A stretch of DNA of 64,000 bases from Pontederia crassipes (taxonomy: Eukaryota; Streptophyta; Magnoliopsida; Commelinales; Pontederiaceae), in the NCBI GenBank assembly GCA_030549335.1, contig CM060198.1, forward strand, positions 55,003,995-55,067,994, given 5' to 3'. Below, in pieces: positions 1 to 64,000 of the stretch (positions within the stretch are counted from its first letter, which is position 1; each line of letters starts with the position of its first letter). The notes below the pieces were generated by a model. It was not told the origin of the DNA, ran no database searches, and worked only from the letters and a program-made list of their open reading frames with translations. The translations under genes and the position numbers were made by a program.

Positions 1-1266
1 CCAACTCATTTGCTTTATCATAAGCGAAGCTTTCAAAATTTAAATACTCCAGTAGTATATAAATTCATGATCATTTTCGCATTTTAAATCTCTTTGATAT
101 TATTAACAGTAGTTACGTATAAATTTATGATCATTTTCGTGTTTTAGATTTGTTTGATATTATTAACAGTTTGATAGCGGATAACAATTTAACGAGCGGA
201 TGATGAAGTTCTAGCAAATAAGTGTTTAATAAATTTAACGACAGAATTAACTGATAAATACAAAATGACATAATTAGACATATGATAAGTTTATTTAATT
301 CAAGCATTATTCAAATTATATTATAATGTAATAAGTAAATTATTCATATCTCAATTAAAAAAATGAAATCTCATAATTATTTTTTTGTTAAAATATATAA
401 AAATTTATATTGACAATAAATTTATTTAGTGCACGTATGATATAAAAATATTAATTATTAAATTATTTTTTATTCATTATTAACATATAAATAATTTATA
501 ATTAATTAAGTACGAATATAAAAAGAAATATATTTAAATAATGATAAAAAAATAAAAAAATGAGAAAATAATAAAATAAGTTTAGAAGGAAATAATATAT
601 TTTAATAAGAGTAGAATTGGAAAAAAAAATTATAAACCGTTAACATCTAATCGCTAAACGCTAGTAGAATTAACTTTTTAATATTTTCATACTAAACGTT
701 AAACATTTACTAAAAAAAATAGGAACGCTAAACACTACTTCAAATGCTAATTTGGTCAAACAGAGCCTATGTTAAATTACTACAAAAGCTCATTTCCTTG
801 TCACTATAAAGAAAAAAAATCAAGAAATGGTTGGTTTTGAACTCTTAATTAGAAATATCTTACCACCAAATAAAGATTAATTAGAAAGTAGAAAGTGATT
901 AGCAAATTAACAATTTAGAAAACATAGGAGAGCCCCATGGGGACCCACTTGCCACAAAAGAAAGGAAAGAGATGGGTCACCAACTGCCTGTAGAACATGG
1001 TCATTTGACAAAGAAGCATTCGAGATAAAATGAAATGTCCCTCTCCATTATTCACAAGAACAAGAACCAAAAAAAAAAAGTTGAATTGACGATTGACTTT
1101 TTTTTTTTGTTCTTAACTATTCAAAAGGTTAACTGATTTAACGATACATGCATTACTTATATTCCAGTGCCTGTATGTCTATTGGTTTCAATTCAATAGT
1201 TTCTTTTTCTTCTTTTTTCTCATGCAAAGCTGTTACAGATTCCAACTTTGAAAATGTCACCATGTC
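1..1266. repeat. Degenerate tandem duplication, copy 1
   Basis: This stretch is repeated, in the same orientation, at 1441-2645. Both copies open with ccaactcatttgctttatc, share the same AT-rich middle, and share a distinctive block containing gagccccatggggacccact. They part company after gaaaatgtcaccatgtc. The copies differ by scattered substitutions and small indels, so the duplication is not recent. Copy 1 touches the window edge and may extend to the left. I see no gene in it; the aacgctaaacactacttca part resembles the end of an old DNA transposon but has no clear boundary. Confidence 0.85.
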
Positions 1267-1440
1267 ATCCTAATTCCCATGCCAAAACATGGTGACGAGG
1301 TGATCGGACTTTATGCACCAAATTAAGCCAATAGGGAACATAATTACGACCGCACGACCAACAACTTTAATTTAGATTACATGATTAATCTTTGCTTGAT
1401 CTGACACAGGGAAGCAGGTCACCAGAAGAAAACACATCTA

Positions 1441-2645
1441 CCAACTCATTTGCTTTATCGTAAGGGAAGCTTTCAAAATCTAAAAACTACAGTAAATACG
1501 TATAAATTCATGATCATTTTGTTTGATATTATTAACAGTTTGATAAGGGAATAACGATTTTATGACGAATAACAATTTAATGAGAGTTCTAACAAATAAG
1601 TATTTGATAAATTTAACGATAGAATTAGCTGATAAATACAAAATAATATAATTAAATATATGATAAATTTATTTAATTCAAGCATTATACAAATTATATT
1701 ATAATGTAATAAGTAAGTTATTTATATCTCAATTAACAAAATAAAATCTCATAATTAATTTTTTTGTTAAAATGTATAAAAATTTATATTGACAATAAAT
1801 TTATTTGGTGCACGTATGATATAAAAATATTAATTATTAAATTAATTGTTTTATGCATTGTTAACATATAAATAATTTATAATTAATTAAGTACAAATAT
1901 AAAAAGAAATATATTTAAATGATGATTAAATAAAAAATGAGAAAATAATAAAATAAGTTTAGAAGGAAATAATATATTTTAATAAGGGTAGAATTAGAAA
2001 AAAATTTAAACAACTAACATTTAATTGCTAAACGCTAATAGAGTTAACTTTTTAATATTTTCATATGAAACGTTAAACATTACTTATTTTTTTCATTTAC
2101 CAAAAAAATAGGAACGCTAAACACTACTTCAAACGCTAATTTTGTCAAACAGGGCCTATGTTAAATTACTACAAAAGCTCATTTCCTTGTCACTATAAAG
2201 AAAAAAAAAATCAAGAAATGATTGGTTTTGAACTCTTAATTAGAAATATCTTACCACCAAATAAAGATTAATTAGAAAGTAGAAAGTGATTAGCAAATTA
2301 AACATTTAGAAAACATAGGAGAGCCCCATGGGGACCCACTTGCCACAAAAGAAAGGAAAGAGATGGGTCACCAACTGCCTGTAGAACATGGTCATTTGAC
2401 AAAGAAGCATTCTGAGATAAAATGAAATGTCCCTCTCCATTATTCACAAGAACAAAAAACAAAGTTGAATTGACGATTGACTTTTTTTTTGTTCTTAACT
2501 ATTCAGAAGGTTAACTGATCTAACGATACATGCATTACTTATATTCCAGTGCCTGTATGTCTATTGGTTTCAACTCAATAGTTTCTTTTTCTTCTTTCTC
2601 ATGAAAAGCTGTTACAGTTTCCAAACTTTGAAAATGTCACCATGT
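1441..2645. repeat. Degenerate tandem duplication, copy 2
   Basis: Second copy of the 1-1266 unit. A 174-base spacer (1267-1440) unique to the first unit separates the two. Copy 2 lacks the short internal repeat of about 60 bases seen near 58-170 in copy 1, and has extra bases around 2080-2100. No coding sequence is visible. Confidence 0.85.
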
Positions 2646-4940
2646 CTAGAACTTTGAAATCAGACAATGCATCGTTTAATTCTCGTTTTAACCACTACAA
2701 GCGCGTCCTGGTAGTTGACGTGAACTAATTTAATATGTTTAACCATCACTTGCATTAAGCAATCAGCAGGCGCAGATTGCATAAACAATTATGATTCGAT
2801 GGAACTCTTCAGATAGCAAGTCCAAGGTGAAGGAGGACACACCATGAATTTTAAAGAGAAGAAAGAAGAGTGAGATTTAGAGGGGAAAAAAAAGAGGATT
2901 AAAGAGCAGAGATCCAGTTCGTCCTCGTCTGAACTGAAATGTGTTGCTTCTATTCCTTCCATTCCATATTGTTCCTTAGTTGACTTGTGTTTCTGAACAT
3001 ATACAGCTGGAACACATGAAAGATGGCAAGTTGGTGGCGGATACGAAATGTGAAACATGAATGAATTTGGTTATATTATTTAAACAAGAACACTGACAGA
3101 AGCAGCATGCATCCAACATTGTTTAACATGACCAGGTTCCAAGAGCACATTTCAGGACCCTTATTTTGTCATCTTCATTACCAGTATGGCTGCTGTGTTT
3201 CAGTATCAGTAATTTTGCTACTGTAACTGTGGATCTGTTCATGAAGTTTGGATGCTTCCTTTAAGGCTGTGCTTAGTCTAGCGCTGATACGACTTTGTGC
3301 ATGCTTGTTAGCCAATGGATTTGGGTGCATTCTGACGGATTCCAATCGAAAAATATATGTATACACAATTGCAGGTCCATTTGTCTGATAGGAGACTTCC
3401 GTCAGCAGGACCTGTGACAGAAACAGGAGCTGCAACTTTTTTTGTGACGCTTCGAAATCGAAATGTGTGGCCGAGGTCCAATCAGAAATGATGCTTCTGA
3501 TAATGCATACCTAATCCCTGGTGATTAACGCAGGCCTGGTCAATTCTCACTCCTGCTGTAGAACTGTCATTCTCACATGGAACTTCGGTGAAAGAAGCTG
3601 CTGATACGGTCAAAAAAAAAAGGAAGGTAGTTAAGTTAACTTCAATCGACCGAGCTAATAGTAATTCATGTGAGTCACCAGCTTAGTCAGCCATTCTGCT
3701 TTTTGTCCCCCTCGTGAGTTGCTGCACTTTTCAAATATCAGACTTTGGGAGATGAGTCGCTATACAGAATTCATTTGTTGATCCATAGACATCAAGTTAA
3801 CAGTAAAGTTGACCTTGTTCAAGCTCTAGGTTGGGTGACCTTTGTATCTGAATCTGCTATTATTACAGAGCCTTCACTGCAAGCTACGATTCAGTAAATT
3901 CAGGAATACATGTGGGTGTAGATGAAAGCTGTACGCCTCTTAATCAGACGTGTATGTATTGTGTACAATAATACATTGATATTTCTTTCAGTTTCAGATG
4001 ATGAGCTGTTTGGATTTTTTCTCAGGAAAAAAGAAATTGTTTCAAGACTCCTTCAAAGAAACTCTTCGGATTCCGAATAATTTTCATGTATTTTCTTCTA
4101 TTTTTATTCCACATCATTTTCCTCCTATCCATCCAGCTGGTTGCCATGAGAAACTGTCTTAATTGGTGTTCATCTCCATCACGCATTGACAGACATTTTA
4201 ATGAGCATTAATGTTAAATAATAAAAAAAAAACTCAACCTTAACTCAAATGGTTGCGGCTCAAACCCCAAAGAAGAAATCTTTGTATTTCCATTCTTTAA
4301 AAGATTGGATTTTGAGAAATGTCAGGGAATGACAGCCGCCAGAGAGAGAACTATCAAACAGTTCAGGAGCTCTTGTCAAAGAATCAGCAAACCGTGTTTT
4401 CGGTAGGGTCTTTGCTCAACCACCATTGGTGATTGGCACAAACATTGTTTTGCTGCAAAAGATACTGCAATTTCTGTACACTTTTAAATCCCAACTACAA
4501 GCACCAAACGAGGTAGGAATCGTATTCCCACACCCTTCTAACTCACACCAAGACAAACTCAAAAAGAAAAATCACAACATATATATGGAAATTTCCTGCA
4601 GTTTGCACTGCCCAGAAGCAACCTGGAAAGAGTGATCGCCATGCCAGATGAAAGGTGGAATAGAAGCCATGCATAGGAGCCAAAGTATCATGAACACAAA
4701 AAGAAAAGATCAGAAGGAAAAAAACAAATTATTACTATAATGAACAAATCAATTGACATAATCTGCATAGAACTCTTCAGTTCCTACTCCCATCAATTTC
4801 ACAGTGATCAAAAGAAAGGAATGGTCAATTTTTCCATCCTTAATATTATAACTTCAGACACCAAACCACTGTCTTTAAAGTACTGCATAATGATCAAGTG
4901 ATTAATCATATGTTTTCATGAGGGCTTAGAGGGCATTAAG
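2646..4940. other. Intergenic region, possible gene relic near 3178-3420 (-)
   Basis: No gene is clearly supported here. On the minus strand, 3420-3178 reads open after an acceptor-like ctgtcacag. It has protein-like composition (LTEVSYQTNGPAIVYTY near the start, ending QQPYW and a stop). A second open stretch follows at 3010-2880, but I could not join the two in frame through good splice sites. I do not recognise the sequence. It may be a terminal exon of a decayed gene or chance. Confidence 0.3.
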
Positions 4941-4946
4941 CATTGC

Positions 4947-4954
4947 TATATATA
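4947..4954 (+). promoter_or_regulatory. TATA box of the LRR-extensin-like gene
   Basis: The tatatata motif lies 49 bases before the ATG at 4996 and only 9 bases before an upstream in-frame ATG at 4963. Plant transcription usually starts 25-35 bases after the TATA box, so the mRNA should begin near 4975-4985. That makes 4996 the first usable start codon. Confidence 0.55.
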
Positions 4955-4995
4955 CGTGCACTATGTCTGAAACAAGTCTAAAGAAGGTCCACAAC

Positions 4996-6135
4996 ATGCG
5001 TGCAGCAGACATGAGCAACCTCCTGAGCGTTCTGCTTCTTCTTCTCCTGTGTCACCCACTCTTCTCCAATGGCGAATACAGCGTTCCCAGCAACCCGAGG
5101 CTGGACAAGGCCTACACGGCGCTGCAAGCCTTCAAGCACGCCATCACCTGCGACCCCAAGGGCATAACCCACAACTGGTGCGGCCCTCACGTCTGCAACT
5201 ACACGGGCGTGTTCTGCGCGCCGGCGCCGGACAACCCGCATGAGCTCACCGTGGCCGGCGTGGACCTGAACCACGGACTGCTCTGCGGGACGCTCCCGGA
5301 GGAGCTGAGCCTCCTCTCCGACCTCGCGCTGTTCCATATCAACTCCAACCAGTTCACGGGAGGCATCCCCAAGTCCTTCGGCTGCCTCAAGCAGCTGTAC
5401 GAGCTGGACGTGAGCAACAACCTCCTGGACGGGCCCTTCCCCTCCGTCGTGCTCGAGCCGCCGTCGCTCCGGTACCTCGACATCCGCTACAACCGGTTCT
5501 GCGGCGACGTCCCGAGCGGGGTGTTCGACCTGAAGCTGGACGCCCTCTTCATCAACAACAATCACTTCACGATCAGCCTGCCGGACAACATCGGCAACTC
5601 CCCCGTCTCCGTGCTGGTCATCGCCAACAACCAGATCAACGGGTGCTTCCCCAAGAGCATCTTCAACATGAACAGGACCCTGAACGAGCTCATCATCATG
5701 AACAGCGGCCTCAAGTCGTGCCTGCCCCCGGAGATCGGAAGGCTCAACCAGCTGACGGTGTTCGACGTCAGCTTCAACAAGCTCGTCGGCCACCTCCCGG
5801 AGAGCATCGGGGAGATGAAGAAGCTGGAGCAGCTCAACGTCGCCCACAACAAGCTCTCCGGCGCCATCCCGGAGACCATCTGCGAGCTGCCGCACCTCAA
5901 GAACTTCACCTACTCCTACAACTACTTCTGCACCGAGCCGGAGGTCTGTCTGAAGAAGGTGAAGAAGATCAACGACAAGAAGAACTGCATCCCGTTCCGC
6001 CCGAAGCAGCGGTCACCGGAGCAGTGCCATTCGTTCCTGTCGCAGACGCCCCCCCACTGCGACTGCGACGGGTGCATAGTCCCGACGCCTCCGTCCCCGC
6101 CGCCGCCTTCCCCGCCGCCACCCTATCACTACTGA
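4996..6135 (+). CDS. Leucine-rich-repeat extensin-like cell wall protein, short extensin tail
   Basis: Single-exon gene, 379 aa from the ATG at 4996. An in-frame ATG at 4963 would lie upstream of the expected transcription start. Order of parts: hydrophobic signal peptide (about residues 1-26); cysteine-containing N cap with HNWCGPHVCNYTGVFC, typical of LRX/PEX proteins; about ten plant-type LRRs (for example LYELDVSNNLLDGPFP); a Cys-rich hinge (PEQC, HCDCDGC); and a tail of only two SPPPP-type motifs ending YHY. Family members are secreted and sit in the wall, where the LRR part binds RALF peptides and the Ser-Hyp repeats anchor the protein. Typical LRX/PEX proteins have hundreds of residues of extensin repeats, so this one belongs with, or has become, the short LRX-like type. 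GC-rich third positions contrast with the AT-rich surroundings. Family call secure; exact orthologue not. Confidence 0.9.
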   Translation: MRAADMSNLLSVLLLLLLCHPLFSNGEYSVPSNPRLDKAYTALQAFKHAITCDPKGITHNWCGPHVCNYTGVFCAPAPDNPHELTVAGVDLNHGLLCGTLPEELSLLSDLALFHINSNQFTGGIPKSFGCLKQLYELDVSNNLLDGPFPSVVLEPPSLRYLDIRYNRFCGDVPSGVFDLKLDALFINNNHFTISLPDNIGNSPVSVLVIANNQINGCFPKSIFNMNRTLNELIIMNSGLKSCLPPEIGRLNQLTVFDVSFNKLVGHLPESIGEMKKLEQLNVAHNKLSGAIPETICELPHLKNFTYSYNYFCTEPEVCLKKVKKINDKKNCIPFRPKQRSPEQCHSFLSQTPPHCDCDGCIVPTPPSPPPPSPPPPYHY

Positions 6136-6549
6136 GATGATCCATCAATCGATTGATCACAGCGGCCGGAGAAACTGTTCATGAATATTAATTACTGTCA
6201 GCTCGGAGTTGAAAGGTGACCGCTAATAACTGTGTAAAGCCATTAGGAAGCTGTGGATTTCTACTGCTTTGCATTGAACACCTTTGTTTTGTTTTTGTGA
6301 TCTTTCCTTGTAATTATCATTCATATAGAAGGTATATAATACTCAAATATACTCTTTCATCCAAAATGTTGAATCCGTAGTTTCGAATTTGAATCTTAGT
6401 CTTTCTTTTATGAACATAATTCGCAAATGCTCCAACTTTTTTTAGTAAGTTGATGCTACTTTAGATGATAAAGTAAATTCCTGTTATTGAGACCAAGGAA
6501 CATGCATGGTGAAGAGAAATGGAGAAAGGCCCCTTTAATTTAGTGCCAT

Positions 6550-6779
6550 TTGCAATTAAATTTAGACCAAGTTGATTAGTGCTCAAAGGAGGAGGGTTGT
6601 ATTAGGTCAGCGTAAAACCTTGTCGAATCTTATGAACATGGATCAACAAATAAGTTTGGTTACTAATAAAACGGAATGACGTCGTATGATTCATGTAGCC
6701 GACCCCACTTAGTGAGATAAGGCTTTGTTATTGTTGTTGTTATTATTGCAATTAAATTTAGGCCAAGTTGATTAGTACT
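6550..6779 (+). mobile_element. Au-type SINE, 5'-truncated, with flanking direct repeats
   Basis: Body 6584-6745. It contains the conserved Au SINE 3' end (catgtagccgaccccactta followed by gataaggctttgtt) and a TTG/TTA-rich tail. The flanks 6550-6583 and 6746-6779 are 34-base direct repeats with two mismatches, consistent with a target-site duplication but longer than usual. A second copy lies at 60433-60619. It is not protein coding; it would have been mobilised by LINE machinery. Confidence 0.85.
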
Positions 6780-7591
6780 TATAGCCATAGGAACTAGGCA
6801 AGAAAATTCTTGCTCATCCATGAACTTTAAATTAAAAATAGTAAGAGTACATATATGATGTAACATCAAAATTGCAAGAAACCAGCTCAAGGCTACCTAA
6901 CAACTTAATTGTCAAGCTTTTTAGTTTCTTTGGTCAAGAGTGCCAGCTTGGTTTGCACCACAAACTTTAGAAAGATGACTTCCTCTGGCTATGGGCAAGA
7001 TGCAAAGTTGATACCTTTTTTTTTCATGGATTTAGTACGAGATTGTGTTACACCACTTTGTGTCCAAGTGGAATTATATTTTTCATTTGTAGATAATGGT
7101 ATTGGTGGATTGAAACTATTAGTTCTGTTATCTTTTGTGGTCAATTTTTCAGGTAATTAAATTAATTAATTAATTAGATAATCTGTCCCAGAATAATTAT
7201 TTTTCATATTTTATTTTATAATTGTTGTGGAATTTTAATGAAAAAGATTGAGCATTGGTCACCATCATCATCATCATGAACAGCAGTATCCCATTTCTAA
7301 ATTCATTTTCTTTCCTAATGGAATCATGCATTAGGTGAAGTTAACACTTCAAGATCTTTTTTTTCCTTGAAAATATGATCAACTTTTAAGGAAACGCCAG
7401 GAAATGAATTGTGCTGGAAATTGACACTTATGTTACCATAAATTAATGCTGACACCAACTAGCAAAAATTGGCTCTTGAGAAGCTGGAGATAACACCAAT
7501 TGTCTTTTCTAGTTGAGTTATAATGCTCAATATTCCGGAAATAATTCACAAAAAAATATATCAATCGACCTATAATGACAAATTGGACTTG
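6780..7591. other. AT-rich intergenic DNA
   Basis: Between the SINE and the hAT-like element. Short open frames only, no recognised domain. Nothing beyond low-complexity AT runs and a short cat/atc repeat near 7262-7278. Confidence 0.6.
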
Positions 7592-7599
7592 CTTGCAAC

Positions 7600-8318
7600 C
7601 AATGTTTTCGTAATCGGACAAGCGATCCTACCGGAATCACTACTGGATCGCGATTGGACCAGTTCGATCGAGTTCAATTGAGTTGGAATATTTTTTTTAA
7701 AATAATATTATTTATAATAACTTTAAATATATAGTATATAAATATTGTATTAATAACCTATTAATAATAAAATATTAGCATAATATAATTTGTTTATTTA
7801 AAATTGTAATAATGATAAATAAAAATTGTTAACATATAAGTATTAATAGATTATAATTGATTTTAATAGTGATAAGTTGCATTAATATATTTTATCTTGA
7901 ATTAACTTTATTTCTTTTTATTTTTTTACATTTACCTTTTTATTTCCATTTTTATGCCTTTTAATAATTTCCTTTTCCATATTATTCAGATTTTAATACT
8001 TACCATCCTCTTCAACTTTCCCTTTTAGTATTTCCTATTTTATGTGTTTTTTTTCAAATTTAAGCCTGAACCGGTTTAATTCTTTCCATCATCTTATACT
8101 TCCCCTTCTAATACTTTCTTTTCCCTCTTTTATATTTCCTATTTTATGTGTTTTTTTCAAATTTAAATCTAAACCAGATTGAACTAATCCACCGATTTTG
8201 CCAGTTGGATTAGATTTTGCCAGGTTCAATGTTAAAAACGATCTTCACATACAATTGGACCGGATCAACCATTAATTTATGGTTGAATTGATTGTTCGAT
8301 TCGATTTTAATAATATTG
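7600..8318. mobile_element. Non-autonomous hAT-like element (family 1, copy 1)
   Basis: 719 bp. It begins caatgttttcgtaatc and ends gattttaataatattg, which read as imperfect terminal inverted repeats. Flanked by 8-base duplications cttgcaac (7592-7599) and cttgcgac (8319-8326), one mismatch. Subterminal stretches rich in ggaccagttcgatcga and the AT-rich core match a second copy at 39744-40445. An 8-base duplication is the hallmark of hAT transposases. No coding capacity. Confidence 0.8.
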
Positions 8319-8636
8319 CTTGCGACCCAGGCTGCAGGGGAGAATATACACAGACGAAGAGGATCACAAAATATTTCTATGCAAATATTTGTTAAAAGCC
8401 ACGCACTGTTGGATAATATAACAGTGAGCAGCTCATTTTGAATTAGTCCTACAACTAGTATACAGATTCGTAGAAATGTCGCAGAAAAAAATCTGCGTAG
8501 TAGTGCTAGAACAACATCTTGAATTATTGCATTCGTGCAGCTTCATATAATATACGTTGCATGGATTCTTGCCTCCATCCCACTAAGCTGCATATGCCAA
8601 AATAAGTGATAGTAGCAGGCAGAGAGAGAGAGAGAG

Positions 8637-11600
8637 CTAGTCATCACTGTCTGCATTCGGCCTCATGCAACCACAAGAAGAAGGCCCTTTCTTCTGCCTC
8701 CTGCTTTCTTTCCTTCCATATATGTACTCCTTCAGAATGGCTCCTGTACTTTGGTCCACAGCTTTGGCTCTGTTACTGGCGCACTCTTCATCGGCTTTCA
8801 GCAAGCTGTACTGAATTTTCTGCATTTCCAGTTCCAACCTTCCAATCTTTTCTGAAACCTTCCTTGCCTGGTCAGTAATTTGCTTCTGGCTTTTACTTGC
8901 GTCACCTTTCTTCTCAATGATCTCATCATCGGGGGATGCAGACAAGTCTTCAACTTTCTTTGTCAGCTTACTGTTGGCATCAATCAGCTTTGAGACGGTT
9001 CCTTCAGCCCCCTTCAGCTGTACCTTGACAGGGTTCAGTTCTGATTTCACAGAGTGGTTGTTCTTTTCAGATGCTTCAACATTCATCTGCAGTTCCTTAA
9101 CACATGCATGAAGAACCAACAGCCTGTGTCCATCAGAAGAAAGCCTCTCGATGACCCTTCTGTTCCATTGCTTCCGGGTTTCATGTTTTCTGGGCAGCAC
9201 TAGTTTATCAACTCCCAGCTCTTTTTCAGTTACCAGTTCAAGCAAAGGGTATCTACCATTCTCCTGTTCTATCTGTAGGGATGTTGCATCATTGTCCGGA
9301 ATTACCAAAGGAGCTTTCAGTTTCTGATCACTGCAGCTTACTTCTGATGTTTGGCATAATTCAGATTCAGACACGTGATCAACAATTTCATCAGCATTCA
9401 TAATATCATATATATCAGAAAGATCTGCATTGCTACACCGCGAAGAGTTCACAACAATGTCAAATTGGAGATCTCTCATGCTTTGTTCACACTTCATATT
9501 TGACAATTCACTTTGTGCCATCCCACTTGATCTTAACCCTGCAATTTCTTTCCATGTGGAGTTTAAGCTAGCAACCGACTCTAACCTATCAAACTCCAAA
9601 AGGTAGCCAGCTTCCATCATCTCCTTCTCAAGTATTTCGATCTTCGATTGCAAATCTTTCCATTTTAGGAGTCCTGGCATTGCTGTGCCACCATGACTTG
9701 AACTTGGTTCTGGAGTGCTCTTGTTGGAAGACTTGAATTGGACATCCTGAATACAACAACTTTGTTGAGCTTACTATTTATCAGGTAACTATATAACTGG
9801 CTTCAGTAAAACAATCAAGTTAACATATTAGTTTTTGAGTTCAATTGCAGATGTACAAAAGTCCATCTACTTGAATTCTAGACCTCAACATGATATTGAC
9901 ATTGAAATATAGCATCTCAATTAAATCTTGATTAAGGAGTTCAGATTTCATTAAAAGTTAAAACAAGAGTTCGCATTTATTATTTCCATCAATGGGAAAA
10001 AAAACTTTTCGTTTCCTTGTTTCTTTAGTGTGATGTCTTGCCTGTGATGTGGAGTACTCTTCCAGAAGAGAGGTATCATCCCACAAAGACCTCACTAGTA
10101 GCAAAAATGCTCTCAACTCGGTCATTAGCCCTCTGTTTTCTCTTTCAAGAGCATCAAGCTTCTTTTCCAGCTCTTCGATGGTGAAGTTTTTTTTTGTGAT
10201 CTCCTCTTGTAGAATTCTCATCTGTACCATTCTACTTGTCTCAAATGCATGGCATGCTTTGATGAGCTCATGCACCTTTACTTTGAACAATTTAGCATTA
10301 ATCATCACAAGCTGGATGTGCAGTGCTGATGAAATTTCCACATCAGAGAACTGCTTATCAGTTTCATTCTGCAGGGCAGAAGTCAAATATCTTTCTCTTA
10401 TTCTGAGCTCCGCAGCTTCTGTTTGAAGACCTTTTATTTCTCCCTTCAGAATCTCATTTTCTTGATGTAGATATCCATCAGTTTCCTTGCAGGAATCATT
10501 CTCAATTTCTTCTGCGGACCCTTTACTTATATGGTCCAGTTTAGGATCACCATGATGTCCGCATAAACCAGTATGGTCATCTTGCACACTTTGCAAAGCT
10601 GAATTTTCTTCAGACAAGTTCATATCTTCCGTGAGAAGAATTTGTGCACCTGTTGGTGACAATTTGGCATTGCTAATATCAATTTGGAATTGCATCAAGC
10701 CTCCATGATTTTCTAGTTTCGGAATTGATTCCTTGATACGGGTGCTTTCTGTGTGCAGCATTACAATATTCTCATTGATAACTTTGATATCCTCCTCAAG
10801 GTCCTTTTGTACCTCATGAAGATAGTTTCTTTCACTGTTTAGAAGTCGTAACTCGGTGCTTTTTTCAGTAATGAAACTTTTCAATACCAGGGCAAGGCAA
10901 TCCAAGGCCACCACATCAGCAATAATGAGGGCATTCTCCATTTCCAGATGTTCATTATTTTCACTCAAGAGGCGAAGCTTTTCAGATATTGAACGATTTT
11001 CCTCAGACATGTTAGATATTACAATCTGCAGTGCGCAATGCGCCTGTTGTAAATCCGATAACTCCCCGAACATAATATCAACTTCAGCCTTCAAAGCTTC
11101 CTCTCTTGTATTGCTAGCTTGCACCTCCCCTCTCAATTGTTCATTCATCTTACGGAGTTCATCATTCTCACACTTTAGCACAGCAAAATTATCAATCTGT
11201 ATGCTAGATTCTCTTTGAAGGGTAGCTTTTTCTGCACGTAATTCTGCCACAAATGCTCCAAACTGCTCTAAAAGTGTAAGTACAATAGACTTCTCAAGAA
11301 GTAAATGCTGTTTCTCATCTTGTGTCTCTGAAGCAGTATGTAGTAGCTGTCTAATCTCATGCAGAATAAGCTGCAAGAGGACTTCATCTTTGATATGATC
11401 TAAAGAAACATTCTCCAGATCAATCTTAAGCAACTTCATTATCAAATGAATCCATTCTTTCAGCTTCTCATTATGCTCCGTTAATGATGTTATTCTTTCT
11501 TCTTGAACATGACATTCCTGTTCAAGATGAGAAATTAGTTTCTCGGTGCATTTTAGTGTGTCTTGATGTTTCTGAGTTCCAGTAGAAAAACTCAAGCTCC

Positions 11601-14447
11601 CTTCTTTTATGTCCCGTAAACATTTCTGCAAGATGAAGATTTCAAACTGAGCATTCATGATATTAAGCTGCTCCACTTCTAGCTCCTCCTGCCTTTGTCG
11701 ACCTTCTACTTGCAGCAGACGAATCTGTTTCACGAGTGCACGCAGTTGAGCATTACTAGACTTAATAAGTGAACTATGTTCTTCCCTTTCCAGTCTCAAT
11801 AACTCCTGAAGCTCTTCCACCTGTTTTAAGGTTGACTCCTTCTCCTTCTCCAGGTGTGTATGCCTTCCTTCTAATGCTACATACCTGCTCTCCAAATTCT
11901 TCAGATTCTGCCTAATGCTTTCTACCTGAAACAACATCAGTTGTGCAGTAAGACAACTTATGCGGGTAACATAAATCTTATAAAATAATTTATGAAACAG
12001 ATTAAATTATCAGGAAAACTTTTTGCTGGATTGAAAATAAAGTTCAAAAGAGAGAGAACTTGCAACATGAATATGCACCTGGGATGTAAGGGTGGCTTTT
12101 TCACAAACAAGGCTAGATTTCTCATCGTAAAGAGACTGACAAGATTGTTCCATGTCTTTCAGCCTTCCCCTCAAACCATCAATTTCAGCATTCATGTCAA
12201 ATAACGAGTTCTCCAAAAACATGTTTTCCCTTGAAACTTTCTCCATGTTCTTAGTGAAAGCTTCCACATGAGACACAAGTACGGCCTTTTCAGCTTGGTT
12301 GATGGCAATCCTCCCATGTAGATGATAACAAGATTCTTCTAATGTCTTTATCCTATCTCGTAATCTTTCAAGCTCATTGTTTGCATTGGAAATGGAAGCT
12401 TCTAAAATAGCATTTTTATCTGAAATGGTCTCCATATGTTTTAGAGTGTGCAGATGAGCTTGCTTTTCATCTTCATGCTTATTAACAGTCTCTTTCAGCT
12501 CAAAATTATCATCTTTCAACTCCTTTACCATAGCTTGAAGGAACTGAATATTCAAATTAACTACCTGTACTTCCTCCATTAATGCAAGGTATCTCTTTTC
12601 CAGATCATTTCTGTCTTCCTTCAGACGATGGAGCTCCCGCTGGAGAGCTGCCTTTTCCTCTCCCCGGTGATTAAGTTGATTATGAAGTTTTTCATTAAAA
12701 CCTCTTAAGGAAATTATCTCATCTTGCAGATTGATTATCTTTAGAGCAGCCAAAAGCCTTTCTTCATTCAATTTGTCATTTTCCTCCCTAATATTTTTCA
12801 ATGCTTCCTCTAAGTTCGCTTTACACAATTGCACATCCCTCATCTTTTCGCCACTACTTTGAATCTCCATCATTAAACGTCTCATTTCTTCTTGGCATTC
12901 AGAAAGTCGCTTCTCAACAGAGTGGCAAGCCAGCTCATCCTTCTTCCTACCTTGGTGTTCATCTTTCAACGACACATTGAGCTGCTCCAACTCTTCTTCT
13001 TTTATCTTCAGCTCTGCCTCTTGACGTCTTATTCTTTGCTTTAACCTGTCCAGTTCAGATATCAAAGCTTGATTGGCCTTCTCTAGTGATAGACTCCGCA
13101 CCTTTGCATGGTTCAAAAGCTTAGCTCCTCTTACCATCTCACTGTTTAGCTTCTTGAGGTCTGCTTGCATGCAAGAGATCTCATTTTCCAGGGAAGCCAC
13201 TCTTGTCTTGGATTCTTCACATTGAGATAAGGCATCAGCTTTCTCAATCTTAATCCTGGAAGACATTTCTTTCAGATGGTTAACTTCGGATTCAGCTTTG
13301 TCAGCTCTTGTCAACTCCAACGTAATTTGGTTCTTAAGGTCCTCATTCTCCATGGACAGGCGGGTAATTTCTTCCTGCAGTAACTTAAATTCTGAACAAT
13401 TCCCTTCTTCCTCTTGAACACTCGAGCTTTTACCTGTAGACATGTGATCCATTTGCTTCATAGTGTTCTCCCCAGATGATGAATCAACTTCTTCGGAATG
13501 TGTTTCATTTACATCATGATCTGATGATGCACGTAAATGCTCATACTGCAGATTATCTGGGGCAAATAGTATGTGAGGCATTCCAAGACAATGTGACTCC
13601 GCGTCAGTTGAAGAACCTGGTGAGGGATCATCCGAGAATTCGAGTGGGATTTCATTAGGAAAAGCTTCTGCCATTTTTCGATGAGCCTGACGAAGTGCCC
13701 CAGTAGCATGATCGTATCTTTCTGCTAATGCACGATATGCTCTATAGAATTCCTCCACCAGTTTCATAAGCTCAGGGCGATTCTTGTAGAACATTTCTGC
13801 TCTTTGTGCGAAGGAATCAGCATCATGTTCTATAAGCTTGATCATTATCTTTATCTTGGCATCAATATCTGTTACACAAGTAATGTAATGAATTAAACAA
13901 AGTAATGCAATTGATAGGAGGAAAATAAACATGATACTGGCAGTATAATATGCTTTCTGCACTTCATTAATCAAAATGTTGGATAATAAAAAGTGGGCAA
14001 GAAACCCCGTAATCAAAACAGGAATCCAAATGATAGTGGCAATATAATTATGTTTCGAGATGCAAATAGTTGCATGATGAGGAATGACACAAAATAGACA
14101 AAATATTTAACCAAAAGATGGCAACATTCAGATTATTTAAGAAGAATGATCAATTAGCAAAATTCTCTTCTATGAAAGTTAAAAATACAGCTCTTGCATC
14201 ATCAAGTGATCAAAAAATATATACAAAATAAAATATTTTAACTCTTGTACAAGATAAAAGGTTTTAACTCTTTTTTTGGTCATACTGTTGCCTGAGAAAG
14301 TCATGCATCATTCATTATCAGAGATAAAACAGAATTGATCTTACCTGCAAGGTTTTCCTGAAGCCATTTTGAGTTCTTAGGACTAATGTGACTATCCCAC
14401 CACCACGAATATAGACGCCTCGATTCAGCATTAGTTGGTGTTGCCAT
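8637..14447 (-). CDS. NET1: NETWORKED 1 (NET1) actin-binding protein
   Basis: Four coding exons: 14447-14345, 13868-12079, 11925-10042, 9746-8637; total 1628 aa, all phases agree. The N-terminal NAB (KIP1-like) domain is split by intron 1: exon 1 gives the Trp triplet [17 protein letters not shown] (W15-W17) and exon 2 continues [13 protein letters not shown] to [13 protein letters not shown]. The rest is long coiled coil. The C-terminus [13 protein letters not shown] matches the conserved NET1 end. NET1 proteins bind F-actin through the NAB domain and decorate actin at the plasma membrane and plasmodesmata. Length fits the NET1A-D class, about 1.7 kb of codons. Intron 3 (10041-9747) appears to use a GC donor (cag|gcaag). 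The 5' leader probably has further exons between 14.5 and 15.9 kb that I cannot place. Confidence 0.93.
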
Positions 14448-15946
14448 AGTGACAGGCAAGGAACAAGCAGAACTGATCTAACCTAAAATCCTTTCTTATG
14501 ACCCATTAAGAGCTGAGCAGCATCCACAGAAAACCAATTCGGTTTGCTTGGAGACATTGAATAGAATGAAAAGATTGGTGCAGCACTTCTGCGCCACATG
14601 AGGTCAATTCTGTCCTCCTAAATGATTAAGTTACAGATATCAGCTTTCAAGAAAGAGAAAAGGCGAAAAACAATATGTAAACTTGTTCCCAAGCGTACCT
14701 TCTTCAATCACAATGAAGACAGGATAAATGCATCACTTGCCTGTTGCTCCATCACAGTGACCAAAAAAATCGATCAGCAACAATCACATCCTAAAATAGA
14801 AATAACTCGAGTTTTAGAACCAATAGAAAATACAACTAAGCAGCATGAACAGAATGATGCTTCCCTCACCTTGTATTGAGGTTTCAGAGACTAAGAAAAT
14901 TCACCAATATCCTAACTCCACTTTCATCAAATAACTTATCAGCAAGTAACCAAAATCCTCACTGAGGACAATGAACTCCCAGGAAATCCACAATCTGAAA
15001 AAAAAATATATATGATAAGAAATCTAGTCAGCGACACTAAGAGATCGACGCAAGATATACAATTCCTATAAGGAACCGTATTTTTCCCAGTTGGACACTG
15101 ATACAAGGTCAAGCGAGTAACGATTCTGGTTGGAAACCTAAAAATGTGGAGCTTATCACAAAAAATATCCCTGATCAAACTTTCAGCAAGGAAAGAAACT
15201 ATGTCGAACGCCGAAGTCTGCCATAATAAGAAATGACAATAAAATGAACAAAGAATTCAAACCAAATTACTAAGTCCAGAACGCTTTCAAACTGATCGCA
15301 TGAAACACATGCTGTAAGTACATCCGGAACCAACAAAAATCGCTTGTCTCGCTCAGAAACAAATTCCTCCAAAAACCCGCAAAATCCTTAGACAATGAAA
15401 TTGAGAAGACAAGATGATAAAACCAGAAAAAAAAAGCTATTCTTTCAGCAAGAAGGTGATCCATACCCTGAGGAAAAAAAATGATTTTTTTCTGAATCCA
15501 ACGAAACAAAAATTGAGCAGCTGCCGCTAAAAGATGCAGCTGCGTTTCATCATGAAGGTCTGTCCTTTCTTAATTGTGCTTTTTCCACTATACAGCAAGT
15601 GAAAAAAAAAAAGGAGTGGTAACAGAAGGAAAAGAAAAGCTTGAGAAGAGGACAAAGAAAACCAGGAAAGAAGTGGAGGAATTTGGAGTCTAAAGTTGGC
15701 AGGTATCGCCAATAGCAATTTGTAAGACCAAATTACAGCTCCGCGTGCTGCAATGGACGGACGGCAAAATAGCCAACCACCACTACAATCTACTGTATAC
15801 ATGCACCATGTAGGCCTGATGGTTACAGTGTAGAAGACAATAATGCATGCACTTGTATTATCAAGCAGAGTCATTCCACGCTGTACAAGAATTTAATAGC
15901 TAGGAGGACAAGCTGACTGCTGTTGTTGATGTGCTTAGTAATAAGT

Positions 15947-16005
<59 letters not shown>

Positions 16006-18480
16006 GGCTACTGTTCACTGAAGTGCTGGCCCTTTAGTACACTAGAGTTGAACAGTGAACGGCGAAATGCAAACGTCATGGTGATAAACTGATAATGGAG
16101 TACTAGTAGCAGGAAGAACTAATAAAAATATGTCAATCATTCAGCTCAACCGATCTGCATACTTCCAGATGGTAATCCACATGCACAGGGTGGCTCAATA
16201 ATGTATACAATATGTTTGCTGAATGAGAAGCTTCAATAAGATGCCAATCTAATTAAGTAGTTGTTCTTGTTCATATAATTAATTTGACAATAAAAATGTT
16301 GCAACTCATGGGGAAAAAAAATTAACGATCACATTAACTTGAGTATATAAAAAAAGATTAGGATTGTTTAGAAATAATTGTCGGCACAAGTCTGAGAGCC
16401 TACAATGTGAAATGAAATATTTGAAAATGTAATGTAACTCCAAGACTTCTCCTTAGATAAATCAACCTAACTCTGTAGATTGCTGCATTGCATATTCTGA
16501 CAAGGATATTAAAACAAATCACAAGCATGTTGACCTAATAACTAAATGCCAGCATGTCAGATGCGAAAATTTCAGATGACTGATTGGGACGTGGACATTT
16601 ATAACTCAAGCATGCTCAGTGACATGGTCACCCCTCACAATGCAGAATCTCCATTTTGTTAATATTTGCTGATCATTTGCGCTACTCAAATTGATCCATT
16701 TTTTTTTTTTCAGAATACTTGAGTAGTAAGGACCTGTTTTGCTTTAGAGGTTATCATTTTATATAAATTTTTTACGAAAAAAAAGGGGTAAATGATGGTG
16801 AAAACTTTCTGTGCAGCAAATTATTGATTTCCTTTTCTTCTTGGAAGAAGAAAAAAAAAGGTTATAATTGAGCCTCTGTGCACCATGGTCATATTGGTGC
16901 AGCAATCGTTTTCATCCAACTATAGTGGGCAATCACTTGCTCAAAGTTCTCCAATTGATCTGAGATGACTTCCCACTTACATTGTATATATACAGCTCAC
17001 CAGCATAAAATATATATATGAGAACATGAACTTTTCACCATTCTTCTTCATCCTGTTCACTTCACTCGAAAAAAGAATGCATTCTGCGGCGTCTATATTT
17101 AGAGATTACTGACTTATCAGATTGATCAGTCATGATGCACACTGTTATCAGATTGTCTCCTGAAATATGCATCATGGCTTCTCACGTCTCTTCAACCTCA
17201 TGGCCATTCTGATCATGCTGAGAAAAGTTCTCGTGTTCTTTGAATCCCAAAACTTCCGAGTGAAGATGTTTGTCATTGATTTCTATCATGCAAACGAAAA
17301 TGGTGGGTACTTTTTTGTCTACTTGTGCTAACCATTCAACTTCAGAAGTTGCTCCACTTTTATTTTCTTTGTCTAGGTGAGAAAGTAGTATCAGGGGATG
17401 CTGTAAACTTTTGCCACCGACAAAGCAGGTACACATGCTGCTCCTTTGTCACGCGTAGCTTAAACGACACCGTTGTGTTTTAGCACGAGTTCAAGTTAAG
17501 ATATCTCAACCCAAAATCTTGATTTGAGTTGTCGGCCTTTCAAGTTGATTAAGACCTTAAGAACTTGTCTACAGGAAAGAAAGTTTTTGCCTAGTGTTCA
17601 AAATGTTGTTTCTTTTTTTAGTGTTCATCACCGAAAGCAAAACAACACCTTTGTTTCCACGACTAGTTGGACATCTCAATCTACTTAGTTTTGCGTATCA
17701 AGCTCACACAGAGAGGCTAAAGATGTAAAGCAAAGGAAAGGAAAAGAGAAAAAAAAAAAAAAAAGATACGCAAGATGCAAAGGGATCTTTGTCCTCGTCC
17801 TGTGTTTTCCCTGTGGAAAAGAGAGGCCACTTCATGTGGTTTAGCAGGGAAGAAGACAACGGAGTCATGGGGGGTCCTCACTGATCGGGCGGAGAGTCCA
17901 AACAACAAGAAGTGGGACCGGAATCGACCGACCACATGACCTCTCTCTCTCTCCTCTCTCTCTCTCTCCCCCTCGCCTCTTCTTTTTGTTCACTTGATTA
18001 TACAAGACCAGTCATACAGGATCCTCGGTCCACTCTGCTTTTTGGAATTATTAACGAGAAGATAACATTTGATAATATTCGTTTCTCCAAGGAGAAGATA
18101 AAAAAAGATAAAAATGACATTGAAATGGAAAGAAAATGAAGTCTTCTATGACAAATCTAATGCACTGCTTGCACAGAGTTCTTCAGTTGTGGATTGGATT
18201 TCTTTTTTTTTTTAATGCTGCCATTAGCAACCAAACTGGTAAACCAAGACACTGTTCAAGGGGCCATGCTGCAGTCATCTAAACATGTCCTCAGTTGTGC
18301 CTTGGATCTTATCATTGTTATGCTACCATCAGCGCCAATTTTTTACACTAACATGCTGATTAGTGGATCTTTCTATAGTCATCTAATCACATGGTAATAT
18401 ATTAGCGAAACAAAATATATTGGATAGGGCACAATTCTCATACATGCATATTACGGTCAGGTGCTGTTTTTTTTTGCAGT
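14448..18480. other. Upstream region of NET1 and intergenic DNA
   Basis: No coding sequence is supported. 14.45-15.9 kb probably holds the NET1 leader, its introns and promoter. Besides the CT/CA microsatellite there is a CT-rich stretch at 17941-17970. Scattered open frames such as 17436-17182 (-) match nothing I know. Confidence 0.5.
15951..16005. repeat. Compound (CT)n(CA)n microsatellite
   Basis: A run of CT dinucleotides from 15951 passes directly into a run of CA dinucleotides ending at about 16005, upstream of NET1. Likely length-polymorphic. Confidence 0.95.
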
Positions 18481-18493
18481 CATAACTCATAAT

Positions 18494-19060
18494 GGTTAAA
18501 TTTCACTAAATGTTATCAACTTTACCTACTTTTTTCAATTTTATTCTTCAACTTTACTTTGTAACTATACTACTCTTAAATTATTAATTTCTTTCACTAA
18601 CTACCCTTTTCATCGAGTATAAAATAATTTACCGATACACGGCAATCCATTAAAAAATATAATAAATATAAAATAATGATATAATAATTAATTTTTAAGA
18701 AAAAAAGGGGAGGGGGACACATATGCTAGTTCGTCGGAACTCGTAGTGAGGGCATCAATGATGTGCAAAGGACGCCGCCCCCTCCGACATGAACATTCGG
18801 GAGGCCGCCAAGTTGAAGGGGATAGGGCGGCTCCCCTCTCCTCTTTCTTTATTTTTAAAATTTTTAATTATTATATTATTATTATTTATATTTATTTTAA
18901 TTTTAAATAGCTTGTCATATAAGTAAACTGATCGGTAAATCATAGATAGTCAATGAAAATGGTAGTTTGTAAAAAAAACCAATAATTAGATGATAATTTA
19001 ATTATAAAATAAAATTAAAAGATAAAATTGAAAAAGCCTAAGGTAAAGTTGAAGTACATT
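18494..19060. mobile_element. Foldback/MITE, family 2, copy 1 (decayed)
   Basis: The left end ggttaaatttcactaaa and the following caactttacc, tcaactttactttgtaac blocks match the left arm of the element at 61872-62519. The right arm (for example ggtaaagttgaag near 19041-19053) is the reverse complement but its outer end is decayed. A GC-rich core with cgccccctccgac lies between the arms, as in the other copy. No clear target duplication. No coding capacity. Confidence 0.65.
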
Positions 19061-20546
19061 TGTCTCATATGGGTCATTTTTTATCCCACACAATCCTTAT
19101 TCTCTAATAAAATTTACATCAACTCCACTCCCACATGTAGAAAAACATTAATATAAAGTATATTTATTTGTTCATGGAGTGTTGAACCTCTACATGAACG
19201 AATGCAGAGCCAAAATCAGAAGTAGAGGGCATACCACCCCGAAAGAAGAGCAACTCCAAACATTTATTTCGGTTCTAAAAGATCAAAGCATGGTGCAGTA
19301 GGACAGCCCTCTGAGTAATAAATTAAGATAACTCAAGTTTGATAATGAGCCAAATTGCTAAAATGTTATATCTTGCACATAAGAAAAGAGCTATTTATGG
19401 GCTTTTGCTGAAAATTTATTAGTCATTTTCAAGGACAAAAACAGATGTTAGCTTTCCTCCAACACTAACCAGCAACCCCTGCTTAATTTTGGGTCCCCTG
19501 TCAAGTTATGGGGACTAAACTAAGGACATTGCTTTACAAGAGGACAATGAAAACAAAGAAATTCGGGAGAACCAAATGTTTTCTTTTACTACTTCCACCA
19601 GAAACTGACTAACAAGCTCTTAGAACCAATGCAAATGAACAAAAAAATTCAAATAAAAAAAATTCCAAGCTGACTCATTGACATTGTTGACTTAAGTGGA
19701 GGTCCTCGAAGACAATTGATGCCCAACATTGTTTCAGTATCATGGAAAACAAGATTGATGTAATAGAAATCAGTTAACCATTTTTGGGTGGTAAAGAATC
19801 AATGGCAAATGGAAAGAAGAGGTTCCTGGTGTAAACTTTCTTATCTGGTAAAGGCAATTACTTTTATAATTTACACCTCTAGATCTGAGAAACCTCTCGG
19901 CGCATGGACAAGGAAAACCTGGTTGGGATTTTGTTGTTCATTTACAAATACAAGAGTTCTCTCACACACCCAAGAACTCATCCACAGTACTAAAACCACA
20001 AGTTGCATCAGGTGAAAAAAGAGAGTAATTTCATAACACATGAAACAGCAGAAGCAAAATTTCTTCAAAAAGGAAATATTTTTTCCTTTTTCTCCTTTTT
20101 TGGGGAGGAAAGGAAGAAACAAGTTGTTAGGCTTCTACTTTATGAGAGCATATTGAAACAACTTCAACATAAACAGCTCGGATTTTTCAGTTACCAAAAA
20201 TAACAAATGCAAGAAAAAAAGAGAAAGGAAAGAACTGAACAGCACCGTAAGTTTACCATGTAGACAAATTATACACGTGTTCAAAAACATAATAAACATA
20301 TGAGAACTATCTGATAACATCTTACATACATCTTTGATCTGACAACGTCGAACATACCTAAAAAGGTACTTGAAAGAACTCTTCCCATATGGACGAATGT
20401 TTATTACAAAGACATGCTGATCAAAGTGGACGAACTTAGAACACTTATGTCGAGATTCGGAATAACCTGATCCACATAGCAATACCTGATGTAGTTTAGA
20501 TATAACATAAGAAATGAATAAGTAATGATCAGTCCAATGGGATACC
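19061..20546. other. Intergenic DNA and probable 3' region of the TCX gene
   Basis: No recognised coding exon. The 3' untranslated part of the minus-strand TCX gene should lie just below 20547. The stop codon is directly followed by a donor-like gag|gtatcc, so an intron in the 3' UTR is possible. The remainder is AT-rich and unremarkable. Confidence 0.5.
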
Positions 20547-23500
20547 TCAGCTGAAAGCGGATGAGCTCAATGAACTATCTGGAAAACTCATTGGACAGTC
20601 AGTTGATACATCGCTACTAAGAGATGGGAAAGAAGGGATAGATTTGAGTATCAATTTTCTGCCACCTTTCCGTGCAGGCGACGGTCCAATTGCATTATGC
20701 GGGGGAGAGATCCTCTTGCTGTTAGGTGAAACCGTCTTCACATGATTGGTTGGAGAAGCAGTGGCTCTAAGTATAGCTGGCATGTCATCCTCATGAATTG
20801 TGTTCAGATTATTCTCAAACGTGTGTTGAGAAAGCAGGATATCAGATTTCTGGAGCATGTGAGAACCATATAATCCAGGAGAAGGTCCAACAGAGAATTT
20901 GGAAGATCGTGGAGGTTTTGCACTTGAAAAAAGTTGTAGATCAATTGACAGCCTGAACAACAGGACATTCTTAGTAAGTAATTGCAATACAGACAGGAAT
21001 AATCACTGTGCCAAATGTGAAAAGCATTGAAGTGCAAAACCTGCAATTCACAGAAGGTGTTATGGGTAAGATGCTATCAGACGGTTGTTCATCAAGTTGC
21101 ACGCTAGCATTTTGTTGACCACCCTCTGGACTTTCCTTTTCCCTGTCTAAAGCATCAGCTCCATCATCTGCCAATTCTATTTCACTAATTGGAAGGATTC
21201 CTGCCAATGGAAAATCAGCATTAAATCCAGATATAATAATAGATCATTCTGAAGAAGAATTAAAACTCCGTGCAGAATCCTTGTCCCATATATTTGGTGC
21301 ATATACTGCTGAAAATAATTAGTAGATTTACTGCATAAGGGATAATATGACGCAAAGAGCATCTGATTTTAGGGAAATGAATATAGTATCACTCACCATC
21401 TTTCCTTCCAAAAGCATTCTTACACCCCTCACATCTGCAACTCAGCGAGCATCCAACACCACCCTACAATAAGAAAAAACATAATCATGTCACATTTAAT
21501 GTGCTAAAAAAACTAACTACGCTGTTGTAGATGCAATACCTGATAGCATTCACAGTATTTCTTGAGGCAACTTGATTTTTTGCAATTGCAACCTCTTTTA
21601 TGCCGTGCAGAAGCAGGAGTTTTGTTATCATCCTCCTTCAGCATAAAAAACGCATGTTAAAACCAAAAGCAGGATAAGTGGGAAAAAACATAATTAAGAT
21701 TTCTGATAAAAAAAAAATACCCTCATCTCCTGGCCAGTTTCAGAAGTGCGAATAACTTTTGGAGCAAAAGCAAGTGGATTGCGGGATTCTATCTGCTTGC
21801 GAGTGGCCAAAACTGTCTCCTCATGAATGGGCTTGTTGAAGCACCCTTGACATGAGCAGGGCTCAGAACAATAAACTCCAGCAGCAAAGCACTCACAATA
21901 CCTACATAAAATATGACATCCCTATCAAAAGTAAACTAAAGTTGTAAAAGTCAAAACTCTGAAATATTTCTATACTTCATGAATGAACTGAAATTGACAA
22001 GAAAAACAACATATAGACCATTTGAATTGAACAAACCTACATAAGGATATCAATATAGATAAAAAGAGACTCACAGTTTGAGGCACTTTGACTTCTTACA
22101 ATTGCAGCGCTTACATCCATCACCTTCACTGCCATTTTCCAATTTGCGCCTGCATAAGGAGATTCACAAGAAACATATCAAAGTCTGACCAATAGTTCCC
22201 TCTCAAAAAAAAAAGGCAGATCAATTATAAAACATGTGCTAAAGAGTCGAGCTATAATGCAATTAAAAAGTCGTGAACTACATATAACACACCTTTTCTT
22301 TTTGGGACTTCCTTGACTTAGTTCAAGTGCAATGTTTTGTGGGGTTTCATCATGAATGGCTTGAGGGTCCTCAACTTCTCTGTCATTGTCATGGACATCC
22401 TTTTTAACAGAGATAGGCTCGTTTAAACTCCTTTGTCCTGATGTTAGTGGAAACAAAGGACCAAAGCAGCTCTGCATGCTTATTACATTTTTCCCAGTAA
22501 CCACTGTTTCTTTAGAGGTTATTCTATCTTTTGATGAAGTTGAAAGAGTGTTCAAATGTAAACCTATTCCAGGCAAAACACAAGGTACAGTTATCTCAGG
22601 CTTCAGGTTATTACTGCAGGGATTCTTGCCTTTCGATGGCAGAGCACTCGAAAGGTCATGATTTGAGTCTTGGCATGTGTTCTTTTTAGAAAGACCAGCT
22701 CCTTCAAAAATCAAACAGCGTCTGCGCATGCCACGTTGTTGTTGGTTGTCAGCCTAAATCAGCAAAATGCATTTAGAAAACTACATTTTTACAGGAATAT
22801 GTTCCATTGGAACCTTAAGATATAATATAAAAATCAAAAGGAAGGAGTGAAATGCGAGCCTCTTACAGAATATCATGCTACTATTACCAATCTCAAATAA
22901 TATTGCCAAAATATTACTTGAGACATAAAGAGGAGGCATCATGTTCTATGCACTAAGTTATAAACCAGATGAAAGGAAAAGTAAATTCGTCCATGCATAC
23001 AAAGGAATACGACAATGTCCAAAATAAAATAAAAAAAATAGGCAGAGAAGCACAATTTGCCAGCTAAGTGACCAGATCCTCCAAACAATAAATAAGCATC
23101 CTCAAATAAAAATCTACCATTTAAATATAAGAAGTATCATTCTCAATACCTGATTATCAGAATTGTCAGAGACGATTGTTGAAGCATGATCTGTTCCATC
23201 TTTCTTTACTATGTCCTCGGAGCAATTAGAAAGAGGATCATCAGAAGCATTTGGGACACCACAACCATTCAAATTGTCAGATTTCAAGTCCTGCAATTTA
23301 TCAGCATTCTCCATGGACTTTGAGACTAGAGAACAATGGCTACCAATATTCTTTTGCATGGTTTCCTCCATGGTGTCTACATGAGCATCTGGCCCAATTA
23401 GTGAATCAAAAATCAAGAGACCTCCATCATCATCGCAAATCAAATTTTCCCAGTCACAAGTTAGTTCTTCATCCCTACTTTTCTTGTGTGAATGATTTTC

Positions 23501-25493
23501 CTGCATCATAGTTTCCATAGGAAACAATTTTTTTCTGTTCTCAATACCACACTCAACATATTGGACCAGTTCTACTGATGTCGGGTCTACATTATACTTA
23601 GCATCTACCTTCACTGCATTGGAAGGTGACGTATTATGGTTGGGACTACCAGCATCATATTGTGACAATGGCGTTATGGAACTAGGGATAGCTGAGCATT
23701 CATCAGCAGGATTGGCAGTAGCAGTATCAGCCAAAGTTGCTTTAGTGCAACTATCTTGTGCAACAACAGCGCATATTGACAGTCCAACAGAAGTTGAAGT
23801 TCTTGTGTTTGGATTCTTTTCATCCACATTGTCGCAAAAGGTATCCTCTTTGGACAAGACCGTGAAAGGATCCCTAGACATATTCACGCCAGAAAGGACC
23901 AATATTCAAAACATTATCAAGTAATTGCCAAATTTATTAGATGACATGACAATTAATGTTACCTGACCAAAGTCTTGCTTTCTCTTTGGGGATTGGCATG
24001 TGGAGAACTAAAAATTGAAGTAAGCGAAGCAAAATTCAAGGTCTGATATGTATGTGCAATATGTACTGAATCTACGGATCTAACAGGCTGGATAGGAGAT
24101 AGATTATTGATGAAATTGAATACTGGTGAATCCTGGATCAAAAACAAAACGAACTTAGGCCCAGTGCATGCTTTTCTCGCATAAAAATATGAAGAGTGAG
24201 TACAGAATTAGCAATTCTGTGGCCAAACACAAGACGCACAAAATCTCTCTCAAATAACTTCACTACCTTCTCAAAAGGAAAAAAAATCTCACTATTCAAA
24301 ACCACTCAGTTGAATAACTAGGCTATACTAGATCTTAAGTTTAGCACGTCAACCATCAGCTAAATCAGATAGAAAACCATCAAACTCAGTGAAAGAAGCA
24401 CTACTCGCAAAAACAGTGAGGAGAAGATAGAAATACCTTAGCACGGTAGCACCTAACACAAGCTCAACGAAAGTTGACAAGTACTCATAAAGATCAATGC
24501 TTGACAAAATGGAGCCTCGTCTTATAAAAATATAAGCATAATAAGTAGGGAGAAAAAATCCTATAGCCATCAGAAATCAAAATCTATGTGGTGGCATCAC
24601 ATGCAGATGTTATGAAAAAATGTCGAGGATATTCTACGAATAATAGAAGCTAATGCATTCAAGAAAACATTGAACATATTTCAATAAAAGTAAATCTTTT
24701 CCATAAACATTCAAGGACACACAAGAAACCATTCAAATAACCCATCAAACTAGACATTTTTGCAGCAGATGAAATTTGTGGGACAAAAGAAAAAAAATAG
24801 AAGAACAAAAGCAGGTAGATCCTACCACCCTCTCTGCTCTGAACCTTATTCCTACTTCAAATGTTAGTCAAACTCGCTGGAAAGGAAGTGAACAACAACC
24901 AGCCTCTTTATCCAAATCAGAGTAATAAACCTCAGGTTCATGGATAAAACAACCTAGGCAAAAGTCACACCCAACATTTTTTAAGATCTAAGACGGCGCA
25001 AAATAAGCAAAAAAAAACCTAATATTTCGCTATTAACAAAACTTGTACATCAAATATAAATGCATTAAGGATCCTAACAAAAAGATCCGGGAAAAAACAA
25101 AAAAAAAAGCGAAATTAATAGTTTCATTCAACTCAAACTAACCAAATCCACTGCTCGAAATCGAATAAGTACCCCGAAAAAGAAAACATTTTTAGCGAAC
25201 GCCGACAAAATGTTGCAGACCTCCAAATTTATACACACAAAAAAAAATTCCAAAAGTGACATGAAAATCCCACATTCCATCAAAATCGAACATTGACCTA
25301 AACAAAACAAAAGAACCCTGCTCAAAATTCGAACCAAAACCAACACAAGCCACTTCTCATCCGCGCATCAAACACCAGCGCATTCCACATCCCGCGCAAA
25401 CCACAACCAAGGACCCCGGGAGATCTCTACCTCGAACTTAGACAGCGGAGTGCCGCCGGCGCCGGGGACCTTGCTCCTCTCAGGCGTGTCCAT
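20547..25493 (-). CDS. TCX: TSO1/TCX-type CXC-domain transcription factor (CPP family)
   Basis: Ten coding exons: 25493-25431, 24132-23963, 23873-23150, 22753-22293, 22149-22075, 21901-21721, 21635-21540, 21463-21397, 21200-21041, 20952-20547; 800 aa, all junctions in frame. The start MDTPERSK and the block [13 protein letters not shown] (from residue 22) are typical of TSO1/TCX2. Two Cys-rich CXC motifs bind DNA and zinc: residues 485-518 ([18 protein letters not shown]...) and 574-604 ([19 protein letters not shown]...), joined by the conserved linker with [10 protein letters not shown]. Family members are LIN54-like subunits of plant DREAM-type complexes that control cell-cycle genes and floral meristem development. 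An in-frame ATG at 25550 would add 19 residues; 25493 is preferred by family similarity. Exon 7 has two possible acceptors three bases apart. Confidence 0.93.
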
Positions 25494-28339
25494 CTCCCTG
25501 CCCTCCTCTTCGCTGCACTCCGGAGCTCCCACAGCTCTGCTACATCTCATTCTTCCTCCCTCCTCTCCTGCTCCCTCCCCGCAGCTGCTACGGGATTTCA
25601 AGAAAGGCGAAGGGCGGGAACTCGATTTTTTTTTCGGCCTTCTCTCGTCCAAATCGCCCTTCGTCCCCACCGCCACCACGCTGCACCACCAGGTCCACCA
25701 CCCTCGACCTCATCCCCTTTTATTTTTATAATTACCGCAAGCTTCCACGTCGCCGCGACTCGGGGGGCTAAAAAGAAGCAAAGCGAAAAAGATTAAAAAT
25801 AAAAAGACGACTGCGTCCATCAGAAGCTGCACAGTGGAGTCTCCGCTTTTATATTTATTCATTATTATTAATTAATTAACTCCTATATAACATGCTCTCA
25901 TATTCTTTTTTCCTTTCATATTTATTTAATCAAAGCAAAATTAGATTGCGAGATTTTGTTCACGCTAGGTACTAATAGTCACAAAATTTTCAAATTCCAA
26001 ATTTAGAATTACCATATTGATCAGAGTTATTTATATAATGCGTGTTCGAACGTCAAATTAATCGTTAATAACTTATATTTAAATCAGAAAAAATATTCAT
26101 TTAATCAAAATAGTAAAAAAGTCATTCTTAATTTTAAAAAATTTACTTTGGGGGTATTTGAGTCACGTCACCGGACTGAGGTAACGGATGGAGCTGCCAC
26201 CTTCCACTGACTGCTCCGGAGGTGAGGTCACCGCCGCAGTTGGGGTCCGACCAAAGCCGCCGTTACAACGTTGGCGACGGGTGTGAAACAACAACGGTGA
26301 CGCACCTTTTCGTGCTACCCCGCTTTCTACACACGAGGAAGAGAAACGTGGGGCCCTGTGGGCGTGTAATTAGGGGGGGTGGTATTTAGGGTGGGGAATC
26401 TGGGTTTTTAACGCGGGCAGGAAGATTAGGACAGATGTAACGGGGATTTGGGGTGGTTAAGATGGTAATTAGCGGCTTTTGCGGGGATTAGGGATACCGC
26501 AACCGGCTTAGATTCTCGAGTTAAATTGCACTCTAATTAATTTTCCCATTCCAATCTTTGTTTTTTTTTCCTTTTATCATATTTCATGCTTTAAGATTCG
26601 CGCCGCCCTACAGGAGGCAAGGTAGTGATTGGATCTAAGGATTTAATTAATATTTATTTATTTAGATCTAAGCATTTATTTATATTTAGTGCTTTGATTT
26701 TTTTCCCCTTTTTTGTTCTTTGGAATCAGATCGAGGTGAAGAAGAAGTTTAGAATATTTTTTTTCTTTTAAAATGTCGAATGGCAAAACAAAGTTTTGGA
26801 ATCGACTGCGAATTTGGATGATCAAAAAAACAAAGTTGGCATCGTGCATTGCTGTCATTTATCTGCTTCTTTAGCTTGTCATGTCCTGCAATGAGATTCT
26901 TAAGCTCCTCCTAATTATATTCTCATTATTATTTGTACATCTGTCAGTAATAATAATAATCCAACTAAATCTGCAGCTTTGTGAATTAATCACAGGGAGA
27001 TCACATTTTTACCCTGAGGACGAAAGCAACATTCGATTCCATTCCCTTCTATTGCATCAGAGAAGCATGCACTGTTACTCAGTTAAAAGAAGTGGAAGGG
27101 AACCAAAGACAAAGCCTTCTGCATCTGTTTTTTTTGTCTAGATAATCATAAATGCATACAGATCTCCCTCCCTTATCTCTCAGAGAGAGAGAGAGAAAGG
27201 GGGGGGGGGGGGTTTACAGGTTTAGGGTAAACAGAACAGGTGAATGGAAGTTTGATTATGGACCGTGCAGGCTTTTATTATGGTGTCTGGAGGAAGGGAG
27301 AGGAGGGAGGAGTTAGAAATTATGGCGGACAGCTGCATGCGGGGCTAAATCACGTGAAGAGAGAGAGTGAGTAACAGTAGTGAGGTAGCTGTGTATAGAA
27401 AGAGGAGGGACAAGGAGAGAGAAATTGGTGGTGACTGTTGAGCCATTGATCAATTGGTGAAGGGGAAGAAAAAAGTCACTGAGTTGAACTACCGGGGAAG
27501 TGCAACTTTTTCTTCTTTTGACTGCTGATATACTTTTCACTTTTCACCAGCAGGAATGTGGAGTCTCCCTTTAGTTTGGTGATTACATCCTTGACGCACT
27601 GCCAAGCAAAGTAGGAGAGAAAAAGGACAAGGTGAGTGAGAGAGAGAGAGATAGAAAGATAGGAGGATGTACTTGTAGAAGGAGGATAGGATTGGATTGG
27701 ATGGATTGGGACTGGCGAATGTGAGTCCGTGCCACAATTGTCCTCGGTGGTAGTAGCGGAGTCCTAGTCGTTTGATGGTTGGCTTCGTTGATTATTAATT
27801 GAATTGATGGCATAGTTGTTGACTTGTTGTAGCAAATTTAGCTAAAGATGATTTGATTTATAAGTTACGAATCCATCTAATACGTAGCCTCCTCGTTCAC
27901 TGTGTTTAGAGGAATCTCTATGATTATAATGGAGGCAACTCAAATGATTATTGGCTCGTTTTGATGACTTTAATTTACTCCTCAATCAAAGTTTCACGTT
28001 CTTCCAAAAATGATTAGTACAACTGAAAAGAAGGAAGTGATATTAGTCTTATATTTAATTAATTTTTAGAATCATTATTTTGACTAAAATTTATACATAT
28101 TACTCTCGCCTATATTAATCAAGTGTTAATATTTCTGAACATTAATAAGTTTCAATCGAAAAAAGTTTCATCTCCTAGAGCATCGAGTTCCAACTCAAGA
28201 AAAGAACTTCCTAATCTCAAATTTTCGTTCATTCTACATTTAATACAGTGAGACTTACTTGAATAGCAAAAACATCAATATGACAAAAAAAAAGCATCCA
28301 AACGGGCACCCTAAAAATTATTACATTTTATTCTATTAG
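25494..28339. other. TCX promoter region and intergenic DNA
   Basis: The GC-rich leader of the TCX gene extends to about 25.7 kb. Upstream lies a GC-rich patch (26.16-26.5 kb) in otherwise AT-rich DNA, a GA run followed by poly-G near 27182-27212, and a GA-rich purine tract at 27.29-27.42 kb. No exon was recognised. Confidence 0.5.
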
Positions 28340-29130
28340 ATAAGAATAAAAATGTCCGGCACAAATAAAAGAGTGACATTAATATTTAAATTAAATGATT
28401 GTTTGCCAATGTAAATGGATGGGACCGTGCTCCTTAAATCGACGCCGTCTGATTTCTTTTGGACGACGACTCTGACTTCACCCCTAAAATAAGAGTGAAT
28501 CATTGATTTGTTTTTACAAATTGAAAAAAAATGTTCCCATCCTCTTTTCAATTTCGCGTCAGAAGCTCCAAATCTGCATTACACTCGGACATTGTTCGCC
28601 CCGACTGTGCGTGCCCCAAATCGTCCTAATCGTCGCAAGATCTTACGTCAGTGGGGACGATTTTGCTCGCCCCGTTTGCGCATGCCTCGAATCACCCTAA
28701 TCGTCGCGAGATCTGACGTATGTCCCAACAATGGTCAGGTGAACGAGAGTAGGGCATCATCGAGCCATCGTTGACCAGCGTCGATCATTGTCGAGCGATG
28801 TCGGGCCGTCATCTAGTGGCGTCGAGCGACATTGGGCCGTCATCGAGCAGCATCGAGGCGTTGTTGATCGGAGTCATGGTGTCGTCCCCACGGGCATTGA
28901 GGCAGCAATGACGACGAGCAGCGCGGTATCCGTCAGCAACGGGCAAAAGAGAATAAAAAATGGGAACGATTATTTCCAATTTGTGAAAAAATCGACGATT
29001 CACTCTTTTTAAGAGTTGAAGAAATGAGATCCTTTGTTCAAGAGAAATCTGACGGGCACTCATTTAGGCGGCACACTCATTTAATTCTTAATATTTTTAG
29101 AGTGAATGTCCAGCACTAATAAAAGGCAGT
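28340..29130. mobile_element. Foldback DNA element with GC-rich internal repeats
   Basis: The two sides are long, imperfect inverted repeats. The left arm aagagtgaatcattgatttg is matched on the opposite strand by the right arm near 28990-29010, and the arms continue outward (left attaatatttaaattaaatg, right catttaattcttaatatt). The centre holds two tandem GC-rich units built around cctaatcgtcgc and a series of gtcgagc/gggccgtcat motifs. Both outer flanks carry a similar aatgtcc.gcac.aataaaag block in direct orientation. No coding capacity; boundaries approximate. Confidence 0.6.
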
Positions 29131-29844
29131 AGTATTATAGAGATAGAGTCGCAGTCAAATTAAGAAATATAATCATTTTTGCGCTACCACTTTTCAGTTT
29201 TCACCGATCTTTCAAACTCTTTTTCCTATTCAGTTGTGCTAAATAAAACTTTATTAGCAACTTACGCAATTTTTATTACATTTACTTGAGTGCTTCCATG
29301 GATCATATTTAAATAAATTCAATGGATGATAAATCGGAGGAGATTTCAATTTTGTAAACTTGATAAATATTATTGGATGGATAACTTTTTTTTACTTGGA
29401 GTTTTGTCTATAATTTTTATTTATACATTATTTGACATGCCAGAAAAATAGGGAAGGAAGTTTTGATTGAAGACGTTAGTTTAAGTTTATATATATAATA
29501 TATATATAGAGAGAGAGAGAGAGAAAGATTAGTGTGCTAAGCACACACCTCTGTGGTAGCACTGTGCACCCACGTCTCTAGAACCATCCGATCCGAGATG
29601 GATGGATTAGATGTGTGCACGCCAATTGACATGGGTTCACCTGGTTCGCGAGCATCGATTTGCAGGGTTCGTCTTGTTCGTGTCCCCTCTCTGCGTGAGA
29701 ACAATCCTATAATGTGAGGTCCAACAAATCCGCAACATGTGGTTCACATCCCAGGTTGACGAAGGAGGGTCGATGACGACATGCGACTTGCGTGCTTCCT
29801 CCCCCACTTTGCGTATATCGAGTGTCTTTATTATTTGGAAGTTG

Positions 29845-30510
29845 CTCCGTGTGCACGTATTGTTTCGTATTATGCATTACATGATCGCTAGACTTATGAT
29901 TGTGAACATTTACTTAACTCTATGACACATGATCATGAAGTTCTGTGACACATGTTGATGCATGATTGCTCTGCGATATATATTGATCTATGTTATGCTC
30001 TGCGTATTCATATTTATTCATGATTATGAAGATCTGCTTAATTGTATGACGCATGATCATAGAGCTTTACGATGTGTATTGAGTTAGTTGCTCTGTGTGA
30101 TCCTCTTGACTCGTGTTTAGAATGTGCAATGACATATGTGTGAAATTTAATTATGAATATGATGATATCTTGAGGTATTTGTATTTATATAGAAACTCAT
30201 ATAAGTTGACAATTTATGTTATATGTATTATGTTTTAAATATTTTATCATATGAAGTATATAGAATTTAAATGTTATATGCACTTGTATTTATTTTCGTA
30301 TGTTATACTTTTCATTCCACTCACTTAGCAAATGATTGTCGCTCACATTATCTTTTTTTAATTTTTCAAATATTTGGAAGTCATCAAGTCGAGTCGACTC
30401 GAAACTTGCCTTTTATGCATATAGAAGAGCTCCAACCATTAGAGCATTTTTATTTTTCCCTCACTTTTATTTTTGAAAGCATACATGTAATAGCTAAATA
30501 TATGTGTCGT
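29845..30510 (+). mobile_element. Truncated LTR relic, same family as the solo LTR at 34918-35900
   Basis: Shared blocks in the same order as the solo LTR: gtatgacgcatgatcatagag, gtgcaatgacatatgtgtgaa, tcacttagcaaatgattgtc, gactcgaaacttg. The start and the TG...CA ends are missing, so it is a fragment. Confidence 0.65.
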
Positions 30511-30640
30511 TAGGGTTCTTCACCAGGTCGGGTCGATCTAGTGAATCCGAAGATCCGACCAGACCTAAACTATTTTGAGTCGATCAGGTTCATGTTTGAC
30601 CAAAACAAACTCGAGGACTCTTGCAAGTAGGGTACGAGTT

Positions 30641-31405
30641 CAGGATATTGTCAGGATCGGATCGCACAACAACCTGGATAAGCGTTCATTTCAAGTCGAA
30701 CTGGATAGTAATGAAATATTTGATTAAATATGGTACACTAAATTAAGTTATTGTATACTGATTATATACCTATGTCAAAATGTAATTATACAAAAGAAAA
30801 TTAACAATCATAAATTTAAATGTTACTATTTGATGTTAAAATTATTACACACTTAGTAAATTAAAATCTTATTTAATTCTATTATTATATATAATTTTTC
30901 TATACTTTAATTTTTTGTATTTCATATCTTTATTTTTTTTCTTAGAAGTAACAAATAAATGTTTTTTTTAAAACACTGTGACAAGATCATATATTCTATA
31001 AATAAATATAGAGTACAATTAGTGGTTAATATTAAATTTGTAATTATTACATATTAAAGTAAAGAAAATTTAAATTTATATATATATATATATATATTAA
31101 GTATATCATAGTATTCTTGTATATTAGACATATAACAAGGAAGTTTGCACTATTCGTCCCTAACTAATTTATTTAATATAATAAATATTATATATAATAT
31201 AATACATATATAATTAACTTATATTGTAATATATATTTATGATATTAAAAATTTTGAATAAAATTATAATCCATAAATTAAAGTTTAAAGTGTAATAAAT
31301 TCTAGACTAAATGAAGGAAAAAAGAACAAGTAATGTGCACAAACATAGTCCCACATTGCTAATAAAGAAAATATGTGAATAAAGTGACAAGTATTAATAA
31401 GGAGG
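30641..31405. mobile_element. hAT-like element, family 3, truncated copy
   Basis: Starts caggatattgtcaggatcgg and then follows the complete element at 32460-33511: both contain aaaatgtaattatacaaaa, ctaaatgaaggaaaaaagaa and atagtcccacattg in the same order. It stops near 31405, shortly before the LINE begins, and lacks the right end. Confidence 0.65.
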
Positions 31406-31864
31406 GAGACGAGGAGGATTTGCATTGCAACCCCATGCCATTTCCCTCACAGATATCTACAAAACTTTGCCTCTTGAGACTTCAGAACATGAGGTTGAAG
31501 GACTTTTTTCAAGTTCAAACCATCAACATCAAGTAGCCGTTACTCTCCCCCTCGCCCTCCCTCCCCCAACCCCCGTCTCTGGCGAGGGACGCCGGGGGAG
31601 CCAAGGTCTCCGGCGTCCCTCGCCGAAGGCGTCACGACCCCATCTCTGGCGTTCCCTATCGGAGGCATCACGATTCTCCATTTTCGGCGACCCCATGTCG
31701 GAGGCGCCACCCGTCTCCTTTCCTCCTCCAGGATGGAGGGGGGATTCCTTCCTAGACTAAGGATTCCTTCCTAGACTAAGGATTCCTTCCCCCCCGCTTC
31801 CTCTAACCGATCTCTACCATCAAATGATATCCTGCCAAATCCCATCGTTCCGCCAAACCCTAAT

Positions 31865-33606
31865 ATGCGGTCACGCGCACGATCTTGGATGGATACAGTG
31901 CGCGGCAATCGCCAGGCGCCTACTGCACAGATCTCCCCTAGGCAATTACGTGCTCTGCAAGCAGCCACCTCTGACGAAGTTGCTATATCGGTATCTGACG
32001 TCGCAATACCCTCTTCATGCCTCCAAAAATGTTTGATTGGCCGCTTTATCAATGACATAGCTACCCTTAAGGAGGACCTTCCCCGAATCTTGGACTCTTT
32101 CTTTCCGCACTCTATATCTGACCTAGGTAACCATTTTTTCCTCTTTGCGTTTGATAACACTGATCACCGCCTGGAGATCCTTATTAACAGTCATGGGAGT
32201 TCAATGGCCATCTTCTCCAAGTTGCTTCGGTGTCTCCGTTCCTTTGCCTTGATGAGGCTGCCACCATTTTTGCCCTCATGTGGATTCAATTCACTGGCCT
32301 CCCGCTAGAGGTTTCACCGTTTTCGAATTTTTGCTCTGTATCAATGAGGCTAGATATTCGAATGTTGACTCCTCGAGAGCCAGAGCATGTGTTGAATTGA
32401 ATCTCTCCCCCCCCCCCCCTAAAGCAAGCCGCATGGATCGTCCTCCCGTCCGACGAAAGCAGTGTTGTTAGGACCAGACCGAACGACGACCCGGATAAGT
32501 GTCTGTTTCAGGTTGAACCGATCAGACCGGATAATAATAAAATATTATATTTATTATAGTAAATCAAGCTATGATAACTTGATTATATAAACGTATATAT
32601 GATGCCAAAATGTAATTATACAAAAAAAGTAACAATCATAGATGTATAATTATTTTTAAGATTTGATATTAAAATTATTATACACTTAATATATTAATTT
32701 CTTATTGAATTATTATATACAAAGTTCAATTGGTTAATTCTTTTTGTATTTCATATTTTTATTTTTTTATGCTAGAAGCAACAAATACAATTTTTTTTAT
32801 CCAAAATACTATGACAGTATTATATATTTTATAAATAAATATATAATTAATAGTTAACTATTTAATTTGACTTATTACGTATTAAATTAAATAAATTTAA
32901 AGTTGTCTATATATATTATTATATATAATATTATACTATAAGCATATTATAGTATTGTTGTAGAAGTTTGCACCATTCATCCATAACTAATTTATCTAAT
33001 ATGATAAATATTATATTAATATAATAAATATATAATTAATTAGTATTATCATATACATTTATGATATTAAAAATATTGAAATCCATAAGTTAAAGCTCAA
33101 ATTTAATAAATTCAAGACTAAATGAAGGAAAAAAGAATAGGTGAGTGTACAAGAATAGTCCCACATTGATAGTAGTAGGAAAGTGAGAGTAAATAGTCAA
33201 GTATAAATGAAGGAGGAGATTAATTGATGAATATGAATGTTTATGGAGAAAGTCCATCTTTAGATATTTTTCAAATTTATAATAATATTTTTTATCAAAT
33301 TATCTCTTTGTTAAAAATCTTAATAAAAAATTTGGCTGAACCAAAAAATGTGGTTCAACCCGATTTTTTTTATTTTAGCCAATTTTAATCAATTTTGACC
33401 GGTGTTTGATCGGTTTGATCTGGTTCAATTCAAGGTTTGATTTTTTGGCTTTAGTTGGGCCGTCATTGTGGTCGGTCAACAGTTTGACCGACTGCAGCCC
33501 TGACAACACTGGGCGAAAGGTACCTTCAACAGGTAACATACGAAAACTCCCCACCTTCTATCACCGTTGTGGTGTTGTTGTGACCAGCTGGAGGTGTGCC
33601 AAGTGA
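31865..33606 (+). pseudogene. LINE ORF1 (DUF4283-like, zinc knuckle), broken
   Basis: 31865-32308 reads open and contains CLIGRFINDIATLKEDLP and FLFAFDNTDHRLEIL, typical of the DUF4283 region of plant LINE ORF1. A frameshift follows near 32280, after which WIQFTGLPLEV is read in another frame. The hAT-like element at 32460-33511 cuts the sequence at IVLPSDES. Beyond it, 33530-33606 carries a zinc-knuckle remnant (TFYHRCG then LEVCQ across frames) in which the first Cys appears as Tyr. The Pro/Ser-rich remainder to about 34.7 kb has no recognisable domain. Confidence 0.75.
32460..33511. mobile_element. Non-autonomous hAT-like element, family 3, complete
   Basis: 1052 bp. The ends cagtgttgttagg and cctgacaacactg are inverted repeats beginning with CAG, as in many hAT elements. 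Flanks are gacgaaag (32452-32459) and ggcgaaag (33512-33519), an 8-base duplication with one mismatch. It sits inside the LINE ORF1. The interior is AT-rich without coding sequence. A truncated relative lies at 30641-31405. Confidence 0.85.
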
Positions 33607-34754
33607 TTGAGGATGCCGCTTCCGGAGTCCTGCTATTTGGGCCATGGTTGTGTGCCCTCTCGCCTAGGCGGCTTGTGTGTCCGCCTAGTGACCTACAGGC
33701 GTCGGTAGGCGCTAGGGCTCGCCCTAGCACTTGTCCGTCTTTAGATGTCGCGGCACCGCCTACGTCGAATCTAAACTGCCCAAGTGTCGCTCAACCGGTC
33801 TCCTTGGCCGCTTTGTCGGCGCACTCACTGTCAGTCACTGATTCTCGCCACGTGGTTTGTAGCGTCAATTCCACTGTACTGATCATGCCTGCGCCTGGCT
33901 CGACCTATGCTCATCACGTGGCTCTGGATCGATGATCGCACCTGCACACTCACTCTCTTTTGTCATGTCACTGATCCTGGCCATACCCACTATGTGTTCG
34001 GATGTGCATCACGTGGACGCCTGCGTTGTGCCCAAAGAAAACACAACCCCGTTGTGTTTTTTGTCTCGGGGCGCCACTAACGTTTGTGATGTCACGCCGC
34101 CTTGATTTCTCCCTCATGATCTACAGCATCGGGTCGTCCACATGTTCCACTTCCATATGCCTCATCTCTATGATTACCCCCACCCGATGACTACCACTCT
34201 CCCAACTCTCGCCTTCAGTCTGGATCTGCCCAGGATGCTCTGGTTGCCCCCCTCTCCTGCTCTCTCCCATCCCCCACACCCCTCTATCATTCTTCTATTT
34301 TAGGAATCTCAGGTCCTCCCTCCCCATTCCTTTACGTTTCCACTGTAGTCTCCTCCAGCTTGGGACTCCTTCCTCCATTCCAGCTTTTGATCGGAAGGCC
34401 TCCGCCTCCCCTCCTATGGCCCCCACATTTTTTTTTATTTTCTCTAACTCTGTCACAGATCATGAGGCGCTTGCGGTGGGAGTTGTAGATTGCCTAGTAG
34501 GAGCCCATGACCTGGCAAACTCGCTGGGTGGCTCCTCTACGAACGAACCGGAAGACTTGGACTTGGTTCCCCGTAGAATTGAGAAGAAGAAGACGAGGCC
34601 CGTTCGGCCGCTTGCCTCGACCCCGTCCCTCCGCCCCAGTGTCAGCTACAACTCACGGTAAAGGTAAGAAGAAAGTGTACCCCTCCACTGATGACTCATC
34701 GGTTGTGCTTCATGTGCAGGCGCGATTGGTGGTAAGTGAACTTTCATCAATATG

Positions 34755-36363
34755 AAGTACTCGTTTGGAACTGTCGGATCACTTTTCGCTTCAAAGTTAG
34801 GGATAGGCTTAGATATTTAATTTCAATGCATTCCCCAGGCTTTGTAATTTTATTGGAAAGCCATGTTGGCTCTGTAAAAGCTAGATAGGTGATTCACCGG
34901 CTTGGTCTGTAACACCCTTTGCCCTTTGGGGGCTGCTCTGCATGCACGTATTAACCCATAATATGCTATGCGATTGGGTGACATACAATCATGATTGTGA
35001 TACGTATTAACTCATGATTTGCTCTGTGTATCTGAAAATCTTTGATTGTAAAGTTCTACTTAATTGTATGACACATAATCATTGAGGAATATGTATTGAC
35101 TCATGATTTGCTCTGCGTATCTGATACTTTTGATTATGAAGTTCTGCTTAACTGTATGACACATGATCATAGAGGGATACGTATTGATCCATGATGAGTA
35201 TGTGCAATGACACATGTGTGAAGTTTAACTATGAATATAATGATATCTTGAATAATTTTTGTTTATGTAAAAGTTTATATGATTTGGAAACTTTAGTGAT
35301 ATGAGTTATGCTTTAAATGTTTTCTCATATGAAAAAAATGTGATTATTTAAATGTTATATTCACTCGTATTATTCTCCTATATTGTACTTTTATTCAACT
35401 CACTAAGCAAATGATTGTTACTCACATTATTCTTGTTGAATTTTTCAGATAATTCTAAGTTCTCGAGTTGACTTGACTCGAAACTTGGGTTGATGTATAT
35501 AGATGATGTCGAACCGGCGGAGCATTACTATTTTTCTTTCATTTTTATTTTCTTCTTCACTTTTATTTTTGAAACATGCATATAATAGATAATCCTAAAT
35601 GTTATAATTAGGTTTGTGAGAAAACTTTTTATAAAGTTATATAAATCTTGATCTTGTGGGGTATTATATGTGAAGTGGTTAGTGGAAAAAAAATTATAAT
35701 GATAATATGTGAATGATATATCTTATAACTGTTTATTTAACTTTGATGAATATATATACATCTTTTGTATGTATTGACAAACTAATAACACAAGATAAGT
35801 AAGAGAGGAGGTTTTGTTGATTTTATTTATAGAATTGCTAAACATAATTAACAAAGGTAATAGTTGAGATTATAATTTAGTCACGGAGTGGGGTGTGACA
35901 TGGTCCCTCCTGAAACGTCGTCTTTTGTGAGGGATCAGGCATGTCAGAAGGTATTATCTTGACCTGGTGCGGTCAAAATACTCAGGTTACTCCTATCCTT
36001 ACCTCTGGTCATATCCTGCATGCCGCGGGTTCGTTTGATGGTTTCCATTTCATGCTTTCATGTGTTTATGCTAGTCATCTTTCTACAGATAGGAACTTAT
36101 TATGGAGCATGCTTAATAACATTAGGATGATTGACTTTTTGTGGGCTCTCATCGATGACTTTAACTCTTTACTTTCTGCTGAGTATAAGGAGGGTAGACC
36201 TTTCTCTATTAACAAATCGGTTAGGACCCTCCACAATTTCATTGACAATCATGGCTTGTTCGATATTAATCTCGAGTAACCCCTACACATGGTGCAATAA
36301 TAGGTCCGACTTAGCTAAGATCTTATGTCGACTTGATCGTATGATAGTGAATCATTTTTGCTA
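34755..36363 (+). pseudogene. LINE ORF2 endonuclease (APE-type) domain, broken
   Basis: Endonuclease-like sequence on both sides of the solo LTR: LLESHVGSVKAR near 34.85 kb holds the catalytic Glu motif. After the LTR, 35941-36279 reads SGHILHAAGSFDGFHF and then IDDFNSLL, corresponding to the GDFN motif. A +1 frame change follows with YTWCNNR and CRLDRM, the usual end of the domain. The frame is interrupted by stops. Confidence 0.8.
34918..35900 (+). mobile_element. Solo LTR of a retrotransposon
   Basis: 983 bp. Starts TGTAACACCC and ends GGGGTGTGACA, with a perfect 5-base target duplication tggtc (34913-34917 and 35901-35905). There is no internal retrotransposon sequence, so it arose by recombination between two LTRs. 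It interrupts the LINE endonuclease region: LINE coding similarity (LLESHVGSVKAR before, SGMSEGIILTWC after) resumes directly across it. Confidence 0.9.
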
Positions 36364-38338
36364 GATGCTTTTCCTGCCTACGACCTCTGTGCTCTTCCTC
36401 GATGCACATCTGATCATGCAATCATTATATTCACCTCAAGTAGTAAAGCCCCTCAGTCTTGTAGTTTCAAATATGAACATTTTTTTTATTTCATTACCCT
36501 GAGGCTCAAGAGATCGTGAGAAAATATTGGACATTTCCCTTCCCACACTCCTCAATTCTTGTTGCCCCTAAATCTATTCGGCGGGCAACCCAACGCTAGA
36601 ATCGAGACGTCTAAGGTCAGCTTGAGGTTTGTGCTGATGAGGCATTGGCCCGCATCACGCACCTTGAACTAGTAGACTCCCACTCCATACTCATCGTGGA
36701 TGGTCTCGCCGAGCTACGTTCTGCCTATTACTAACACGCCGCCCTTCTTCACCAAATAAGCATTAAATGGTGGAGAAAATTCAGAGTCTCCTCGCTAAAC
36801 CACGGTGATCAAAACACCAAATTCTTCCACCTACAAACTACCATTCACCATAAATATAACCTCATCTAGCGTATTCAACTTGACTCTGGAACCTTCACGG
36901 ACAATGCCACCCTAATCCAACAATAGTTCATCAATCACTATCAAACACTGTGGGAACATTCTTCTCACCCGGACATCCCTGTTGAGTACTGATCTCCTCT
37001 TCCAGCCCTCCACCCCTTGGATGCTGCCTCACTTATTCGTCCTATTACCATTGCGGAAATCCTAGAGGTTGTCTGGAATATGCCGTCGGGGAAGGCTCCC
37101 AGACCAGATGGTTTCACTTCTGAGTTTTATAAGGAGTACTTGAACATCATCGAGCCTAAGATCACTTCATCTATTCTAAGTTTCTTTAATCTCGACATGC
37201 CTTCTGAGTGGAAACTAACTTCCCTCATCTTCATCCATAAAACAAAGTCACCTTCTCTGTTAAAGACTATCGTCCTATCTCCCTTTGCAACACATTATAC
37301 AGAATTGTCTCTAAAATATTAGTTAATCTCTTTCATCCGTCACTCGAAGGGATCATTGATCGGGTGTAATCTACCTTCATCCATGGGAGGAACATTCAAG
37401 ACAATATGCTCATTGCTCAGGAGTTAACCCATTCACTTGACTTAGGACGACAAAAATTCATGCTCATAAAGGTTGACATGGACAAAACTTTTGACCGTAT
37501 CTCCTGGCTCGCGATCACCCGTATTCCTAAGCTTATGAACTACCCACCGTTCTTTATCACTTGGATCGACCTTTGTATCCACCCCCTCTTTATCTTGTGT
37601 CATCAATGGACAATCTTCTCGGTATTTCCAACCCTATAGAGGAATTTGTCATGGAGACCCTCTCTCGTCATATGTCTTTATCATTGTATCACAAGTCTTC
37701 TCAGTCCTAATGAATCAAGCTGTTTCCAAGGTAATATAATTCATTTTCAACTAAACTCTTTCTCAATAAGCCACCTCCTCTATGTCGATGACCTATTCGT
37801 TTGCGTCTGTGCCACTAAGTCCAATTGTTGTTACCTTAAACAGGTCCTCCATATATACAAGTACCTTACTAACCAGAGAATCAATACCCTTAAATCAGCC
37901 ATCTATTTGTCTGAGCTTATGTCCTCTCGCAGCAAACAACAACTCTCATCTTATCTTGACATCTCCTTAGGTACCTACGCTTTCCAATATCTCGGAGCTC
38001 CAATCTCATACAATTTCATTACTTTCAAGGATCAAAAGTTCCTTTTAAATTGTATCTCCCTACGCCTCTCTAGCTGGAGGCACCTCCTGCTTAACCCAGT
38101 CGGGCGCACTACCCTTATAAAATTCACCTTGACATCCATGCCTACTTACAACCTGGTTACAACATACCTCTCAATTGGTACCCTTGCGTCTCTTGAAAAA
38201 CTATCAAGATCATTTCTTTGGGACCCCTTTGGCAATCGCCGAGGATCCCATCTTATTAGGTGGTTGATCATCTTGCTGCCAAAAGATCATGGTGGTTTGA
38301 CAATCGTTGCTCTCTTATCATCCGTTGTATTCTTAGTC
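36364..38338 (+). pseudogene. LINE ORF2 reverse transcriptase domain, broken
   Basis: Fragments in three frames carry reverse transcriptase signatures in order: MPSGKAPRPDGFTSEFYKEY (37.08 kb), KVDMDKTFDRISW (37.47 kb), and HLLYVDDLFV, the YxDD catalytic loop, at about 37.77-37.8 kb. These are followed by FQYLGAPISYN, RTTLIKFTLTSMPTY and HGGLTIVALLSS. Plant L1-type. Numerous stops and frameshifts show it is dead. Similarity ends abruptly near 38338. Confidence 0.85.
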
Positions 38339-38344
38339 TCTTAA

Positions 38345-39735
38345 ACTATGTTAATTCATATATTTGTCCCTGCCAAGAGGAGCTTAATGATATAAATAGT
38401 CCTTAAAAAAGGGTATGAATTGAAGGATAAATATGTATAAATATAGTAATAAATAATAATTATTAAGACAAGCATATATGTACACTTTAAGTAAATATCT
38501 TACACCAATTTGTTAGAATAATATAATAAATCTAAATAAAGAACAAAGAGGTTGAGAAAATTAAAAACAAAACCCAAATGCAAAATTCATATATTTTTAT
38601 TACAACATCAATTAAATTATGCGTATATCGTGAATATTAGAAAGAAGAAAGTACACAAATATAATAACTTATATACAAGATTAGATTTACATTGATGATA
38701 ATAAATATAGTGTTGACAACCAGGTAATAGATCGAGATCTTACATAAGATTGAAGGTCGTAAGATCGAGTCAAAGATATTCTACATATTAATCATATATA
38801 TATTTACAAATAATAAATATTATTTTGATTTATTTATCGTATTTAAATCATAAATTACATTTCACTTGGTCACATTTTTATTGATTCTTAAGCAAAATTA
38901 CGTCAAAACATATTAAAAATGAAGCAATATATATTAAACTTCATATAAATCAATTATTATTATCATAAATATATAATTTTATTAATATTTATATAATTAT
39001 ATTAATATATGGGATCATAAAATTATATGACCAAATTAAAATCATACAGATAAGATCGAAAAAATCATTAGATATAGCTCGAGAACTTGATAACTACGTT
39101 TAATTCATATGACATATTGATCATTTTTGTGTCAGAAGTAAACTAAACTAACATAGTTCATATATATGACTATAAACATAAAATTTTATTGGCATTCGTC
39201 CGGTTCTGAATTTTTTTTTCTTTGTTAAGATTTAATTGGGCTCGTAACATTTCGAACTTTGCAATTAATATGATGTTTAATGGGCTTCTTCATTAATGTC
39301 TCTATAATTTTCTATGTATTTTTTTTATAATTATTGAACTACTTAACTGCACAAACTATTTGATTTTACATTTGTTATCAATTTTCAAGGTCGTCGTATC
39401 TTTTTATATGTATAAAATAATTTATGACAATTTTTCCTCAATTAGCTCCTTTTAAAAAAATAAGTGTCAATATCTGAGTGCTTTTGACATATATTAAAAT
39501 ACTAAATTGTCATAAATTGGGTATTCATTAAAAATATAAAAAATAATAACATTTTATACATAACACGTGCTTGACCCCGATTCATACAATAAAATTACTT
39601 CTGAACATTTTATAAAAATAAAATTAATAAAAATACCGGCCCTCGAAAATTCACACTAAAAAATTAATAATATATTTTAATTGAAAAAGTACCCCCCCTC
39701 CCAAAAAAAAATGTATCACAATATTACTAAAAAAA
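38345..39735. other. AT-rich intergenic DNA
   Basis: No coding sequence. 38.71-39.10 kb has gatcgagatcttac- and gaaaaaatcattagatat-type sequence resembling the GATC-rich elements at 43.16-43.59 and 46.27-46.90 kb; boundaries unclear. Confidence 0.4.
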
Positions 39736-39743
39736 AATCTGAC

Positions 39744-40445
39744 CATGGTTATTAAAACCAGACTGGACCAGTCGGATCAATCACGAACCGGTGGTCGGTC
39801 CGGTCCGAATTAATTATAAAAATGAAATTAAAGTTGAGAAACCGGTTCAACAGTAAAAATCAATTTAACCACTAAATCGGAGAGTGATATATGGAAAATT
39901 AAATTTATTTATTATTACCACAAAATTTTATCAAACAATAAAATAAAAAGATTAATATAGTATATCAATAATAATAATTTAAAGTTTTTTTTATGAATAT
40001 TAAAATTTTTAATATATTTTTATATAAAAAATTAAATAAATATGAGAATTAATGGGGAGAGAGGAATTAATGGAAATCAAAAATTAAAAATATTAAAATG
40101 AAGGTAAAGAAAAAAAATAAACATGAGAGTGATATATGTCAAAATTAATTAATATATTATCACCATAAAATAGTATTGAAGAATAAAATAAAAGAATTAA
40201 TATATTGTATCAATAATAAAAATTCAAACTCTTTTTTATGAATATTAATATTTAATTAATATTTTTATTATATTTTATTATGAATTATAAACGATATATA
40301 ATATTGATTATGTATATATAGATATATATATAATTATTATAAATAATATTAATTTAATAAAATTCGATTGAATTCGATCAAACCGATCCAACCATGACCC
40401 AGTTGATCGTCCGGTCGAGTGGCTAGTCTGATTATTAAAACATTG
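39744..40445. mobile_element. Non-autonomous hAT-like element (family 1, copy 2)
   Basis: 702 bp. Starts catggttattaaaacc and ends gattattaaaacattg (imperfect inverted repeats). Flanked by aatctgac (39736-39743) and aatctgag (40446-40453), an 8-base duplication with one mismatch. The subterminal cggtccggtccgaa motifs, AT-rich middle and size match the copy at 7600-8318. No coding capacity. Confidence 0.8.
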
Positions 40446-40483
40446 AATCTGAGTCATAACACAATCAACCCAGCCTTTATATC

Positions 40484-42209
40484 TGTAACAACTAGCAGAA
40501 TTGACATAGAAAGTCAAAGAAGGAAAGGGTTCGAATGCAAACCAAATTCAAAAATGAAAAGGAATCAAGAGCAGAAAGGAAAGAATTCGAATTCAACCCA
40601 AATAAAAAAAACGGACAGAGAATAGGGGGAGTAATCTCCTCCCCCGATTCTCCTCCTTGATTTCGCCTGGGAGTCGGATGGCGAGAGGCAATAAAAGGGG
40701 CACGAGGAGGAGCCCTCGTGCCCCCTTTCGACGACCTCCACCCCTCTCCTATTTTACTCCATCGGCTCCGCCAAACTGAGCGCACGACGACAGGACAAGC
40801 AACGGACATTCAGCTCACGGTGTCCTTCCTTGATGTGTTCGCGAAGCAGACCGTGTCTTCTCTGCCGACCAAAAGCGATCGGAGTTCGAGAACGAGACGA
40901 TAAAGCCGTCGGTGGATCAAACAGTTAGAAATGAGGTATCTTAGATGTCTAATCCCCTTAGGCTATGAATCGTTAATCATATCATGCGTGTGATGACTTA
41001 GAGATTATGAACTGCATTTTTTGTATTGTGATTATCGCGATCCGATGACCGGAAGATGGACGGAGAATGAGAAGAAGACGGGCGTAATTTTCGCGCCCTC
41101 TTTTTGGTCACGATGGCACGGTCGTGCCAGTAAGTATCACGAGCATGCCCATTCATGAGGACAACAACCTAATGATGGCACGACCATGCCAGGTGAGTGG
41201 CGCGGGAGTGCCCTATCATAAGAACGACCAATCGAGTGGTAAAGTAAAAGATGCAGTACAACTCATGATAAATTAAAGCATAGTAAAGTATGACATGATA
41301 AAGTAATGTAATGCATGATAAAGTAAATTACAGTAAAGTATGATAAAGTACAATATAATGAAGCATAGTAAAGCAAGTAAAGTAAAGTATAGTAAAGAAT
41401 GGCAAGGCAAAGTATAGTAAAGCATGATAAAGTATAATAAAGAATGGTAAAGTAAAGTATAGTATAGCATGACAAAGTGAAGTATACTAAAGCGTGGCAT
41501 GGTAAAGTACAGAGTACGAACAATAAAGATCAAGTATAGTTACATAAAGGAACAGAGCATGGACATGGTAAAAATAAAGTATAGACATGATGAAAAATGG
41601 TTCATTGTCTTTGCGTAACCAAAGTGATTACCTGTTCATAGTAAAACATGTTATCTTATTGCTTATTCATTATTGATTTAAGAATTATTTGATTATACAA
41701 TTTATAGTCTATGATCCTATTGTACTGGGCATTTTCGCTCACGGGTATTCGATGTCCCTGCATTTAAAATTTTGCAGGTGAAAATCTTGTCTAGAGAAGG
41801 GTGATGGAGGGCGCAGAGCTTGAGGATAGTTGCACATGACTCATTGAACTCTATAGTGACTAGTCCTTTTTAATGGCATGATTTGAATAATTCATCTCCG
41901 CATCAGAGGTATATTATGATCTTTCATTTTGAAAGTAAACATGTGGTCATTTGTTTAGAGCTGTGGGATATTATTGTCATTTCCTTCCTCCATATAATCT
42001 TTATCAGATGTTGGTGACTTTTGATATTTCGATGCTTCCGCATTTGCAATAAATTTTTTGATTATTTTATTATTATATTTATTACCAAGTATTATATTTG
42101 TTGAATGGTCAAAGTCATATTATGATCAAGAGTATAGCATACAGTGTAGCGTCTCCAGGGTCAACCTGACTGCCTACGCAATAGGAGGGCCGATTTTAGG
42201 GACGGTACA
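40484..42209. mobile_element. Probable solo LTR with internal AAAGTA-rich array
   Basis: Starts TGTAAC and ends GGTACA, with flanks atatc (40479-40483) and atatt (42210-42214), a 5-base duplication with one mismatch. Inside lie two related segments with ggcacg.(t/c)catgcc motifs (41.11-41.2 kb) and the degenerate array at 41230-41515. 1726 bp with no polyprotein sequence fits a solo LTR. The termini are imperfect, so this is less certain than the LTR at 34918-35900. Confidence 0.45.
41230..41515. repeat. Degenerate AAAGTA/GATAAAGTA simple repeat
   Basis: Many irregular copies of aaagta, gataaagta and gtaaagcat over about 285 bases. The minus-strand open frames through it (for example 41523-41263) are a by-product of the repeat. 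Confidence 0.9.
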
Positions 42210-43154
42210 ATATTCTTCCCAAATTGATAACACCTGACTAAATATGTTAACTAACCTAATTGGAGGAAAGGAAAAAAAAAGATACATTAGCTTTTTATCT
42301 ATTACAAAAAGAAATTTATGAACTTGGTGCAAAGAAAATTGAAATTGAAATTAAAGAGGCATATAAATTACTAGTGAAATTCAAACTCGTAATTTTTTAA
42401 TTTCCGAAAGAAGAGATGTCCATTGTGCTAGACCTACTGTTTCCAATATACATTTGATCCTAGAATTGAACATTTGGCACAATAAACTATTTTCATCATA
42501 TGAGATATGGAGATTGTTATTCGTTCTCATCCAGTTAAACTTTTACAATTGTTAATTAGTCTATTTTCACCATATAATATAATGAAAACATATGATAAAA
42601 GCGAAAAATATTTTATCATGATATATTCTCTTTTGTTTATAATAAATTTTTTTTTAATTTTTGTTTGTTAATATTTCTTTTTTGTTCACATCTATTAATT
42701 TTTTTATAATGTTAAACCTCTGTGTTTATATTTTTCTGATTTGTCTATTTAATTCATTTGACTAATTATTCGTCTTACTATTCCCAACAAAAATATAGAT
42801 AATATGTATATGGCATATATTAACAAATCATTGAAACTTGGTCATCGATCCAATAATTAAATTTTTTATGTACGTGTGTTTGAACGTTGACATTTCTTAG
42901 CGCCGAACAAATAATGTTCACATTTCAATAGCCATTTTTAATGACAACAAACGGAGGCACATGAACAAGTCTTGTTTGCCCATTACAATGTTAAATTAAA
43001 AATAGTGAAACATAAATTCATGTGGGTCACTACGAAACCTTGTTTTTTTAATTTTAAAATTAGATATCGCGTGCAAGTGGAACCAAATCAATTGTTTGGA
43101 TTTATTTTAAAATTATATATATATATATATAATTTGTGTGAATTAATCTATAGT

Positions 43155-43590
43155 TGTTCTATTCAAGATTGTCAGATCTTACGATTTTACGATCTTACAT
43201 AATTTTTTCGATCTCGATTTTATCTTAAGAATTTTATGTGTAAAATCTTAATACGATCTTAATTTTGATCTTACGATTTTATTCGATCATATATAATGAT
43301 AAATGTAATCATTAAAATATTAATTAAAAATATATTTATGTTAATAAGAATTAATTTATAAGAAGTTGAATATAATTTTGTTCATTTTTAATATGTTTTA
43401 TAATTTGACTTAAGAATCAATTAAAAATGTTTTAGTGAGATATAATTTAAGATTTCAATGCGAAAATTTTATAAAAATATATTTATTATTTTATTAATAA
43501 GTTGAATCTTACGATCCTCGATTTGATCTTCGATCTTATGATCCCTCTTTGATCTTATATAAGATCTCGATCTTCGTGACTGATATAATT
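43155..43590. repeat. GATC-rich inverted-repeat element
   Basis: Left part contains gatcttacgattttacgatc; right part contains gatcctcgatttgatcttcg and tgatcttatataagatctcg, partly inverted. Similar motifs occur at 38.71-39.10 and 46.27-46.90 kb. Probably a non-autonomous DNA element; no duplication of target bases could be fixed. Confidence 0.4.
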
Positions 43591-45220
43591 TCTAATATGC
43601 ATAGTTATAATAATATATTATTATTTAATATTATTATTTATATAATGGTGTCAAATTATATATTATAATATATATGTATATGATGGATGGAGTCCAACCA
43701 ATCCAACCAATCATGTCCAAGTTCTAATAGTTGGGGCTTCCCATTGACCTCAAAAGTGCCTGGTTTTGTGGTTGGGTCTTTAGTTTCATTCCATTCATAG
43801 AGCTTGCGTCATAAATAGTACATCATCACGTAAAAAAAATTAACACCAAAATTAAATTAATGACATCCTCATGCATGCCACCAATAATTGGAATTATTTC
43901 CATGGCCACAAGGAGATGCATGAACAAAAGTAAGTTCCATGCATCATGTCCTCATTATTGACCCCCTCCAAAAACATTGAAGCCAAGTCGCACATGGATC
44001 AAGGGGGGAAAAATTGGCACAAAGTTGATTGAGATGGTTTACAAAGACATTGAGATTTAGATTGCGACCGGTCCACCATCCAATCAAGGTTTGAATAAAT
44101 TGATCCGAGTCATGTGTAAACAATAATAATGTAAGTTTTTTTTTCTTCTCTTGACCATCTTCAAAGTTCTCGGTTCTCTTAAGTTGACATCAATTATTGG
44201 CCTCACGGACAATCAAATTTGATGCATTCTCCCTTTTGCATACTCTCTCTCTCTATATATATCACAATTTTATAATTATGAATTATTTATTTTATCAATA
44301 GAAATTGATTAGAATGGTACACAGTTTCTTCTCGCTTAAATATAGAATATTTTTGTTGAATCCTCATATGTCACTGTCAGATACGTGATACAGAATTAAC
44401 CTTAACTGAATTAGGAGAACTCGATAATGAACTTTCAACTTGTGGACAGTGTATTTTATAGTGCCGCACGAGTTGAGTCGTCGGTAGCACATCTCAAACG
44501 CCGAAGGCTGGCAAAAAAAATAATAATGTCATTTTGAATTTTGAATCGTTATGCTAATATGATTAATTAAAATTATAGGATTGTGCGGTCGGAAAAAAAG
44601 TAAGATTCGTATCTTTTGAGAAAATATATTTTATATATAATGCAAGTGACGATTACAATTTTTTTTAAAATAAACAACAAGAAAATAATTATGAGAACAG
44701 TGTTTGATATAGAAATTGATTTACATGACTGAGATGGCCGTGTTTTTAATTTAAAAAAGTGAATCCATTAACTTTGATTGAGACATTTATAATTTATGAT
44801 TGAATTGATATAGAGGGATCTTTTTTTTCTTTAAAAGGTTAATGTTATCATTAATATTTTCAGAAAAAATATTATTAATAATTATGCGTGGTACGTAGAT
44901 GGTAATATTATATATATATGGATATATATATTGCGAGTGACTTGTGCACCTTTTAAAGTGCGTTAATTTTAATTTATTAAACTCATGAAACTTAATTACT
45001 TATAAATGAAAATAGTAACTGCATTTTATTTTCTATTTTGCTGGATTTTGAAGTGTTCCACATGGAAAAATAAATGATAACTTTTTTGGCCAAGAATGTA
45101 TTTATCAAAGTTTTAGTAATTTTAATTCAAAAACATAACTAATGCCCTTACATGAATTATACATAATAGCCGATTTCAAGTTAAATTAACAAATGACTTT
45201 GAGGTGCTACATTCTCTCTC

Positions 45221-45221
<1 letters not shown>

Positions 45222-45291
<70 letters not shown>
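45222..45291. repeat. (ATT)n microsatellite
   Basis: About 23 uninterrupted ATT units. Likely polymorphic in length. Confidence 0.97.
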
Positions 45292-45292
<1 letters not shown>

Positions 45293-46264
45293 GTGATTAC
45301 TTCGTGAGTAATTAAACAAAAGTAAAAAGAGATAGAAAAGGAAATAGGGCTAAATTAATTATATACTTGTTAAATGAAATAAAATATATTTATTTGAATA
45401 ATTTGTTAACAAAAATGTATCCTATTAAATAAATTACAACCATTGAATTGATCATATTTATTAATATGACTTGATCATGATTATTAAATAATTCGATGAT
45501 TTTAATTTTAATCACTTTTATTTTAGCATATATTTTAAATTAATATATAATTTTTTTATTAATTTAATAAGTAAAATTAGTGTTATGCACTTTTTACATA
45601 TACATTTTCCTCATTATTTATGACATGGATGAAATTTTTAACGAGCGTCCGACACATAGACAAATAATTAATTTTAAAAGGTTTCTTAATCAACACGTTG
45701 AAAAAATGTATTAGGCTTTGATTAGACTAATTTGAGATTAGCATTAAAAAAATAAGCATATTGCAAGTTCAATGGCGTTGACTATACATGAGAATCAATT
45801 TGCTACTGCTTAGGAATGAGAACAAGTTCATAGTGACCCCATCGATATTTTTATTTTCAATCAAATATATGTTGTTAATTTAATTTTGGATCATATAACA
45901 ATCGCATCAATTATTATTATAATATAATAAGTTAATACTTGATAACTCAAGCTATAACTATTAATAAATTAAAACAATAAATAAACTAGCAATTAAAAAT
46001 GTTCAATAATTGGCTAGAGAGTTGGACACCAATCACATCATTAATTTAGACACTAGAAATACAAAATAAGTTTAAATACATATAAAATATTTTTTTAATA
46101 TCCACATGCTCACTTTCTTTTCTAAAATTGTCAATTTTATATTTAATACACGCAAAAAGGTTTCCAATATTAATACAGAAACTCAATGATCCAATCCACT
46201 CTTATATCTCACCTAAAATGCATATATTTTATTTACCAATAAAATTTATAAATAAAGAGGTTAA

Positions 46265-46905
46265 TGTTTTTGTTATCAAGATTGTTATGATCATTTTTCA
46301 AGATAGGATGGTAAGGAACTTTGAGGATCCTATCTCATAAAAAAAATTCTTAATATAAGATAATTAAAATAATTTGCTTATTCATAAATATTATATTAAT
46401 ATATAAGTTAATTACACATTATGCACTAATATTTTATTCATATTTTGAAATCTAATATATATTTTTATATCATGGAAAATACAATATGATAGATATTCTT
46501 AAAAAATTAAAATAATAATATATCATAAGTTGATCTTAACGAAGCATAATATTTTATTAAAATGCGATATAATTCTTAGTATATGTGTAATTATAAAATT
46601 AGTTTCAAAATATAATATTGAATTACTAAAATACATTAAAATTCTCCAAAGTCAGAATAACATGTATGATATATAAAAATAAAATAATAAAAATAAAATT
46701 TTCTCAATGTCCTTTATGTCTACTTTTAATTTTTTATGAAAATAAATAAATTTATATTAATATCTTAGGATACGTAAAATCGATAGGATCATAAAATTTT
46801 ATCAATCTTAAAAGAATTGGAATTATTTCTTTTGGAGATTTCTAATATCGTAAAATTTTACTGTCCGGATCGAGATCCTAACAATCATAATAATTGTCAT
46901 AATGC
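46265..46905. repeat. GATC-rich inverted-repeat element, second example
   Basis: Left end gattgttatgatcattt and right end gagatcctaacaatc are imperfect inverted repeats, with caagataggatgg and gataggatcataaaatttta inside. AT-rich, non-coding. Resembles the element at 43155-43590. Confidence 0.4.
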
Positions 46906-47519
46906 ATTAATTGAAGATGTATCCTCAGGTAAGCAAATTTGATTTTTTTTTTTTGCACGTAAAAAATCTTCTCTAAAAGACTCATTTGTGATAACTACAA
47001 CATCAAATTAATGATATGTTAAAACGTCTCATAAGAAATTTGAATCCAATAATTGCTCAAAAAATATGTCAAGATTATAAAAGATATAACAACATTGACT
47101 TTGCATAAAAGCCACTATAAAAAAACACTCGATGCATATTTTGTTTTAAACAAAAGTGAAATATCCTTTCTCTCAATATGGAAAATAATGTATAGATCAA
47201 AAGGAAGAATATATATAAAATAAAAATTCAGGGGAAAAATATTTTTAATTGCATAAAATCCATTAATTAATATTCCTAAAATATCCCTTTTTCATGGCGA
47301 TCCCAAAACGCATCAAATTCCTTTGCTATTTATTTATTTTCCATCCTCCTCTTTTTGGCTTCGCCCTCGCTGTTCTCCATTTCGTTGCCGGCGTTCTCGT
47401 CGTTGCCAAAGGAGCCACCTTTTCGGCGAGAGCTCCGGCGATGTTTCAATCCTCCTCTTCCTCCTGCTCTCCGTTGGCCGTGGCAGCCGCGAGCTTTTAG
47501 AGGCTTCTGGCTTATTCAC

Positions 47520-47880
47520 GGTAAAAAGGGCGCCCTTTTATGATCCTGTTTCATTTGTTTTGTCCCGTCGTTCCGTCATCTTTGTTTCCTTTATTGGTTC
47601 GATTCAATCCGATCGCCGGTAACGGAAGGAGTCTGCATGTTCTTCTTCCTTTCTTTTTTTTTTCTCGTCTTTACCTTTCCTAGTCCGTTTATGTTTCGAG
47701 GTTTGATTTGATTGCTTGTAGTGGTGGAATCGGATCGTAGAAGATTGCGTTTCGTTCTGTTGATGCAATAGTTCGATGGTCTATTTACCCTTCCTATTTG
47801 GTTTAGGGTTTCGTTCTTTGGAATTTGGAAAGCTATATATATAGGTTTGTCCTGTGCTTTGATTCTCGCTTTTATCCAGG
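47520..47880 (+). other. Candidate leader intron of the kinase gene
   Basis: A donor-like cacg|gtaaaa at about 47520 and an acceptor ttttatccag|gagag ending at 47879 bracket T-rich, intron-like DNA. The GC-richer stretch before it (47.35-47.52 kb) looks like a 5' untranslated exon. The ATG at 47957 follows 77 bases later. Confidence 0.45.
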
Positions 47881-47956
47881 AGAGAAAGTTGGATTTTGCT
47901 TAGTGTTTTGATCGCGTCGGCGTCTTCTGTTGCTGTGCCGGATTGAGTTCAAGAAC

Positions 47957-50690
47957 ATGGATTCACAGAGTGGAGAGAAAGCTGGGGGATTTGAGGCAAT
48001 TGCCGAAGTGAAGGATGGTCTCCCTGGGTCGAAATTAAAGGGTTCTGGTAGTTTCGGCAGTAAAGATATGTTCTTTAGAGCAGACAAAATTGATTTGAAG
48101 AGCTTGGATATCCAGCTGGAGAAGAAACTGAGCAAGGTGTGGAGTAACAAGGCTAACGCCACGGGGCCTAAGGAGGAATGGGAAATTGATTTATCCAAGC
48201 TGGAGATACGCTACGAGATCGCGCAAGGCACTTATGGTACAGTGTACCGGGGCACTTACGATGGCCAAGATGTTGCAGGTACCTTCTCTATTCCTTTTCA
48301 GAGACATAAATTGTTACATGCATTGATCATGTCCAGATGAAATTCACTTTCTACTGCCTTCCTGAAGTGGAATCTTTGGCAATTTGACTTCCATAGATTA
48401 TTTACTCTTTACTTACTCTTGATTGGGAGAAAAAAATACCTTTTACGATTAATAATTTCTTGCCGTTCATCAATTAATATCTGTGATCCATCTTCTATTG
48501 TGAATGAAGCTTATTAATAGCTGACTAATATACTTCTTTTTAGAGGAATAGCTGACTAATATGTCAATCAATAATTGACGTTCAGTCATCATGCGTCACA
48601 TTTCCTCTTTTACTTCGACTGTTTCGTACTCTTCTTGCTACTTTTGGAACATGCCATTGGTGTGGAAATCTTACCTTTTATGAGTATGCTAATACGGCAA
48701 GCTGGTTCCTTTCTGCTGGCTTCTTAATTTTTGGTATTCTAGGTTAGAAAAGAAGTTTTAAGTGTATATCCATAGCTTAATTTAGTTATTAAATTTTATT
48801 CACAAGTGTCTTCCTGGTTCCTTATGTGTTGTCCACTGGATTACTGATTTCTAAGGGGTTCGGTAATATTCAAGAACGCTAATTTTGTATAGCTTGTTGT
48901 TAGATTCAATCCAATCTTTATGGCCAAACTGGTCAGTCAATGGCGGTCCTATTGCTAACTGCATAAATTAAAAACTTTTGGGAAATCAAATTTGCCAATG
49001 ATCTCTGTGCCCTCGTGCGACTTTAATGGCCTTTCTTGGTTTTCATATTTAGCATCACTGATAAGCATTTCTTGTTACAGTGAAAGTGTTGAACTGGGGA
49101 GAAGATGGTATTGCCACTGATGCTGAAACTGCTGCACTTCGGGCATCATTTCGACAAGAAGTTGCTGTGTGGCATAAACTTGACAATCCAAATGTGACAA
49201 AGGTAAATGTGTCTTTGAGTCATATGACTAGCTGCTCTTGTTCTTCTCAGCAACTCATCTTTTTTTACCTAAGCTTTATTATTGCTTGCCTTAAGAAAAG
49301 AAAAAGCTTTACATGTTTCTTCAAGTATCATCCTTTGTTTTCGACTTGTAGAGGATGGAAACTCTTGGGATTTGTGAGTTTATTTGATGTGACATGTTCA
49401 TCCAGTTTCAGTATTTATTTGATTTCGTCGGAGCGACTGAATTTTCCTTTCAAGCAAATCTATGTCAAAAAGTTATATTTGGAGATGTTTCTTTCAGTTT
49501 GTGGGGGCATCCATGGGAACTACAGATCTCAAGGTTCCACACAAGAATCAATCAAGCAATGGTTATACTTCCTTCCCATCTCGGGCCTGTTGTGTTGTGG
49601 TGGAGTACCTTCCTGGTGGAACACTGAAGCAATATCTGATAAAGAATATCAGGAAGAAACTTGCATATAAAATTGTGGTTCAGATTGCACTCGATTTAGC
49701 TAGAGGGTAATGAGCTTTGTCCTTTTCTTTGTACTGATTATAAGTTTAACAGATTCGTTTTGAGGATAAAGGATTACTAGGAATTCTGTAGTCATTTATG
49801 TGGATTAAGTTCAATAGTTACTATTTCTAAAAGAATATTGAATTAGTTTTTTTTTTGTTTTCAGATTAAGCTATCTACACTCGCAGAAGATTGTGCACCG
49901 AGATGTCAAAACTGAGAACATGCTATTAGATACCCAAAGGAATTTGAAGATTGCTGATTTTGGGGTTGCTCGTGTTGAGGCTCAAAACCCTAAAGACATG
50001 ACTGGTGAAACTGGTACTCTTGGGTACATGGCTCCAGAGGTGCATGCATTACTTTAGTTCCTTGGTTCAAATAGCATAATTCCAATAATTCGGCCTATTT
50101 TTATTTCTTTCTCGACACTAGTTTTTGAGAAATCTGACAGGTATGTTGTACAGGTCCTTGATGGCAAACCTTACAATAGGAAGTGTGATGTTTATAGCTT
50201 TGGGATATGCTTATGGGAGATTTATTGCTGTGACATGCCTTATGCCAATCTAAGTTTTGCGGAAGTGTCATCTGCAGTTGTTCGCCAGGTTTGTATTCCT
50301 ACTATCTTCTCTAATGTGGATTATTTTGAGCTGATTAAGGTTGTAGTCGTTTTCCCTTTGCAACTTGCTCTTTTATATGGGTGAACTCAGTTTTTTTGTT
50401 TCTCACTACTGTCTACTAGCTACAACACAGTTTAAATGTTTGAAGACCTATCAGAATTTCGATCTTGTGTTCTTCTTTTGCAGAATCTGCGTCCAGATAT
50501 CCCTCGATGTTGCCCAGGTGCCATGGCCAGCATTATGCGCAAGTGCTGGGATGCGAATCCGGATAAACGCCCTGACATGGATGAAGTTGTGAGGCTTTTG
50601 GAGGCCCTTGACACCAGCAAAGGAGGTGGTATGATCCCAGAGGATCAGGCAAACGGATGTTTCTGTTTCCGTCCATCCCGTGGTCCATAG
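47957..50690 (+). CDS. MRK1: Raf-like protein kinase, MRK1/C7 group (MAPKKK-related)
   Basis: Six coding exons: 47957-48278, 49081-49202, 49498-49706, 49865-50039, 50154-50288, 50484-50690; 389 aa, all phases agree. An N-terminal extension of about 80 residues (KIDLKSLDIQLEKKLSKVW is typical of the group) precedes the kinase domain: nucleotide loop AQGTYGTVYRG, Lys109 in VAVKVL, HRDVKTEN with catalytic Asp231, DFG at 249-251, GTLGYMAPE ending at 276. The Cys-rich tail GCFCFRPSRGP is conserved in the group. All catalytic residues are present. Arabidopsis relatives include MRK1 and the CBC1/CBC2 kinases of stomatal blue-light and CO2 signalling; the role here is inferred from family only. It lies within the 13.6 kb segment between two LINE pieces. 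Polyadenylation probably near 50.85 kb. Confidence 0.93.
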
Positions 50691-50899
50691 CCGTTCTTTT
50701 CTCTTCCTGATACTCTTATTTTTATGCGCAATCTTCATCAAATTGCCGCATTTTTTGGTATATAAGATGAAGAGATCAGTATTCTTCCAAAGTTGCTCAT
50801 CTCCAGTCACCTTGCTTATTTAAAAGCTCATATATCTCTTCAATAAAAAGGTTAAATACTGTTTATGACATCGGTTCTCATTACAGTTTGTAAAGCATT

Positions 50900-51920
50900 T
50901 CGAAGCAAGTGGTATGTAACCATTCATCCCTTTCTTATTCTGATGATGCTTTAATGGTAACATATTTTCTCAGTATCAGTGGTTCTATATTTTGCAAGAT
51001 CACTCTATTCGATCGTTTTATCATTTTTTTTATGTTGTTTGGAATTTGTAAATGACGAGAAAAATTAGCGAATGAGTTATTTTTTTATTAAGATAAATTG
51101 AATATATAATGATAAGTTTTCAAATATATATAAAAACATAATTCTGAAATGATATTTTCTAATGTAATATCTCTATAACAAGACAACGTTGAATTCAATT
51201 CAATTAATTCTTTTATTGTATTTATGGTTATGTTAAGTATAAATTTGTTTAAATAATCGGCATACGTAAAAATTTTAGATTTAGATTCTTTTATTATGTT
51301 TAATTCAAATTTTGTATTTAAATGATTGTGAAATGTCATTTTTGCTTTACTTTTAAATTTAAAAAACTTATAAAGATAAAAGTTAGTAATACATTTATAA
51401 CATTGCGTTAGATATTATAATCAAATAATACTTTTACCTATATTGATTATTTTTTTAAAAAAATATCTGTGTTGTAATACAAAAAAATAACCATAATAAA
51501 AGACATTTGATGATTATTAGGAAAATAATAATTAAACTTGAATTAAACTTAAAAGAAAGGATTTAAATATCGACTTGAAAGGGATTAAAATTTATAATTT
51601 ATTATTTGTAATAAAGGTTATGATTTAAGAGACCCTTTGAATAGAGATTAAGAATGGATGAAATAAATGTACATGTTCTATCAGATTAGTTGTACCGAGA
51701 ATAACTTATATTCTACCCTTTTAAAAGAATACGTTATTTCTCAAAAGTTCATCGTTTGCGAGTTTAACTTTTTTTTTTTAAATGACAAGTTTACCTTTTG
51801 CACTTTTTATAAAATATATCATGCGTTTCATTATATTATGATAAATATCTATCTATCTATTATGTCATTTAATCTTCAACCAAACGATACATTAGAAAGT
51901 AATCCATAAACAAATTAAGT
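50900..51920. other. AT-rich intergenic DNA downstream of the kinase gene
   Basis: No coding sequence recognised. AT-rich with short chance frames only. Confidence 0.6.
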
Positions 51921-52515
51921 ATGTTTTGAGTGCCTTACTCGGGCGCCACATTCTCGATATGCTGAACAATACCAATTTCCTTTGGGCAAACCTCATATCC
52001 AGCAAATACGGTAATCTCAAACTCTAGGATCTAAACCATACAACTAAAAAGATCTCCCATTCTTGACGTATCGTTCTGGATTCCCTCACTGACCTCCATT
52101 GTGGCTTCTTTAGGACAATCGGCTCTGGTAGGAACACCTCCATTCTTAGGGGCCACTGGAATTTTTATATTCCCCTCATCTCGAAGCCTACATATATAAA
52201 CATGCATTACACCTTGGAGAATCTCAGTGTCTCCTACCTCATCCTGGACAATAACTGGAACCTTCCTATAGTTCACTCCATTTTCTAGAATAATATCAAT
52301 TCTTTAATTGCACGAATTTGCATTCCAATTAATGCCTACGATGACGCGTGGATTTGGGTGATAGATACCCATAGACGAACTAATATGAACTCAGTTTATA
52401 ATTTTATTTATCGCTACTCTTTACCGCTATGTCCTCTTGACGAGAAGCCTTGAAAAGTGTTATGGCAGATTTCAGTGCCCCCCCCCCCCTCAATAAATAA
52501 ATAATACATTTTTCT

Positions 52516-53160
52516 TTGGAAACTCCTTCACATTCATTTACCCACACTAGACTCCATTTTACTCTTTGTCAACAACGTCAATCCAATCTGCCTCATCTAT
52601 GTGGTCTTACTACGAAAACAAATATTCATCTTTTTTTTGTGTGCCTCACGAGGAAACTATGGACAACCATGCAAAACAAGCTTAATATCACCTTTCGCCT
52701 CTCTTCCACATGGCACCTTGGTTCTTGGATCAACGAGGGGAATCACTTGGATAGCTCCTCTAAAAAAATCTTCCTTTCATTATTTGCCCTTATACTTTGG
52801 GAGATATGGAATCTGCGCAATAACATTTATTTTCGTCATAAGCATGTTATAGTGAAGTTCGCTTGCCAGAGAGTCCTGGTCAGTTTTCATGACTATACTG
52901 AGTCCCACGCACCTGAGGCACCTTTTTATCACACTCTTCACCCCCAAGACCCTGCTAGGGTCGAGTGGGAGATCCCGCCCTCATTACTAGGCCATGGCTC
53001 CTATCTGGAGTCATCGGGGATCGGTGGTACGAGCTATTTGCTTAGCACTAACATTGGCGAGTTTCTTTTTGCAGGATCTTCATGGCACCTTTCAAGCCCG
53101 GCGTTAGAATCTGAGGCTCGAAGCTTGCTCTCTAATCTGCGGCGCTGTGCGAGCTAGGGA
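52516..53160 (+). pseudogene. LINE ORF2 zf-RVT to RNase H fragment
   Basis: The longest open stretch of the 3' LINE piece, 213 codons. Its first half resembles the zinc-finger-like zf-RVT region (HLCGLTTKTN, FFVCLTRKLW), and its second half the RNase H region (SYLLSTNIGEFLFAGSSWH). A frame change near 53157 is followed by further RNase H-like sequence until the hAT-like element at 53288. Confidence 0.75.
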
Positions 53161-53287
53161 ATTCAAGGCAACGGTATTTTTTCGAACTCACCGACGCTTA
53201 CCAAAATCATTAATAAACACTCCCATTGTTAGTGGCACTTAAGGGGCATCATTGCTGACATATGACACATCTTGCCTAGACTTGCAC

Positions 53288-54343
53288 TAAGTCTGAGCAC
53301 GATCCGGGTCGACCACTGACCTGGGCAATCGGGAAAAATACTCAACCCGAGTAGGTTCCGAACTCGGTCCGATAATCATAATACCCGAGGGGTTCCGGGC
53401 CAGGACCGAGTTCATAACGTAGAAACTCGACCCGAAACCCCGCTCGGGTAATATTAAAATTATATTTATACCCGAGGCGTTAAGGCATTAAAAGTTAACT
53501 CGTGTCACTGTGCCCTAGCCGCCTTCGCCTGCTCCGCTGCCGCCCTCTCCCCTTCATCCCTCCCTCTTCGTCTTCTCCTCCTTCGACATTCATGGGATCC
53601 GGCGACGGAGGCGGCGACATCCTTCTCCTTCCACTTGTTCCCGACGATCTGTCTCAATGGGATTTGGCAGCGGAGGCGGCAATGGACAAGGGGCAGCCGA
53701 CGACGGAGGCATCTGTCGTGTAATCCACATGCAACCGCCTGCTCTCGAGCCCCCTGAGAAGCCGCTGTCGAGGGATTGCTGCGGCAGTGGGTGCATGTTG
53801 CCAACTCGCCGTCACCATCGGATGACACCCATGCTCTCGTTGGCTCGCCATCATCATCGGCTCTCCCTCTTTCTCTTCTTCTTCTCCCTCTCGATGCCAC
53901 CACCGCGTGTTGCCATTGCTGCTGCCAGCCGTCGTGTTGCCATCACTCTCACCAACAGGTTCTACTTCGATCTCCCTCTCGGCTTTCCCTTTTTTTCTTC
54001 TTCTTCGATTCTCCCTCTCTTCCTCTAACTCTCTATTTAAAACTCCGTTTTGGCGACGGCGGAGGACACGCCATGGGGTCGGCTTTGGTGGGGGCGACAG
54101 AAGGCAGGCAATCGGTGGGGGCGACGATGGAGGAAGCAGCGACGGAGGAGGCGAGCAGGCAATGGAGGTGGAGTCAGGGTCTGACCCAGTTTAAAACATG
54201 GCTTTTTCTCAAAATTTCAAGTTTGACCTAGTCCCGGTCCCGGCGCGGTCGGGAGAGGGTCCGGAAAATTTTTACCTGATATAACTTGGGTCGGTTCCGG
54301 GTCAGGAGAAATCCGGATTCGAACCCGAATTTGTTTAGCCCTA
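53288..54343. mobile_element. Non-autonomous hAT-like element with GC-rich cargo
   Basis: 1056 bp. Starts taagtctgagcacgatccgg and ends cgaatttgtttagcccta, which read as imperfect inverted repeats. Flanked by a perfect 8-base duplication acttgcac (53280-53287 and 54344-54351). Subterminal regions are rich in cccga/tcggg motifs. The middle (about 53.5-54.18 kb) is GC-rich with many ggcgacggagg-type triplet runs, unlike its AT-rich host, and could be captured gene DNA; open frames there match no family I know. It interrupts the LINE RNase H region. Confidence 0.85.
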
Positions 54344-54369
54344 ACTTGCACTAACATCAGTAACTCATT

Positions 54370-54371
<2 letters not shown>

Positions 54372-54406
<35 letters not shown>
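54372..54406. repeat. Poly-C tract
   Basis: 35 consecutive C, 21 bases beyond the right target duplication of the hAT-like element and inside the LINE RNase H region. The length should be treated with caution because such runs are hard to sequence. Confidence 0.95.
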
Positions 54407-54409
<3 letters not shown>

Positions 54410-54845
54410 TCACACAATGAGCTAGCTGATTACTTGGCAAACGTAGGAGGTACAATTTTTTATGACGATTTTTTGGAGGATCGCCGCACTCCGGGTCTCG
54501 ACCCATTTTTTTATGAGAATTCTCTGATTGCTTAATGTATACCTTTTGTTTGAAAAAAGTCTGATTCATCACTGTTTGTTCGATATTTTCATGTTTCCGA
54601 TGGATTGTGGGGTTTGGTCTTTCAAATTGTAGTTTTGACGGATATTATTCTACATTTTGGATTTGCTTTAGTTCTTTTGAGTGAAAGATAATATGATGAA
54701 AATAATTTGCAAGAAAAAGGATATAAAAAAAAAAGTAAAAAACATGACTGATGCAGCATCATCTCTGGAATCAATGCCACAAAAATCTGACACCAACATG
54801 AGAGAGATTACGGAACAGGAGTCAAGTCAAACCCCCTTATTCTCT

Positions 54846-56582
54846 CTAGTTCTTCAAGGACTCGAGGTCCATGGCCAACCTTTCCAAATCGGCACAGGAA
54901 GAGCCCCCATGCTCGGCAGCTCGCTCCGCCATGTCCTTCCACTGCGCAGCTCTCTCTCTCATGTGCTGCCCTCTTCCTCCTCCCATAAGCTCCCTGACCA
55001 GGTCCTTGACTTGTCTTCTGTCCACCTCTTGGTCGATCTCCATGGCGATGCCCCAGTGCTCGCAGGCGTAGTGGCAGTTCGTGTACTGGTCCGCGAACCC
55101 CGGCCAGCAAATCATGGGCACCCCGCTGCACACGCTCTCCAGCATGGAGTTCCAGCCGCCGTGCGTCAGGAACCCGCCGACGGCAGGGTGGGAGAGGACC
55201 TCCCCTTGGTTGCACCAGCTCGCGAAGAAACTCCTCCCGGCCGTCTCCTTGATGAACTCCTCGGGCAGCGCGGCGAGGCCGCCATGGACGAGGTTGGCCC
55301 TGATGATCCAAAGGAAAGGGTGGCCGCTCTCTGCGATGCCCCACGCGAACTCCGTCAACTGCTTCACCGTCAACGTCGCAAGGCTTCCGAAGCTCACGTA
55401 GACCACCGAGGCCGCGTCCTGCGTGTCCAGCCACTCTCCGCAGCCGCGCTTCTCCTCCCAGAGGCTCAGGTGCGTCGAGTTCATGGGATCCTTCTCGATC
55501 TGATTGAGCAGCGAGGCCAGCGGCCCTACCGTGTACATGCGAGGGAAGAAGCGCCTCAGAGAATGCAAGACCTCCCGCTCCATCCCGTCGAATGTGTTCA
55601 GGATCAGACCTGAAGCTCTCATGGCGCATTTCACTTGCTCGATCTCGTCCTTGAGGTACATGTCGTCGCGGTCCGTCGTTCTGATAAAGCTCGAGAGGTC
55701 CTTCAGGCGGATACTTGCCATGCCAGGAATCCAATCAATGGTAGTATCCAAATACCCGTTTTTTAAGCAGCTTTCATCTGTAAAAAAAACAGAAGCAGCG
55801 CGATCACTAAACAATGCAATGGTAACTCTCCATGAACTGTCGACATCTCAGGTAACGTAGTCTGATGTAAACAATGCTAAATCGAACAACTTAGAGCTAT
55901 GGGAGTTTGTGGTAGAGATGCTCTGCTCATTTGGTGATCTATCTGTCAGTATTAGTCTCAACACTCTTCGCATGATTTCTGTGTTGGAACTGGTGGTAGC
56001 AGAGTAGCCATCCGAGATCTCTATATGTCAAGCCATGAAACACAGGAATGGGGTTTGAAACCTGTGCGAATTACCTTTAAGAGGTGTGTACCCTCTTCGT
56101 ATGAGCTCCGGTAGTTGAATGGAGCCGAGAAGACTGCAAGCGCTCGTAGTCCAAAAGGTCAGCAGAGGAACGCTTAGCTTTTCAGCAACGCTTACCACGA
56201 AGGTCATCAGAAAGTTGCCGATGACGCAAGTGATCGGCGGCGCGTCCGAGGAGCTCTTGAGCTCCTGCAGAAACTTGTCGAGGGCGGCCGGACAAGTCTC
56301 TTCCACCGACAGGATCAGCTCCAAGATGTCGAATGGGCTCTCGGGGCCGTGTGGGTACCCGTCGGGGATCGTCTCAAACTTGAAGTGCTTCGCGCCCTGC
56401 AGCGCGTCGCATCCACCGGACTTGAGTATCTTCTGGCTGCTGCTTCTGGTGTTGATGAAGGTAATGTGGAAGCCTCTGTGGTGGAGCAGCTTGGCCAGCT
56501 CGAGCATGGGGTTTATCTGGCCCGTGGTCGGGAAAGGAAAGATGACAGCGTGTGGCTTCATGGCGTGCGAGGAGCTTGCCAT
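54846..56582 (-). CDS. UDP-glycosyltransferase, UGT85-like, catalytic dyad substituted
   Basis: Two exons, 56582-56075 and 55777-54846 (intron phase 1), 479 aa. The start at MASSSHAMKPHAV matches the family. The 44-residue PSPG sugar-donor box is complete at residues 357-400, from WCNQGEVLSHP through HGGWNS to WPGFADQ; G376 and G396 replace the more usual Cys and Phe. Plant UGTs transfer sugar from UDP-sugar to small molecules in the cytosol, using a His that deprotonates the acceptor and an Asp that supports it. Here the usual GHINPM is GQINPM (Gln22) and the usual SDG is GNF (Asn123), so both are missing although the gene is otherwise intact. It may be a non-catalytic or altered-chemistry paralogue. 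Similar to enzymes annotated as 7-deoxyloganetin glucosyltransferase; substrate unknown. Confidence 0.9.
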
Positions 56583-59089
56583 TGCTACTAAGCTTTCAGC
56601 AGTACCTTCAGCTCGTCCATGGCCAATCTTATCCTTGTCGCACGAGAGAGCTGCACAGGGAGTGCTAGTTGCAGCCCCTAGCGAGTCCTGACTCCTGAGG
56701 AGATGAACCATTGATGGGGGTAGCTGTTTTGATTCCATGCACTGAAGAAATATTGGGAACATAATAAATGTGGCAGAAGATAATATAATATAATAAAACT
56801 GGTTCTGTGGCCGAGAGCACACCAGTTCAGCGCAGTGGTTTTGAATTTTTGATCCTGCTCCCTGCACTACGGTTGTCAGGCCTTTGGGGGGCCAGTCAGA
56901 TGCGATGACATGTTCTCTGAATATGAGCAAGAAACTGCAAATGGTGCAGCTCGTAAAGATTCAGAGGCCGAAATCGGCACAACGTTAGAGGGAAACTTTA
57001 ATTCAGCAATGAGAGAGAGAGAGGCCTGCACAAATATGGGTACGACTCAACGAGACCATATGGAAGACCATGGTCTGATTCTCTCAAAAGCTGTGCATGT
57101 TTCTTTTGCTCCAGCATAAAATAAGAAGACCACGAAGGCATAAAGTGCTGAGGACCAAAGTGACCAAGATCCTTACCGAAAAAAAAAAAAGTGACCAAGA
57201 TCATGAGATCGCCCTTCTCGTCCAAGTGCCACTTGCTCTGTGCCTGTACTTGTCTGTTTTGCGAAATTCCTGCACTTCGTATTCCTGCAATCATATACAA
57301 ACCTGTTCAGAACTTTGTCAATGCATTCATAACCAGTTGGTACTAAACGAAATTGTCCCCTATTTTATTGGATTCGAGTTAAATTTGAATAGAATTTATC
57401 GATTTGTTTTTTAGGATCAAATTGATAGGATGTTAATAATTTTGGACACTGATAAATTTAGTAATGACAATCTATATTTGCTTTGATCAAAAGGGAATAA
57501 CTATGAAATAAAATGTTGTTCATTTTTTTATTGTTTCCACATGAGCCTTACTCGTGTCTAAACGTTTGACAGTTTCTGACTAGTCAAGTTTGAGGATGGA
57601 ATTCTAAAAAACACTAATGGTAGTTTCTCAGATTCAATTCAACCCGCTGTTGCATCGAGCATGCAGATAATCTGAAATGTAACTGTGCATTCACGGTAGG
57701 TAAGTGCAGAGTTTCACCAAAACACGAAGAATATTATAGATTTTTCATCAGATTATCTGAACATGAAACTTGCTTTCAGAATAGTCATGATAGCAAACAA
57801 AGAAAAATGTCTTCTTTTTTCCTTCAAGTGCAAGAAAGAACTTTGCTTCGAACCAGCATCCATTACAGGTTCCATTTTGTGAACTTTCGTGTATCTGATT
57901 CTTCCAGGTGAAGTGATTCATAGCCTTCCGGCTTAAGTGTAACTGTGTCAAAAAAAAAAAAAAAGGAAGTGCACTAAAATTCCTAGAACTATCAGTGCCT
58001 TTCAGGATTCTTCATTCTTATCAGAACCAATTACTTATCGCATTGCCTTACTAATAGATAATTTCTGTTTCGAAAAGAAAATGATTATTGTCATGCAATG
58101 TAGAGTCAGGGCCACTTGATTCTGTCTTTCCATCTATCAACTCAATGCAGCACCCACCACCAACCTCAAGGAGTGAGACAGGTGGGTGAGACTTTGACTG
58201 TCCAAATGATAGAAATTGATGCAAGATGCTTGTGCGGCCACTCACTACACAGAACCCAGATGATTCTTCTGGCCTAACTTTGTTTCCCTTTGCAGTTTAT
58301 TATCACAAAGTTCCGCCTAACATTTATTCCTCTGAATAAATGCTTATTCATCCTTTTCTAGTAGATCTAAAAAACAACGTTTTGGTGTTTTTTTTTATCG
58401 AAGAAGTGTGTACAAGTTCTTGTTGTTTCTCACATTCTACCTCCCAACTGTACAAAATTAATACATATAACAACTTAATTATAATTGAAGTTGTAACTTG
58501 CGAGTCCTGAATCCTGTAATGTCACATTAACAAACTCCCAAAAGTTTGAATACCAAAAATCATTCTAGCAAGCGGATAAATTATCTTTAATGCTAGTGGA
58601 TATTCCGAATACTGAAGTTAGAATTGACAGAAACAATATTTTGAGCTCTGAAAATACTATTGAGTTCTCTGGAAGTCTGTACAAATTGATTAGCGAAAAA
58701 TATGTTGATCCAGAAGACAAAGGCACCAAACCAACGCAATGACATTTGTTCAAATTCGCGAAGTTTGACGGCAATTCCAAGTCGATGCATTTTTGCCGCA
58801 TCGTGTCTTTTTTTTTTCTTCCTTCTTTCAAACAATACAACAAAATTCGTCAGTAAAAATGCCATCTTTTTCTCTCTACATTTCTGCTGCCACATCATGC
58901 AATACGCGCTGCTCGTACTCCCTCTCCACTGACACGTAAACTACCGAAGACGTCCGAGGGTTTTTAGATATATTCCCATCAAAACCTCCTCGCTTTCTTC
59001 GACCCCTTTAAATGAGGTGAAGGCCACTGATAGGTTTACAACTCAACCTGCTCTCTTTTCCTTGATCTCTCCTCCGGATTTGGCCCGCC
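56583..59089. other. Intergenic DNA between UGT and HMT genes
   Basis: The two genes are divergent and this 2.5 kb holds both promoters. The UGT frame stays open some way upstream of its ATG but shows no family similarity there. No other exon, RNA gene or transposon was recognised. Confidence 0.55.
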
Positions 59090-61575
59090 ATGGGGTTCGG
59101 GATGGAGGAGTTCCTCCGGGAGGTCGGAGGCTGCGCGGTGATCGACGGCGGCTTCGCGACGGAGCTCGAGGCGAACGGCGCTGATCTGAATGACCCGCTC
59201 TGGAGCGCCAAGTGCCTCATTAGCTCCCCGCAGCTCATCCGGAAGGTGAGAGAAAAATGACTACTTTGTTGTTCTGGTGCCCAGTGGGACGATGAAGTTC
59301 GAATCTTTCCACGGTTTTTAGGTTTCTCTGTATTATTTCCGATGAGAAAACTCGGGTATTTTTTTTCTATTTTAATTCTTGTTTTATCATATGACAGCGA
59401 TTGTGTTTTCCTTCATGATTGATTAATGGCTGCTTTAATTATTATGATTTTTACAAACAATTATGATTATCTTTTCGCCAAGAATAAAATTTTCAACGCC
59501 TATTGGATTGGAAACGATCGGGACGATGTTTTTGTTACCTGGTGAAATTGGGTAATGGGATGAAGTTCTTATCTTGCTGATCTTGCTGAGTTTTAGCATT
59601 TGCCTCTAGGAACTAACTGCTCAAGGCCTCAAACTTTGGAAAATAAGGAGTTTTAGGCAACCTTCTATCAAATTCCCATTTTTAGGTCGCTTTGCGATAG
59701 GCAAAGTAATCCACTGATTAAGTTTGAACCTGCTACTTTCATTATTCTGATATACTGCATTAGTTGTCGAACTTGATATTGCTAGGGCACCATTTTATAG
59801 CTATATATATACATGGATGAGAACCACAAACCTTGGTAGTCATCATTTTTCTCCTCAAAAAAGATATTGCTAGGGCAACTTTAAATTGATTTTATAGTTT
59901 CTGTCAATCTTCTTGCTTGAGGTAATTATGTCAAATACCTATGTTCATAGGCTTTTCTTCTTTTTGTTGCCTTTAGCAAGCTTCTACTCATAGGTCTATT
60001 ATTCCATATCCTTTTCCGATTTCTGGTTGTAGCTGCATTTCTGAATTGAGAGGCCTACAGATAAATTTTGATTGAAGTTGTGTTTATATGAGTTTAAAAT
60101 ATTACTAGCTCTTTAGCTTATTAGTTTGGATGTTTTCTTCAGGCATGACCATGTGAGTTTCTTTTCACTCACTACATTGCTTTCATACATGCCCTCTTGA
60201 TTGTGTCATTTGGCCATGTTTGTTGATTCGAATAACTGTTAATACATACAACAACTGAATTCATACAAGAGGGTAATATCATGTTTTGTAAGATGGGCTG
60301 AATATTACTTGCCTATCTTTTTCTTATAAACAGATGAATATTACTGAAGGCTATTTAAACTCTTTATTTTCATGTTGTCTGCCTATCTTTTCTAGTTAAT
60401 GAATATGTGGTAAGTGAAGCAGCCTTCTTTCAACTCCGCCTATGTTTTATAGCCGGTCCCAAGCCCGGATAAAGGAGGAGGGTTGCGTTAGGCCCCGACA
60501 GCCAGCGTAAAACCCTGTCGAATCTCATGAACATGGATCAACGAATGAGCAGAATGGCGTCGTATGATCCATGTAGCCGACCCCACCTAGTGGGATAAGG
60601 CTTTGTTGTTGTTGTTGTTGAAGCAGCCTTCTTTCATCACTTGCTGAAACAGGTCCATCTGGATTATCTTGCTGCTGGTGCAAATATTATAGTAACATCA
60701 TCCTACCAGGTAAGTCTCTTTTCCTTTGCTTAATTTGATCAATTTGTCATTGATGATAAAATGTTATGAAAACATCGGTTCGGATACCTTTGGCTGGAGT
60801 AGGCTACCATTCAAGGTTTTGAGTCCAAGGGCTTTTCTACAACAGAAAGTGAGTCATTATTGCAAAAGAGTGTTGAAATTGCTCGTGAGGCACGTGATGT
60901 ATTTCTTAAAGAACACAGAGGCAAAAATCACCCTATTCTTGTGGCGGCCTCCATCGGAAGCTACGGAGCTTTTTTAGCAGATGGTTCGGAGTACAGGTAG
61001 CAACTAAGTTCTCTCCTTCATTTTCTCTTGAGCTTATCAGCCAGTTGTCATTTACTCATATTGACAAATTAATGTCTGCAGTGGGGATTACGGGGATGAA
61101 ATGACTCTAGAGAAGTTGAAAGATTTTCACAGGAGAAGACTTCAGGTCCTTGTGGAGTCTGGGCCTGATTTAATTGCTTTTGAAACAATCCCAAACAAAG
61201 TGGAAGCTCAGGTAGTCTTAGTGCCCAAGTCTTTTTCATGTTCTCGGATATGCTTGTTCAAATGAATCTGCCCTCATCTAAGTGGAGTGATATCTACGTG
61301 ATTATCAATAAACAAGCCATGCTGATTTTAGGTGTCTTGCGTGTTGCTTGTGGTCCTGTCTGATTTCACAGGCATATGCTAAGCTTCTTGAAGAAAACGA
61401 TATAAACGTTCCAGCTTGGTTTTCTTTTAATTCAAAGGATGGCATAAATGTGGTTAGTGGGGATTCAATACTTGAATGTGCAGCTATCGCTGATTCATGT
61501 CACAAGGTAGTTGCTGTTGGAATCAACTGCACACCCCCAAGATTCATTCATGGGTTGATTCGTTCAATACAGAAG
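59090..61575 (+). CDS. HMT: Homocysteine S-methyltransferase, 3' end outside window or missing
   Basis: Five exons in frame: 59090-59245, 60653-60709, 60803-60996, 61082-61211, 61372-61575; 247 aa visible. The enzyme makes methionine from homocysteine using S-methylmethionine or S-adenosylmethionine, part of the plant SMM cycle. Conserved blocks: [11 protein letters not shown] near the N-terminus, [58 protein letters not shown], and VGINCTPP with zinc-ligand Cys232. Family proteins are about 325-345 aa. The last ~85 residues, including the GGCCRT zinc-binding motif, are not found in the 2.4 kb that follows 61575, so the next intron is long or the gene is truncated. The start is preceded by ccgccatgg, a good context. 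Intron 1 holds a SINE; the intron after exon 5 holds a MITE. Confidence 0.9.
60416..60636 (+). mobile_element. Au-type SINE with perfect 17-base target duplication
   Basis: Body 60433-60619, ending ccgaccccacctagtgggat, aaggctttg and a (TTG)n tail. Flanked on both sides by gaagcagccttctttca (60416-60432 and 60620-60636). It lies in intron 1 of the HMT gene; the right duplication ends 16 bases before exon 2. The 5' end is shorter than a full SINE. Relative of the copy at 6550-6779. Confidence 0.93.
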
Positions 61576-61871
61576 GTACGACCATATGAGAAACCTTTTA
61601 GTAGATATGATTCTTTCTTTGGTTTCTCGTAGCATTAATACATATTACTTTTTTACAGACATTAACGCATATTGTTATTCAGTCTTATTGCTGCATATAT
61701 GTGAGGAAACTATATGTAAAAGTAGAATTGTTCATGTCCTAGATGACCATTGGTTCCGACAGTTGTGACTGTTTGTAACGCCACTAGAATGCATGTCCTG
61801 AACACATGTTCTAGATGTTCTATCCAGTTTTGTAATTTGATTTTCATTTAAACATCAATTGATCAACAATG

Positions 61872-62519
61872 AGGTAAATTTCATTAAATACCCTCCAACT
61901 TTACCGCTTTCCTTACTCTATCCTCCAACTTTACTTTATAATCAGATTACCCTCCAACTAATGACTTGTTTCACTAAATACCTTTTCGATCGGGAATAGC
62001 CTATTTTTTTTGTTGTTTGGCTGATGCGTCATGTTATTTTAAAATAAAATAATACATGAAACATTAAAATAATATAAAAATAATTAAAAAATTAAAAAGA
62101 GGGGCACGCGGCCGGCGCTCAGGAGGCGGCAAGAGGGAGAGGGGGAGGGGACGGCTGCCCCCTTCCCCTCTTTTCTCAAGCGTCGGAGGGGGGGGGGGGG
62201 GGGGGGGGGCGACTCCCACGCGCGCAGAGGAGGGGGAGGGGCAAGACCCCCCACCCACCCCCCCCCCCCCCCCCTTTCCTCCTCCTCCTCCTCTCTCTTT
62301 TTTTTTAATTTTTATATTATTTTAGCGTTTCATATATATGTTATTTTAAAATAACATGGCACATCATCAAAATGGATGAAAAAATTGGCTATTCCCGGTT
62401 GAAAGGGTATTTGGTGAAACAAGTCATTAGTTGGAGGGTAATCTGGTTACAAAGTAAAGTTGGAGGATAGAGTTGAAAAAATGGGTAAAATTGAAGGGTA
62501 TTTAGTGAAATTTACCCAC
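61872..62519. mobile_element. Foldback/MITE, family 2, copy 2
   Basis: 648 bp. Left arm ggtaaatttcattaaatacc is matched in reverse by ggtatttagtgaaatttacc at the right, and the arms continue with ccaactttac/gtaaagttgg and ctaatgacttgtttcac/gtgaaacaagtcattag. Flanks 61864-61871 and 62520-62527 are both caacaatg, an 8-base duplication. The core is GC-rich with 22 consecutive G (62188-62209) and 17 consecutive C (62258-62274), able to form a strong hairpin. Related to the copy at 18494-19060. It sits 3' of HMT exon 5. Confidence 0.88.
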
Positions 62520-62527
62520 CAACAATG

Positions 62528-64000
62528 TAAACATAGAAGCAAAAGACTTAAAATAAAATATCATAATTTTATTATCAAAATGGACCATCAATGAGTTATG
62601 ATTTGAATGAAATTAAATAATCAAATCTAAAAGCAACTAAACTAAAACCATCTTGTACCTGCTCACTAGCACGGATTCGGGTGAAGAAAAATATGAGTAC
62701 AAAATACTCAACGCGTGGGGTGTAAAAAGCAATATGTTCAATGGAAAAGAGTCAATAATAATCAATTGAGCATATATAAATAATATGAACAATTAAATTA
62801 ACAATTTTCAATTATTAAATAGTTATTAATATATGAAGTGATATCAAATGATAATTATCAATGAAGTTTGATCAATTAATAGTTTACAATCTCCATTATC
62901 AGATTTTAATTCTTGGCATCCATTATCAATTTAATGTCAATCAAGTATCTCTTTAATTTATTATATAAGTTATTATTCTTAACTTCTTTGATTTTATCAA
63001 TTAATGGGTGAGAGCAAATCATTTTTAATTGATTACGATGTGACTTTTTGGTGGACAACACCGTGACAATTCTCTACTCAAGTAAGAGGATCGCCCTTTC
63101 AGGATATTTGAGATTTGTTGTACAATGAGGGTAAGGATCTGTACCACAAGACTTTGGCATATCACTTCCTTATTACACGACCTGTCTCATTTAATCCAAT
63201 ATCAATTATCAATTAATCCTAGGGACAACCAGTAAACATGGTGACACATAACTTTCAACTTTTATCCTTTTTACCTAGTACATCTACTTTTGTTCTTTTT
63301 GTTTTGGTGTAACGGACGCACTCACATAACAATAATTCAATCACCATACATTAGGACAATCATTGTAATAAGAAAGTCAGTGATTATTAACATAGTAATC
63401 ATAATAATAATCTCCTAAAAAAATAATCATAATAATTAAATACAAAGTCATATCTTAAAAATATTTTAAAAGTTGGCGGAACCTGGCTTGCTCTATGAGT
63501 CCCGGGTTTCTCTCATAGATTTTCTTTTTGATTAGAACTTGACCAGGGCTGTGTTTGTCTTCCCAAAATTTGATTCACCATGTCCATGTCCCTTAGGTTC
63601 AACCCAATTAATCTTCCATCACAAAACCCAGTCCCTGCCTTATCGAAGCAGGGCCAAGTTCTGTAACAATCTCAGCTGTCGCGAACTGCCGAACCCAAAC
63701 TGTGCTATCTCGACTCTGGTCAAGTTCCTCAGAACTCAGGCCTGGTTTCTCTCAATCCTGACCAAGTTCTAGGAAACCCGGGCCTGGTAGCTGCAAGCCC
63801 AAAGAAGGTTCTGCAGCAACTCCAAGTCATGATTTTCTTTTTTGAGAAGAAGTCGTAACTTTCTGACACAACTTATGTAATTCATTTATATGATACGACG
63901 AAAGTCGTTTCAAAAAAATATGTTGGACAAAAGTCATGTGTCTATATCGACGGACTTGCTCTGCTTTTTGCACAAACTGCAATTTTTCTCTGATCAGTGC
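62528..64000. other. Probable long HMT intron or downstream DNA with LTR-like fragments
   Basis: None of the expected HMT C-terminal exons (YPNSGE, GGCCRT) is visible. 62.66-63.3 kb has sequence of retrotransposon-LTR character (for example gacaacaccgtgac and ctcactagcacggattcggg) without clear ends. 63.54-63.8 kb contains repeated cctggttt/ctgaccaagttct motifs. No gene supported. Confidence 0.45.

Follow-up and report, generated by a model that had tools for sequence, protein, structure and literature searches.

The UGT gene on the minus strand at positions 54846..56582 of the window, by which we mean the whole 64-kb stretch of DNA that was analyzed (C16:55003995-55067994), encodes a protein in which both members of the catalytic His-Asp dyad are replaced, His by Gln and Asp by Asn, and a near-identical copy on a second chromosome carries the same two replacements under purifying selection. 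Our tentative reading is of a functional, constrained UGT85-clade protein from which the base has been removed and in which the UDP-sugar site has been kept, and which may act as a base-free S- or N-glycosyltransferase. The protein probably has a real job, whether this involves unusual chemistry or service as a non-catalytic partner.

Gene structure and the altered catalytic centre

The gene comprises two exons spanning 479 codons. Exon 1 (56075..56582, minus strand) is an open frame of codons 1-169 plus the first base of codon 170 that ends at a GT donor site; it codes for the acceptor-side domain, both dyad positions lying inside it, and has the same structure in the copy on C15. A phase-1 intron of 297 nt with GT..AG ends (55778..56074, minus strand) separates it from exon 2 (54846..55777, minus strand), which is also open, includes the stop codon, codes for the donor-binding domain and matches PF00201. 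There are zero stops in the 479 codons of the spliced frame, and the original prediction was correct in its coordinates, its open frame and its intron phase. The PF00201 match scores 86.6 bits over residues 289-416 against a curated cut-off of 19.5, which places the protein among the plant UGTs (GT1), and alignment to solved UGTs agrees with the earlier description of the 44-residue PSPG box as complete (residues 357-400; 55086..55217, minus strand).

The best relatives with solved structures are UGT85H2 (453.6 bits, 43.6% identity) and UGT85B1 (406.4 bits, 41.7%), the next scoring 288.1 bits. The position of the intron is a trait of UGT85. With UGT85 proteins as its two top solved matches and the phase-1 intron present, the predicted product of the window gene is, judged by its sequence, a UGT85-clade protein. 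In a tree of 20 rows, some on long branches, the window gene and its C15 copy form a pair placed approximately near the UGT85 rows, on a stem of their own of 0.66 changes per site. The chosen start fits UGT85 N-termini, and a longer form may exist: upstream of this ATG another 126 codons of the UGT frame are free of stops (56583-56960), and they include in-frame ATGs at distances of 43, 52 and 60 codons. A single-sequence fold of exon 1 alone gave a mean pLDDT of 38.1, too low for use.

The original prediction had placed Gln22 at the catalytic His and Asn123 at the partner Asp, and alignment confirmed both assignments, since columns 22 and 123 hold His and Asp in all five solved plant UGTs aligned. 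The window protein thus departs from the usual His-Asp pair of plant UGTs. Codon 22 (56517..56519, minus strand) is CAG in the context GGC CAG ATA, codon 123 (56214..56216, minus strand) is AAC in the context GGC AAC TTT, and both codons recur in the C15 copy. Asp123Asn is explicable by one CpG transition from the ancestral codon that we infer. Codon 20 (56523..56525, minus strand) is ACG, giving Thr where the five solved comparators align Gln; in UGT85B1 the aligned residue, Gln21, is described as touching UDP (PMC9545476).

It had been allowed that another His and Asp might sit in the active site; the alignment to solved UGTs appears to rule out any replacement in register, and in the sequence as read the five residues on either side of Asn123 include neither Asp nor Glu, and the ten on either side of Gln22 no further His. 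Base-calling error is very unlikely given the same codons in two copies on different chromosomes, and is also countered by Thr20, whose ACG lies at least two bases away from any Gln codon. Gly376 and Gly396 had been singled out as departures at usually conserved positions and could be taken for further signs of decay; both positions proved variable in the five-comparator panel, where 376 is in turn C, C, A, C and S, and 396 is F, C, R, Q and F, and 376 varies among the paralogues too, many of which carry Ser.

A family search of the genome itself (1.13 Gb, 43 contigs) scored and listed 86 places from 296 candidates, the window gene included, and residues were examined at 53 other loci among these 86 (L001-L047 and L053-L058). 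Position 22, readable at 45 of the 53, is His at 42 and Leu, Pro and Gln at one each: the Leu locus (L015) also has an internal TAA, the Pro (L038) falls where the alignment is broken, and the Gln belongs to L047, the C15 copy. Position 123, readable at 47, is Asp at 41, Thr at five and Asn at L047. Among the 53 of 86 listed loci examined, no readable one besides L047 lacks both dyad residues, and the next-nearest to the window gene, L036, is 51% identical. The five loci with Thr (L019, L022, L023, L027 and L030, on C9 and C10) keep the His, so that the dyad Asp is not universal in this genome; they are possibly of UGT75 type. L017 and L020 each carry a TAG. No other UGT was found within the 64-kb window, no UGT match in its flanks (10 kb to the left and 20 kb to the right; L048-L050), and no relatives in the viral and genome contig sets scanned.

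Conservation and selection

Broken conserved sites are in no general excess in the aligned sequence, and the drastic changes fall in the catalytic centre. In a leave-one-out comparison of six UGTs, 6 of the 59 positions at which the other five all agree are broken in the window protein (Gln20Thr, His22Gln, Asp123Asn, Leu235Met, Gly352Ser and Gly414Ala), and the five comparators, treated in the same way, together break 37 of 302. The probability of finding both dyad positions among six random breaks is 0.009, a post hoc value for a gene chosen for its dyad loss. With 17 non-redundant UGTs (11 of 34 paralogues having been dropped for stops or length) and a 90% criterion, the window protein breaks 4 of 55 positions (7%; Gln20Thr, His22Gln, Leu317Ile and Gly414Ala) and the other 16 break 0% to 18%; position 123 lies outside the conserved list of this panel because two members carry Thr there.

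The UDP site of UGT85B1 is described as comprising W368, C369, Q371, H386, N390, S391, E394, Q411, Q21, E288, N308, S311 and V337 (PMC9545476). Ten of these 13 contacts are identical in the window protein, among them all eight in the PSPG box. Asn308Ser is shared with three other panel members and Val337Ile with UGT85H2, which leaves the change from UGT85B1 Gln21 to Thr20 as the sole peculiar one; on these grounds the donor site seems to have been retained, unlike the base.

A search for the same Gln/Asn pair in orthologues, together with an estimate of dN/dS, had been proposed as a check on the original prediction, and restriction to one accession with relaxed constraint named as a result that would count against it. 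The check was run on the second copy within the same genome, which has the same pair, and relaxed constraint was not seen in the copy pair. The C15 gene, L047 (match C15:4740263-4740661), differs from the window gene over 479 codons by four replacements (91, 155, 231 and 441) and by 12 codons changed synonymously only; codons 20, 22 and 123 are the same in both, and neither has a stop or frameshift. Coding divergence (17 of 1437 sites, 1.2%) is 2.5 to 4.6 times below that of the 0.9 kb upstream (25 of 842 aligned sites, 3.0%) and of the intron (300 nt in L047 vs 297 nt; 16 of 296 aligned sites, 5.4%). dN and dS are 0.0040 and 0.0403 by NG86 and 0.0043 and 0.0473 by YN00, for a dN/dS of about 0.10 (Nd 4.5 of 1118.7 sites vs Sd 12.5 of 318.3; Fisher P = 9e-6), with a codon bootstrap range of 0.018-0.267 and 0 of 2000 values at 1 or above. 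Purifying selection acts between the two copies, a result carried by this one pair.

For comparison, the ratio was also measured for 40 other close pairs of UGT loci in this genome; it ranged over 0.13-1.03, and over 0.13-0.56 for the 17 pairs without stops. Loci recur among the 40 pairs, which are hence non-independent, many consist of a C-terminal piece only where the window pair covers the whole coding sequence, and 23 include a locus with stops in its pieces, real or from intron read-through (the stop codons themselves were skipped), a circumstance that tends to raise the ratio. The dyad-less pair has the lowest ratio measured; with so few replacements it is best described as constrained at least like intact pairs, its rank being unproven. 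The L018/L021 pair on C12 has a ratio of about 1.03 (451 codons, 17 replacements vs 5 synonymous, stops skipped), which could reflect relaxed or diversifying selection.

These values bear on the proposal, which we consider very improbable, that the gene is a pseudogene on its way out or a relaxed paralogue whose dyad was hit by chance. Broken copies are common in UGT families, as the TAA of L015 and the TAGs of L017 and L020 illustrate, the single CpG transition could account for Asn123, and one copy of the two could be relaxed alone. The open frame is also weak evidence by itself, the probability of no stop being 0.55 after 20 neutral substitutions, or 0.15 if 0.1 indels accompany each substitution, and the argument for function therefore rests on dN/dS. 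The bootstrap of that ratio speaks against decay, as do the reduced divergence of the coding sequence, the intact frame of both copies and the number of conserved-site breaks; moreover, the only replacement at a residue common to all 12 outgroup rows, at position 231, falls on the C15 copy and not on the window copy.

An 18.5-kb segment of C15 is collinear, in inverted orientation, with the window at 45.7-63.5 kb, about 16 kb of it being alignable. Other close UGT pairs, with dS of about 0.04-0.10, are similarly distributed over C3/C4, C9/C10, C11/C12 and C13/C14. At 49 Mb, C15 is shorter than C16 (65 Mb). The two genes look like copies, not alleles, on two homoeologous chromosome sets; if so, the base would have been lost before the copies diverged, with constraint on the pair ever since.

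Some 2.6 kb of the window (51926-54557) lack an equivalent at the corresponding position of the C15 region; this segment contains a run of 35 C (54372-54406), and 289 bp separate its end from the UGT stop, downstream of which it lies. Neighbouring genes encode an LRR protein with a proline-rich end (4963-6135; GC3 0.91) and a KIP1/NET-like coiled-coil protein (8637-14016; GC3 about 0.38), GC3 being strongly bimodal between them. A reverse-transcriptase-like frame at 37646-38344, with a weak PF00078 match below cut-off (E 0.054), is probably a remnant of a non-LTR retroelement. Scans for tRNA and Rfam families gave no match.

Candidate functions

Dyad changes in UGTs are known from the laboratory, where they were introduced to switch O- to N- or S-glycosylation. 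In PtUGT1, His26Gln is reported to leave O-transfer absent and N- and S-transfer high, Asp122Asn is described as S-monospecific, transferring to S only, and catalytic proton transfer was computed to be unnecessary for N- and S-transfer (PMC8819650). In UGT72B1, His19Gln reportedly brings kcat down to 1/300 for O-transfer and to 1/2 for N-transfer (reported in PMC8558338). A natural enzyme with Gln22 and Asn123 would combine the two PtUGT1 substitutions, and by this analogy a base-free S- or N-glycosyltransferase is the best reading, ranking ahead of a UDP-sugar-binding pseudoenzyme. Such a protein would still bind UDP-sugar and would no longer have the usual means of deprotonating a hydroxyl acceptor; donor and acceptor would be held in line, and a base-independent nucleophile, such as a thiolate, an amine, a ring nitrogen or another already ionised group, would attack the sugar. 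By our own register, counted from H18 of GbNGT1, we place Glu15-Gln16 of that enzyme at positions 19-20. This loop pair is reported to influence N-glucosylation by GbNGT1 (PMC8558338), and Thr15 of UGT74F2, assigned to the same loop by our register, is reported to help determine the product (PMC5397973). Thr19-Thr20 of the window protein may help to position the acceptor.

As to which acceptor atom would be used, the natural Cys-Asp UGT76C enzymes favour N-transfer, with weak O-activity in UGT76C2 and UGT76C3, and Ala at either dyad residue of these two is reported to lower N-transfer and raise O-transfer (PMC12246196). Together with the behaviour of PtUGT1 Asp122Asn, this would argue against efficient N-transfer by a protein with Asn123. 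A more far-reaching version of the proposal, which we hold with somewhat less confidence, is that a deep, separate UGT85 lineage gave up general-base catalysis permanently, by the very substitutions that confer N- or S-specificity in the laboratory, and that selection keeps a dedicated base-free S- or N-glycosyltransferase of some plant metabolite.

The original prediction had suggested a role other than standard O-glycosylation, such as ligand binding, transport or a different reaction. Its premise of retained function is supported by the second copy and its low dN/dS, and transport gained no support in this analysis; the move away from O-transfer leans on mutants described for UGTs of other kinds (PMC8819650, PMC8558338), and counter-examples exist. 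That the protein is still an O-glycosyltransferase, the role of the His-Asp pair having passed to water, to a different residue or to the acidity of the acceptor itself, seems unlikely to us. One counter-example, for which PMC4188811 cites Noguchi 2007, is a soybean UGT described as lacking the catalytic His. An alternative mechanism has been proposed for it (PMC4188811); UGT76C2 and UGT76C3 are weakly O-active without the His (PMC12246196), and five paralogue loci carry Thr at the Asp position. Against continued O-transfer stand the apparent lack of a substitute acid or His nearby and the reported cost of His-to-Gln, which is all O-transfer in PtUGT1 (PMC8819650) and nearly all in UGT72B1 (PMC8558338).

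A rival to be taken more seriously, if still a doubtful one, is that the protein transfers no sugar and serves instead to bind UDP-sugar, a small molecule or both, or as the partner of an active UGT, its fold and pocket being selected and not its chemistry. The strong constraint between copies would fit this, as would the change of both base residues and of the adjacent UDP contact with fold-level conserved positions kept. UGT74F2 His18Ala (PMC5397973) and the His-to-Ala variants of LbUGT1 and LbUGT3 (PMC11139883) are reported to be inactive, and GAUT7 with GAUT1, where one glycosyltransferase keeps a homologous partner in position, offers a plant precedent from another glycosyltransferase family (PMC11820401). 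The inactive Ala variants and the Thr in place of a UDP-contacting Gln would also tell against a base-free enzyme. However, His-to-Gln in two UGTs is reported to leave substantial N- or S-transfer (PMC8558338, PMC8819650), and among the retained donor contacts are those with UDP itself, for which a pure scaffold would have no use. If the window protein is indeed a base-free glycosyltransferase, a natural, selected protein with both changes would suggest that plants have taken the route found in the laboratory, and could readily serve as the starting point for enzymes that make S- or N-glycosides; as a pseudoenzyme, it would offer a non-catalytic UGT that is tractable to study.

Comparison with known glycosyltransferases

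No natural UGT with both changes appeared in the titles and abstract openings of the open-licence literature searched, and in that literature neither a natural Gln/Asn UGT with measured activity nor a report of the double mutant was found. The PtUGT1 mutants resemble the window protein in carrying the same two substitutions, each singly and in another UGT family, but they are laboratory singles and not a natural double, and were assayed on dichloro-aromatics (PMC8819650). UGT72B1 His19Gln likewise has Gln at the base, with O-transfer nearly lost and N-transfer halved, but is an artificial mutant that retains its Asp (PMC8558338). Arabidopsis UGT76C1-5 provide a natural case of catalytic His loss in functional UGTs, with a preference for N-transfer; they differ in having Cys in place of Gln, in retaining the Asp and in belonging to another family (PMC12246196). 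The soybean isoflavone 7-O-glucosyltransferase is similar in being described as without the catalytic His, and different in being named as an O-glucosyltransferase (PMC4188811). The closest solved relatives, UGT85H2 (PDB 2PQ6) and UGT85B1 (PDB 7ZER), share the PSPG box with the window protein, and UGT85B1 most of its UDP contacts; both have the His-Asp pair and a Gln before Gly-His, whereas the window protein has Gln22, Asn123 and Thr20.
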